A stretch of DNA of 35,564 nt, from contig JAIOPV010000187.1 in NCBI GenBank assembly GCA_021413735.1, positions 1-35,564 on the forward strand, read 5' to 3'. Source of the stretch: Planctomycetota bacterium (lineage in GTDB: Bacteria > Planctomycetota > Planctomycetia > Gemmatales > Gemmataceae). Below the pieces are notes generated by a model. It was not told where the DNA came from, ran no database searches, and saw only the letters and a program-made list of their open reading frames with translations. Shown here piece after piece: positions 1 through 35,564 of the stretch (within the stretch, counting starts at the first letter, position 1; each line of letters opens with the position of its first letter). The position numbers and the translations under genes were made by a program.

Positions 1-124
1 TGCCCGAGCCCGTGCCCGTGCCCGAAATTTCTTCCCCTCGCCGTTTCTCGGTCACGGCAGTATACTTTCATCTCTTTTGCACAATCGGGCCGACGTACTG
101 GCCAGCCCCGCGAGTCGCGTTTCG

Positions 125-622
125 ATGCGGTTCCACCTGATCGACCGAATCGAAACCTGGGAATCCGGGAAGTCGCTGAAGGCGTCCAAATTCCTCGCCC
201 TCGGCGAAGAGTACCTCGCCGACCACTTCCCCAAGTTTCCCATCATGCCGGGCGTCTTGATGCTCCAGGCGTGCGTCGAGGCGGCATCGTGGTTGTGGCG
301 AGCCACGACAAACTACCAACACTCCGTAATTGTGCTTCGCGAAGTCAAAATGGTGAAGTACGGGACGTTCATGCAACCCGGTCGCCGGATGGAAGTGACC
401 GTCGATCTCACGAAAACCGAAGGCGATACGGCAACGTTCAAGGCCAAGGGATTAAACGACGCGGGCGAGCAGACGGTCGCGGCTCAGTTTGTCCTTCGCG
501 GCTACGGTTTGGCCGATCGCGGTCCTGCTGGAGTTGCGGCCGAGGCAAAGTTGCTCGCTCACTGGAAATCGCACTGGGCGTTGCTCCGCGGCGAACTGCT
601 CCAGGCGAGCGGAGGACGTTAG
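125..622 (+). CDS. FabZ-like 3-hydroxyacyl-ACP dehydratase, variant copy (DH1)
   Basis: A hot-dog-fold dehydratase-like protein of 165 residues that would remove water from 3-hydroxyacyl-ACP. The FabZ signature is visible as DHFPKFPIMPGVLML around residues 33-47. The catalytic His is present (H34), but the position of the catalytic acid, 14 residues later, is Gln (Q48), where FabZ has Glu and FabA has Asp. The ATG at 125 was chosen because the family homology begins there; an upstream frame to 77 adds 16 residues without family character. It opens a + strand cluster of ketoreductase, ACP, second dehydratase and two ketosynthases. The last codons and the stop lie inside the left arm of a long inverted repeat (604-677). 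The loss of the acid suggests it works as a partner of the second dehydratase (2042-2533), or is inactive alone; this is inference. Confidence 0.88.
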   Translation: MRFHLIDRIETWESGKSLKASKFLALGEEYLADHFPKFPIMPGVLMLQACVEAASWLWRATTNYQHSVIVLREVKMVKYGTFMQPGRRMEVTVDLTKTEGDTATFKAKGLNDAGEQTVAAQFVLRGYGLADRGPAGVAAEAKLLAHWKSHWALLRGELLQASGGR

Positions 623-677
623 TCCTCCGGTTTCTTGTTTTCCCGGTTTACCGGAGGACTGACGTCCTCCGCTCGCC
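604..677. repeat. Inverted repeat, 27-bp arms, at the end of DH1
   Basis: The arms 604-630 and 651-677 are complementary with one mismatch, separated by 20 nt. Each arm is itself partly palindromic (GGAGGAC...GTCCTCC). The left arm contains the DH1 stop codon. No T-run follows. It is one of several families of intergenic palindromes in this window; it may end transcription, pause it, or be a REP/MITE-like element. Confidence 0.85.
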
Positions 678-704
678 AAGAACGCTAATGTCAGGATCTC
701 GAAG

Positions 705-1466
705 ATGCTTCTCAAGGATCAAGTAGCGATTGTAACGGGTGGGAGTCGCGGAATCGGCAAAGCGATCGTTCTCGCGCTGGCGAAGGAAGGCGCGAAAGTT
801 GCCTTCGTGTATAAAGGTAGCACAGACGCCGCGAAAGCCCTCGAAGCGGAAGTTGCGGCGGCTGGCGGCATCGCAAAGGCACACCAAGCCGACGTTGCCG
901 ACCCGACTGCCGGGGATCGCGTTGTCGCGGCGGTGATGGCGGATTGGAGTCGGGTTGATATCCTTGTGAACAACGCCGGTGTGATCCGCGATAAGTTATT
1001 CGTTCAGATGGAGGCGGACGACTGGAATACGGTGGTGAACACCAACCTGTCGGGGGTTTTCGGCTTCTGCAAAGCCGTCTCCAAGCAGATGGTGTTCAAA
1101 CAACGTTCCGGGCGAATTATTAACGTGTCGAGCATCGCGGCTGAACACGTAAACAAGGGACAATCGAACTACGCGGCGAGTAAGGGTGCGGTCAACAGCT
1201 TTACCCGCGTTCTCGCTGCCGAACTCGGTTCTCGCAATGTACTTGTGAACGCGGTTGCACCCGGATTTATCGAAACGGATATGAGCCAGGCCGTCCGGAA
1301 TATGGCTGGCGAGGACAACCTCAAAAAGCTGATTCCGGTCAAGCGGTTGGGTAAGCCCGAAGACATCGCCGCCGTGGTGCTGTTTCTGGCGAGTCCGGCG
1401 GCGGCCTACATCACCGGTCAAGTGATTACCGTGGACGGCGGCCTCAGCCTCGGGGCAGTATCCTGA
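705..1466 (+). CDS. fabG: 3-oxoacyl-ACP reductase (FabG-type SDR)
   Basis: A 253-residue short-chain dehydrogenase/reductase of normal FabG length. It would reduce 3-oxoacyl-ACP to 3-hydroxyacyl-ACP with NADPH. The cofactor glycine motif TGGSRGIG lies at residues 11-18, the NNAG motif near 90, and the catalytic set is complete: Ser143, Tyr156 and Lys160 (YAASK). The C-terminal ITVDGG sequence is also typical of FabG. It sits 82 bp after the first dehydratase and 65 bp before the ACP, in the same direction, so it is probably the ketoreductase of this chain-building cluster rather than the housekeeping copy. Only the assignment to this pathway is inferred; the family is clear. Confidence 0.93.
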   Translation: MLLKDQVAIVTGGSRGIGKAIVLALAKEGAKVAFVYKGSTDAAKALEAEVAAAGGIAKAHQADVADPTAGDRVVAAVMADWSRVDILVNNAGVIRDKLFVQMEADDWNTVVNTNLSGVFGFCKAVSKQMVFKQRSGRIINVSSIAAEHVNKGQSNYAASKGAVNSFTRVLAAELGSRNVLVNAVAPGFIETDMSQAVRNMAGEDNLKKLIPVKRLGKPEDIAAVVLFLASPAAAYITGQVITVDGGLSLGAVS

Positions 1467-1531
1467 ACCCCGAACACTAAATGGGACCTCGGATGACCGA
1501 GATCTCATTTCGGGAGCCGGAGAAGGAAACC

Positions 1532-1921
1532 ATGACGCACGACGAAATCTTCGCCAAGGTTCGCTCAACTCTCGTGGACGCCCTGAACGTCGACGACAAT
1601 GAGGTTAGCCCGACCTCTCGTTTGAAGGGCGACCTCAACGCCGAGTCAATCGACTTCCTCGATATCGTGTTTCGCCTCGAACGACAGTTCGGGCTGACGA
1701 TTCCACGAGAAGATCTCTTCCCAGAGTCGATCTTCCAGGGCGATCCGAAGTTCGTTGCTGGCGGCAAGATCACCCCCGATGGGTTGGTCGAGTTGCAGTC
1801 AAAAATGCCGTATGCCGATCTGACGGAGTTCCGCAAGGACCCGCGCCTCGACAAGATGGAAGACCTGTTCACGGTCGATCTGATCGTGAACTATCTGCAA
1901 TCTCGCGTCGGCGGGAAGTAA
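1532..1921 (+). CDS. Acyl carrier protein with an enlarged C-terminal half
   Basis: A 129-residue carrier protein. The phosphopantetheine site is in the motif NAESIDFLDIV, with Ser39 as the likely attachment residue. Helix I (THDEIFAKVRSTLVDAL) and helix II look normal. Ordinary ACPs are about 75-80 residues. Here roughly 45 extra residues, rich in Asp, Phe and Lys (EDLFPESIFQGDPKF and following), sit between the helix II/III region and the final helix (TVDLIVNYLQSRV). The ATG at 1532 was preferred over 1481 because a purine-rich site (GAGAAGGA) lies just before it and the fold begins there. It is surrounded by ketoreductase, dehydratase and ketosynthase genes and probably carries the growing chain. 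Confidence 0.9.
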   Translation: MTHDEIFAKVRSTLVDALNVDDNEVSPTSRLKGDLNAESIDFLDIVFRLERQFGLTIPREDLFPESIFQGDPKFVAGGKITPDGLVELQSKMPYADLTEFRKDPRLDKMEDLFTVDLIVNYLQSRVGGK

Positions 1922-1928
1922 CGTTTCA

Positions 1929-2000
1929 GCGAGCCACGGGGTTTCTTCCCGTGGTGCCTTTGACCCATCAAACACCACGGGGATACACCCCGTGGCTCGC
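1929..2000. repeat. Inverted repeat, 28-bp arms, between ACP and DH2
   Basis: The arms 1929-1956 and 1973-2000 pair with three mismatches around a 16-nt loop and contain the core GAGCCACGGGG. The outer part recurs as GCGAGCC...GGCTCGCC at 26227-26293, so this is a repeat family. It occupies most of the 120-bp gap between two same-direction genes and has no T-run. Confidence 0.85.
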
Positions 2001-2041
2001 CATTCCACAATTCCCGTCTCAACTGGATTTGGTGCGAACCG

Positions 2042-2533
2042 ATGCGCTGGACGTGGATCGACCGTTTCGTTGCCTTCGAGCCACGCAAATCGGCCGTTGC
2101 GGTCAAGAATCTGAGCCTGGCCGAAGATCACTTTGCGGATCACTTTCCGGGCTTCCCCGTGATGCCGGCCCCGCTCATCCTTGAGGGGCTTGCCCAAACT
2201 GGCGGTATCCTCGTCGGACATGCCAATAACTTCGAGAAGAACGTCGTCCTCGCGAAGATGACCAATGCCAAGTTTCACCGGGAAACCACCCCCGGTGAGC
2301 AACTCACCTACACGACAACGCTCCTCCAGATCAACGACACCGGAGCGCAGGTAGTCGGAACGGTTCACGTTGGTGGGGAGTTGGTCGCGGAAGCTGAAAT
2401 CATGTTCGCGCATATCAACCCGGCACAGTTGCCGGCTGGAATGCCCGATGCCAAGTTCGTCTTCAGCGGAGAGCTGGCCTATCTCCTGAAAATGGCCGAA
2501 GCGACCGCAAATGCCGCCGGAAAGCCGTCGTAA
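2042..2533 (+). CDS. FabZ-like 3-hydroxyacyl-ACP dehydratase, complete copy (DH2)
   Basis: A 163-residue hot-dog-fold dehydratase. The signature DHFPGFPVMPAPLILEGLAQ spans residues 33-52, with catalytic His34 and Glu48 both present. These positions match exactly those of the first dehydratase (125-622), where Glu48 is replaced by Gln. In FabZ enzymes the active site is shared across the dimer, His from one subunit and the acid from the other, so a DH1:DH2 heterodimer would retain one full active site. The protein would form trans-2-enoyl-ACP. It follows the ACP by 120 bp and precedes the ketosynthase pair. Start ATG at 2042 (MRWTWIDRF) gives the same N-terminal layout as DH1. Confidence 0.92.
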   Translation: MRWTWIDRFVAFEPRKSAVAVKNLSLAEDHFADHFPGFPVMPAPLILEGLAQTGGILVGHANNFEKNVVLAKMTNAKFHRETTPGEQLTYTTTLLQINDTGAQVVGTVHVGGELVAEAEIMFAHINPAQLPAGMPDAKFVFSGELAYLLKMAEATANAAGKPS

Positions 2534-2795
2534 GCAAACACGGTTATCCCGATCGTGCCAGCAAAACCACCAGTATCATCCATCCGGATGATTCTCGCGG
2601 GCACTTAAACCGGCCGTTCGCTGGCCTCGCCTATACACTGTTCTAATGTTGCATGGGTTCCGCCCGTGCGAAACCACGCCCGGCCGGTTCTTTCCCCTGG
2701 CCCGCGGCGTTCCCGGCCGATGACGTTTGGCCGAATAAAGTGGGGATGCACCAGCGATCGGGCTGGTGAGACCGACGAATGAGAGGCATAACCGG

Positions 2796-4085
2796 GTGAC
2801 GGAAACGACGACCCACTCCCGACGCACCGTGCTGACCGGGTTCGGCGTCATCAACCCAATCGGGTCCGGTCCCGACGCCTTCTGGCAAGCACTCCTCGCC
2901 GGAACGCCGGGCGTTCACACTATCACCCACTTCAATCCGGAGCATTTGCCTTCGCGAATGGCAGGCGAAGTCAAAGGCTTCTCCGCCAAGGCGCTCATCG
3001 AGAAGTCGTATCGCCGCACCCTCAATGCGATGGCACGCACAGTTGAGTTCGGGGTGATCGGCTGTCAACTCGCGATGCAGGATGCCGGGTTGGCCAAGGG
3101 CACCGTTCCGTCGCATCGAATCGGGGTCGAGTTCGCGAGTGTGATGGGAGCCACGGAACTCGACGACCTCGGACCGGCAAGTAAGCACTCCATCGGAGCG
3201 GATACAGTTGAGCCTGACATGGCAGTCTGGGGCAAAGAAGGCCTGCCGAAAGTTCCCCCGCTGTGGATGCTGAAGTACCTGCCGAACATGCCCGCCTGCC
3301 ATGCGACCATCCTGTACGACATGCAAGGGCCGAGCAACACGCAGATTCCCGGCGACACAGCCGGCGCGGTTGCGTTGGGCGAAGCTCAGCGAATCATCCG
3401 GCGTGGTGCGGCCGATGTCATGCTCGTTGGTGGCAGCGAAGCGAAGATTCACCCGCTTAGCCTGAGCCGGTTCAACCTGTTCGCGCCGTTCTCGCACCGC
3501 AATGACGACCCCGAAGGCGCGATTCGACCGTTCGACGTGAGCCGCGACGGCACCTGTCCCGGCGAAGGAACAGCCGCGTTCACGTTGGAATCGCTCGATC
3601 ACGCACTCGCACGGAAGGCCAAGATCTACGGCGAAGTGCTTGCTGTCGCCAGCGGTGTGGATCGCGGTCTGAAGGGTCCGGGTATGGCCCAACTCATCCG
3701 CAACGCACTCACGACGGCGGGAATCGAGCCTTCCGATGTCGATCACGTCAACGCGCACGGCCTGGGCACAGTGAAGGGCGACGCGTTCGAGGCCCGAGCG
3801 ATCGCAGAAGTGTTCGGCAAATCGGTGCCGGTGTTCGCTCCGCTTGCTCAGTTCGGGAACCTTGGAGCGGCGTCGGGACTGATGGAACTGGCGTGCAGTG
3901 TGTTGGCACTGAAGAATGGGCAGCTTCCCGGAACGCTGAATCATACGAACCCGGACCCTGCGTGCCCGATTCAGGTACACACCGGAGCGCCGCGGCCCGT
4001 CACGAAGCCTTACGCGGTGAAGTTATCGTACACAGACCTCGGGCAGAGTTCGGTTGTGGTCATCCGCCGTTGGGAGGGTGTTTAG
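2796..4085 (+). CDS. Ketosynthase-like protein lacking catalytic Cys (chain-length-factor type)
   Basis: A 429-residue thiolase-fold protein clearly related to FabF/KAS II. Aligned with the downstream ketosynthase, its nucleophile-elbow region reads IPGDTAGAVALGEA where the partner reads QTACAASSQAIGEA, so the catalytic Cys is Asp (D187). His321 (NAHG) is kept, but the second catalytic His is Asn (N355, QFGN instead of MLGH) and the supporting Lys is Leu (L350). This pattern resembles the chain length factor (KS-beta) of type II polyketide and aryl polyene systems, although those usually have other residues at the Cys position. The GTG at 2796 was chosen because GAGAGG lies upstream and the first strand follows; GTG 2766 is an alternative. 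A 262-bp gap precedes it, so an internal promoter is possible. Confidence 0.9.
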   Translation: MTETTTHSRRTVLTGFGVINPIGSGPDAFWQALLAGTPGVHTITHFNPEHLPSRMAGEVKGFSAKALIEKSYRRTLNAMARTVEFGVIGCQLAMQDAGLAKGTVPSHRIGVEFASVMGATELDDLGPASKHSIGADTVEPDMAVWGKEGLPKVPPLWMLKYLPNMPACHATILYDMQGPSNTQIPGDTAGAVALGEAQRIIRRGAADVMLVGGSEAKIHPLSLSRFNLFAPFSHRNDDPEGAIRPFDVSRDGTCPGEGTAAFTLESLDHALARKAKIYGEVLAVASGVDRGLKGPGMAQLIRNALTTAGIEPSDVDHVNAHGLGTVKGDAFEARAIAEVFGKSVPVFAPLAQFGNLGAASGLMELACSVLALKNGQLPGTLNHTNPDPACPIQVHTGAPRPVTKPYAVKLSYTDLGQSSVVVIRRWEGV

Positions 4086-4195
4086 TGTTTGGTGTTTGGT
4101 GTTTAGTGTTTTGGTCTTCTCTCTGTCGGTTGTTGAAGCCGAGCGAGAATACCCGAAACGCAACATACTAAACACGAAACACCAGACACAAAACG
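4086..4195. repeat. G/T-rich imperfect inverted repeat between the ketosynthase genes
   Basis: Just after the KS-beta stop lies a low-complexity run of TGTTTGG/GTGTTTAG units (4086-4112). A roughly complementary A/C-rich run (about 4165-4195) ends just before the next start codon. The stem is long but imperfect. A similar G/T-then-A/C element occurs at 14360-14480. The function is unknown; it might attenuate transcription between the two ketosynthase genes. Confidence 0.6.
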
Positions 4196-4198
4196 AAG

Positions 4199-5494
4199 AT
4201 GCGCAGACGGGTTGTTATCACTGGCATGGGCGTCGTTACTCCACTGGGGTGGACGGTCGACGATCTCTTCACGAGCCAAATCGAGGGGCGAACGGCAGTC
4301 GGGCCGATCTCCCGGTTCGACGCACGCACATTCCCCACCACATTCGCCTCCGAAGTTACCGGCTTCGAGCTTGGTAAGTTCCTACGCGATGCCGAGCGCT
4401 ATGCCCACTGCGGCTTGAACACTCACTTCGCACTTGCGGCCGGCAAGATGGCGATGGAAGATGCCGGTTTGCTGAATCCCGCGAAGGGCAACCGCTCTCG
4501 AATGGGCGTGTACCTCGGCTCCGGTGAAGGCAGCGACGAATTCCCGGCTCTCGTGCGTGGCCTTGCACACGCCAGCCCCGCCAGCGGAACGGGGCCGGTT
4601 GATGCCGGCGAGTTCACGCGGGTCATGCTCCAGTGGATGGATGGCCCCCGTGAAGGCGAGCAGGAGATGCACACGCCGGCGGGCCACATCGCCGAGACGT
4701 TCGCGCTGGATGGTCCGAATCAGGCGTGTCAGACCGCTTGTGCCGCAAGTTCGCAAGCGATAGGGGAAGCGGTCGAACTAATCCGCTGGAACGACGCCGA
4801 TGTGATGGTTGCAGGCGGTTCGCACAGTATGATTCACCCGCTTGGCGTAAGTGGATTCAATCGCCTGACGGCACTCTCTCAACGCAGCGACAGCCCCCGC
4901 ACCGCGAGCCGACCGTTCGACCTGAACCGCGACGGCTTCGTGATCGGCGAAGGAGCTGGGTTGGTTGTGCTGGAAGAACTCGAACACGCGAAGAAGCGTG
5001 GCGCGACGATTTACGCCGAACTGACCGGCTACGGCACCACGGCCGACGCTTACCGCATGACTGATCCGCATCCGGAAGGTCGTGGGGCGATTCGTGCGAT
5101 GGCCGAAGCGATCGCCGACGCTGGTCTGAAGCCCGCGGACATCGGGTACATCAACGCACACGGCACGAGCACGCAGGCCAACGATTCGACCGAAACGGCA
5201 GGCATCAAGGGCGTGTTCGGCGACGCGGCGAAGAAGGTTCCGATTTCGAGCAGCAAGAGTATGCTCGGTCACCTGATCGCGGCAGCGGGTGTTGTCGAAT
5301 TGGTGATTTGCGTGATGGCACTTCGCAAGGGTGTTGTGCCTCCGACGATCAACTACGAGACGCCGGATCCGGAATGCGATCTCGATTATGTTCCGAACAG
5401 CGCACGCGAGGTGCGGTTCAGGCACGTTTTGAGCAACAGCTTCGGCTTCGGCGGACAGAACATCGCGCTGATCGCGTCGAAGTTCGTGGATTAA
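4199..5494 (+). CDS. 3-oxoacyl-ACP synthase (FabF/KAS II type), complete active site
   Basis: A 431-residue condensing enzyme that would extend acyl-ACP with malonyl-ACP. All catalytic residues of the KAS II family are visible: Cys181 (TACAASSQAIGEA), His321 (NAHGTSTQAND), Lys353 and His358 (SSKSMLGHLIAAAG). The GGQN and NSFGFGG sequences near the C terminus are typical. The length is normal. It follows the Cys-less paralogue (2796-4085) by 113 bp, so the two probably form a heterodimer in the manner of KS:CLF pairs. In classic type II polyketide operons the CLF usually follows the KS; here it precedes it. The start ATG at 4199 gives the standard RRVVITGMG N terminus. Confidence 0.95.
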   Translation: MRRRVVITGMGVVTPLGWTVDDLFTSQIEGRTAVGPISRFDARTFPTTFASEVTGFELGKFLRDAERYAHCGLNTHFALAAGKMAMEDAGLLNPAKGNRSRMGVYLGSGEGSDEFPALVRGLAHASPASGTGPVDAGEFTRVMLQWMDGPREGEQEMHTPAGHIAETFALDGPNQACQTACAASSQAIGEAVELIRWNDADVMVAGGSHSMIHPLGVSGFNRLTALSQRSDSPRTASRPFDLNRDGFVIGEGAGLVVLEELEHAKKRGATIYAELTGYGTTADAYRMTDPHPEGRGAIRAMAEAIADAGLKPADIGYINAHGTSTQANDSTETAGIKGVFGDAAKKVPISSSKSMLGHLIAAAGVVELVICVMALRKGVVPPTINYETPDPECDLDYVPNSAREVRFRHVLSNSFGFGGQNIALIASKFVD

Positions 5495-5543
5495 TTGTTG
5501 GCGTTGGTGATTATCCTCTGAGTTCTCAAACCGGGGTGCAACC

Positions 5544-6551
5544 TTGGTATTCTGGTTCTGGATCCTCATCACGGTGCTGGCTGTGCCTCCCATTGCGTAT
5601 GGGCTCGGCATGGCTGCGCTGTATCTCTACGTCCGCTGGAACTACATGGGTTATCTGACCCGTATCTTCCAGGAGAAGCCGTTGTTCGTGATCCCTCGCG
5701 GCGAGAAACCTCTCGATGGCGAAGAAGTCGCGATCAAGACGGACGACGGTCTCACGCTGCGTGGTTGCTACCTGAAAACGGCAGCACCCGACCGCAAGGG
5801 CGTCATTCTCTTCGGCCTGGAGTTTGGGTCGAACCGGTGGGCGTGTCGTCCTTACTGCGAGAAGCTGCTCGAAGTGGGTTACGACGTGTTCGCGGTGGAA
5901 TCGCGCAGCCAGGGCGAGAGCGACAAGGATCCGAACTACGAACCGCTTCAGTGGGTAACTGACCGCGACCTCGCCGACACTCGCACCACGATCAAGTATC
6001 TGCTTTCACGTCCAGACGCCGATCCACGGGGCATCGGCATCTTCGGCATCAGCAAGGGTGGCGGCACGGGCTTCCTCGCGGCTTCGAATGAGCCACGGGT
6101 ACGCTGCATGGTGACCGACGGTGCTTACGGCACGCACACGACGATGATCCCGTATCTGAAGCGTTGGATTCAGATTTACAGCGACCGCAAGATCCTTCAG
6201 CGGGTGCTGCCGACCTGGTTCTATGGCATCATCGGCATGGTGGGTGCAAAGAAGGTAGCCCGCAACCGCGGCGTGACGTATCCGAGCATCGAGAAGGCTG
6301 TGGGTCGGCTGAACCGTCCGCTGCTGATGATCCACGGCGAGGGCGACAACTACATCCGCCCCGAGATGGCGCAGGCTTTGTTTGCTCGTGCCCGTGGCCA
6401 GAAAGAACTGTGGGTGGTTCCGAAGGCCAAGCACAACGGAGCGTTGACGGTCGCCGGGGATGCGTACCACGCGCGAGTGGTGGCGTTCTTCGACGCCCAC
6501 CTCGCGAATAACAACCCACCGAGCAGTAGCAACCCACCCGCCGTGAGCTGA
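5544..6551 (+). CDS. Membrane-anchored alpha/beta hydrolase
   Basis: A protein of about 335 residues with one N-terminal hydrophobic segment (WFWILITVLAVPPIAYG) and an alpha/beta hydrolase domain. The nucleophile motif is GISKGG with Ser170. Asp268 (GEGDNY) and His297 (AKHNG) complete a plausible Ser-Asp-His triad. It lies 49 bp after the complete ketosynthase in the same direction. It is therefore a candidate thioesterase, acyl hydrolase or acyl transferase that releases or moves the product at the membrane; this role is inferred from position only. The TTG at 5544 was taken as the start because it keeps the hydrophobic anchor; ATG 5610 is a shorter alternative that would remove most of it. 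Confidence 0.85.
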   Translation: MVFWFWILITVLAVPPIAYGLGMAALYLYVRWNYMGYLTRIFQEKPLFVIPRGEKPLDGEEVAIKTDDGLTLRGCYLKTAAPDRKGVILFGLEFGSNRWACRPYCEKLLEVGYDVFAVESRSQGESDKDPNYEPLQWVTDRDLADTRTTIKYLLSRPDADPRGIGIFGISKGGGTGFLAASNEPRVRCMVTDGAYGTHTTMIPYLKRWIQIYSDRKILQRVLPTWFYGIIGMVGAKKVARNRGVTYPSIEKAVGRLNRPLLMIHGEGDNYIRPEMAQALFARARGQKELWVVPKAKHNGALTVAGDAYHARVVAFFDAHLANNNPPSSSNPPAVS

Positions 6552-6567
6552 GTCTCGCTAAACTGAA

Positions 6568-6954
6568 TCAATCTTCGGTGTGGTTCGGCTTCGTCCGTAA
6601 CCACACCACAGGGCAAAAGCCCAGTCTCCGCAATCGCGGGATCGGATCCCAATCCTCCTCAACCCAGAGAACTACTGGCGTAATCCCAATCGCTCGCAAG
6701 TCTCGAGCACCTGTTGTCGTCTTCATTACCGAAGCAAACTTCTCCGTCGTGATGCCATTTATTGGCCCTTCAAATGCGATGATGTAGCGCGGATCAAACC
6801 ACAGGTGTCGCACGGGATCCCGAGAACTAACAAAGGAAAGGAACACGGGTTCCTCAGGAGTTCGTTCGATCAGCCTGTAGAGGGCTAATCCTGGGGGAGC
6901 CTCTGTGGGTGGGGTAAAGAGCAAGCAGATATTGCAGACGATAAACGCGTTCAT
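6568..6954 (-). CDS. Hypothetical protein, 128 residues
   Basis: A small unrecognised gene on the opposite strand between the hydrolase and the GH3 gene. Its start is supported by a clear AGGAG ribosome binding site about 7 nt upstream of the ATG at 6954. The protein has a hydrophobic N terminus (MNAFIVCNICLLF) and a mixed alpha/beta-looking body with Trp and Pro near the end. No motif known to me is present. Its stop lies 16 bp from the hydrolase stop on the other strand. It breaks the otherwise same-direction run of the acyl cluster and may be a later insertion. Confidence 0.6.
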   Translation of the reverse strand: MNAFIVCNICLLFTPPTEAPPGLALYRLIERTPEEPVFLSFVSSRDPVRHLWFDPRYIIAFEGPINGITTEKFASVMKTTTGARDLRAIGITPVVLWVEEDWDPIPRLRRLGFCPVVWLRTKPNHTED

Positions 6955-7171
6955 GCTCGAACTCCTATGCGGACGGCGAAAATACCCAACCCGTAACGAC
7001 GATCAAGTCCTCTTCACCAGGACTATACGATTCTGTCGATTGTCCCAAATGCGGAGGATGGGTGGGGTGGGATTGGCTCTCCTCGCGGCGATTCCCGCTG
7101 GTGCGACCGCACTTCTCGCAGTTACATGAGTGAAGGCTTCTCCGTTCTCGCCCCATCCGGAACGGTTTGTC

Positions 7172-8872
7172 ATGTCCCTGAAACGGTTCATCCTCGTTCG
7201 CATCGGCCGGCTCATCTCGTACCCCATCCGACGGCAGCTCAGGCTGTTCGAGGTCGCGTGCCAGAACCCCGAAGGGGTCCAGACCGAGTTGCTGCTGCAA
7301 ATCATCCGCAACCAACAGAACACCGCGTTCGGGCACGATCACAAGTTCGCCAGTATCAGCAGCGTTGCCGACTACCGCAAGAACCTCAGCATTGCCCCCT
7401 ACGAATACGTCGCCCCGTACATCGACCGCGTCACCAAAGGCGAAACCAACGCCCTGCTCTCGGCGAAGCGCGTTCACCTGTTCGCGCTGACGTCCGGCAC
7501 CACGGCGAGCCGTAAGCTCATACCCGTCACCGACGACTACCTGAACGCCTACAAACGCGGCTGGAATATGTGGGGCGTGAAGATGTACCGCGACAACCGC
7601 GGTCGCAAGGTCGCGATGCGGCCCATCATGCAAATGGCCGGCGACCCCGAGGAGTTCCGCACCGAGGCCGGCATCCCCTGCGGCAACCTCTCCGGCTACA
7701 CCGCGATGGTGCAGAAGCGCCTCATTCGCGGCATGTACTCAGTGCCGTACATCGTCGGAAAAATCAAGGACGCCAAGGCTCGCTACTACGTCGCGCTGCG
7801 TTGCTCCGTGACGCTCAACGTGTCGCAGTTCATGGCCGCGAACCCCAGCACTCTCGTCCAGTTCGCACGCATCCTCGACTCCGAAAAGGAACATCTCTTC
7901 CGCGATCTGCACGACGGCACCCTTCGCGCCGATCTCGACATTCCGCCCGACATCCGCGCCATGCTCACGCCGAAGATGGGGAAAGCTGCGGCACTCGCCG
8001 AGAAGCTGAACGCAATCGCGATGAAGTCGGGGCGGTTGCTTCCAACAGACGTGTGGCCGGTGGAGGGCACCGTCATCAACACCTGGACCGGCGGCAGCAT
8101 GGGTCCGTACCTGCGGCAGCTTCCGGAGTATTTCGGCACGCCGCCGATTCGCGATCTCGGCTTGCTGGCCAGCGAAGGCCGCATGACGATTCCGTTCGAG
8201 AACAGCACCTCCGGCGGCGTCCTCGATATCTGGTCGCACTACTTCGAGTTCGTGCCCGAAGGCGAAATCGACAGCCCACAACCCACCGTTCTCGGTGCTC
8301 ACGAACTCAGCGAAGGAAAGAGTTACTACCTCATCCCGACGACCGCTTACGGTCTGTACCGCTATCACATTTCCGATCTGGTGCGTGTTACGGGGTTCTT
8401 CGGACGCACGCCGATCGTCGAGTTCCTGGGCAAAGGGCATCGCTTCTCGAACATGACCGGCGAGAAGTTGAGTGAGTACCACGTCACGAAGGCGATGGAC
8501 GCGGTTGCAGGTCGGCAATCGTTGCCGATCACGGCGTACAGCCTGGCACCGATGTGGGACGAGAAGCAACCGTACTACGGGCTGTTCCTCGAAGAAGCCG
8601 ACGCGAAGGATGAGGCAGCATTGCGGCGATTCCTGGCAGCGTTCGACAAGCAACTCGGCGAGGAGAACATCGAGTACGCGGCGAAGCGTGACAGCGGGCG
8701 ACTTGGTCCGGTGCGTGCGGTGCTGATCCCGACTGGCGAATGGACGACCTGGGATCGCAATCGCCTGTCGCAAACGGGCGGCTCCCCCGAGCAGTACAAG
8801 CACCCGTGCCTGATCGGCGACATCAAATTCCGCGACACGATGAAGGTGCTTCGCGAGATTTCAGCCGGCTGA
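7172..8872 (+). CDS. GH3 family acyl-adenylate/amidosynthetase-like protein
   Basis: A 566-residue protein of the GH3 auxin-responsive-promoter family. Plant members adenylate a carboxylic acid and join it to an amino acid; the substrates of bacterial members are mostly unknown. The ATP-binding motif FALTSGTTASRKLIPVT starts near residue 104, and the conserved YRYHISDLVRVTGF and EFLGKGHRFSNMTGEKLSE segments are present, so the adenylating core looks complete. The start ATG at 7172 was preferred over GTG 7130 because family similarity begins at MSLKRF. It lies 620 bp beyond the acyl-assembly genes in the same direction. It could therefore activate or amidate their carboxylic acid product; this link is inference. 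Confidence 0.9.
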   Translation: MSLKRFILVRIGRLISYPIRRQLRLFEVACQNPEGVQTELLLQIIRNQQNTAFGHDHKFASISSVADYRKNLSIAPYEYVAPYIDRVTKGETNALLSAKRVHLFALTSGTTASRKLIPVTDDYLNAYKRGWNMWGVKMYRDNRGRKVAMRPIMQMAGDPEEFRTEAGIPCGNLSGYTAMVQKRLIRGMYSVPYIVGKIKDAKARYYVALRCSVTLNVSQFMAANPSTLVQFARILDSEKEHLFRDLHDGTLRADLDIPPDIRAMLTPKMGKAAALAEKLNAIAMKSGRLLPTDVWPVEGTVINTWTGGSMGPYLRQLPEYFGTPPIRDLGLLASEGRMTIPFENSTSGGVLDIWSHYFEFVPEGEIDSPQPTVLGAHELSEGKSYYLIPTTAYGLYRYHISDLVRVTGFFGRTPIVEFLGKGHRFSNMTGEKLSEYHVTKAMDAVAGRQSLPITAYSLAPMWDEKQPYYGLFLEEADAKDEAALRRFLAAFDKQLGEENIEYAAKRDSGRLGPVRAVLIPTGEWTTWDRNRLSQTGGSPEQYKHPCLIGDIKFRDTMKVLREISAG

Positions 8873-8951
8873 GTTCTCCGCTTGCCGAGGTTGCCCAACC
8901 ACGTTATGGTCCCGCACTCGACGGAGACCCGTATTGGCACGGACGCAAGCC

Positions 8952-10109
8952 ATGAACCGCACCATCGCCATCATCGCAGTCTCTTTACTACTCGTCGGTT
9001 GCACTCGATTCAGCACGCGCACCAACGGTCCGTTCGCTCGCAAGCAAAAGTCGAATCCCACAGCCACGATTCCATCCGGACCAGCCGCAAATAATTCGCC
9101 GCTCGTTCTCGGAAACAGCGCGCAACCTGAACCACCGCCACCACCCGGTTCCGATCTCGTCGTGCCATTGCGGCCCAATGGACTCGCTCGCGGCTCCGAT
9201 TCGGCTCCACCGCCGCCAGCAGGCGAAATCCTTCCGGCTGGCGGATTCCCGCCCGAAGACCCAATCGCTGCCTTTCCACCCAAACGACGGCCGGAACCGC
9301 TGCCGAGTCAGCTTCCGTCGCCGTTCGCGAAAGATGGCACGAACCCACAGCCGAAAACCCCGGCTGTTGATCCGGCACAAGCTGCGTTTGCCCGCAACAT
9401 CGCCGACATCAAGAAGCTCCTCGCGGCAGCAACCGAGAAGTGGAATCAGGTCGATACTTACGAAGCAACCGTGACGCGGCGCGAACTGGCTCCAAGCGGC
9501 AAAACAAACGACGAAGTGGTCTTCTATCAGTTCCGCAAGGAACCGATGAGCGTGTATATCCGCACGCTCAGTGAGTCGGCGAAGGGTCGCGAGGTGCTGT
9601 ACAACCCAAGCAAATTCGGCGACAAGATTCACGCCATCATCGGACAGGGCGACGGCAACCTTCTCTACAAGACCGGAGACAAGGCACCCGCGATGTCGCC
9701 AGATAGTCCACTGGTGAAGGACAAGAGTCGGTATAGCGTGCGCGAGGCAGGTTTCGGCACGCCGATCAACCGCATGGCTGAATGGCTGTCCAAGGCCGCG
9801 GCCGGCAAGTTCCCCATCGACTCCATGACATATCTCGGGCTCGTTCAACGGCCCGAGTTTGCATCACCGGTGGCGGGCGTGCAACTGAAACTGCGTCCTG
9901 GCGACGATCCGCTGATGCCAAACGGCGGCGTGCGTCACTGGTTCTACGATCAGGATCCGAATTCGCCAGGCTGCGGACTGCCGTTGCTCATCATCGCGAC
10001 GGAGCCGAACGGCAAGGAAGTGGAATACTACTTCTTCGACAAGCTCAAGCTCGGCACGAAATACCCAGACGCCGACTTCTCGCCGGATCGCTTCAACAAG
10101 AAGCGCTAA
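8952..10109 (+). CDS. DUF1571 family lipoprotein
   Basis: A 385-residue secreted protein. The N terminus MNRTIAIIAVSLLLVGC is a lipoprotein signal with the lipobox LVGC. A low-complexity stretch rich in Pro, Ser and Asn (about residues 20-130) follows, then a DUF1571 domain from about residue 145 (KKLLAAATEKWNQVDTYEATVTRREL) to the end. DUF1571 proteins are widespread in planctomycetes and their function is unknown; the fold resembles outer-membrane lipoprotein carriers of the LolA type (my inference). The Pro-rich part probably spans the periplasm or cell wall. It starts 79 bp after the GH3 gene and could be co-transcribed. It converges with the next gene, with 7 bp between the stops. Confidence 0.85.
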   Translation: MNRTIAIIAVSLLLVGCTRFSTRTNGPFARKQKSNPTATIPSGPAANNSPLVLGNSAQPEPPPPPGSDLVVPLRPNGLARGSDSAPPPPAGEILPAGGFPPEDPIAAFPPKRRPEPLPSQLPSPFAKDGTNPQPKTPAVDPAQAAFARNIADIKKLLAAATEKWNQVDTYEATVTRRELAPSGKTNDEVVFYQFRKEPMSVYIRTLSESAKGREVLYNPSKFGDKIHAIIGQGDGNLLYKTGDKAPAMSPDSPLVKDKSRYSVREAGFGTPINRMAEWLSKAAAGKFPIDSMTYLGLVQRPEFASPVAGVQLKLRPGDDPLMPNGGVRHWFYDQDPNSPGCGLPLLIIATEPNGKEVEYYFFDKLKLGTKYPDADFSPDRFNKKR

Positions 10110-10116
10110 GCAGATG

Positions 10117-11229
10117 TCACCGAGTGATTCTGTCGGCCGTGATCGCTGTGCCGATCATCATCCACGGCCATGCCAAGCCCAGGAACGCGATGCCCCAATA
10201 AAGCGGCACCAGTTGCTCTTCGGGCAGATACGCCACGACGATCAACGAGATCAACGTGAACGTCAGGATAACCAGCCAGATCCCGATGCCCGACCTGCGT
10301 CCTTTCGACACCGGCAACGGTCGCGACATCGTGCCGACCACTTCTGCCTTCGTTCCCCAGAACAGATCGACGGCCTGCGAACTGCGTGCGTAGCCCGCGT
10401 CGGCGAAGTGCGCTTTGAACTTCTCCATCCACTGTTCCCGCGTCACGACGTGGCCGATCACCGGCCCGAAGATAATCACGTTGTGGAAGTCGTTGCCATG
10501 CTCGAACATCAACGCCTTGCCGCCAGGCTTCAGCACTCGCTTGGCTTCTGAAAACACCTTGTCGAGCGGGGAGTCTCGCCCGATTCCTCGAAGACTTGGG
10601 ATAGGCTCGCCCGCCGAACCATCGTTGGGAATCTCGTGCGTGCCGAAGCCCAGCACCACCGCGTCGCACGACGCATCAGGTAACGGCAGCGTGTAATCGA
10701 GCGAGCGGTGGGACAAGATGCGTGGGTTGTGCGTCGGTGGGCATTCCAGATCTCGCACATCTCGGATAGCAATTTCGTGCGGGTCACCAGCCACGCCCCA
10801 GCAGTCTACAGAGTGGATCGTCGCGTCAGGCAGCACGTCCGCGAGTATATGGCTGTGTCGATACGTGCCGATGTGCAGGTCGGCGACGACCGCTGGTTCC
10901 TTCGTATTGCTTTCGAGAAGCAGCCGACGGACGTAGCGTTCACCGGGGTGACCGTACATGCGATACATGCCAATGCAGAGCGAGTAGCCGAGGTAGAACA
11001 GCGAAACGGTGCCGGCTCCGAGTGCTGCGGCCTTCCAGAATTGCCAGTCGTAATACAGTGCGAGGAACACCATCGGGAAGCCGAGCGTGAGCATCAAGGC
11101 ACAGTAAATCTTGAAGTAGTCGCGACGGCTGACATAGAGTGCGCGACCGTAGTACCACCAGGCGGTCGGTCGGCGTGCGGGATTGGTGCGAGGGTAAGCG
11201 TGCCATCGCGAATGTGATGTGAGGAGCAT
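10117..11229 (-). CDS. Membrane-embedded class I SAM-dependent methyltransferase
   Basis: A 370-residue protein with an unusual layout. Two N-terminal hydrophobic segments (about residues 45-85, FKIYCALMLTLGFPMVFLAL and the next) come first. A soluble methyltransferase-like domain follows (about 105-300), containing VADLHIGTYRHSHIL, a DAVVLGFGTHEIPND stretch and the LKPGGKALMFEHGNDFHN segment typical of class I SAM enzymes. Two C-terminal hydrophobic segments (about 315-360) end the protein. The catalytic domain thus sits between two membrane hairpins, which suggests a lipid or quinone-like substrate at the membrane; the substrate is unknown. The ATG at 11229 has a good GGAG site upstream. 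The glycine-rich motif I is degenerate, so cofactor use should be confirmed. Confidence 0.78.
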   Translation of the reverse strand: MLLTSHSRWHAYPRTNPARRPTAWWYYGRALYVSRRDYFKIYCALMLTLGFPMVFLALYYDWQFWKAAALGAGTVSLFYLGYSLCIGMYRMYGHPGERYVRRLLLESNTKEPAVVADLHIGTYRHSHILADVLPDATIHSVDCWGVAGDPHEIAIRDVRDLECPPTHNPRILSHRSLDYTLPLPDASCDAVVLGFGTHEIPNDGSAGEPIPSLRGIGRDSPLDKVFSEAKRVLKPGGKALMFEHGNDFHNVIIFGPVIGHVVTREQWMEKFKAHFADAGYARSSQAVDLFWGTKAEVVGTMSRPLPVSKGRRSGIGIWLVILTFTLISLIVVAYLPEEQLVPLYWGIAFLGLAWPWMMIGTAITADRITR

Positions 11230-11318
11230 GTTGCTCTCCTTGATTTGGAAGCCGTTGGGCTTGGCCTCTTGAGAGTCAACCGTGGAATGTGGTGCGGGAT
11301 CACGCGAAAACGCAAAGA

Positions 11319-11373
11319 ACACAGGGCTTCCGCCCTGTGCTTACAAAAGACGGCCCCTCCGGGGCGAAATCCC
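11319..11373 (-). repeat. REP-like double-hairpin element, copy 3 (inverted)
   Basis: Two perfect small hairpins lie side by side: CACAGGGC-TTCC-GCCCTGTG at 11320-11339 and GCCCC-TCC-GGGGC at 11353-11365. The element is the inverted counterpart of the copies at 11881-11933 and 11950-12002. It ends 5 bp beyond the stop codon of the transposase gene, so the transposase gene is bracketed by inverted copies. Confidence 0.88.
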
Positions 11374-11378
11374 AATCC

Positions 11379-11825
11379 TCAGGTCCAAAGGTATTTCTCG
11401 TCGTACTCGATCTGATGCTCGTTCAGCAGGGTCAGAAACTCGTCACGAAACGTTTTGTTCGCGTGATGTTCAACCTGATTGTTGATGTACGCGGTCACAG
11501 CAGGAATCCCTGAGGGATTCAGCGTGAATGCTCCATAACCGTCTTGCCAAGCAAACGGCATCACGCCACGCTCGTGAAGCCAGCTACATGAGTTGGACTT
11601 GATGTCTCGCACGATATCGGAAATCGAGCGATCAGCGACCAACCGTACAAGCAGGTGAATGTGGTCTGGAATCCCGCCCGCTGCAAGCAGCATACCTTTG
11701 CGATTTCGGAGCAGGCCCCCGATGAATGCGTGCAGTTCTGGTCGCCAAGTTGCGTCAATCCAAGGTTCACGGTTTTTGGTGCTGAACGTGATGTGGTACA
11801 GCAATCGTGTGTAGGTTTGCGCCAT
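11379..11825 (-). mobile_element. REP-associated tyrosine transposase (RAYT, IS200-like)
   Basis: A 148-residue single-strand transposase of the Y1/HUH superfamily. The metal-binding HUH motif is DHIHLL (His55 and His57) and the catalytic Tyr is Tyr113 (TAYINNQVEHH). The length is normal for RAYT/IS200 TnpA, and no second (TnpB-like) gene is present. The ATG at 11825 has a strong CAGGAG site; the frame continues upstream only because the flanking repeats happen to lack stops. Inverted copies of a 53-nt double-hairpin element lie 5 bp downstream and 56-177 bp upstream. This is the arrangement known for RAYT genes and the REP sequences they process. The gene appears intact. Confidence 0.93.
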
Positions 11826-11880
11826 AGCGCAACTCCTGGTTACGATGGGAATAGGGTGAGCGTTCAGTTGGTTGGGGATT

Positions 11881-11933
11881 TGGTTTTCGCCCCGGAGGGG
11901 CCGTCTTTTGTAGCACAGGGCGGAAGCCCTGTG
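11881..11933 (+). repeat. REP-like double-hairpin element, copy 1
   Basis: A 53-nt unit with the hairpins GCCCC-GGA-GGGGC and CACAGGGC-GGAA-GCCCTGTG, joined by CGTCTTTTGTAG. It differs from copy 2 at one base and lies 56 bp upstream of the transposase start. Confidence 0.9.
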
Positions 11934-11949
11934 TTCTTCATGTGCGGTT

Positions 11950-12002
11950 TGGTTTTCGCCCCAGAGGGGCCGTCTTTTGTAGCACAGGGCGGAAGCCCTG
12001 TG
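11950..12002 (+). repeat. REP-like double-hairpin element, copy 2
   Basis: A direct repeat of copy 1, 52 of 53 bases identical, separated from it by 16 nt. The single difference breaks the symmetry of the first hairpin slightly (GCCCC-AGA-GGGGC). It ends 13 bp before the stop of the neighbouring PmoA-family gene, so it may also serve as that gene's 3' hairpin. Confidence 0.9.
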
Positions 12003-12015
12003 CGGTCTTGTGTCG

Positions 12016-13050
12016 TCATTTCTTGAACGCTTCAAACGCCTCAGTAACCTTGCCCGTCTTCACGTCGCCATTGTGAGCGTACACGGCGTACTTCAGCTTC
12101 AGTTCGCCGCCCTTCGCGATCTTGAACAGCTCCGTTTTGCCCTTCTGTGTCGGGAAGCCACTGCCGTCGCGACCGAACGGATTCGCTGCGTTCAAGCCGT
12201 ATGCTCGCACGTGCCAGTTCGACTTCGGGTTGTTGTTCGGCCCCTCGAACACTGCGATGCCAACTTCCTTGCCGTTGATCTTGCCCGAGTAGTCGATCCA
12301 CGCCGTCGGCTTGCCCCAGATCGGAAGGTTGTCCTTCTTTGGTGGCGTGACCGTTTCGCCCTCTGCAGTCGTGACCGTTGCTCCGTCCTTTTCGCTTGGG
12401 CGAAGTGCGTCGTGCGTGCGGATGCCAAAGGAACCTTCCTTCGTGTCGCCGAACGTGATCGGGCACGAATTCGCTTTCAGTGTGATGTCGAACACGAACA
12501 GCCGGCCCTCGGGCGTTTCGCGGAATGTGATGACACGCGTTTCGTCGAGCATCTTCACGCCATCCGGAGTGAACCATTCGTTTTGCGTTTCAACGCTCAC
12601 GTCGCCGTTGCCCTTCTTCGGCTCGCCGACCTTCACGACGGTCATTTGGCCGTGCTTTGGCTTGCCGTCCTTGTCCTTCACTTCGCTCCAGAAGTCGACA
12701 CCCTTCCCGTTCTTCTCGTTGCTCTTGGTCTTCAGCTCGATGCCCTCGGGGATCACGTCGCCGTGACAGAACCACACCGACTTCTGGTGAATGTGGTCGG
12801 TGGTTGCTTCGCCGGGCAAACCCTTCTCAATCGGCCAGGCACGAGTGACCCCAACCCCATTCGGAGCGAGGACCGGATACAGGAATGGCTTGGAATACTT
12901 GGCATCCGTGGCATATTTTGCCACGACGACCGAACCTGACTTGAACTCGATGCCATCCTTACCGACGACAGCCGTTATCTCTTCGGCCCTGGCGGTTGGC
13001 GTGATTACGGCGAGTGCGAATGCTGTGAACGCGACAAGGCAGCAGCGCAT
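12016..13050 (-). CDS. Secreted PmoA-family (DUF6807) protein
   Basis: A 344-residue secreted protein. The signal peptide MRCCLVAFTAFALAVITPTARA is followed by a beta-rich domain with the features of the PmoA/DUF6807 family: a DHIHQKSVWFCHGDV segment, a long central part with FGIRTHDALRP, and WIDYSGKINGKEVGIAVFEG near the end. Despite the family name it is not a methane monooxygenase subunit. Members are common in planctomycetes and are often linked to carbohydrate degradation, but no reaction is established to my knowledge. The ATG at 13050 was chosen because the signal peptide begins there and GGAG lies upstream. The gene is divergent from rsgA and apparently stands alone. Confidence 0.85.
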   Translation of the reverse strand: MRCCLVAFTAFALAVITPTARAEEITAVVGKDGIEFKSGSVVVAKYATDAKYSKPFLYPVLAPNGVGVTRAWPIEKGLPGEATTDHIHQKSVWFCHGDVIPEGIELKTKSNEKNGKGVDFWSEVKDKDGKPKHGQMTVVKVGEPKKGNGDVSVETQNEWFTPDGVKMLDETRVITFRETPEGRLFVFDITLKANSCPITFGDTKEGSFGIRTHDALRPSEKDGATVTTAEGETVTPPKKDNLPIWGKPTAWIDYSGKINGKEVGIAVFEGPNNNPKSNWHVRAYGLNAANPFGRDGSGFPTQKGKTELFKIAKGGELKLKYAVYAHNGDVKTGKVTEAFEAFKK

Positions 13051-13166
13051 GGGAAAGGCTCCATGAGGCGGATTCAGACGGGCAACGTGACTGTAGTGTC
13101 CGGTGGAGCAGAGCAAGTGTCAACAAGGCGCAGCGGAACAAACCCCAACTGCTTAAACTGAGAAGC

Positions 13167-14354
13167 ATGAGCAAAGACAAGAAAAAAGTGCGCGTCGAGA
13201 TGCGGAAGAATCGCACGAAGCCGCCGCGCGAGAACGATCTCACCCGCGACTACAAGGGCGATGCGAGCAGCACCGACGAAAGCAAAGCGTCGGAGCGAGT
13301 GCGAGCGAAAGGCGATCTCTCGCGCTACCGGCACGTCGCACAGGATGGCCCCGATGGTGGAACAGGTCAACTCAGCGGCGACGCCAGCGACGGCATTCGC
13401 GGTCGCGTGATTCGCGTTCACGGGCTGGCGTCGGTCGTGGAAGCCGACGACGGCCGCATCTTCCGTTGTGCGATCCGGCGACTGCTCAAGAGCCTCGCAA
13501 CGGATGAACGCAGCGTCGTGACGACGGGAGATGTGGTGTGGTTTCGACCTGATCGGGCTGGCTTAGTGGTCGAGGAACCGGTTGCTGATTCAATCCCAGA
13601 TACCGAACAATCCGCGCCCGTTCTGGAAGGCGTAATCGAACGTGTCGAGCCGCGGCACGGAGTGCTGACGCGAGCCAGCCGCCGCCGTGAACAGGTTCTC
13701 GTCGCGAATGTCGATCAGGTCGCAATTGTCATTTCGCTCGTTCAGCCGACGCTCAAGCCGCACCTCATCGACCGCTACCTCGCGGCAGCCGAAAAAGGTG
13801 AACTCAAGCCCGTCGTGATTCTGAACAAGGTCGATCTCGCGGACCCTGCGGAACTGCAGCCGTTGGTCGGGTCGTATGCGCAGCTGGGGATACCGGTCAT
13901 GCTCACGAGTGCGCAGACCGGCGTGGGTATCGGTAGATTGCGTGAGCAACTTCGCGGACGTTCCACGGTTTTCTCGGGGCAGTCTGGCGTCGGCAAATCG
14001 TCGTTGCTGAACGCGGTGCAACCTGGCCTGGCGTTGTCCGTGAAGACAGTAAGCGAAGTGAACAACAAGGGCCGGCACACGACGACCTACGCACAACTCT
14101 TGAAACTCGAAACGGGCGGCTGGGTCGTGGACACGCCGGGCGTGCGGCAACTCCAGTTGTGGGATGTGCGTGCGGAAGAAGTGGAAGGATACTTCAGGGA
14201 TTTTCGGCCGTTTGTCGCGTTGTGCGAATTTCCTGACTGCACTCACACGCACGAATCTGGTTGTGCTGTAAAAACTGCCGTCACGCGGTGTCAGCTCAGT
14301 TCACGGCGCTATCACAGCTATCTTGGGATGTTTCACGGAACCGCTTCGGAATAG
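13167..14354 (+). CDS. rsgA: Ribosome small-subunit-dependent GTPase RsgA
   Basis: A 395-residue GTPase that helps late 30S ribosomal subunit maturation. The circularly permuted order of GTPase motifs is clear: NKVD (G4, residues 220-223), then GQSGVGKS (G1, 271-278), then DTPG (G3, 322-325). An OB-fold precedes them (about 75-145). The C-terminal zinc site is complete: Cys353, Cys358, His360 and Cys366. The N-terminal extension of about 70 residues is rich in Lys, Arg and Asp and longer than in the E. coli protein; it may contact RNA. The gene is divergent from the PmoA-family gene with 116 bp between starts. Confidence 0.97.
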   Translation: MSKDKKKVRVEMRKNRTKPPRENDLTRDYKGDASSTDESKASERVRAKGDLSRYRHVAQDGPDGGTGQLSGDASDGIRGRVIRVHGLASVVEADDGRIFRCAIRRLLKSLATDERSVVTTGDVVWFRPDRAGLVVEEPVADSIPDTEQSAPVLEGVIERVEPRHGVLTRASRRREQVLVANVDQVAIVISLVQPTLKPHLIDRYLAAAEKGELKPVVILNKVDLADPAELQPLVGSYAQLGIPVMLTSAQTGVGIGRLREQLRGRSTVFSGQSGVGKSSLLNAVQPGLALSVKTVSEVNNKGRHTTTYAQLLKLETGGWVVDTPGVRQLQLWDVRAEEVEGYFRDFRPFVALCEFPDCTHTHESGCAVKTAVTRCQLSSRRYHSYLGMFHGTASE

Positions 14355-14806
14355 GGGTTGTTGTTGGTTGGTTGTGGTTTGTTGGGCATGGCATCTGATT
14401 TTGAAGAGATGTTGTTCGACGGTGAGCCTTTGGTGATTGCCCAGCAACCAATTCCCCACCGACCACAACCAACCGACAACAGCCTTCCAACAAATCGATT
14501 CTGTCATCCGCGCCCAATTGCGCCAGTTGCGCCGCGCTCCAAATCGGCTTCAAATCCGCAGAACACAGCGCGTCCGGCGAACGGGCGCAACCCGCACGAC
14601 CCAGCGCTCCGCGCAACCCGGTAGATCACGTCATCGGACAGCTAGTTTTTGGGTCTCCAACCCCCTCCACGATTTCCCAAGTTGCCTCGGCGCGGGCATA
14701 ACTTACGCAAGCATCCGGGTGCCACTGCTGTTGTGAGCGACGAATGGACGGTCGCTACGGCAGACGGGCAGGATGCTGGAGTCCGGAACTAATGGGGGTC
14801 ACCCAA
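14355..14806. other. Intergenic region of about 450 bp without a convincing gene
   Basis: Only short frames without family character occur here. The left part holds an imperfect inverted repeat: a G/T-rich arm (14360-14386) and a complementary A/C-rich arm (14455-14480) that share most of GTTGTTGGTTGGTTGTGG. The rest is probably the promoter and leader of the surface-protein gene that follows. No confident -35/-10 pair was found. Confidence 0.6.
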
Positions 14807-16027
14807 ATGAGCGTTCGGCGGATCAAATTGTGTCTCATGACGGCGACCGTGGCCGCCCTTCTCGGGTTGGTCTCCACGGATGCCCAGGCGTTCGGCGGCC
14901 TGTTCAAGAAGAAGGGCAACTGCGGCGATCCTTGCGGCAGCCCATGCGGGCCAGTCGCAAGCGGTGCTTGCGGCAGCTGGGTCACCCAGAAGCAAAAGGT
15001 GACCGAGTATGTGCAGCAGCAGGTTGACCAAACGGTCACCGTGATGCAGCAACAGCAGCGGCAGGAAACGTACACCGCCTACAAGACGGAGTGCGTTCCT
15101 GAGACGGTGACCAAGCAGGTCACCGTCAACAAGATGATTAACGAGACGGTGAACGAAACCCGCTGCGTCACGGAACGAGTTCCGGTGCAGAAGGAAGTCA
15201 CCGTGATGGAGAAGCGTCCCGTGCAGCGGGAAGTCACCGTCATGGAACGGGTTCCGGTGCAGAAGGAAGTTACCGTGATGGAACGGGTTGCCGTTCAGAA
15301 GCAAATCACGGTGAACGAAGTTCGGCACTCGAACGTGATGGTCACCGAGATGCAGTCGAAGACCAGCCACCACTGGGTTTCGACCTCCTCGACCGTCACC
15401 AAGGGGCCAAGCTTCGGTGATCGCCTGAAGTCGATCTGCGATCCTTGCTACTGCCCGTGCCCTCGCACGAAGGAAGTCTGCCACAAGGAACGGGTTTGCG
15501 AAACGACCTGCTGCCCTGTGACGGTCTGCAAGAAGATCACCGAGTGCGTGCCTGTGACCAAGACCGTCTGCACCTACGAGTGCGTGCCGGTGAAGAAGAT
15601 GGTTTGCAGCTACGACTGCGTCGCGGTCAAGAAGATGTGCACGGTTTGCGAATGCGTGCCAGTGAAGAAGACGATCACGGTTTGCGAGTGCGTCACCAAG
15701 CAGGTCACGGTTCCAGTTTGCCGTACCCGCTGCGTGCCGACCTGCGAAACGGTCACCTGCACCGTGATGACCAAGAAGTGCGTTGCTTACCAGGCCACCC
15801 GCTGCGTGACGGTGTGCGTCCCGGTTCAGCGAAGGCTCGCCTCTGCCACAAGAATAGCTGCTCGACCTGCTCGACGAGCTGTGCCCCAGCTTGCGATCCT
15901 TGTGCCACGAGCTGCAAAGGCCCTGGCCTGTTCGCCAAGCTCAAGGCCAAGTGCGGTAGCAAGAAGAGCTGTGGCTGTGCAGCTCCTGCCGCTTGCGGTG
16001 CCGCCGCTGGCTGCTGCAGCTAAGTAA
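14807..16027 (+). CDS. Cysteine-rich YTV-type cell-surface protein, apparently frameshifted
   Basis: A secreted structural protein with signal peptide MSVRRIKLCLMTATVAALLG ending at AQA. A Gly/Cys segment follows, then a Gln-rich stretch, then repeats of about 14 residues (VPVQKEVTVMER, residues 124-170), then a Cys-rich repeat region (about 211-340) with units such as CVPVKKTITVCE. This matches the YTV-type cell-wall proteins of planctomycetes. After about residue 341 the reading frame loses cysteines (one in the last 60 residues). The -1 frame from 15832 to its stop at 16021-16023 encodes 63 residues with 13 cysteines (for example CDPCATSC and KSCGCAAP), as expected for the true C terminus. 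One base seems to be missing near 15831, through mutation, sequencing error or recoding. Confidence 0.88.
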   Translation: MSVRRIKLCLMTATVAALLGLVSTDAQAFGGLFKKKGNCGDPCGSPCGPVASGACGSWVTQKQKVTEYVQQQVDQTVTVMQQQQRQETYTAYKTECVPETVTKQVTVNKMINETVNETRCVTERVPVQKEVTVMEKRPVQREVTVMERVPVQKEVTVMERVAVQKQITVNEVRHSNVMVTEMQSKTSHHWVSTSSTVTKGPSFGDRLKSICDPCYCPCPRTKEVCHKERVCETTCCPVTVCKKITECVPVTKTVCTYECVPVKKMVCSYDCVAVKKMCTVCECVPVKKTITVCECVTKQVTVPVCRTRCVPTCETVTCTVMTKKCVAYQATRCVTVCVPVQRRLASATRIAARPARRAVPQLAILVPRAAKALACSPSSRPSAVARRAVAVQLLPLAVPPLAAAAK

Positions 16028-16057
16028 ATCAAAAGTGACCCGGAACGCCCGGTTGCA

Positions 16058-16101
16058 AAACAAACCCGCCCCGAGGTCACAACCTCGGGGCGGGTTTGTT
16101 T
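16058..16101. terminator. Bidirectional intrinsic terminator
   Basis: A perfect 20-bp stem (16058-16077 with 16082-16101) with loop CACA. The core is a G+C-rich CCCGCCCCGAGGT paired with ACCTCGGGGCGGG, flanked by AAAC/GTTT. It lies between the convergent stops at 16027 and 16105 and carries A-rich and T-rich flanks, so it can end transcription from both sides. Confidence 0.93.
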
Positions 16102-16104
16102 CGT

Positions 16105-17244
16105 TTACGGCTTCTTCGGTGGTGTTCGCGTCTTGATGTCCTGAAGTGCCTCCGGCTTCAGCCGACCACTCAGCTTCCAGACGCCCGCCGAGTCGCACGC
16201 ATAGACCGGGTCCGTGAAGTTCGCTTCGAGGAATCGCGGTCCAATCCACACGAAGTGATTCGAGTTGTTCTTGTCCACGATGACAGTCACGTCCTTGAGA
16301 ACCAGATCCTTCTGCACTTTCCCAGTCGGGCCAGTCACGAACGCGAGCCGGAACTCTTTCAGCTTCGCCTTGCCGACCATCGCGTCGAAGCCCGCACCGA
16401 TCCCCTTCAAATCCTTACCCTGATCGACCGTGAGACCCAGGCCGCGTGCGGTTCCGATCGTCATCAGGATACCGTCTTGCCAGTTCATCGTTGATGCAAC
16501 CCCGACGTTAATCGTCTCGCTCTTCCCGTCTGGTAGTTTGTACGTCTGCTGGCCGTCGATGCTGGCGAAGGTGAACGTCGGCACGCCGTGATACAGCGTT
16601 GACGGGCCGGTGGCAGCGATCAAATCCTTGTCGGTGGTGATGCCTGGTTCGGGTAGCGGTGCGTCGTCGCCGGTTCCAAGACGCTTCACCATCGCGTTCG
16701 GAACCGTGAACTCCATGAACTTGTCGCCGAAGTACATTCGCGTCTCGAACGCCCGATCTGCTCCCTTTGTGAGTTCGTTGATCGGCAGCATCATGTCGCA
16801 TAGCAGAATGGTGTCGCCGTCAGCGGGCGGTTCGACGATCTCGACTTTAACGTTCGTGAGCCGGATTTCCGTGTCACGTCCCTTGCTCAGTTTGGGAATC
16901 ACCTGCGAACCCGTGATGATGAGTTCCGGGATGGTTCCGGTTCTGTTCGCCGGCACCTCGAAGCCCCAGCTTTTCCACTTCTTCATCGCAACGAACGCCT
17001 TCCCCGGTAGACTGTCGAACGCGACGACCACGTCGATCATCGTGTCTTTTTTCTTCTGGTCCGGGATGCGGGCCGTGATGTGGAAGAATTCGGGCTTCTC
17101 GTCCGAGGTTTGCACCCTGACGCGAGTGCTGGTCATCGGCGGCGTAACTGGTTTCAAGAGTGGTGCAGGCTCCTGAGCTTCCACTGTCGAGAGTGCGATT
17201 GCGAACATCGCGACAGGGAGGGCGAAGCGAAAGAGGGCACGCAT
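16105..17244 (-). CDS. Secreted protein of unknown function
   Basis: A 379-residue protein. The signal peptide MRALFRFALPVAMFAIALS ends at VEA. The rest is a soluble, beta-rich sequence without a motif I recognise; segments such as RVRVQTSDEKPEFFHITARI and NHFVWIGPRFLEANFTDP may mark a planctomycete-specific family. The ATG at 17244 was selected because the signal peptide begins there. The gene is divergent from another secreted protein gene (17337-19307), with 92 bp between starts, so the two may share a control region. It converges with the YTV-type gene across a strong terminator. I assign no function. Confidence 0.8.
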   Translation of the reverse strand: MRALFRFALPVAMFAIALSTVEAQEPAPLLKPVTPPMTSTRVRVQTSDEKPEFFHITARIPDQKKKDTMIDVVVAFDSLPGKAFVAMKKWKSWGFEVPANRTGTIPELIITGSQVIPKLSKGRDTEIRLTNVKVEIVEPPADGDTILLCDMMLPINELTKGADRAFETRMYFGDKFMEFTVPNAMVKRLGTGDDAPLPEPGITTDKDLIAATGPSTLYHGVPTFTFASIDGQQTYKLPDGKSETINVGVASTMNWQDGILMTIGTARGLGLTVDQGKDLKGIGAGFDAMVGKAKLKEFRLAFVTGPTGKVQKDLVLKDVTVIVDKNNSNHFVWIGPRFLEANFTDPVYACDSAGVWKLSGRLKPEALQDIKTRTPPKKP

Positions 17245-17336
17245 TGGTGACGTCCGTTGGGGTTGTAATGGCAACACCGACAATACCGCGCCGTTGGCGA
17301 GATGGTAAGATAGATCTCACCCGATGGAGTTATGTC

Positions 17337-19307
17337 ATGCGACACCACGCCGCACTCGCTGCTGTTGTTCTGCTCATTGCGAGTACCCCTGCGTTCGCTC
17401 AGCTCGATTCCGAACCGAAGACGCCGTGCCTGTGGCGTGTCGTTCTGAAAGCGCAGCCGCACCCGCTGCTCTCGCATTCATTCCGCGAGCAGGTGAAGCG
17501 AGACATCGTCGCGGCGTTGCAGCCCGCAATGGGGGTACTCGGCACCGTCGAAGTGATCGACCTCACGGAGTTGCCTCGCGACAAATGGGACACGCTGTGG
17601 TCGCAGTTCGACGACAAGGGATTTCCTGCTCTCGATGCGTCCCGCGATTTGACCGGCATCAAGACGCACTTCCTGACGCTCGAATACCGCGATGGTCAGT
17701 ACCATCTCGAATCCCGGCAGTACGATGGGTTCGCCGGCCTTGCGTCGCCGGTCGTTCGCAAGCAGAGCGTTCGCGCGTCGGAGATGGTTGGCCGCACTGC
17801 CGGGCTGATGCTCGATCGCGATTTCGGGCTGACGGGCAGCTTCGATCCCGTGGCGGGAAAGGTGGATTCCGTGCGGGTCTCGGTACGCGGCGGACAGCTT
17901 GGGCCGTTCGATGAACGGATGGTGAAAGTGGGTGATGTGTTTTCCGTGTCGCAGGTGTTCAAGACGGAACGGCCCGCACCCCCGCCGGTTCGCACTGCAA
18001 CGGGGAAGATCATCGCAGCGCCGGCGGGTTCGGCGCAGCCGCCGGCACTGAGCACCAAGCCGCGCGAGTTCACGTTGCTCCGCGTCATTGAGGTTGGGAG
18101 GGACGGCACCTTGAAGTGTGGCGTGCTGACGCTTTATCAGAATCCGTTTCCGGCGAAGGGCGTGGCCGGATATCGCTGCATGAAGCTCGGCACCATCGAA
18201 GGACCGCTGACCGTTCGCCTCGTGACATCGAATCCGGCAGACCAGAAATCGACGGGTCAGGCGACCGTGCGGGCAACCGAGAGCGGGTTCGCCGCTGCGG
18301 CGGACGCAAAGGACTTGTTCACGTTCAAGGATGGACTGTTTCGTTCGGGGCGGTCGCTGGCGAACGTGGCGTGCGTGACGGTGTCGCACGGCGGGCGTTC
18401 GATGCCGTTCCCAGTGCCCGTGCTGAGTTCCGATCCGGTGAACTTGCAATTCGAGATCAATGAGGCTTTGGAACGGAAGGCCGAGAACCTGCGGAACGCG
18501 GTGGCGGCTGCGAATCGGATTTCGGACGCTCGCAATGCCCAAACGATCTGCTTCGACGCGACTGCGAAGCTGATCGAGAAGAAGAAGAATGCCGATGCGC
18601 TGGCTCGTGCGAAGGATGGATTGCGGTCTGCAAACGCCTCGGATGCGGACATCACGGACGACCTCGCCCGGTTGCGGGAGTCGCCGGACACGTCGCCCGA
18701 GATTCAGCGATTGATTGCGTCGATTGAACGACAACTCACGGCCTTGCGTCAGTTCAATGTGCAGTTGCAGGCGCACGTCAAGACGCTGGAAGCGGTAGTG
18801 GCGCGAGAGAATGATCCGACGATTGCCGCTCGCGAGGTTCAGGCTGAGGCGTTGATTACGCGGCTCACGTTCTTGCTGGGCAGTGGTGATGTCGACCAGG
18901 CGATTAACGTCTACGATCAGCTTGTCACGTTGCTGCCCGACAATGCGGACGTTAAGGCGAAGCGGGATAAGCTGAAGGCTGAGTGGACTCCAAAGAACGA
19001 AGCGCACGCGAAGGCCCGCGAGTACCTGCTGAAGAAGTGGCCAGGCGTGGCGACGATTCCGGACTTCAAGGAGAGCCTGCCGGAACTTGGGCGAGCGGTC
19101 GATGAGTGCATCAAGAACGGCGATAAGTACACCATGCGGAAGTTGCTGACGACGTTCACCGCGATGGGTGTGAAACTGAACGAGCAAGTGACAGCGCTTG
19201 ACCCCAACGCCGATGGCGATCGGAAACTTGCCACGGACGCGAGCATGGTCGTGAAGGTGCTCGGCGATTTAGAAGTGAAGCTCACGCAGTTCGTGGACGG
19301 AAAGTAA
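17337..19307 (+). CDS. Large secreted protein of unknown function with helical C-terminal half
   Basis: A 656-residue protein with a signal peptide (MRHHAALAAVVLLIASTPAFA). The N-terminal half (about 25-360) is beta-rich, with a Pro/Ala linker near residues 210-245. The C-terminal half (about 365-656) is rich in Lys, Glu, Ala and Leu and is probably mostly helical, possibly TPR-like (LLGSGDVDQAINVYDQLVTL). I do not recognise a family. The ATG at 17337 has GGAG upstream; the open frame reaches back to 17160, but that part overlaps the divergent gene. It probably acts in the periplasm or cell envelope. The B-type hairpin 19318-19338 lies just after the stop. Confidence 0.8.
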   Translation: MRHHAALAAVVLLIASTPAFAQLDSEPKTPCLWRVVLKAQPHPLLSHSFREQVKRDIVAALQPAMGVLGTVEVIDLTELPRDKWDTLWSQFDDKGFPALDASRDLTGIKTHFLTLEYRDGQYHLESRQYDGFAGLASPVVRKQSVRASEMVGRTAGLMLDRDFGLTGSFDPVAGKVDSVRVSVRGGQLGPFDERMVKVGDVFSVSQVFKTERPAPPPVRTATGKIIAAPAGSAQPPALSTKPREFTLLRVIEVGRDGTLKCGVLTLYQNPFPAKGVAGYRCMKLGTIEGPLTVRLVTSNPADQKSTGQATVRATESGFAAAADAKDLFTFKDGLFRSGRSLANVACVTVSHGGRSMPFPVPVLSSDPVNLQFEINEALERKAENLRNAVAAANRISDARNAQTICFDATAKLIEKKKNADALARAKDGLRSANASDADITDDLARLRESPDTSPEIQRLIASIERQLTALRQFNVQLQAHVKTLEAVVARENDPTIAAREVQAEALITRLTFLLGSGDVDQAINVYDQLVTLLPDNADVKAKRDKLKAEWTPKNEAHAKAREYLLKKWPGVATIPDFKESLPELGRAVDECIKNGDKYTMRKLLTTFTAMGVKLNEQVTALDPNADGDRKLATDASMVVKVLGDLEVKLTQFVDGK

Positions 19308-19317
19308 ACTTTGCCGA

Positions 19318-19338
19318 GGTGGTCCCGTTGGGACCACC
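19318..19338. repeat. Short palindrome (B type)
   Basis: GGTGGTCCC-GTT-GGGACCACC, a perfect 9-bp stem, followed by GCTAACC. An identical 21-nt unit occurs at 30016-30036, and a shorter related one at 34004-34020. It lies between two same-direction genes. Confidence 0.85.
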
Positions 19339-19371
19339 GCTAACCGTTTGAATTCACCCCTCGAGAACCCC

Positions 19372-20493
19372 ATGCATCCCGCTTACGCCCTCTCCGACGT
19401 TGCCACAGTGTTCAGTCCGTCGCTCGTGTTCTTCCCGGAACTCATCCGAAAGAACATCGCTCGCGTCATCGAAATGGCCGGCAGCCCAGAGCGACTCCGC
19501 CCGCACGTCAAGACGCACAAGACGCGAGAAATCGCTCGAATGCTCCTCGATGCTGGCGTCACGAAGCACAAGTGCGCCACCATCGCCGAAGCCGAGATGC
19601 TCGCCATCGCCGGCGCCCCCGATGTACTCATCGCGTATCCGCTCGTTGGCCCAAACCTCGATCGGCTCGTGGGGTTGATCCGCAAATATCCTGGCACCGC
19701 GTTCTCGACACTCATCGACGATGTGAACGCGACGCGGGCACTTTCGGCAACGCTCAGTGCGGCGGGCGTGAAGGTTGGCGTGCTGCTCGATCTCGATGTC
19801 GGTCACCACCGCACGGGCATTCCCATCGGTGACAGTGCGTTGTCACTGTATCAGCTCGCGGCGACGCTTCCGGGGCTCACGCCGAACGGTTTCCAGCTTT
19901 ACGACGGACACAACAACCAACCCGATCGTGCTGCCCGCGAGACCGCAGTTCGTGAGTTCATCGCGCCCGTGCTGGCGCTTCGTGCGAAGGCCGAAGCTAA
20001 GGGCGTTCCGGTACCGCGGTTGGTCTGCGGTGGCACCCCGAGCTTCCCGGTTTACGCAGCCATGACCGACATTCCTGGCATCGAGTGTTCGCCTGGAACG
20101 TTCGTGCTTCACGATGCCGGTTACGGGCCGAAGTATGCCGATCTTGCGGGAATCACGCCGGCCGCTGTGCTGGTCACTCGCGTTATTAGCCGACCCACCG
20201 CGGACCGCGTGACGCTCGATCTTGGGAACAAGTCGGTGGCCGCCGACCCCGCACTGGAGAAGCGGGTAACGCTGCTCGACTTCCCGGAGTACAAGACGGT
20301 CGGGCACAACGAGGAACATCTCATCGTGGAGACGGCTGGCGCAGCGTCGTACAAGCCCGGCGACGTGGTGTATGCGTTGCCGGGGCACATCTGCCCGACG
20401 GTCGCACTTCATCGGGATGTGCTGGTTGCTGAAGGTGGGAAGATCGTCGGTCGCTGGAATGTGGCGTCGCGGGATCGCGTACTAACTGTGTAA
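19372..20493 (+). CDS. PLP-dependent D-threonine aldolase / D-serine dehydratase-like enzyme
   Basis: A 373-residue fold-type III PLP enzyme (alanine-racemase-like barrel). The PLP lysine is Lys47 in RPHVKTHKTRE. A likely metal site is the His-X-Cys motif in LPGHICPTVALH (His339 and Cys341). That motif is typical of the eukaryote-type D-serine dehydratase and related D-threonine aldolases, which split D-3-hydroxy amino acids. The exact substrate cannot be read from the sequence. The ATG at 19372 fits the family start. No amino-acid pathway genes lie beside it, so a role in D-amino acid breakdown is inferred from the family only. Confidence 0.88.
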   Translation: MHPAYALSDVATVFSPSLVFFPELIRKNIARVIEMAGSPERLRPHVKTHKTREIARMLLDAGVTKHKCATIAEAEMLAIAGAPDVLIAYPLVGPNLDRLVGLIRKYPGTAFSTLIDDVNATRALSATLSAAGVKVGVLLDLDVGHHRTGIPIGDSALSLYQLAATLPGLTPNGFQLYDGHNNQPDRAARETAVREFIAPVLALRAKAEAKGVPVPRLVCGGTPSFPVYAAMTDIPGIECSPGTFVLHDAGYGPKYADLAGITPAAVLVTRVISRPTADRVTLDLGNKSVAADPALEKRVTLLDFPEYKTVGHNEEHLIVETAGAASYKPGDVVYALPGHICPTVALHRDVLVAEGGKIVGRWNVASRDRVLTV

Positions 20494-20499
20494 GCGAAC

Positions 20500-20559
20500 C
20501 CACCGTTTAGCCGCGACTCGAAGAGTCACGCTCCTCTTCGAGTCGCGGCTAAGCGGTGG
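20500..20559. repeat. Long inverted repeat (C type), 26-bp arms
   Basis: The arms 20500-20525 and 20534-20559 pair with one mismatch around an 8-nt loop; the core is TAGCCGCGACTCGAAGAG. The outer TTAGCCGCGA sequence recurs in the element at 35498-35564, which has a different inner part. It follows the D-threonine aldolase-like gene and may act as its terminator. Confidence 0.88.
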
Positions 20560-20691
20560 CCCTCGGTGGTCACCGATTGCCCATTCCCGTGAGACATCTT
20601 GCCGACTACTCTGCCTGTAGCCGCGTGTTCCTGTTGGGGCATGCGGGTTGCTCACTTCTCCTTCGCTCCTCACCACCACCGGAGATTCCAC

Positions 20692-21798
20692 GTGTTCACC
20701 CGTCGCGATTGGTTGAAGGCTACCGCCGTGTCTGGCGTTGGCGTGTCTGTGCTGCCGTCGAGTACTTGGGCTGCACCGAGCGCCGACGATCTGAAAGCTG
20801 TCACGGATAAGGCTCTCGCGTTCTTCAAGGGTGCTCAAAAGGAGAAGGGCGACTTCTTCCCCAAGGCTGGCGAACCCGGCCTCACAGCGCTGATCGTTGC
20901 GGCGCTGCTGCGAAGTGGCGTGCCAGCCGACAATGCCGTCATCGCCAAGAGTGTTGCTTACCTCGAAGGCAACGTTCAGAAGGATGGCGGCGTCTACCAG
21001 AAGGGGCAGGCCAACTACATGACCAACCTGGCGCTGGTGACGTTCAAGGAACTCAACACCGGCGGCAAGTACGACAAGGTGATCGCGAACGCCATCGCGT
21101 TCATCAAGGGTTTGCAGAACGACGCGGACCCCAAGAGCCTCGAACACGGTGGCGTGGGCTACGACGGCAAGACCCGGCCCGACCTGTCGAACACGCATTT
21201 CATGGTCGAGGCACTGCTCGCGGCCGGCGTGAGCAAGGACGACCCGAGTATCAAGAAGGCGCTGGTGTACGTCAGTCGGTGTCAGAACCTCAAGAGCGAG
21301 TTTAACGATCAGCCGTTCGCGACGAAGGCAGCCGAGGAAGACGCGGGCGGCTTCGTGTACAACCCAGCGGATCAGGACAACGCCAAGAGTCCGAAGCGCA
21401 CGGATGCGGGTGGTTTGCGGAGCGAAGGCGGCATGACCTACGCGGGGTTAAAGAGCTTCCTTTACGCGGGTGTGGGGAAGGACGATCCGCGTGTGAAGGC
21501 TGCGATCGGCTGGGTTCGCAAACACTACAGCGTGACCGAGAACCCCGGCTTGAAGGACAGCGGGTTGTACTACTACTACACCACATTCGCGAAGGCGATG
21601 GATGCGCTCGGCGAAGATCCGTTCGTTGATGCGAAGGGTGCGAAGCACGACTGGAAGCAGGAACTGTTCGACGAACTGAAGAAGCGTCAGCAGGCCGACG
21701 GCAGTTGGAAGAATGCGAATCCGGCGTTCCTTGAAGGCGTGCCGGAACTGGCCACGGCGTTCGCGCTGATGGCGTTGAGTTACACCAAAAAGAAGTGA
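20692..21798 (+). CDS. Tat-exported prenyltransferase/squalene-oxidase-repeat protein
   Basis: A 368-residue protein with a twin-arginine export signal (TRRDWLKATAVSGVG) cut after about residue 27. The mature part has alpha/alpha-toroid repeats like those of prenyltransferases and squalene cyclases: GLTALIVAALLRSGV, the QKDGGVYQKG, GGVGYDG and DAGGFVYNP turns, and QQADGSWKNANP near the end. Such secreted planctomycete proteins lack proof of cyclase activity, and I see no clear DxDD acid motif, so a binding or structural role is also possible. The GTG at 20692 was chosen because GGAG lies 7 nt upstream and the Tat signal follows at once. It converges with the sigma54 activator gene. Confidence 0.87.
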   Translation: MFTRRDWLKATAVSGVGVSVLPSSTWAAPSADDLKAVTDKALAFFKGAQKEKGDFFPKAGEPGLTALIVAALLRSGVPADNAVIAKSVAYLEGNVQKDGGVYQKGQANYMTNLALVTFKELNTGGKYDKVIANAIAFIKGLQNDADPKSLEHGGVGYDGKTRPDLSNTHFMVEALLAAGVSKDDPSIKKALVYVSRCQNLKSEFNDQPFATKAAEEDAGGFVYNPADQDNAKSPKRTDAGGLRSEGGMTYAGLKSFLYAGVGKDDPRVKAAIGWVRKHYSVTENPGLKDSGLYYYYTTFAKAMDALGEDPFVDAKGAKHDWKQELFDELKKRQQADGSWKNANPAFLEGVPELATAFALMALSYTKKK

Positions 21799-21806
21799 TT
21801 GCATTT

Positions 21807-21855
21807 CGCCGCTTGCGGCGTCGCAGGCTCATGGCCTGCGACGCCGTAAGCGGCG
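21807..21855. repeat. Inverted repeat (D type), 22-bp arms, in a convergent gap
   Basis: The arms 21807-21828 and 21834-21855 pair with one mismatch around a 5-nt loop; the core is CGCCGCTTGCGGCGTCGCAGGC. It lies wholly between convergent stops (21798 and 21860). The outer half recurs at 24644-24694. It is likely to act as a bidirectional terminator. Confidence 0.88.
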
Positions 21856-21859
21856 CAGA

Positions 21860-23839
21860 CTATTCCGACCGCAGCGACGATCCCGTGCTCGTGCTGAGCG
21901 GTGCGGGTGTCGTTATCAGTGCGTCGCGGTCGATGTTCCGCTTCTTAATCTTCGTGTGAAGCGTATCGCGGCTCATGCCCAGCAACTTCGCCGCATGACT
22001 CACGTTCCCGGCGGTCTGCCGAAGTGCCTTGCGAATCGCCCACGTCTCGATCTCTTCCATGTCCAGACTCGTCGGCGCGTCCACAGCCTTCTGAGCAGGC
22101 ATCGACGCCATCTCGCTGAAGCCGGTCAGCGGCAGCGTCTCGCCATCAAGGATGTCCGTTTCACTCATCACGGCAGCGCTTTCGATCGCCGCCCGGAGCT
22201 GTCGCACGTTCCCCGGCCACGGGTAAGCCTGAAGCTTCCGCATCGCAGTCGAGGTCAGCTTAAAGTTCCGCCTGCACTCGGCCGAGACCCGCGACAAGAA
22301 GAAGCCCGCGAGTTCGGGGATGTCTTCCGGGTGTTCACGCAACGGCGGAACACGAATCGGAATCACCCGCAGCCGGAACAGCAGGTCTTGTCGGAAGCGA
22401 CCCGCTTTCGCTTCTTTTTCCAGGTCGCGATGCGTGGCAGCGACAATCCGCACATCGACTTTGATATCCGATGTTCCACCCACCGGGCGGAACGCCTTGC
22501 CTTCAATCACACGCAGCAGCCGTGCCTGGCAGTCCAGCGAAAGCTCGCCGATTTCATAGAGGAACAGTGTGCCTTCGTCGGCTTGTTGGAACAGGCCGGG
22601 GTGGTCGCGGTCGGCTCCTGTGAACGCACCCTTCTTGTAGCCGAAGAGTTCAGCCTCAAGCAACGACGGTGCGATCGCAGCACAATTCACGACAACTAAC
22701 GGCCCTTCAGCACGCCGACTGTTGCGGTGCAATCCGAGCGCGACGAGTTCCTTCCCCGAGCCGCTTTCTCCATGCACCAGCACCGTGAACGGTTGCGGCG
22801 CGGCTTTCAGTATTTGCTGGCGAAGATGCGTGATTGCAGTGCTTCCGCCGAGGATATCATCGGCAGCGGGTGTGTGGATTCTGAGCCGATAATTCTCAGC
22901 TTCCAGCGTTCGCCGGTTGCGATGAATTTCCAGTCCAGGTGCGAGGAACCCGGCGACCGCTTCGATGAATCTGACGTCACGTTCGGTGAATGCCGGGGTC
23001 GAACGGTAAACGTGCAACGCGGCGAACGCTGACCCCGATGCCTTCAGCGGAATGCAAATGGCATCCGAGAATGTGGCGAGCGAATCGGTTGGCGGATGCG
23101 AAGCGGTAAGCTCCGGGAACAGCCAAACCATCTTGCCGTGCTTCTGCACCTGTGCCGTGAGCCGACGGCTCAACGGAATATCCATCGTGGCGCTTTCGGG
23201 AACCACGACTCGGGGCGAGGGGTCTTCTGGATCGAGGCTCAGGTAGCCTGCGAGCTTGGCTGTCGTTTGATGCAGGATGGCACGCAGAGCGATCGCGATC
23301 AGTTCGTGTGGTGTTTTGGATTCGACCGACTGCGTCATGAACTTGCACAACGCGGTCAGCTCGTCCATTCGCAAATGGGCTGCGGTCTGGTCGTGGCTGT
23401 GTTCTTGCGTTGGAATGCGGGCTTGCGGTGCCTCGTGAATCTTGGTGCCAACGTGGATATTCTCGGCACTGCGACCCGAAGGCGACTGCATTGTTCCGCT
23501 GGACGACGAAGGAACAACCGGTGACTTGGTGACCTGAGCCGATTTCAGATCGGTGACGAATCGGAGGACGACTTCCCCAATCTTGATTTTCTTTCCGTCG
23601 GTCAATTCGACCGCTCCGTTGACCTTGGCACCATCAACGCGAGTGCCGTTGAGCCCGAAGTCGCGGAGGTGCCAGCGACCATCCTCGAAGTAAATTTTGG
23701 CGTGCAGACGCGACGCGAGTTCGTCCTTGAGGACGATCGTGTTGTCCCGGCCACGACCGAGGGTGACGGGTTGCTCAGGTGAGAAGTCGAGCGTTGAGGG
23801 TTGGCATTCGCCACCCTCAAGATTAACGCGTGCGTGCAT
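21860..23839 (-). CDS. FHA-GAF sigma54-dependent transcription activator with altered Walker B
   Basis: A 659-residue regulator. An FHA domain (about residues 20-95, with LGRGRDNTIVLKD and LRDFGLNGTRVDG) would bind a phosphothreonine peptide. A GAF-like domain follows (about 160-310), then an AAA+ domain (about 325-560) with Walker A GESGSGKE (357-364), the sigma54-contact motif GAFTGA (404-409) and WPGNVRQL (541-548). A Fis-type helix-turn-helix lies near 596-636. Walker B reads GTLFLYEIGEL: the usual Asp of DEIGEL is Tyr428 (codon TAT, one base from GAT). This may impair ATP hydrolysis. The FHA input suggests control by Ser/Thr kinases, which are numerous in planctomycetes. Targets are unknown; no clear -24/-12 promoter was found nearby. 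Confidence 0.93.
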   Translation of the reverse strand: MHARVNLEGGECQPSTLDFSPEQPVTLGRGRDNTIVLKDELASRLHAKIYFEDGRWHLRDFGLNGTRVDGAKVNGAVELTDGKKIKIGEVVLRFVTDLKSAQVTKSPVVPSSSSGTMQSPSGRSAENIHVGTKIHEAPQARIPTQEHSHDQTAAHLRMDELTALCKFMTQSVESKTPHELIAIALRAILHQTTAKLAGYLSLDPEDPSPRVVVPESATMDIPLSRRLTAQVQKHGKMVWLFPELTASHPPTDSLATFSDAICIPLKASGSAFAALHVYRSTPAFTERDVRFIEAVAGFLAPGLEIHRNRRTLEAENYRLRIHTPAADDILGGSTAITHLRQQILKAAPQPFTVLVHGESGSGKELVALGLHRNSRRAEGPLVVVNCAAIAPSLLEAELFGYKKGAFTGADRDHPGLFQQADEGTLFLYEIGELSLDCQARLLRVIEGKAFRPVGGTSDIKVDVRIVAATHRDLEKEAKAGRFRQDLLFRLRVIPIRVPPLREHPEDIPELAGFFLSRVSAECRRNFKLTSTAMRKLQAYPWPGNVRQLRAAIESAAVMSETDILDGETLPLTGFSEMASMPAQKAVDAPTSLDMEEIETWAIRKALRQTAGNVSHAAKLLGMSRDTLHTKIKKRNIDRDALITTPAPLSTSTGSSLRSE

Positions 23840-24057
23840 GATCGGCCGGGTCTCCTGACACGCCTGCCATTGGGGTGAATGGCGATTGGGCGAACCACCG
23901 CAAAAGACCGACTAATCGTTCCCTTTGAGAAACTTTAGCACGCGATTCGACAACGGGAAGGCTCAAGTATGGGGGTTACCATACGGGGTCGCGGGGGGTA
24001 GGGTAATTATGGAACCGCTTTTCGGGCTCCCAGTTCCGAACATCCCCGGATTTACCC

Positions 24058-24627
24058 ATGCAATCTCGCATCGAAGGTGTGGCATACGTCCTTGGCGACA
24101 ACGTTGACACCGACCAGATCATCCCGGCCCAATATCTGACGTACAACCCGTCGATTCCCGCGGAATTCAAGATGTTTGGCAAGTTCGCACTCATCGGCGT
24201 GCCTGACGATCAGGCGGGGTTGCCGAAGGGTCATGTGCCGTTCCACCCGCCGGGCACGGACGAGTTCGTGTCGCCGTACACGATCATCATCGGAGGCAAG
24301 AATTTTGGTTGTGGATCGAGTCGCGAACATGCTCCGATTGCTCTGGCGGCAGCGGGTGTGGTTGCGGTCGTGGCTGAATTCTATGCTCGAATCTTTTATC
24401 GAAATGCGGTGAACGGCGGCTACCTCGTGCCGTTGGAGTCGAAAGTTCGCCTCGCTGACCGAGTTTGCACCGGCGATAAGGTGGTGATCGACATCAATGC
24501 TGGCACGCTGACGAACACGACGACCGGTGAAGTGACGGAGTTGTTGCCGCTTGGCGAGGTTGGCCCGATCATCGAGGCCGGCGGCGTGTTTCCCTACGCG
24601 CAAAAGGTGGGCATGCTGGCGAAGTAG
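24058..24627 (+). CDS. leuD: 3-isopropylmalate dehydratase small subunit
   Basis: A 189-residue aconitase-type swivel subunit for leucine biosynthesis (isomerisation of 2- to 3-isopropylmalate together with LeuC). The signatures DNVDTDQIIPAQYL (residues 14-27) and NFGCGSSREHAP are complete. The length is nearer to the short archaeal-type LeuD (about 165-170) than to the E. coli type (about 200). No leuC lies in the window, so the two subunits are probably encoded apart. The homologous aconitase-like family HacB/DmdB is an alternative. The start ATG at 24058 has only a weak ribosome binding site; a small hairpin (GTATGG...CCATAC, 23968-23984) lies in the leader. Confidence 0.9.
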   Translation: MQSRIEGVAYVLGDNVDTDQIIPAQYLTYNPSIPAEFKMFGKFALIGVPDDQAGLPKGHVPFHPPGTDEFVSPYTIIIGGKNFGCGSSREHAPIALAAAGVVAVVAEFYARIFYRNAVNGGYLVPLESKVRLADRVCTGDKVVIDINAGTLTNTTTGEVTELLPLGEVGPIIEAGGVFPYAQKVGMLAK

Positions 24628-24643
24628 TCAGTGCTATTTGTTT

Positions 24644-24694
24644 TCGCCGCTTACGGCGTAGCGCTCTGTTGGAATGCTACGCCGCAAGCGGCGA
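24644..24694. repeat. Inverted repeat (D type), 19-bp arms, in a convergent gap
   Basis: The arms 24644-24662 and 24676-24694 pair with one mismatch around a 13-nt loop; the core is TCGCCGCTTACGGCGTAGC. It shares the outer half with the element at 21807-21855 and again lies between convergent stops (24627 and 24699). Confidence 0.88.
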
Positions 24695-24698
24695 TCCG

Positions 24699-25685
24699 TC
24701 ACGGACGTCCCGTGTTGTCGAATCGTGCTTCGGCGAGGTTCAGCGGGTTTGCGCCCGGAATGTTCGGCAACTCAAACAGCCGTCGATTGTCCTGTGCGGT
24801 CAACTGACCATTCACGCGGCCCGCGTCGAGTTTCAGCGTCATCTCGAACTTCTGTTCTTCCCATCGCAGCAGGAGTTCGGTCGGGTACTGCACCACATAC
24901 GGGCGACCCGTTTGCGGATCGCTTCCGCCGGTAGGCACCGTCTTCGCCGACTTCACCTCGGCGTAACACAGCACCTTGCCCTTCATGTCGCGGACCACGT
25001 GCCGTTTCACCTGCGCCTGGTTGTGAATGGCGTCCGCATCGTCCGCGAGGAACACGATTTCCTTGCGGATGGCGACTTTGTTCGGCGTGGTTGTCGGCCA
25101 ACTCAGCGTATACGTGCGAGCCTTCTCGTCGGACGTGGAAGTGTACGGCAACCCTGGCGAGAACGTGGTCATGCCGAGGGCTTGCATGAGCCAGTCGGGA
25201 TCGATGGGCATGTTCCCCATGCTGCTCGGGATCTTTGCTTTGCCCGACTCGAAATCCTCGTGTGAGGCGAACACATACATCGGCTGCATCTGCGGCATCG
25301 TGAAGTAGACCCAGAACTGCTCGGGGTTCGAGCCGAGATCGACCTTCACATCAACCAGCCCGCCCTTGGCGACCATGCGGAAGTTTCGCGGCTGGCTGGC
25401 CGAGAGGTTCCCGCGAAGGTTCGGGTAGACCGCTTCCTTGATCGCACCGCGAATGCCGTCGCCTTCTTTGGCGGAAACGGTCACGTCGCCGTAACTGAGA
25501 GTTTGGAGCCGGCTGGCTTGCGTGTTCAGGTAACCGACGAGTTGCTCGGCTGTGACCTTCTGGACAACGCCGGTGTTGTTGTTGTGTGGCTCTCGTGGCT
25601 TGATGCCGAACGCATCGCGAAGCGACTGGCAACCGACGTTTGCCGTGAGGAGAAAGCCGATCAGGATGACTCGCAGATGACGCAT
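24699..25685 (-). CDS. Lipoprotein of unknown function (LolA-like fold suspected)
   Basis: A 328-residue lipoprotein: the signal MRHLRVILIGFLLTANVGC ends in a lipobox-like NVGC. The mature part begins with a short linker rich in Asn, then a beta-rich domain (GYLNTQASRLQTLSYGDVTV, and LRWEEQKFEMTLKLDAGRVN near the end). This resembles outer-membrane lipoprotein sorting proteins of the LolA/LolB or DUF4292 kind, but I see no diagnostic motif. The ATG at 25685 has GGGAG upstream. It starts 23 bp after the preceding minus-strand gene and is probably co-transcribed with it. Confidence 0.75.
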   Translation of the reverse strand: MRHLRVILIGFLLTANVGCQSLRDAFGIKPREPHNNNTGVVQKVTAEQLVGYLNTQASRLQTLSYGDVTVSAKEGDGIRGAIKEAVYPNLRGNLSASQPRNFRMVAKGGLVDVKVDLGSNPEQFWVYFTMPQMQPMYVFASHEDFESGKAKIPSSMGNMPIDPDWLMQALGMTTFSPGLPYTSTSDEKARTYTLSWPTTTPNKVAIRKEIVFLADDADAIHNQAQVKRHVVRDMKGKVLCYAEVKSAKTVPTGGSDPQTGRPYVVQYPTELLLRWEEQKFEMTLKLDAGRVNGQLTAQDNRRLFELPNIPGANPLNLAEARFDNTGRP

Positions 25686-25708
25686 CGTTGTTCTCCCGCG
25701 AACAGCCA

Positions 25709-26197
25709 TCATTCCCAGCCCAGAACGCGAAACACTTCCGTTTGCACCGCGGTGATCTGGTCGTCGGTCAGTCGCGGATCGGTTACCTGATGGACCGCTC
25801 CGCCCTTTGCATCTTTGAGGATCAGGACATCGCGACCGCTGCTGTCGCGTGCTACATCCTCGAACTTGAATCGTTTCCGACGCATCAGCAACAGGGCCGC
25901 GACGTATCGGAAGTTCAAGCCGTCAGAATCGGGCGAGTCTTTCAATCGGTCGAAGCACCCGATCAGCAGATCATCGTTCACGACGGGCTTACGAGGCTTG
26001 TCGGCAGCTTGAACCTTGCCAGCCCAGTGAGCTACGGCGCCCTCGGGTGGTCCGGTCCAGGCGTCGGCTGCGTAGTCGGTTCGCACGAACTTCCCACCCT
26101 GTTCCGCAAGCACAGCGTGGAACCGATCTCCGGGCGTGAGTTCGCGCCCGGTGGCCGCACAGATTCTCGCAGGCCCCGAGATTTCGTAATCGGTCAT
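25709..26197 (-). CDS. Hypothetical protein, 162 residues
   Basis: A small soluble protein I do not assign to a family. The start (MTDYEISGPARICAATGREL) carries a Cys-X-X-X-Gly-rich turn, and the sequence RYVAALLLMRRKRFKFEDV near the middle forms a likely helix. The ATG at 26197 was preferred because the upstream extension of the frame only translates a palindromic repeat (26227-26293). It lies between a secreted thioredoxin-fold protein gene and a lipoprotein gene, all on the minus strand and closely spaced, so the three may act together in the envelope; this is inference. Confidence 0.72.
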   Translation of the reverse strand: MTDYEISGPARICAATGRELTPGDRFHAVLAEQGGKFVRTDYAADAWTGPPEGAVAHWAGKVQAADKPRKPVVNDDLLIGCFDRLKDSPDSDGLNFRYVAALLLMRRKRFKFEDVARDSSGRDVLILKDAKGGAVHQVTDPRLTDDQITAVQTEVFRVLGWE

Positions 26198-26226
26198 GTC
26201 GTGCCGTTCCGTGGCAATCTGGCCTT

Positions 26227-26293
26227 GCGAGCCCCGGGGTTTATCCCCGGGGTCTTTTGTAATCTCCCACGGGGCTAAACCCCGTGGCTCGCC
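26227..26293. repeat. Paired palindromes (A type) between minus-strand genes
   Basis: Two adjacent hairpins, CCCCGGGG-TTTA-TCCCCGGGG and CCACGGGG-CTAAA-CCCCGTGG, inside an outer inverted repeat GCGAGCC...GGCTCGCC. The outer part and the CCACGGGG core match the element at 1929-2000. It sits in the gap between stop 26336 and start 26197, so it may lower expression of the downstream genes. Confidence 0.82.
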
Positions 26294-26335
26294 ATCAACC
26301 AACGCATCGTACTCACACGACTGAGCCGCAGACAA

Positions 26336-27862
26336 TCACGGGCGAGGCACGATTGGCGGCAATGCGGGTGCGCCGCCGTTCACTATTCCGGTTGTGACGT
26401 TTGGAGAAGCTGGGGCGACCAGGAGATCGGCCTGTTCCTTCAGCAAAAACCCGGTTTCCGCACCGACTCCGGTGAACGACCAACGCAGTTTGCCAGCACC
26501 GTCGATCAGGAAGAATCGGGGAGCCGTTTCGATTCCGTAGGCTGTCACGGCTTTCGTGCCGTCGAAGATCGGTATCGTCAGCTTTAACTTGTCGCGAGCC
26601 TTCACACCACCCGCCACATCACCGAACACCGCACACGGCGCCACCACCAACCGACCCGCATACCGCTTCTCCAGAGCAGCAGCAATCGCGAGGGAAAGGT
26701 CAGTGGTTTCGCCACCCGGTCGAAAGAACACCAACGCGACGGGCTTGCCTTGCTGTTCTGCGAGCCTGAATTGTCCTGCCGTGAAGTCTGGAGCAACCTG
26801 CCCGAGCGACGGTTCCACCGATCTGCTCATGCTGATGACTGGCCCAACGGCTGTGGGCTGAATGGCGGACGTCTTGCCGTTGCGTGCGTCGTCGAGCATT
26901 CGTCGAGCGGCTTGCATAGCTTCGCGATATGGGCTTGTCTGGACGGTTTCGTCGATCAGGCCATCGAGCTTGGCGATTCGATTCTCGAAGGTCTTCGGGC
27001 CGAGTTTCAGGGCATCTGGCACCAACTGCGCCGCATCGCCGAGGGCCGCGTATGCCACCTCGACATCGCGACGGAGCCGGTCGAAGGTTTGCCCGTTGAG
27101 CCGTGCTTGATCCTTGAGTTCGTACTTCACATCGACCCACGCGGCAGGCTGATCCGCTCGGCCGTCGCGTTGCTTGATGACGCGGTGAACCTTGCGTGCG
27201 GTACCGTCTTGCGTGGACACCCACACCGCGTCTTCGCGCAGCCAGGAAGTTTGCCCGCCGACAGGCTTTTCCCAGTCCGCCGACATCTGATTCCCGATGA
27301 TCTTTCGACAGCGTTCGGCATTCAGGAACTCGAATCCCTTGGCTTGCCAGCGCTCGATGGGACGGTTCGCGGGCGTGATCGTCCAGACTTCGCCTGCGTT
27401 ATCTCGTGGGATCACTGGCGGGAAGATGCCGAACTCTGACGCGGCGAACGCATCGAGCGGAATCGGCGGCAATCCTCGTGCTGGTGTGTCGGCGGTGAGC
27501 TTCAACGGCAGCCCGACGGGTGCAAGCAGATGAACGGTGCCGTCGGTGTAGAGGCGAACGAGGTCGAGCCGCACGGACGGAGGGAAGTCTTTCGCGGGCC
27601 TACCGGTGACGGCACCAACTGCCCCACCAACGGCGTCTTCCATTCGTTGGAGGCGTGTGAGAACGGCGGCGTCAGCCCAGTTGTCCTGGCGATCGAGAAC
27701 GAAAACGCGGAGTTCGATCTCGTGATTGCGGCGGAAGAAGTTGGGGGGACGCTTCACTTCCTCGGCGACTGTGCCGGTGAATGTGAATTCGTCGCCGCGT
27801 TGAAGCCCGGTGAGAGGCGGAGCCGCGATTGCGAGTGTGAGTGCGAACAAACTGGCGGTCAC
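26336..27862 (-). CDS. Secreted protein with a cysteine-free thioredoxin/peroxiredoxin-like C-terminal domain
   Basis: A 508-residue protein with a hydrophobic N terminus (MTASLFALTLAIAAPP), probably a short signal. Residues about 17-340 form a planctomycete-type region without a recognised motif. From about residue 352 a TlpA/AhpC-like domain follows (GQVAPDFTAGQFRLAEQQGK, PVALVFFRPGGETTDL, then IETAPRFFLIDGAGKLRW). At the place where redox-active members carry a CXXC or peroxidatic Cys, this one has RPGGETT, so it is unlikely to be a thiol oxidoreductase. It may be a binding or structural relative. It heads a minus-strand group with the two genes after it. Confidence 0.8.
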   Translation of the reverse strand: MTASLFALTLAIAAPPLTGLQRGDEFTFTGTVAEEVKRPPNFFRRNHEIELRVFVLDRQDNWADAAVLTRLQRMEDAVGGAVGAVTGRPAKDFPPSVRLDLVRLYTDGTVHLLAPVGLPLKLTADTPARGLPPIPLDAFAASEFGIFPPVIPRDNAGEVWTITPANRPIERWQAKGFEFLNAERCRKIIGNQMSADWEKPVGGQTSWLREDAVWVSTQDGTARKVHRVIKQRDGRADQPAAWVDVKYELKDQARLNGQTFDRLRRDVEVAYAALGDAAQLVPDALKLGPKTFENRIAKLDGLIDETVQTSPYREAMQAARRMLDDARNGKTSAIQPTAVGPVISMSRSVEPSLGQVAPDFTAGQFRLAEQQGKPVALVFFRPGGETTDLSLAIAAALEKRYAGRLVVAPCAVFGDVAGGVKARDKLKLTIPIFDGTKAVTAYGIETAPRFFLIDGAGKLRWSFTGVGAETGFLLKEQADLLVAPASPNVTTGIVNGGAPALPPIVPRP

Positions 27863-27970
27863 GGCATCCCTCCGCGGCTGCCCGACGCTCTGCGGGCTGG
27901 CAGACTATAGCGAGGGCTTGGGATGATGCAACCGCAGTTGGAAATGGGGTAATTTGGGGGAAGAGAGGCG

Positions 27971-28329
27971 TCATTCCTCGAAGAAACGCGAGACGGGAAC
28001 CTCGAAGCCCGGTAGCACGTCGGGGAGTGTCAGCGTTTGATTCTTCTCGAACGTGTCCTGGCGAGTCCCGGACCGGAAGACGGAAGCAGATTCCGTTTTG
28101 GGGTCGAGGTAATGTGAATGTGAGTATCGTTGCCCAGCACTCGCCCAAGTTTCTTGGCACGGACAAATTCGCGGAGAATTGACCCCGCATTCACACAAAC
28201 GACTCCGTGTCGGATTCCAGGCCTGGGATACCTCACAACCTGACCACGGACGAGATCGACGTTCGACTCGTTGCCGTGGAGTTTGAAGAATTCCTCTGCG
28301 GTCATCGCGGGTGGGGTCACCGCAACCAT
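27971..28329 (-). pseudogene. Uma2 family endonuclease, internally deleted pseudogene
   Basis: The N-terminal part of an Uma2 (DUF820) protein starts at ATG 28329: MVAVTPPAMTAEEFFKLHGN and on through VDLVRGQVVRYPRPGIRHG to LGRVLGNDTHIHIT. The C-terminal part appears in another frame directly after it: DPKTESASVFRSG, TFEKNQTLTLPDVLPGFEVP and SRFFEE, with the stop at 27971-27973. About 90-100 residues that normally lie between, including most of the nuclease core, are missing, and the frame changes at the junction near 28105. A deletion with frameshift is the simplest reading. Uma2 genes occur in many copies in planctomycetes; their role is unclear. Confidence 0.88.
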
Positions 28330-28342
28330 CGCCCTGCCCTCC

Positions 28343-28378
28343 AAAAAACAATGGGCGAATGGTATCACCCATTCGCCC
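28343..28378 (-). terminator. Intrinsic terminator of the ligase gene
   Basis: A perfect 10-bp stem (28353-28362 with 28369-28378, GGGCGAATGG/CCATTCGCCC) with a 6-nt loop. On the minus strand it is followed by TTGTTTTTT. It lies 28 bp after the DNA ligase stop (28406) and just before the Uma2 pseudogene start. Confidence 0.9.
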
Positions 28379-28405
28379 CGAGACGCCAGCCTGATTCCGT
28401 TCACA

Positions 28406-29857
28406 TCACGCTGGGCGTGGCTTCTCGCTGTAGCCCTTGCCGGTCTTCTCCGCGAGCAGTTTGTCGTACTCCTTCTTGGCCTTCGCCTCGTCCGGGAATG
28501 GCTTCGTCTTCGTCTGACCGGCGGTGCCGATCTTGCCCCAGTTGGTCGTCACGTCCTTGCCGTCCATCCAGATTTCCCAGAACTTCTTCGAGTCGCCGTC
28601 GATGAACTCAAAGTAACGCTTTGGTGTTGCGGCCATCGTCGATCCTCCAGAGGGAACAGGGGTTGGTGTTGGAACAGAAACGGAAACGGGTTTCGTCGCT
28701 TTCGCTGTCTTCGGTGAAGCGGCAGCCTCGGCGACCGCTGCTGCCTTTGGGGCGGGTGCTGCGACTGCAACTGCCACCGGCGCGCTTGCCACTTCCACAA
28801 CGGGAGCGGTTGCTTTCTTGCGAGTCGGCGGTGCGGCATTCGGGAAGCCGTCGGGTCGTGGGCCGACGTACACGGGGAAGCGAAGCGCACCGTCAGGTGT
28901 CAACTCCTGATACTTCACAGTGATGATGCTTCCCTTCGCTGGCGGGTTGTCGCGATCCTTGTCTTTCAGACCAGTGCCGACTTTACACTTCACGCCAGTG
29001 TTGAGTTTCACCCACAACGCACCCACGCGGCCCTTGTGACGGCCTTCACCCGCTTCGTAGTCATCGACAATCACTTCCATGTCGAGGAACTTTTTTACCT
29101 TCAGGATTGTGGAGGAGCGAGTTCGCTCGTAGTGTGAGCCGGGTTTGCGAACCATCAGCCCTTCGCCGCCGAGCGCGAGGATTCGCTCCAGTTCTTCCTC
29201 CAGGTGGTCGTTCCCCTTGCACACGAGCTGCTCGACCGACACCGTGAATTGTGACTTCCAGGTTGGGAGTGCGTCGGCGAGGAACTTCATGCGATCCTCG
29301 AACGGCCCCTTGGCGTCGGGTGCGTCGAAGATGAGATACTTCATCGGCTTCCAGCGGTCGGGCTGGTTCTGGCTGCGGGCGATGTCGCTGGCGTCCTGGA
29401 ATTTCTTGCGTCCGATCCAGAGTTCGCCATCGAGGGGGTGGTTGGGCAACCCCGCCTTGAACCAGTCTGGCGCATCGTAGATGTTGTACCCGCGAGAGAG
29501 GAACTGCTTGCCGTCCCAGTAGGCACGCACGCCGTCGAGTTTCTCGCTGAGCCACCAACCGGTCAGGTCTTGTGCCCAGTCCCAGGGTTCGCCCTTGAGC
29601 AGCGGCAGCTCTTTCTTGTCTTCGGCACCGACGGGTTTGAGCGGTTTCAGTTCACCGGCGCTTGCGAGTCGTGCTTCCTCGGCGGCATCGCCACGGAGCT
29701 TGCGGATGTGCTTGCAGGTGCGGGCGTTGCTCGGCAAGTTCTGATTGCACCACGCGGGGCAGGTGCAGGAATACACACCGCCGACGTTTTTGAGGCGGTA
29801 GGGGTTCTTACCGGAACCCTGCATTTCGTAAGTTTGACCATCCGCGAGATCGGGCAT
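28406..29857 (-). CDS. ATP-dependent DNA ligase with N-terminal SWIM and C-terminal WGR domains
   Basis: A 483-residue multidomain protein. Residues 20-52 form a SWIM zinc motif (CxC at 31-33 and CxH at 48-50), a DNA- or protein-binding element. Residues about 98-260 are a nucleotidyltransferase domain with motif I EKLDGVRA (adenylated Lys106), motif III DGELW (143-147), motif IV EGLMVRKP (232-239) and motif V LKVKK. An OB-fold follows (about 260-335), then an Ala/Pro/Val-rich linker (340-408), then a WGR domain (about 410-475, NWGKIGTAGQTKTK). WGR domains bind nucleic acid in PARPs and elsewhere. The ligase core is small, like accessory bacterial ligases, so a role in break repair is likely; the fusion of all three parts is unusual. 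Confidence 0.92.
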   Translation of the reverse strand: MPDLADGQTYEMQGSGKNPYRLKNVGGVYSCTCPAWCNQNLPSNARTCKHIRKLRGDAAEEARLASAGELKPLKPVGAEDKKELPLLKGEPWDWAQDLTGWWLSEKLDGVRAYWDGKQFLSRGYNIYDAPDWFKAGLPNHPLDGELWIGRKKFQDASDIARSQNQPDRWKPMKYLIFDAPDAKGPFEDRMKFLADALPTWKSQFTVSVEQLVCKGNDHLEEELERILALGGEGLMVRKPGSHYERTRSSTILKVKKFLDMEVIVDDYEAGEGRHKGRVGALWVKLNTGVKCKVGTGLKDKDRDNPPAKGSIITVKYQELTPDGALRFPVYVGPRPDGFPNAAPPTRKKATAPVVEVASAPVAVAVAAPAPKAAAVAEAAASPKTAKATKPVSVSVPTPTPVPSGGSTMAATPKRYFEFIDGDSKKFWEIWMDGKDVTTNWGKIGTAGQTKTKPFPDEAKAKKEYDKLLAEKTGKGYSEKPRPA

Positions 29858-30163
29858 GATTGCTTCCCTCTGGGGTTGAAGGAAAGGTAACCCGAGAAAT
29901 TGCGACTTGCAATCAGCGTTGCGATCTACTCAAAGAACTTCTTCACTTCGACCGCGAACCCCGGCAGTTTCAAACAGTTTCGGTTCTGGTGTAGCGGTCG
30001 CCCCAGCGGGGCGACGGTGGTCCCGTTGGGACCACCGCTAAACCAGACTGACCGGCAGTTTACCACACACGAAATCTTCATCGCCAGCCGAGCCAAACAA
30101 TCGTGAAAGGCTTCTGAGAATCGGTAGGTATAGGACTGGAACACGTCTTCCAAGGAGCGAACC
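29858..30163. other. Intergenic region with a short Uma2 C-terminal relic and two palindromes
   Basis: On the minus strand, 29926-29973 encodes LKLPGFAVEVKKFFE plus a stop, which resembles the C-terminal end of Uma2 proteins (LPGFEVPVSRFFEE in the pseudogene at 27971-28329). No body of the gene precedes it. Two palindromes follow: TCGCCCC-A-GCGGGGCGA-like at 29998-30014, and the B-type unit at 30016-30036. The remaining part up to 30163 probably holds the promoter of the alcohol dehydrogenase gene. Confidence 0.5.
30016..30036. repeat. Short palindrome (B type), second copy
   Basis: Identical in sequence to 19318-19338 (GGTGGTCCC-GTT-GGGACCACC) and followed by GCTAAACC. A second hairpin (29998-30014) lies directly upstream. 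Confidence 0.87.
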
Positions 30164-31183
30164 ATGTCGATTCGTGCCTACGCCGCAACTGCGCCAAAAG
30201 GTGAACTGAAACCGTTCGAGTACGAACCCGGACCGCTCGGCGACGATCAGGTCGAGATCGCCGTGAGCCATTGTGGCGTTTGCCACTCGGACCTGTCGAT
30301 CCTCGACAACGATTGGGGCATGACGAAGTATCCGCTTGTTCCTGGGCATGAGGTTGTCGGAACTGTCTCGTCTGCGGGTAGTCGCGTGAAGACCGTCAAG
30401 ACCGGCGACCGCGTTGGCCTGGGCTGGTACTCGAAGAGTTGCATGACGTGCCGGCAGTGTATGCGAGGCGATCACAACCTCTGCCCAACCGCCGAGGCGA
30501 CGATTATTGGTCGTCATGGTGGGTTCGCGAACAAAGTGCGAGCGAGCGCCGAGTGGGCCACTCCGCTGCCAGAAGGAATTGATCCGGTGAAGGCTGGCCC
30601 GCTGTTCTGCGGTGGAATCACGGTGTTCAATCCCCTCGTTCAGTTCGATGTGAAGCCGACACACAGAGTCGGTGTCGTGGGCATTGGTGGTCTCGGGCAC
30701 CTTGCGTTGCAGTTCACGAACAAGTGGGGCTGCGAGGTGATTGCGTTTTCGTCGTCGGCCGGGAAAACCGACGAGGCCAAGAAGCTCGGGGCACATTCCG
30801 TCGTCAACTCGAAGGATGACGCTGCGATGGCGAAGCTCGCCGGTTCGCTCGATCTCATTCTCGTGACGGTGAACGTGCCGCTGAACTGGTCTGCGTACCT
30901 CAACACACTTGCACCGCGTGGAAAGCTGCACTTCGTTGGTGCGGTTGCGGAACCGGTGCCCGTTCCGGTGTTCTCACTGCTGCTGACGCAGCGATCCCTC
31001 TCGGGTTCACCGCTTGGAAGTCCGGCGACCACAGCCGACATGCTTACATTCGCGGCCAGGCATGGCATCGCTCCGGTGACCGAGTTGTATCCGATGTCGA
31101 AGGTGAACGAGGCGATTGCCCATCTTCGGGCCGGAAAGGCCAGGTATCGGATCGTGCTGGAAAACGATCTGAAGGCGATCTGA
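30164..31183 (+). CDS. Zinc-dependent NAD(P) alcohol dehydrogenase (cinnamyl/YahK type)
   Basis: A 339-residue medium-chain dehydrogenase that would interconvert aldehydes and alcohols. Catalytic zinc ligands are visible in SHCGVCHSDL (Cys37) and PGHEVVG (His62). The structural zinc site is complete: Cys93, Cys96, Cys99 and Cys107. The cofactor motif GIGGLGHLALQ lies near residues 172-182; SSSAGKTDEA after the second strand suggests NADPH rather than NADH. These features place it with the YahK/cinnamyl alcohol dehydrogenase group. It starts at ATG 30164 with AAGGAG upstream and is followed 37 bp later by a nitroreductase-family gene, so the two may be co-transcribed. Confidence 0.94.
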   Translation: MSIRAYAATAPKGELKPFEYEPGPLGDDQVEIAVSHCGVCHSDLSILDNDWGMTKYPLVPGHEVVGTVSSAGSRVKTVKTGDRVGLGWYSKSCMTCRQCMRGDHNLCPTAEATIIGRHGGFANKVRASAEWATPLPEGIDPVKAGPLFCGGITVFNPLVQFDVKPTHRVGVVGIGGLGHLALQFTNKWGCEVIAFSSSAGKTDEAKKLGAHSVVNSKDDAAMAKLAGSLDLILVTVNVPLNWSAYLNTLAPRGKLHFVGAVAEPVPVPVFSLLLTQRSLSGSPLGSPATTADMLTFAARHGIAPVTELYPMSKVNEAIAHLRAGKARYRIVLENDLKAI

Positions 31184-31220
31184 AGGCGTAACCAACTCGA
31201 ACCCATAACAAGCGATTCCC

Positions 31221-31868
31221 ATGCACCCCGTTTCACCCGATACCGTTCTCGCCCAACTGCGCTGGCGATACGCCACCAAGAAGTTCGACGCCACTCGCAA
31301 GATCGATCCCGAACTGTGGGCGAAACTCGAACAGGCTCCGCTGCTGTCGCCGTCGTCGTATGGGCTGCAACTGTGGAAGTTCGTCGTGGTCACGAACCCG
31401 ACTGTGCGGAAGGAGTTGCACGCGGTGTCATGGAATCAGCCGCAGATTCTGGATGCGTCGCATCTCGTGGTGTTCGCGGCCAAGAACCCTCCGACCGTTG
31501 CTTGCGTCGAACGGCACATTGCACGGATGGCGGAGGTTCGCGGCGTCGAGCTGGCTTCGCTTGATGCGGTCAAGCAGCGGATGCTCGGGTCGCTGTCGAG
31601 GATGACGGAGAAAGACGCCCACGCCTGGGCTGCTCGACAGTGCTACATCGCGCTGGGGGTGTTTGTCACGGCATGTGCAATGGCCGGCGTCGATGCGTGT
31701 CCGATGGAAGGGTTCCAGCCCGACAAGTACGATGAAATCCTCGGATTGAAAGCGAAGGGCTTCGGTTCTGTTGCCATCGCGACTGCGGGTTATCGCTCAC
31801 CGAGTGACCCTGCTGCTGCCCTTGCAAAAGTCCGGTACGATGTGAAAGATGTGATTGAACATGTGTGA
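31221..31868 (+). CDS. Nitroreductase-family NAD(P)H-dependent oxidoreductase
   Basis: A 215-residue flavoprotein-like enzyme of the nitroreductase family, which uses FMN and NAD(P)H to reduce nitro compounds, quinones or similar electron acceptors. The family N terminus RWRYATKKFDATRKI and the FMN-contact segment LSPSSYGLQLWKFVVVTNP are clear, as is the C-terminal ACPMEGFQPDKYDEIL followed by FGSVAIATAGYRSPSD. This matches the NfsB-like group. It follows the alcohol dehydrogenase by 37 bp. The natural substrate is unknown. Confidence 0.93.
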   Translation: MHPVSPDTVLAQLRWRYATKKFDATRKIDPELWAKLEQAPLLSPSSYGLQLWKFVVVTNPTVRKELHAVSWNQPQILDASHLVVFAAKNPPTVACVERHIARMAEVRGVELASLDAVKQRMLGSLSRMTEKDAHAWAARQCYIALGVFVTACAMAGVDACPMEGFQPDKYDEILGLKAKGFGSVAIATAGYRSPSDPAAALAKVRYDVKDVIEHV

Positions 31869-31922
31869 TCTGCGTCCATTCGGACGCTGTTAAACGAATC
31901 CTCTCCGTTCCAATTTCGAGAG

Positions 31923-33335
31923 ATGACTGACATGGTGCGTGTCGCGCTACTGGTTTCTGTTTTCGTGTCTTCCCAGGCGCTGTTTGCGGCTGATTGGCCG
32001 CAGTTTCGTGGGCCTGGCGGGTCGGGCGTTGCCGACGATCAGAAGCCGCCGGTGAAGTTCGGACCGAAAGAGAACCTCGCGTGGAAGGTGGCGGTGCCGC
32101 CGGGGGCGTCGTCGCCGATTGTGGTCGGCGACAAGATCATCCTCACGGCGTTCGAGAACGACAAGCTGTTCACGATTTGCTATTCCGCCACCGATGGCAA
32201 AGAACTCTGGCGAGCGGACGCCAAGGCCAAGCAGATCGAGCCGTTCCACCCGATTCACGGAAGCCCCGCTGCTTCAACGCCTGCGAGCGACGGCAAGCGG
32301 GTGGTTTCGTACTTCGGGTCGTGTGGTTTGCTCTGCTACGACCTCGATGGCAAGGAGCAGTGGAAGTTCGAGTTGCCGATGGCGGTGACGAACAACGAGT
32401 TCGGTTCCGGTACGTCGCCGGTTCTTGTCGACGGTCTGGTGTTACTGGCTCGCGATCTCTCGAAGGACTCGGCTGTGTACGCGGTCGATCTCGCGACTGG
32501 TTCGCAGAAATGGAAGACCGACCGGAAGGTGCCGACTTCATTCTGCACGCCGGTTGTGTGGAACGATGGCGAAAAGAAGGTGCTGGCTGTGCCAGGCGCT
32601 TTGTCGCTGACGGGTTATGACGTGCAAACCGGCAAGGAATTGTGGGCGCTCGACAAGATGGCCGCGGTTGCCTGCACAACCCCCGTCGTGTACAAGGACA
32701 TGCTCGTTCACTCTTCGTGGGCACCGGGCGGGGCGGACTTCAAGCTGCCAGCCTTCGATGAAATCGTGAAGGCCGCTGGCGACGAAAAGCTCGGCTACAT
32801 CTCAAAGGCGGGAGCCGCCAAGACGCCGTTCAAGGACTTCTTCGACAACAACGACCTGAACAAAGACGGCAAGATCACGCGTGATGAGTGGGACACCCTG
32901 ACCAAGTTCCTCGCGAGCGGGCAGAACCGTGCAATCGCGCTGAAGCCGGGCGGCAAGGGTGAGTTGGCGTGGTCGTACACCAAGGGTTTGCCGTATGTGC
33001 CAAGCCCGATCGTGTACCGCGACCGTTTCTATCTGCTCAAGGATGGTCCGCTGATGACGTGTCTTGACGCGAAGACCGGGAAGCCCGTGTATGAAGGTGA
33101 GCGAGTGGCGCGAGCGGGTGCGATGGCATATGCATCGCCTGTGGCCGCGAATGGGCACATTTACCTTGCGGCTCTCGATGGCACGGTTGCCGTGATGGTT
33201 GCAGGGGAAGACGCACCAGATGCGGTGTTCGCGGTGAAACTGGCCGAACCCATTCGTGCGACGCCTGCGATTGCGCACGACACGCTGTATGTGCGAAGCG
33301 ACAAGTTCTTGTATGCGTTTGCAGCGAAGAAGTGA
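31923..33335 (+). CDS. Secreted PQQ-type beta-propeller protein with an inserted EF-hand
   Basis: A 470-residue secreted protein: a signal peptide (MVRVALLVSVFVSSQALFA after ATG 31932) then DWPQFRGPGGSG, the standard start of planctomycete PQQ-like propellers. Blade repeats such as DGKELWRADAK, DLATGSQKWKTD and DVQTGKELWALD follow. A canonical EF-hand loop interrupts the propeller at residues 311-322 (DLNKDGKITRDE), so calcium may bind there. No quinoprotein dehydrogenase catalytic residues are evident, so enzyme activity is doubtful. It follows the nitroreductase by 54 bp. Either ATG 31923 or 31932 could be the start. Confidence 0.92.
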   Translation: MTDMVRVALLVSVFVSSQALFAADWPQFRGPGGSGVADDQKPPVKFGPKENLAWKVAVPPGASSPIVVGDKIILTAFENDKLFTICYSATDGKELWRADAKAKQIEPFHPIHGSPAASTPASDGKRVVSYFGSCGLLCYDLDGKEQWKFELPMAVTNNEFGSGTSPVLVDGLVLLARDLSKDSAVYAVDLATGSQKWKTDRKVPTSFCTPVVWNDGEKKVLAVPGALSLTGYDVQTGKELWALDKMAAVACTTPVVYKDMLVHSSWAPGGADFKLPAFDEIVKAAGDEKLGYISKAGAAKTPFKDFFDNNDLNKDGKITRDEWDTLTKFLASGQNRAIALKPGGKGELAWSYTKGLPYVPSPIVYRDRFYLLKDGPLMTCLDAKTGKPVYEGERVARAGAMAYASPVAANGHIYLAALDGTVAVMVAGEDAPDAVFAVKLAEPIRATPAIAHDTLYVRSDKFLYAFAAKK

Positions 33336-33348
33336 GATGTTTGAGATG

Positions 33349-33410
33349 TTTAGCGTCAGCCCCAACGGGGCTGCGTTCCAGACGGCAGCCCCGTTGGGGC
33401 TGACGCTAAA
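33349..33410. repeat. Perfect inverted repeat (F type), 26-bp arms, in a convergent gap
   Basis: The arms 33349-33374 and 33385-33410 are perfectly complementary around a 10-nt loop; the outer sequence is TTTAGCGTCAGCCCC and its complement, ending GCTAAA. It fills the gap between the convergent stops at 33335 and 33419. A bidirectional terminator role is likely. Confidence 0.92.
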
Positions 33411-33418
33411 CGAGACCG

Positions 33419-33838
33419 TCACGCAGCCTTGCGAATCGGGTGTGCGAACGACCATTCGTGCCCGAACGGATCGGTGATCTTGCCGTAGCGGTCGCCCCAG
33501 AACATATCCATCGCGGGCATCTTCACGGTCGCGCCCGCTGATTCCGCCTTCGCAATCGCTGCGTCGCAATCCGTCACGTCGAGATGTAGCGTCACCGGCG
33601 TGGGAACTCCCGGCTTCGGCGCTCGCGACACGCCTCCGCAATACTCCGGGAAGTCGTCGCACAGAAACAGAGCTGCGTCGCCGATCTTCAACTCGGCGTG
33701 CATCAATCGGGTGCCATCCTCGGCAGGCATTCGAGCGATTTCGACCGCACCAAGCGCCGATTTATAGAACTCGATTGCCTTCGCCGCGCCGTTCACCACA
33801 AGGTGTGGTACCAACCCATGCTTTTCACGAACTGCCAT
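33419..33838 (-). CDS. VOC family (glyoxalase/PhnB-like) protein
   Basis: A 139-residue protein of the vicinal-oxygen-chelate fold, of PhnB-like type. Typical elements are LVVNGAAKAIEFYKSALGAV near the start, MHAELKIGDAALFLCDD in the middle, and MFWGDRYGKITDPFGHEWSF near the end. The last segment is the usual second-module metal or ligand loop. Substrates of this group vary widely and cannot be predicted. The gene stands alone, convergent with the propeller gene. Confidence 0.92.
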   Translation of the reverse strand: MAVREKHGLVPHLVVNGAAKAIEFYKSALGAVEIARMPAEDGTRLMHAELKIGDAALFLCDDFPEYCGGVSRAPKPGVPTPVTLHLDVTDCDAAIAKAESAGATVKMPAMDMFWGDRYGKITDPFGHEWSFAHPIRKAA

Positions 33839-34003
33839 TACTATTCCCCCTTATCACAAACCAATACCCGCTTAATACCCGACCCCGCCTCACAGCGCAA
33901 GCTCGGTTGTGAGAAATAATGACTTTGTGTTCAGATGTGAACATCGGTATTGTTCGTCTGTGGCATGAACCATTTCGTCCGAATCAGTGTCCAGATTGTC
34001 TTG

Positions 34004-34020
34004 TCGTCCCGCTGGGACGA
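34004..34020. repeat. Short palindrome (B-like)
   Basis: TCGTCCC-GCT-GGGACGA, followed by CCGCTACACC. It is related to the B-type units at 19318 and 30016 and lies 33 bp before the RNA ligase start. Confidence 0.7.
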
Positions 34021-34053
34021 CCGCTACACCGCTCTCAAACTGATGCATCGCCC

Positions 34054-34836
<783 letters not shown>

Positions 34837-34837
34837 T

Positions 34838-35467
34838 TCAAAACGGACTATCGCCGCCGTTGCGGAAGCGCTCTTCGGTCCACGGGTCGCCGCGCATGTG
34901 GTAGCCGCCGTTCTTCCAGCTTTCCCAGAACCCGGCACGGTCGGCTTCCATGAACTCGACGCCGCGAACCCACTTCGCACTCTTCCACGCATACAGCTTC
35001 GGCACCACCAACCGCAGCGGGTAGCCGTGATCGGGCGTCAGGTCTTCGCCGTTGTGCTTCATCGCGAACAGGCAATCGCCACTGAAGAAGTCCTCAATGG
35101 GGAGGTTCGTACTGAAGCCGTATTCGCAGTGAACCATCACGAACTTCGCCGCCGGTGAAACCTTGACGTGATTCAGCAGCTCGCCTGTCGCGACGCCTTC
35201 CCACAGGTTGTCGAGCATACTCCACCGCGTCACGCAGTGCATATCCGCGAAGACTTTCGTGCGTGGCAACGCACAGAATTCCGGCCAGGTGAAGCGGACG
35301 ACCTGGTCCACGAGTGGTACCGGGATGATGCCGAAGTCCCACTTGTCGGGGTTGAAGTTGGGCACCCCGCCAGCGTGCAGCACGGGCCACTTGCGGGTTT
35401 GCGCCTGTCGCGGCGGGATGCGATTCTCTCGTCGCGTGTCCGGACTGATGATCGGTTCATCGGACAT
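34838..35467 (-). CDS. Sulfite-oxidase-like molybdopterin-dependent oxidoreductase
   Basis: A 209-residue protein of the oxidoreductase molybdopterin-binding (SUOX/YuiH-like) family. The molybdenum-ligand Cys is Cys78 in FADMHCVTRWSMLDN. The later PDHGYPLRLVVPKLYAWKSA segment and the WVRGVEFMEAD ending are characteristic. It lacks a signal peptide and the C-terminal dimer domain of full sulfite oxidases, so it is a small cytoplasmic relative. The electron acceptor and substrate are unknown. The start at 35467 is preceded by an AAGGAG-like site. Confidence 0.92.
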   Translation of the reverse strand: MSDEPIISPDTRRENRIPPRQAQTRKWPVLHAGGVPNFNPDKWDFGIIPVPLVDQVVRFTWPEFCALPRTKVFADMHCVTRWSMLDNLWEGVATGELLNHVKVSPAAKFVMVHCEYGFSTNLPIEDFFSGDCLFAMKHNGEDLTPDHGYPLRLVVPKLYAWKSAKWVRGVEFMEADRAGFWESWKNGGYHMRGDPWTEERFRNGGDSPF

Positions 35468-35497
35468 TGTGGAAACTCCTTTCCCTTGAATCTCGTT

Positions 35498-35564
35498 TAG
35501 CCGCGACCCGAAAGGGGAGCGCGACCGATGGCGTATCGTCGCGCTCCCTTCCGGGTCGCGGCTA
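35498..35564. repeat. Long inverted repeat (C type) at the window end
   Basis: The arms 35498-35524 and 35539-35564 pair almost fully; the outer part TAGCCGCGACCCG resembles the element at 20500-20559, the inner part differs. It lies upstream of the sulfite-oxidase-like gene and may continue past the window edge. Confidence 0.8.

Follow-up and report, generated by a model that had tools for sequence, protein, structure and literature searches.

Gene content of the locus

Eight genes, all open and all on the + strand (ORF check), lie near the start of the window, i.e. the whole stretch of 35,564 nucleotides that was analysed. DH1 (125..622) encodes a FabZ-type hot-dog dehydratase subunit and is followed by a FabG-type ketoreductase of the SDR family (KR, 705..1466; Pfam and NCBIfam). 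The ACP (1481..1921) is dedicated and long (146 aa), with a conserved insertion ahead of its last helix; an internal ATG (MTHDEIF) may be its real start. A second FabZ-type dehydratase subunit, DH2 (2042..2533), precedes a Cys-less ketosynthase, here termed CLF (2766..4085), which may start downstream of the GTG used for position 2766, and a complete ketosynthase, KS (4199..5494). The last two genes encode an alpha/beta hydrolase that has a hydrophobic N-terminal stretch and a GISKG motif (5544..6551) and a GH3-type acyl-adenylating amide synthetase (7130..8872). Pfam agrees with these family assignments, and the content, order and single direction of the eight genes given in the first-pass annotation are confirmed. 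A DUF1571 lipoprotein gene on the same strand (8952..10109), whose product combines a signal with Cys17, a disordered linker and a C-terminal strand/helix domain, is probably the ninth gene of the set. The window begins at base 1 of its contig (C135), so that whatever precedes DH1 is lost; the relatives compared show no further gene in this upstream region that is kept across families.

An enoyl reductase, a malonyl transferase and KAS III were described as missing. This holds among the eight proteins (Pfam, NCBIfam; for the reductase, the FabI kind) but not for the genome, which encodes a protein resembling FabI (37% over query residues 66-254), FabD and a KAS III-like protein outside the cluster. 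The fabD gene belongs to a plsX-fabD-acp-fabF group at a separate locus (L205), and a FabZ-domain gene is located on contig C93; hence, the cluster is not the only fab set of this genome. Since these functions are encoded elsewhere, the missing enoyl reductase at the locus is no proof of an unsaturated chain.

According to PMC12493201, planctomycetes make an amino lipid, ornithine lipid, with a GH3 protein and an alpha/beta hydrolase, OlsH and OlsI, a likeness to the last two genes of the set. However, the GH3 protein (P0008) scores 112.8 against the OlsH NCBIfam cut-off of 620 and shares 23% identity with the OlsH that this genome encodes. The hydrolase (P0007) has no significant similarity to the probable OlsI, assigned from gene order. 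An assignment of the two proteins as OlsH and OlsI was therefore rejected.

Active-site residues of the ketosynthase and dehydratase pairs

The pairing of complete with degenerate enzymes noted earlier is borne out by the residues. KS retains all three of FabF Cys163, Lys335 and His340, with Cys181 as its catalytic cysteine, whereas CLF has Asp197, Leu and Asn365 at these positions. Catalytic and gate residues are intact in 94/94 distinct KSs, and 93 of the 94 carry Glu at the pocket-gating position of FabF Ile108 (Glu110 in the KS of the window). In the CLFs the Cys is found in none of 82, and 80 of them have Asp or Glu instead. A replacement of Cys163 by Asp or Glu also characterizes the Cys-less FabF paralogues RB3714 and RB4527 of Rhodopirellula baltica, reported in 2009 (PMC2649909). 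The sections of that paper considered here do not describe a DH1-KR-ACP-DH2-CLF-KS set. New evidence comes from the residue pattern of the dehydratases.

DH1 of the window has His34 but Gln48 in place of the catalytic Glu and is thus the degenerate dehydratase, while DH2 has both His34 and Glu48. In the scan of 123 loci, 104 of which are distinct, the His of DH1 and the Glu of DH2 are present in 104/104. All 35 departures fall on the other two residues, with the DH1 Glu replaced in 31 loci and the DH2 His in 4; on the trees these losses need at least six and at least three changes of state, respectively. Such one-sided losses are expected if selection keeps a single composite site to which DH1 and DH2 both contribute as a heterodimer, and we infer that DH1 His and DH2 Glu form this site. 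That both sites could still form in 69/104 loci counts against this reading. Taken together, the complete KS, the Cys-less CLF and the complementary dehydratase residues agree, as a pattern, with the KS:CLF and DH:DH logic of reducing type II systems that had been suggested for this cluster.

Distribution and relation to known systems

A comparison of synteny in planctomycetes, as recommended in the first-pass annotation, reveals that the module recurs across the phylum. The full eight-gene set is found in 11 of 20 loci chosen from 19 of 59 genomes; its order is seen in 16/80 loci of a scan with the ACP, in which many loci are cut by the 5 kb flanks. Gene order is kept far beyond chance. One of these 80 loci belongs to a MAG titled Candidatus Staskawiczbacteria (L279), and three carry no phylum name. 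The most constant core among the loci compared is DH1-ACP-DH2, and genomes with this core alone at the locus have a KS ortholog elsewhere (8/8). KR is missing from some relatives' loci and CLF is not adjacent to KS in several. Hydrolase and GH3 accompany the set in many Planctomycetia loci, in support of the proposal that they belong with the acyl genes. Of the specialised cluster originally proposed, the dedicated acyl-assembly set stands, but it is conserved over much of the phylum and not a sporadic specialised-metabolite cluster.

Such wide conservation, together with the constant DH1-ACP-DH2 core, would suit a core membrane role, for example a route to mono-unsaturated membrane acids in which the dehydratase pair also acts as an isomerase and the enoyl chain is elongated by KS:CLF. 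The NCBIfam FabA models list only DH2, whose 19-20 bits fall far short of their cut-offs (124 and 238), although neither DH1 nor DH2 reaches a FabZ cut-off either. This route would, moreover, have no need for GH3 and the hydrolase, and we regard it as unlikely.

Ordinary fatty acid synthesis by redundant housekeeping genes is suggested by the FASII-like character of every enzyme. With a broad FabF-type NCBIfam subfamily KS scores 476 bits, above the cut-off of 387, whereas it falls just below the cut-off of the FabF equivalog (491.6 vs 493.75). KS and CLF trees, also recommended at the outset, place KS outside housekeeping FabF: FabF forms a clade apart from KS (100/99) in a careful KS tree, and a joint clade of the two is rejected (AU p=0.010). 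This careful tree was built after dropping 16 long-branch or near-duplicate rows, including FabF2XL and the flexirubin-type CLF, and without ApeC (240 aa). Judged by sequence, the set is distinct from housekeeping FASII, since separate fab genes exist and the KS/FabF clade is rejected. With the Cys absent from 82/82 CLFs as well, the housekeeping reading was rejected and is very improbable.

In the careful tree CLF is joined to the complete third KS (99/98). An independent origin of CLF is likely, and only likely, because the AU test retains joinings of CLF with the Streptomyces CLF (p=0.104) and with the actinorhodin-type CLF (p=0.154). In this tree without the longest branches, the two Streptomyces KS proteins form the nearest outgroup (96/84); an earlier, quick tree placed them, apart from the planctomycete set, in a weak group (71) that also held FabF2XL and the actinorhodin-type CLF. 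The corresponding reducing type II PKS clusters on Streptomyces plasmids (NZ_CP108811, NZ_CP108708) combine a KS and a Cys-less KS with a long ACP of the same family, and NZ_CP108811 also has a KR and two dehydratases. ACP and its insert are shared with this system at 79-84 bits vs 46 for AcpP; the next-best scores belong to AcpXL (50 bits) and then to a Pseudoalteromonas ACP and AcpP (46). Among the references tested, the Streptomyces cluster is by sequence the closest for ACP and, in the fuller tree, for the KS pair. It differs by its own FabD, KAS III, acyl-CoA carboxylase and regulators, by a KS without the pocket acid, by the lack of an annotated GH3 and by a DHa without the His motif. 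The N-terminal motif that DH1 shares with DHa is a resemblance only, as the DH tree placed no reference dehydratase reliably.

The aryl polyene cluster of E. coli CFT073 resembles the set in its KS:CLF, KR, two dehydratases and dedicated ACPs, in having no annotated enoyl reductase and in its LolA-type and lipoprotein genes. In contrast to the full-length CLF described here its CLF has 240 aa, and its MMPL exporter and glycosyltransferase are not among the annotated cluster genes of the window. One clade of KS and ApeO, including an Aureispira KS, is rejected (AU p=0.030). On paper, the ishigamide HR type II PKS (Iga10-Iga16) is likewise similar, with KS:CLF, KR, DH and a pocket acid; in PMC8358021, Asp113 of Iga11 is assigned to release following each condensation. 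For KS as well as CLF, the score of Iga11 (6kxd_A) is lower than that of FabF.

A further possibility is a set for elongation of very-long-chain fatty acids of the rhizobial acpXL type, with FabI for enoyl reduction and the chain destined for lipid A or an amide lipid. The Sinorhizobium genes, which we take to be named acpXL-fabZXL-fabF2XL-fabF1XL in keeping with their observed order, match in the succession ACP, dehydratase, Cys-less KS, KS. The Sinorhizobium Cys-less KS has Glu at the FabF Cys163 position, and AcpXL is the next-best ACP after those of Streptomyces. The rhizobial cluster, however, includes a zinc dehydrogenase and a lipid A acyltransferase, neither of which (the latter sought as LpxXL-type) occurs among the annotated genes of the planctomycete cluster and its downstream neighbours, the upstream side being cut off. 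KR, a second dehydratase and GH3 are present here instead. Furthermore, FabF1XL lies outside at 87/76, and the pocket Glu of nearly all KSs would presumably be ill-suited to a long alkyl chain. Hence, this explanation appears rather improbable, though less so than the alternatives above.

A ladderane-like comparison had been proposed as well. Genomes read as anammox, from the two families positive for a hydrazine-synthase domain (f49, f80), do have DH-KS-KS sets in which one KS lacks the Cys, and two loci (L245, L247) from MAGs titled Candidatus Kuenenia, although these titles seem doubtful, have the long ACP, DH1, DH2 and CLF. However, no f49 or f80 genome is among the 60 ACP matches, a grouping of the anammox Cys-less KSs with CLF is rejected (AU p=0.011), and neither a radical SAM nor a phytoene-desaturase-like gene is among the annotated flanking genes. 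Kinship with ladderane clusters is therefore disfavoured on ACP distribution, residue comparison and the KS tree, and a pathway of this type is extremely unlikely.

Proposed pathway

We propose a dedicated type II acyl-assembly line with two asymmetric heterodimers that feeds lipid conjugation, a reading which we consider to have about an even chance of being correct. Malonate would be loaded onto the long ACP by the housekeeping FabD, and a putative KS:CLF dimer would condense with its one active Cys. Glu110 in the acyl pocket of KS may expel the beta-ketoacyl-ACP in each round, as Asp113 reportedly does in Iga11, although the two residues may not occupy the same position. KR, judging from its family, would carry out the reduction, followed by dehydration at the composite site of the predicted DH1:DH2 heterodimer. 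Since an enoyl reductase is missing from the locus, the chain most likely retains its double bonds. The membrane hydrolase would then free or transfer the chain, GH3 would link it to an amino acid or amine to give a membrane lipid, and the lipoprotein possibly carries this lipid outward. The product of the module is probably a membrane lipid chain and perhaps a conjugated polyene; a polyene is plausible. As an alternative product, an acyl chain that FabI has reduced may be formed, and this chain could be a very long one.

A broader proposal is tentative, and we lean against it: non-anammox Planctomycetota may share an undescribed membrane lipid class with a polyene or otherwise unsaturated chain. 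The synthase behind this chain would be a reducing type II system specific to planctomycetes, its CLF having arisen inside the phylum from a complete KS; in Planctomycetia, a new subfamily of GH3 enzymes would amidate the chain. Should the proposed assembly line be real, much of the Planctomycetota has, stably in the chromosome, a gene set for an acyl synthase of polyene-synthase type, and such synthases are more than pigment or antibiotic systems of some bacteria. For planctomycete lipid chemistry the module offers definite knock-out targets. The clade of KS, CLF and the third KS suggests how a CLF could arise from a complete KS, and the one-sided residue losses of the two dehydratases represent a natural experiment on the transition from a symmetric to an asymmetric dehydratase dimer.

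Gene content and distribution of the cluster

Eight genes for DH1, KR, ACP, DH2, CLF (a ketosynthase without the catalytic Cys), KS, an alpha/beta hydrolase and GH3 follow one another on the + strand, each matching its named family, as the first-pass annotation had read their set, order and single direction. The first base of the window is also base 1 of contig C135, which leaves nothing further upstream in view. This acyl-assembly module is real and conserved, its enzyme pairs are asymmetric, and it follows the working logic of reducing type II synthases. No published description of it was found in the open-licence literature searched. FabF paralogues of R. baltica with Asp or Glu replacing Cys163 appear in a 2009 paper (PMC2649909), and a 2023 catalogue includes Planctomycetes among the phyla with KS-CLF hits (PMC10132072). 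A 2025 review of planctomycete metabolites uses neither "aryl polyene" nor "ladderane", and the passages on polyketides that were consulted deal with a type III synthase (PMC12078418).

The complete eight-gene order is present in 11 of 20 chosen loci, which come from 19 of 59 genomes. KR was undetected in two others, GH3 is missing in one, and hydrolase and GH3 in another; two loci have CLF and KS only, and three a CLF-like gene as the only cluster gene. The long ACP was matched in 60 of 294 genomes sampled across the phylum, including 20 of the same class and the window's own genome; the unmatched genomes include 214 that were counted without individual listing. An ACP scan of named genomes, taking in 80 of 566 confirmed loci, includes Limnoglobus, Fimbriiglobus, Schlesneria, Gimesia, Fuerstiella, Phycisphaerales and Sedimentisphaerales. 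At least one DH adjoins the ACP in 78 of these 80 loci, and all eight genes are visible in 16, the 5 kb flanks cutting many loci. Loci titled Schlesneria or Gimesia, and similar ones, read DH1-KR-ACP-DH2-KS with no CLF in between, those titled Sedimentisphaerales DH1-ACP-DH2-CLF-KS. Several Phycisphaerae-like genomes (taxon names of untitled genomes are read across from named loci) have DH1-ACP-DH2 alone at the locus; in all eight such genomes searched a KS ortholog (53-56% identity) lies elsewhere, with a CLF-like neighbour in three. The long ACP also occurs with DH1, DH2 and CLF on two MAG contigs (L245, L247) whose titles, Candidatus Kuenenia stuttgartiensis, may be wrong.

The next gene after GH3 encodes a DUF1571 lipoprotein (8952-10109), a family that adjoins GH3 on its downstream side in 8 of the 21 sequences examined, a count that includes the window. 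In the structure model of this lipoprotein the linker is predicted with low confidence and the C-terminal domain, at about residues 141-385, is predicted well, with block pLDDT mostly >90. Adjoining it on the - strand is a gene for a methyltransferase-domain protein (10117-11322), and an IS200-like Y1 transposase gene (11379-12035) is also on the - strand. Long, imperfect inverted repeats with arms of 28-34 nt and 85-96% complementarity occupy the gaps DH1-KR (604-677), ACP-DH2 (1929-2000) and CLF-KS (4080-4194); they are like small mobile or REP-type palindromes. Several same-genus relatives carry patatin-like lipoproteins, named by sequence inspection, divergent from the cluster (L051, 3853-6713; L055, 5479-6879).

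Ketosynthase pair

In the CLF of the window Asp197 replaces the catalytic Cys, Leu replaces Lys335 and Asn365 replaces His340, all of which the KS retains. Among 82 distinct CLFs the Cys column holds Asp in 52, Glu in 28 and Asn and Gln in one each, and the column of FabF Phe133 is always Trp (82/82). Sorting KSs from 131 scanned sources by best match gave 94 distinct sequences, none of which has lost any of the four catalytic residues or the gate residue Phe400. Glu stands at the column of FabF Ile108 in 93 of the 94; none of the reference KSs compared has an acid there. Ile108 is described as a pocket-gating residue (PMC7138838). According to another report, the pocket acid Asp113 of the ishigamide KS Iga11 promotes release after every condensation, and ApeO-ApeC has no such residue (PMC8358021). 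Asp113 might occupy the same column as the cluster Glu.

The sole exception, with Lys, is L122 (genome G071, 6571-10632), where a complete KS of the third type (see below) occupies the CLF slot and DH2 is without the His motif. This arrangement may be ancestral or an alternative form. PDB entry 9s5h holds a pair of 3-oxoacyl-ACP synthases whose structure has been solved (chains B and C); among the matches listed, chain B matches KS and CLF, while the CLF is matched by chain C as well.

The careful tree, with 56 rows, places the cluster KSs in one group (99/96), including one L122 row, and the CLFs in another (100/99), which the complete third KS joins (99/98). All three stand together (85/89), followed by the Streptomyces KS pair from a plasmid-borne reducing type II cluster (96/84) and rhizobial FabF1XL (87/76). 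A quick tree built before it from 60 rows gave the same planctomycete groups; there the Streptomyces pair took a different, weakly supported position. Both ketosynthases falling within housekeeping FabF, an outcome considered in the first-pass annotation, is contradicted by a separate FabF branch (100/99) and by rejection of a KS-FabF group (p=0.010, one of five AU tests with nominal p values). Its parallel to polyene and highly reducing type II systems holds for the working logic of reducing type II synthases and fails for grouping with aryl polyene (ApeO-type) KSs (p=0.030). The suggested ladderane-like comparison fared no better, since grouping CLF with anammox Cys-less KSs was rejected (p=0.011). 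Grouping with the Streptomyces CLF (p=0.104) or actinorhodin-type CLFs (p=0.154) was not rejected.

Dehydratase pair and acyl carrier protein

In FabZ-type dimers every active site combines His of one subunit with Glu of the other. DH1 of the window has His34 and, at the Glu position, Gln48; DH2 has both residues. Of 123 loci scanned, 105 with DH1-ACP-DH2 yielded readings of the two catalytic columns, and 104 of these are distinct. DH1 His and DH2 Glu are retained throughout (104/104 each), while DH1 Glu is substituted in 31 (30 Gln, one His) and DH2 His in four (two Gln, one Ser, one gap). On quick trees this takes at least six and three state changes, respectively, part of which could be regains. 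Judging from these sequences, the site formed by DH1 His and DH2 Glu looks like the one that selection keeps, since every observed change falls on the other possible site; if so, DH1 and DH2 would act together. Both sites could still be formed in 69 of the 104 loci, which counts against this reading. The aryl polyene pair of E. coli shows a comparable split, ApeI having the His motif without Glu and ApeP Glu without the His motif.

The planctomycete ACP profile scores highest with the long ACPs of Streptomyces (84 and 79 bits), followed by AcpXL (50), Pseudoalteromonas ACP and AcpP (46), ApeF (40.5) and the genome's own housekeeping ACP (34). The long-ACP insertion aligns in the one Streptomyces long ACP whose alignment was displayed. 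In the predicted model (mean pLDDT 84) ACP-type helices are accompanied by an insertion that is ordered for the most part and includes a helix at 99-108.

Hydrolase, GH3 and other acyl-assembly genes of the genome

The sequence of the alpha/beta hydrolase shows a hydrophobic stretch at the N-terminus as well as a GISKG motif. In Singulisphaera, OlsH (GH3) N-acylates ornithine and OlsI (alpha/beta hydrolase) adds a second acyl chain (PMC12493201). By analogy, the hydrolase and GH3 of the cluster may make an amide lipid. By the OlsH model cut-off its GH3 is not an OlsH, and the hydrolase has no significant similarity to an OlsI candidate, itself assigned from gene order. Since OlsH proper stands on contig C244 (662 bits, cut-off 620), the cluster encodes a second, distant GH3 (23% identity).

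The first-pass annotation had also weighed a genome with no other fab set. This genome contains a separate plsX-fabD-acp-fabF operon (L205), a FabZ-domain gene (contig C93), a FabI-like protein (37% in a partial-length match) and a KAS III-like protein; hence the cluster comes on top of normal FASII. The complete third KS, whose clade sits beside the CLFs, lies on the cluster's contig about 68 kb away, with an SDR gene alongside (C135:72010-73290; L202, L003). Contig C70 has frames of >2000 residues which contain KS and FabA-type domains and resemble a PUFA synthase, and contig C63 a KS frame of 2506 residues. In a genome of the same class (G054), a Cys-less CLF-like gene lies directly 3' of fabF in the plsX-fabD-acp-fabF operon (L204, 9078-10379).
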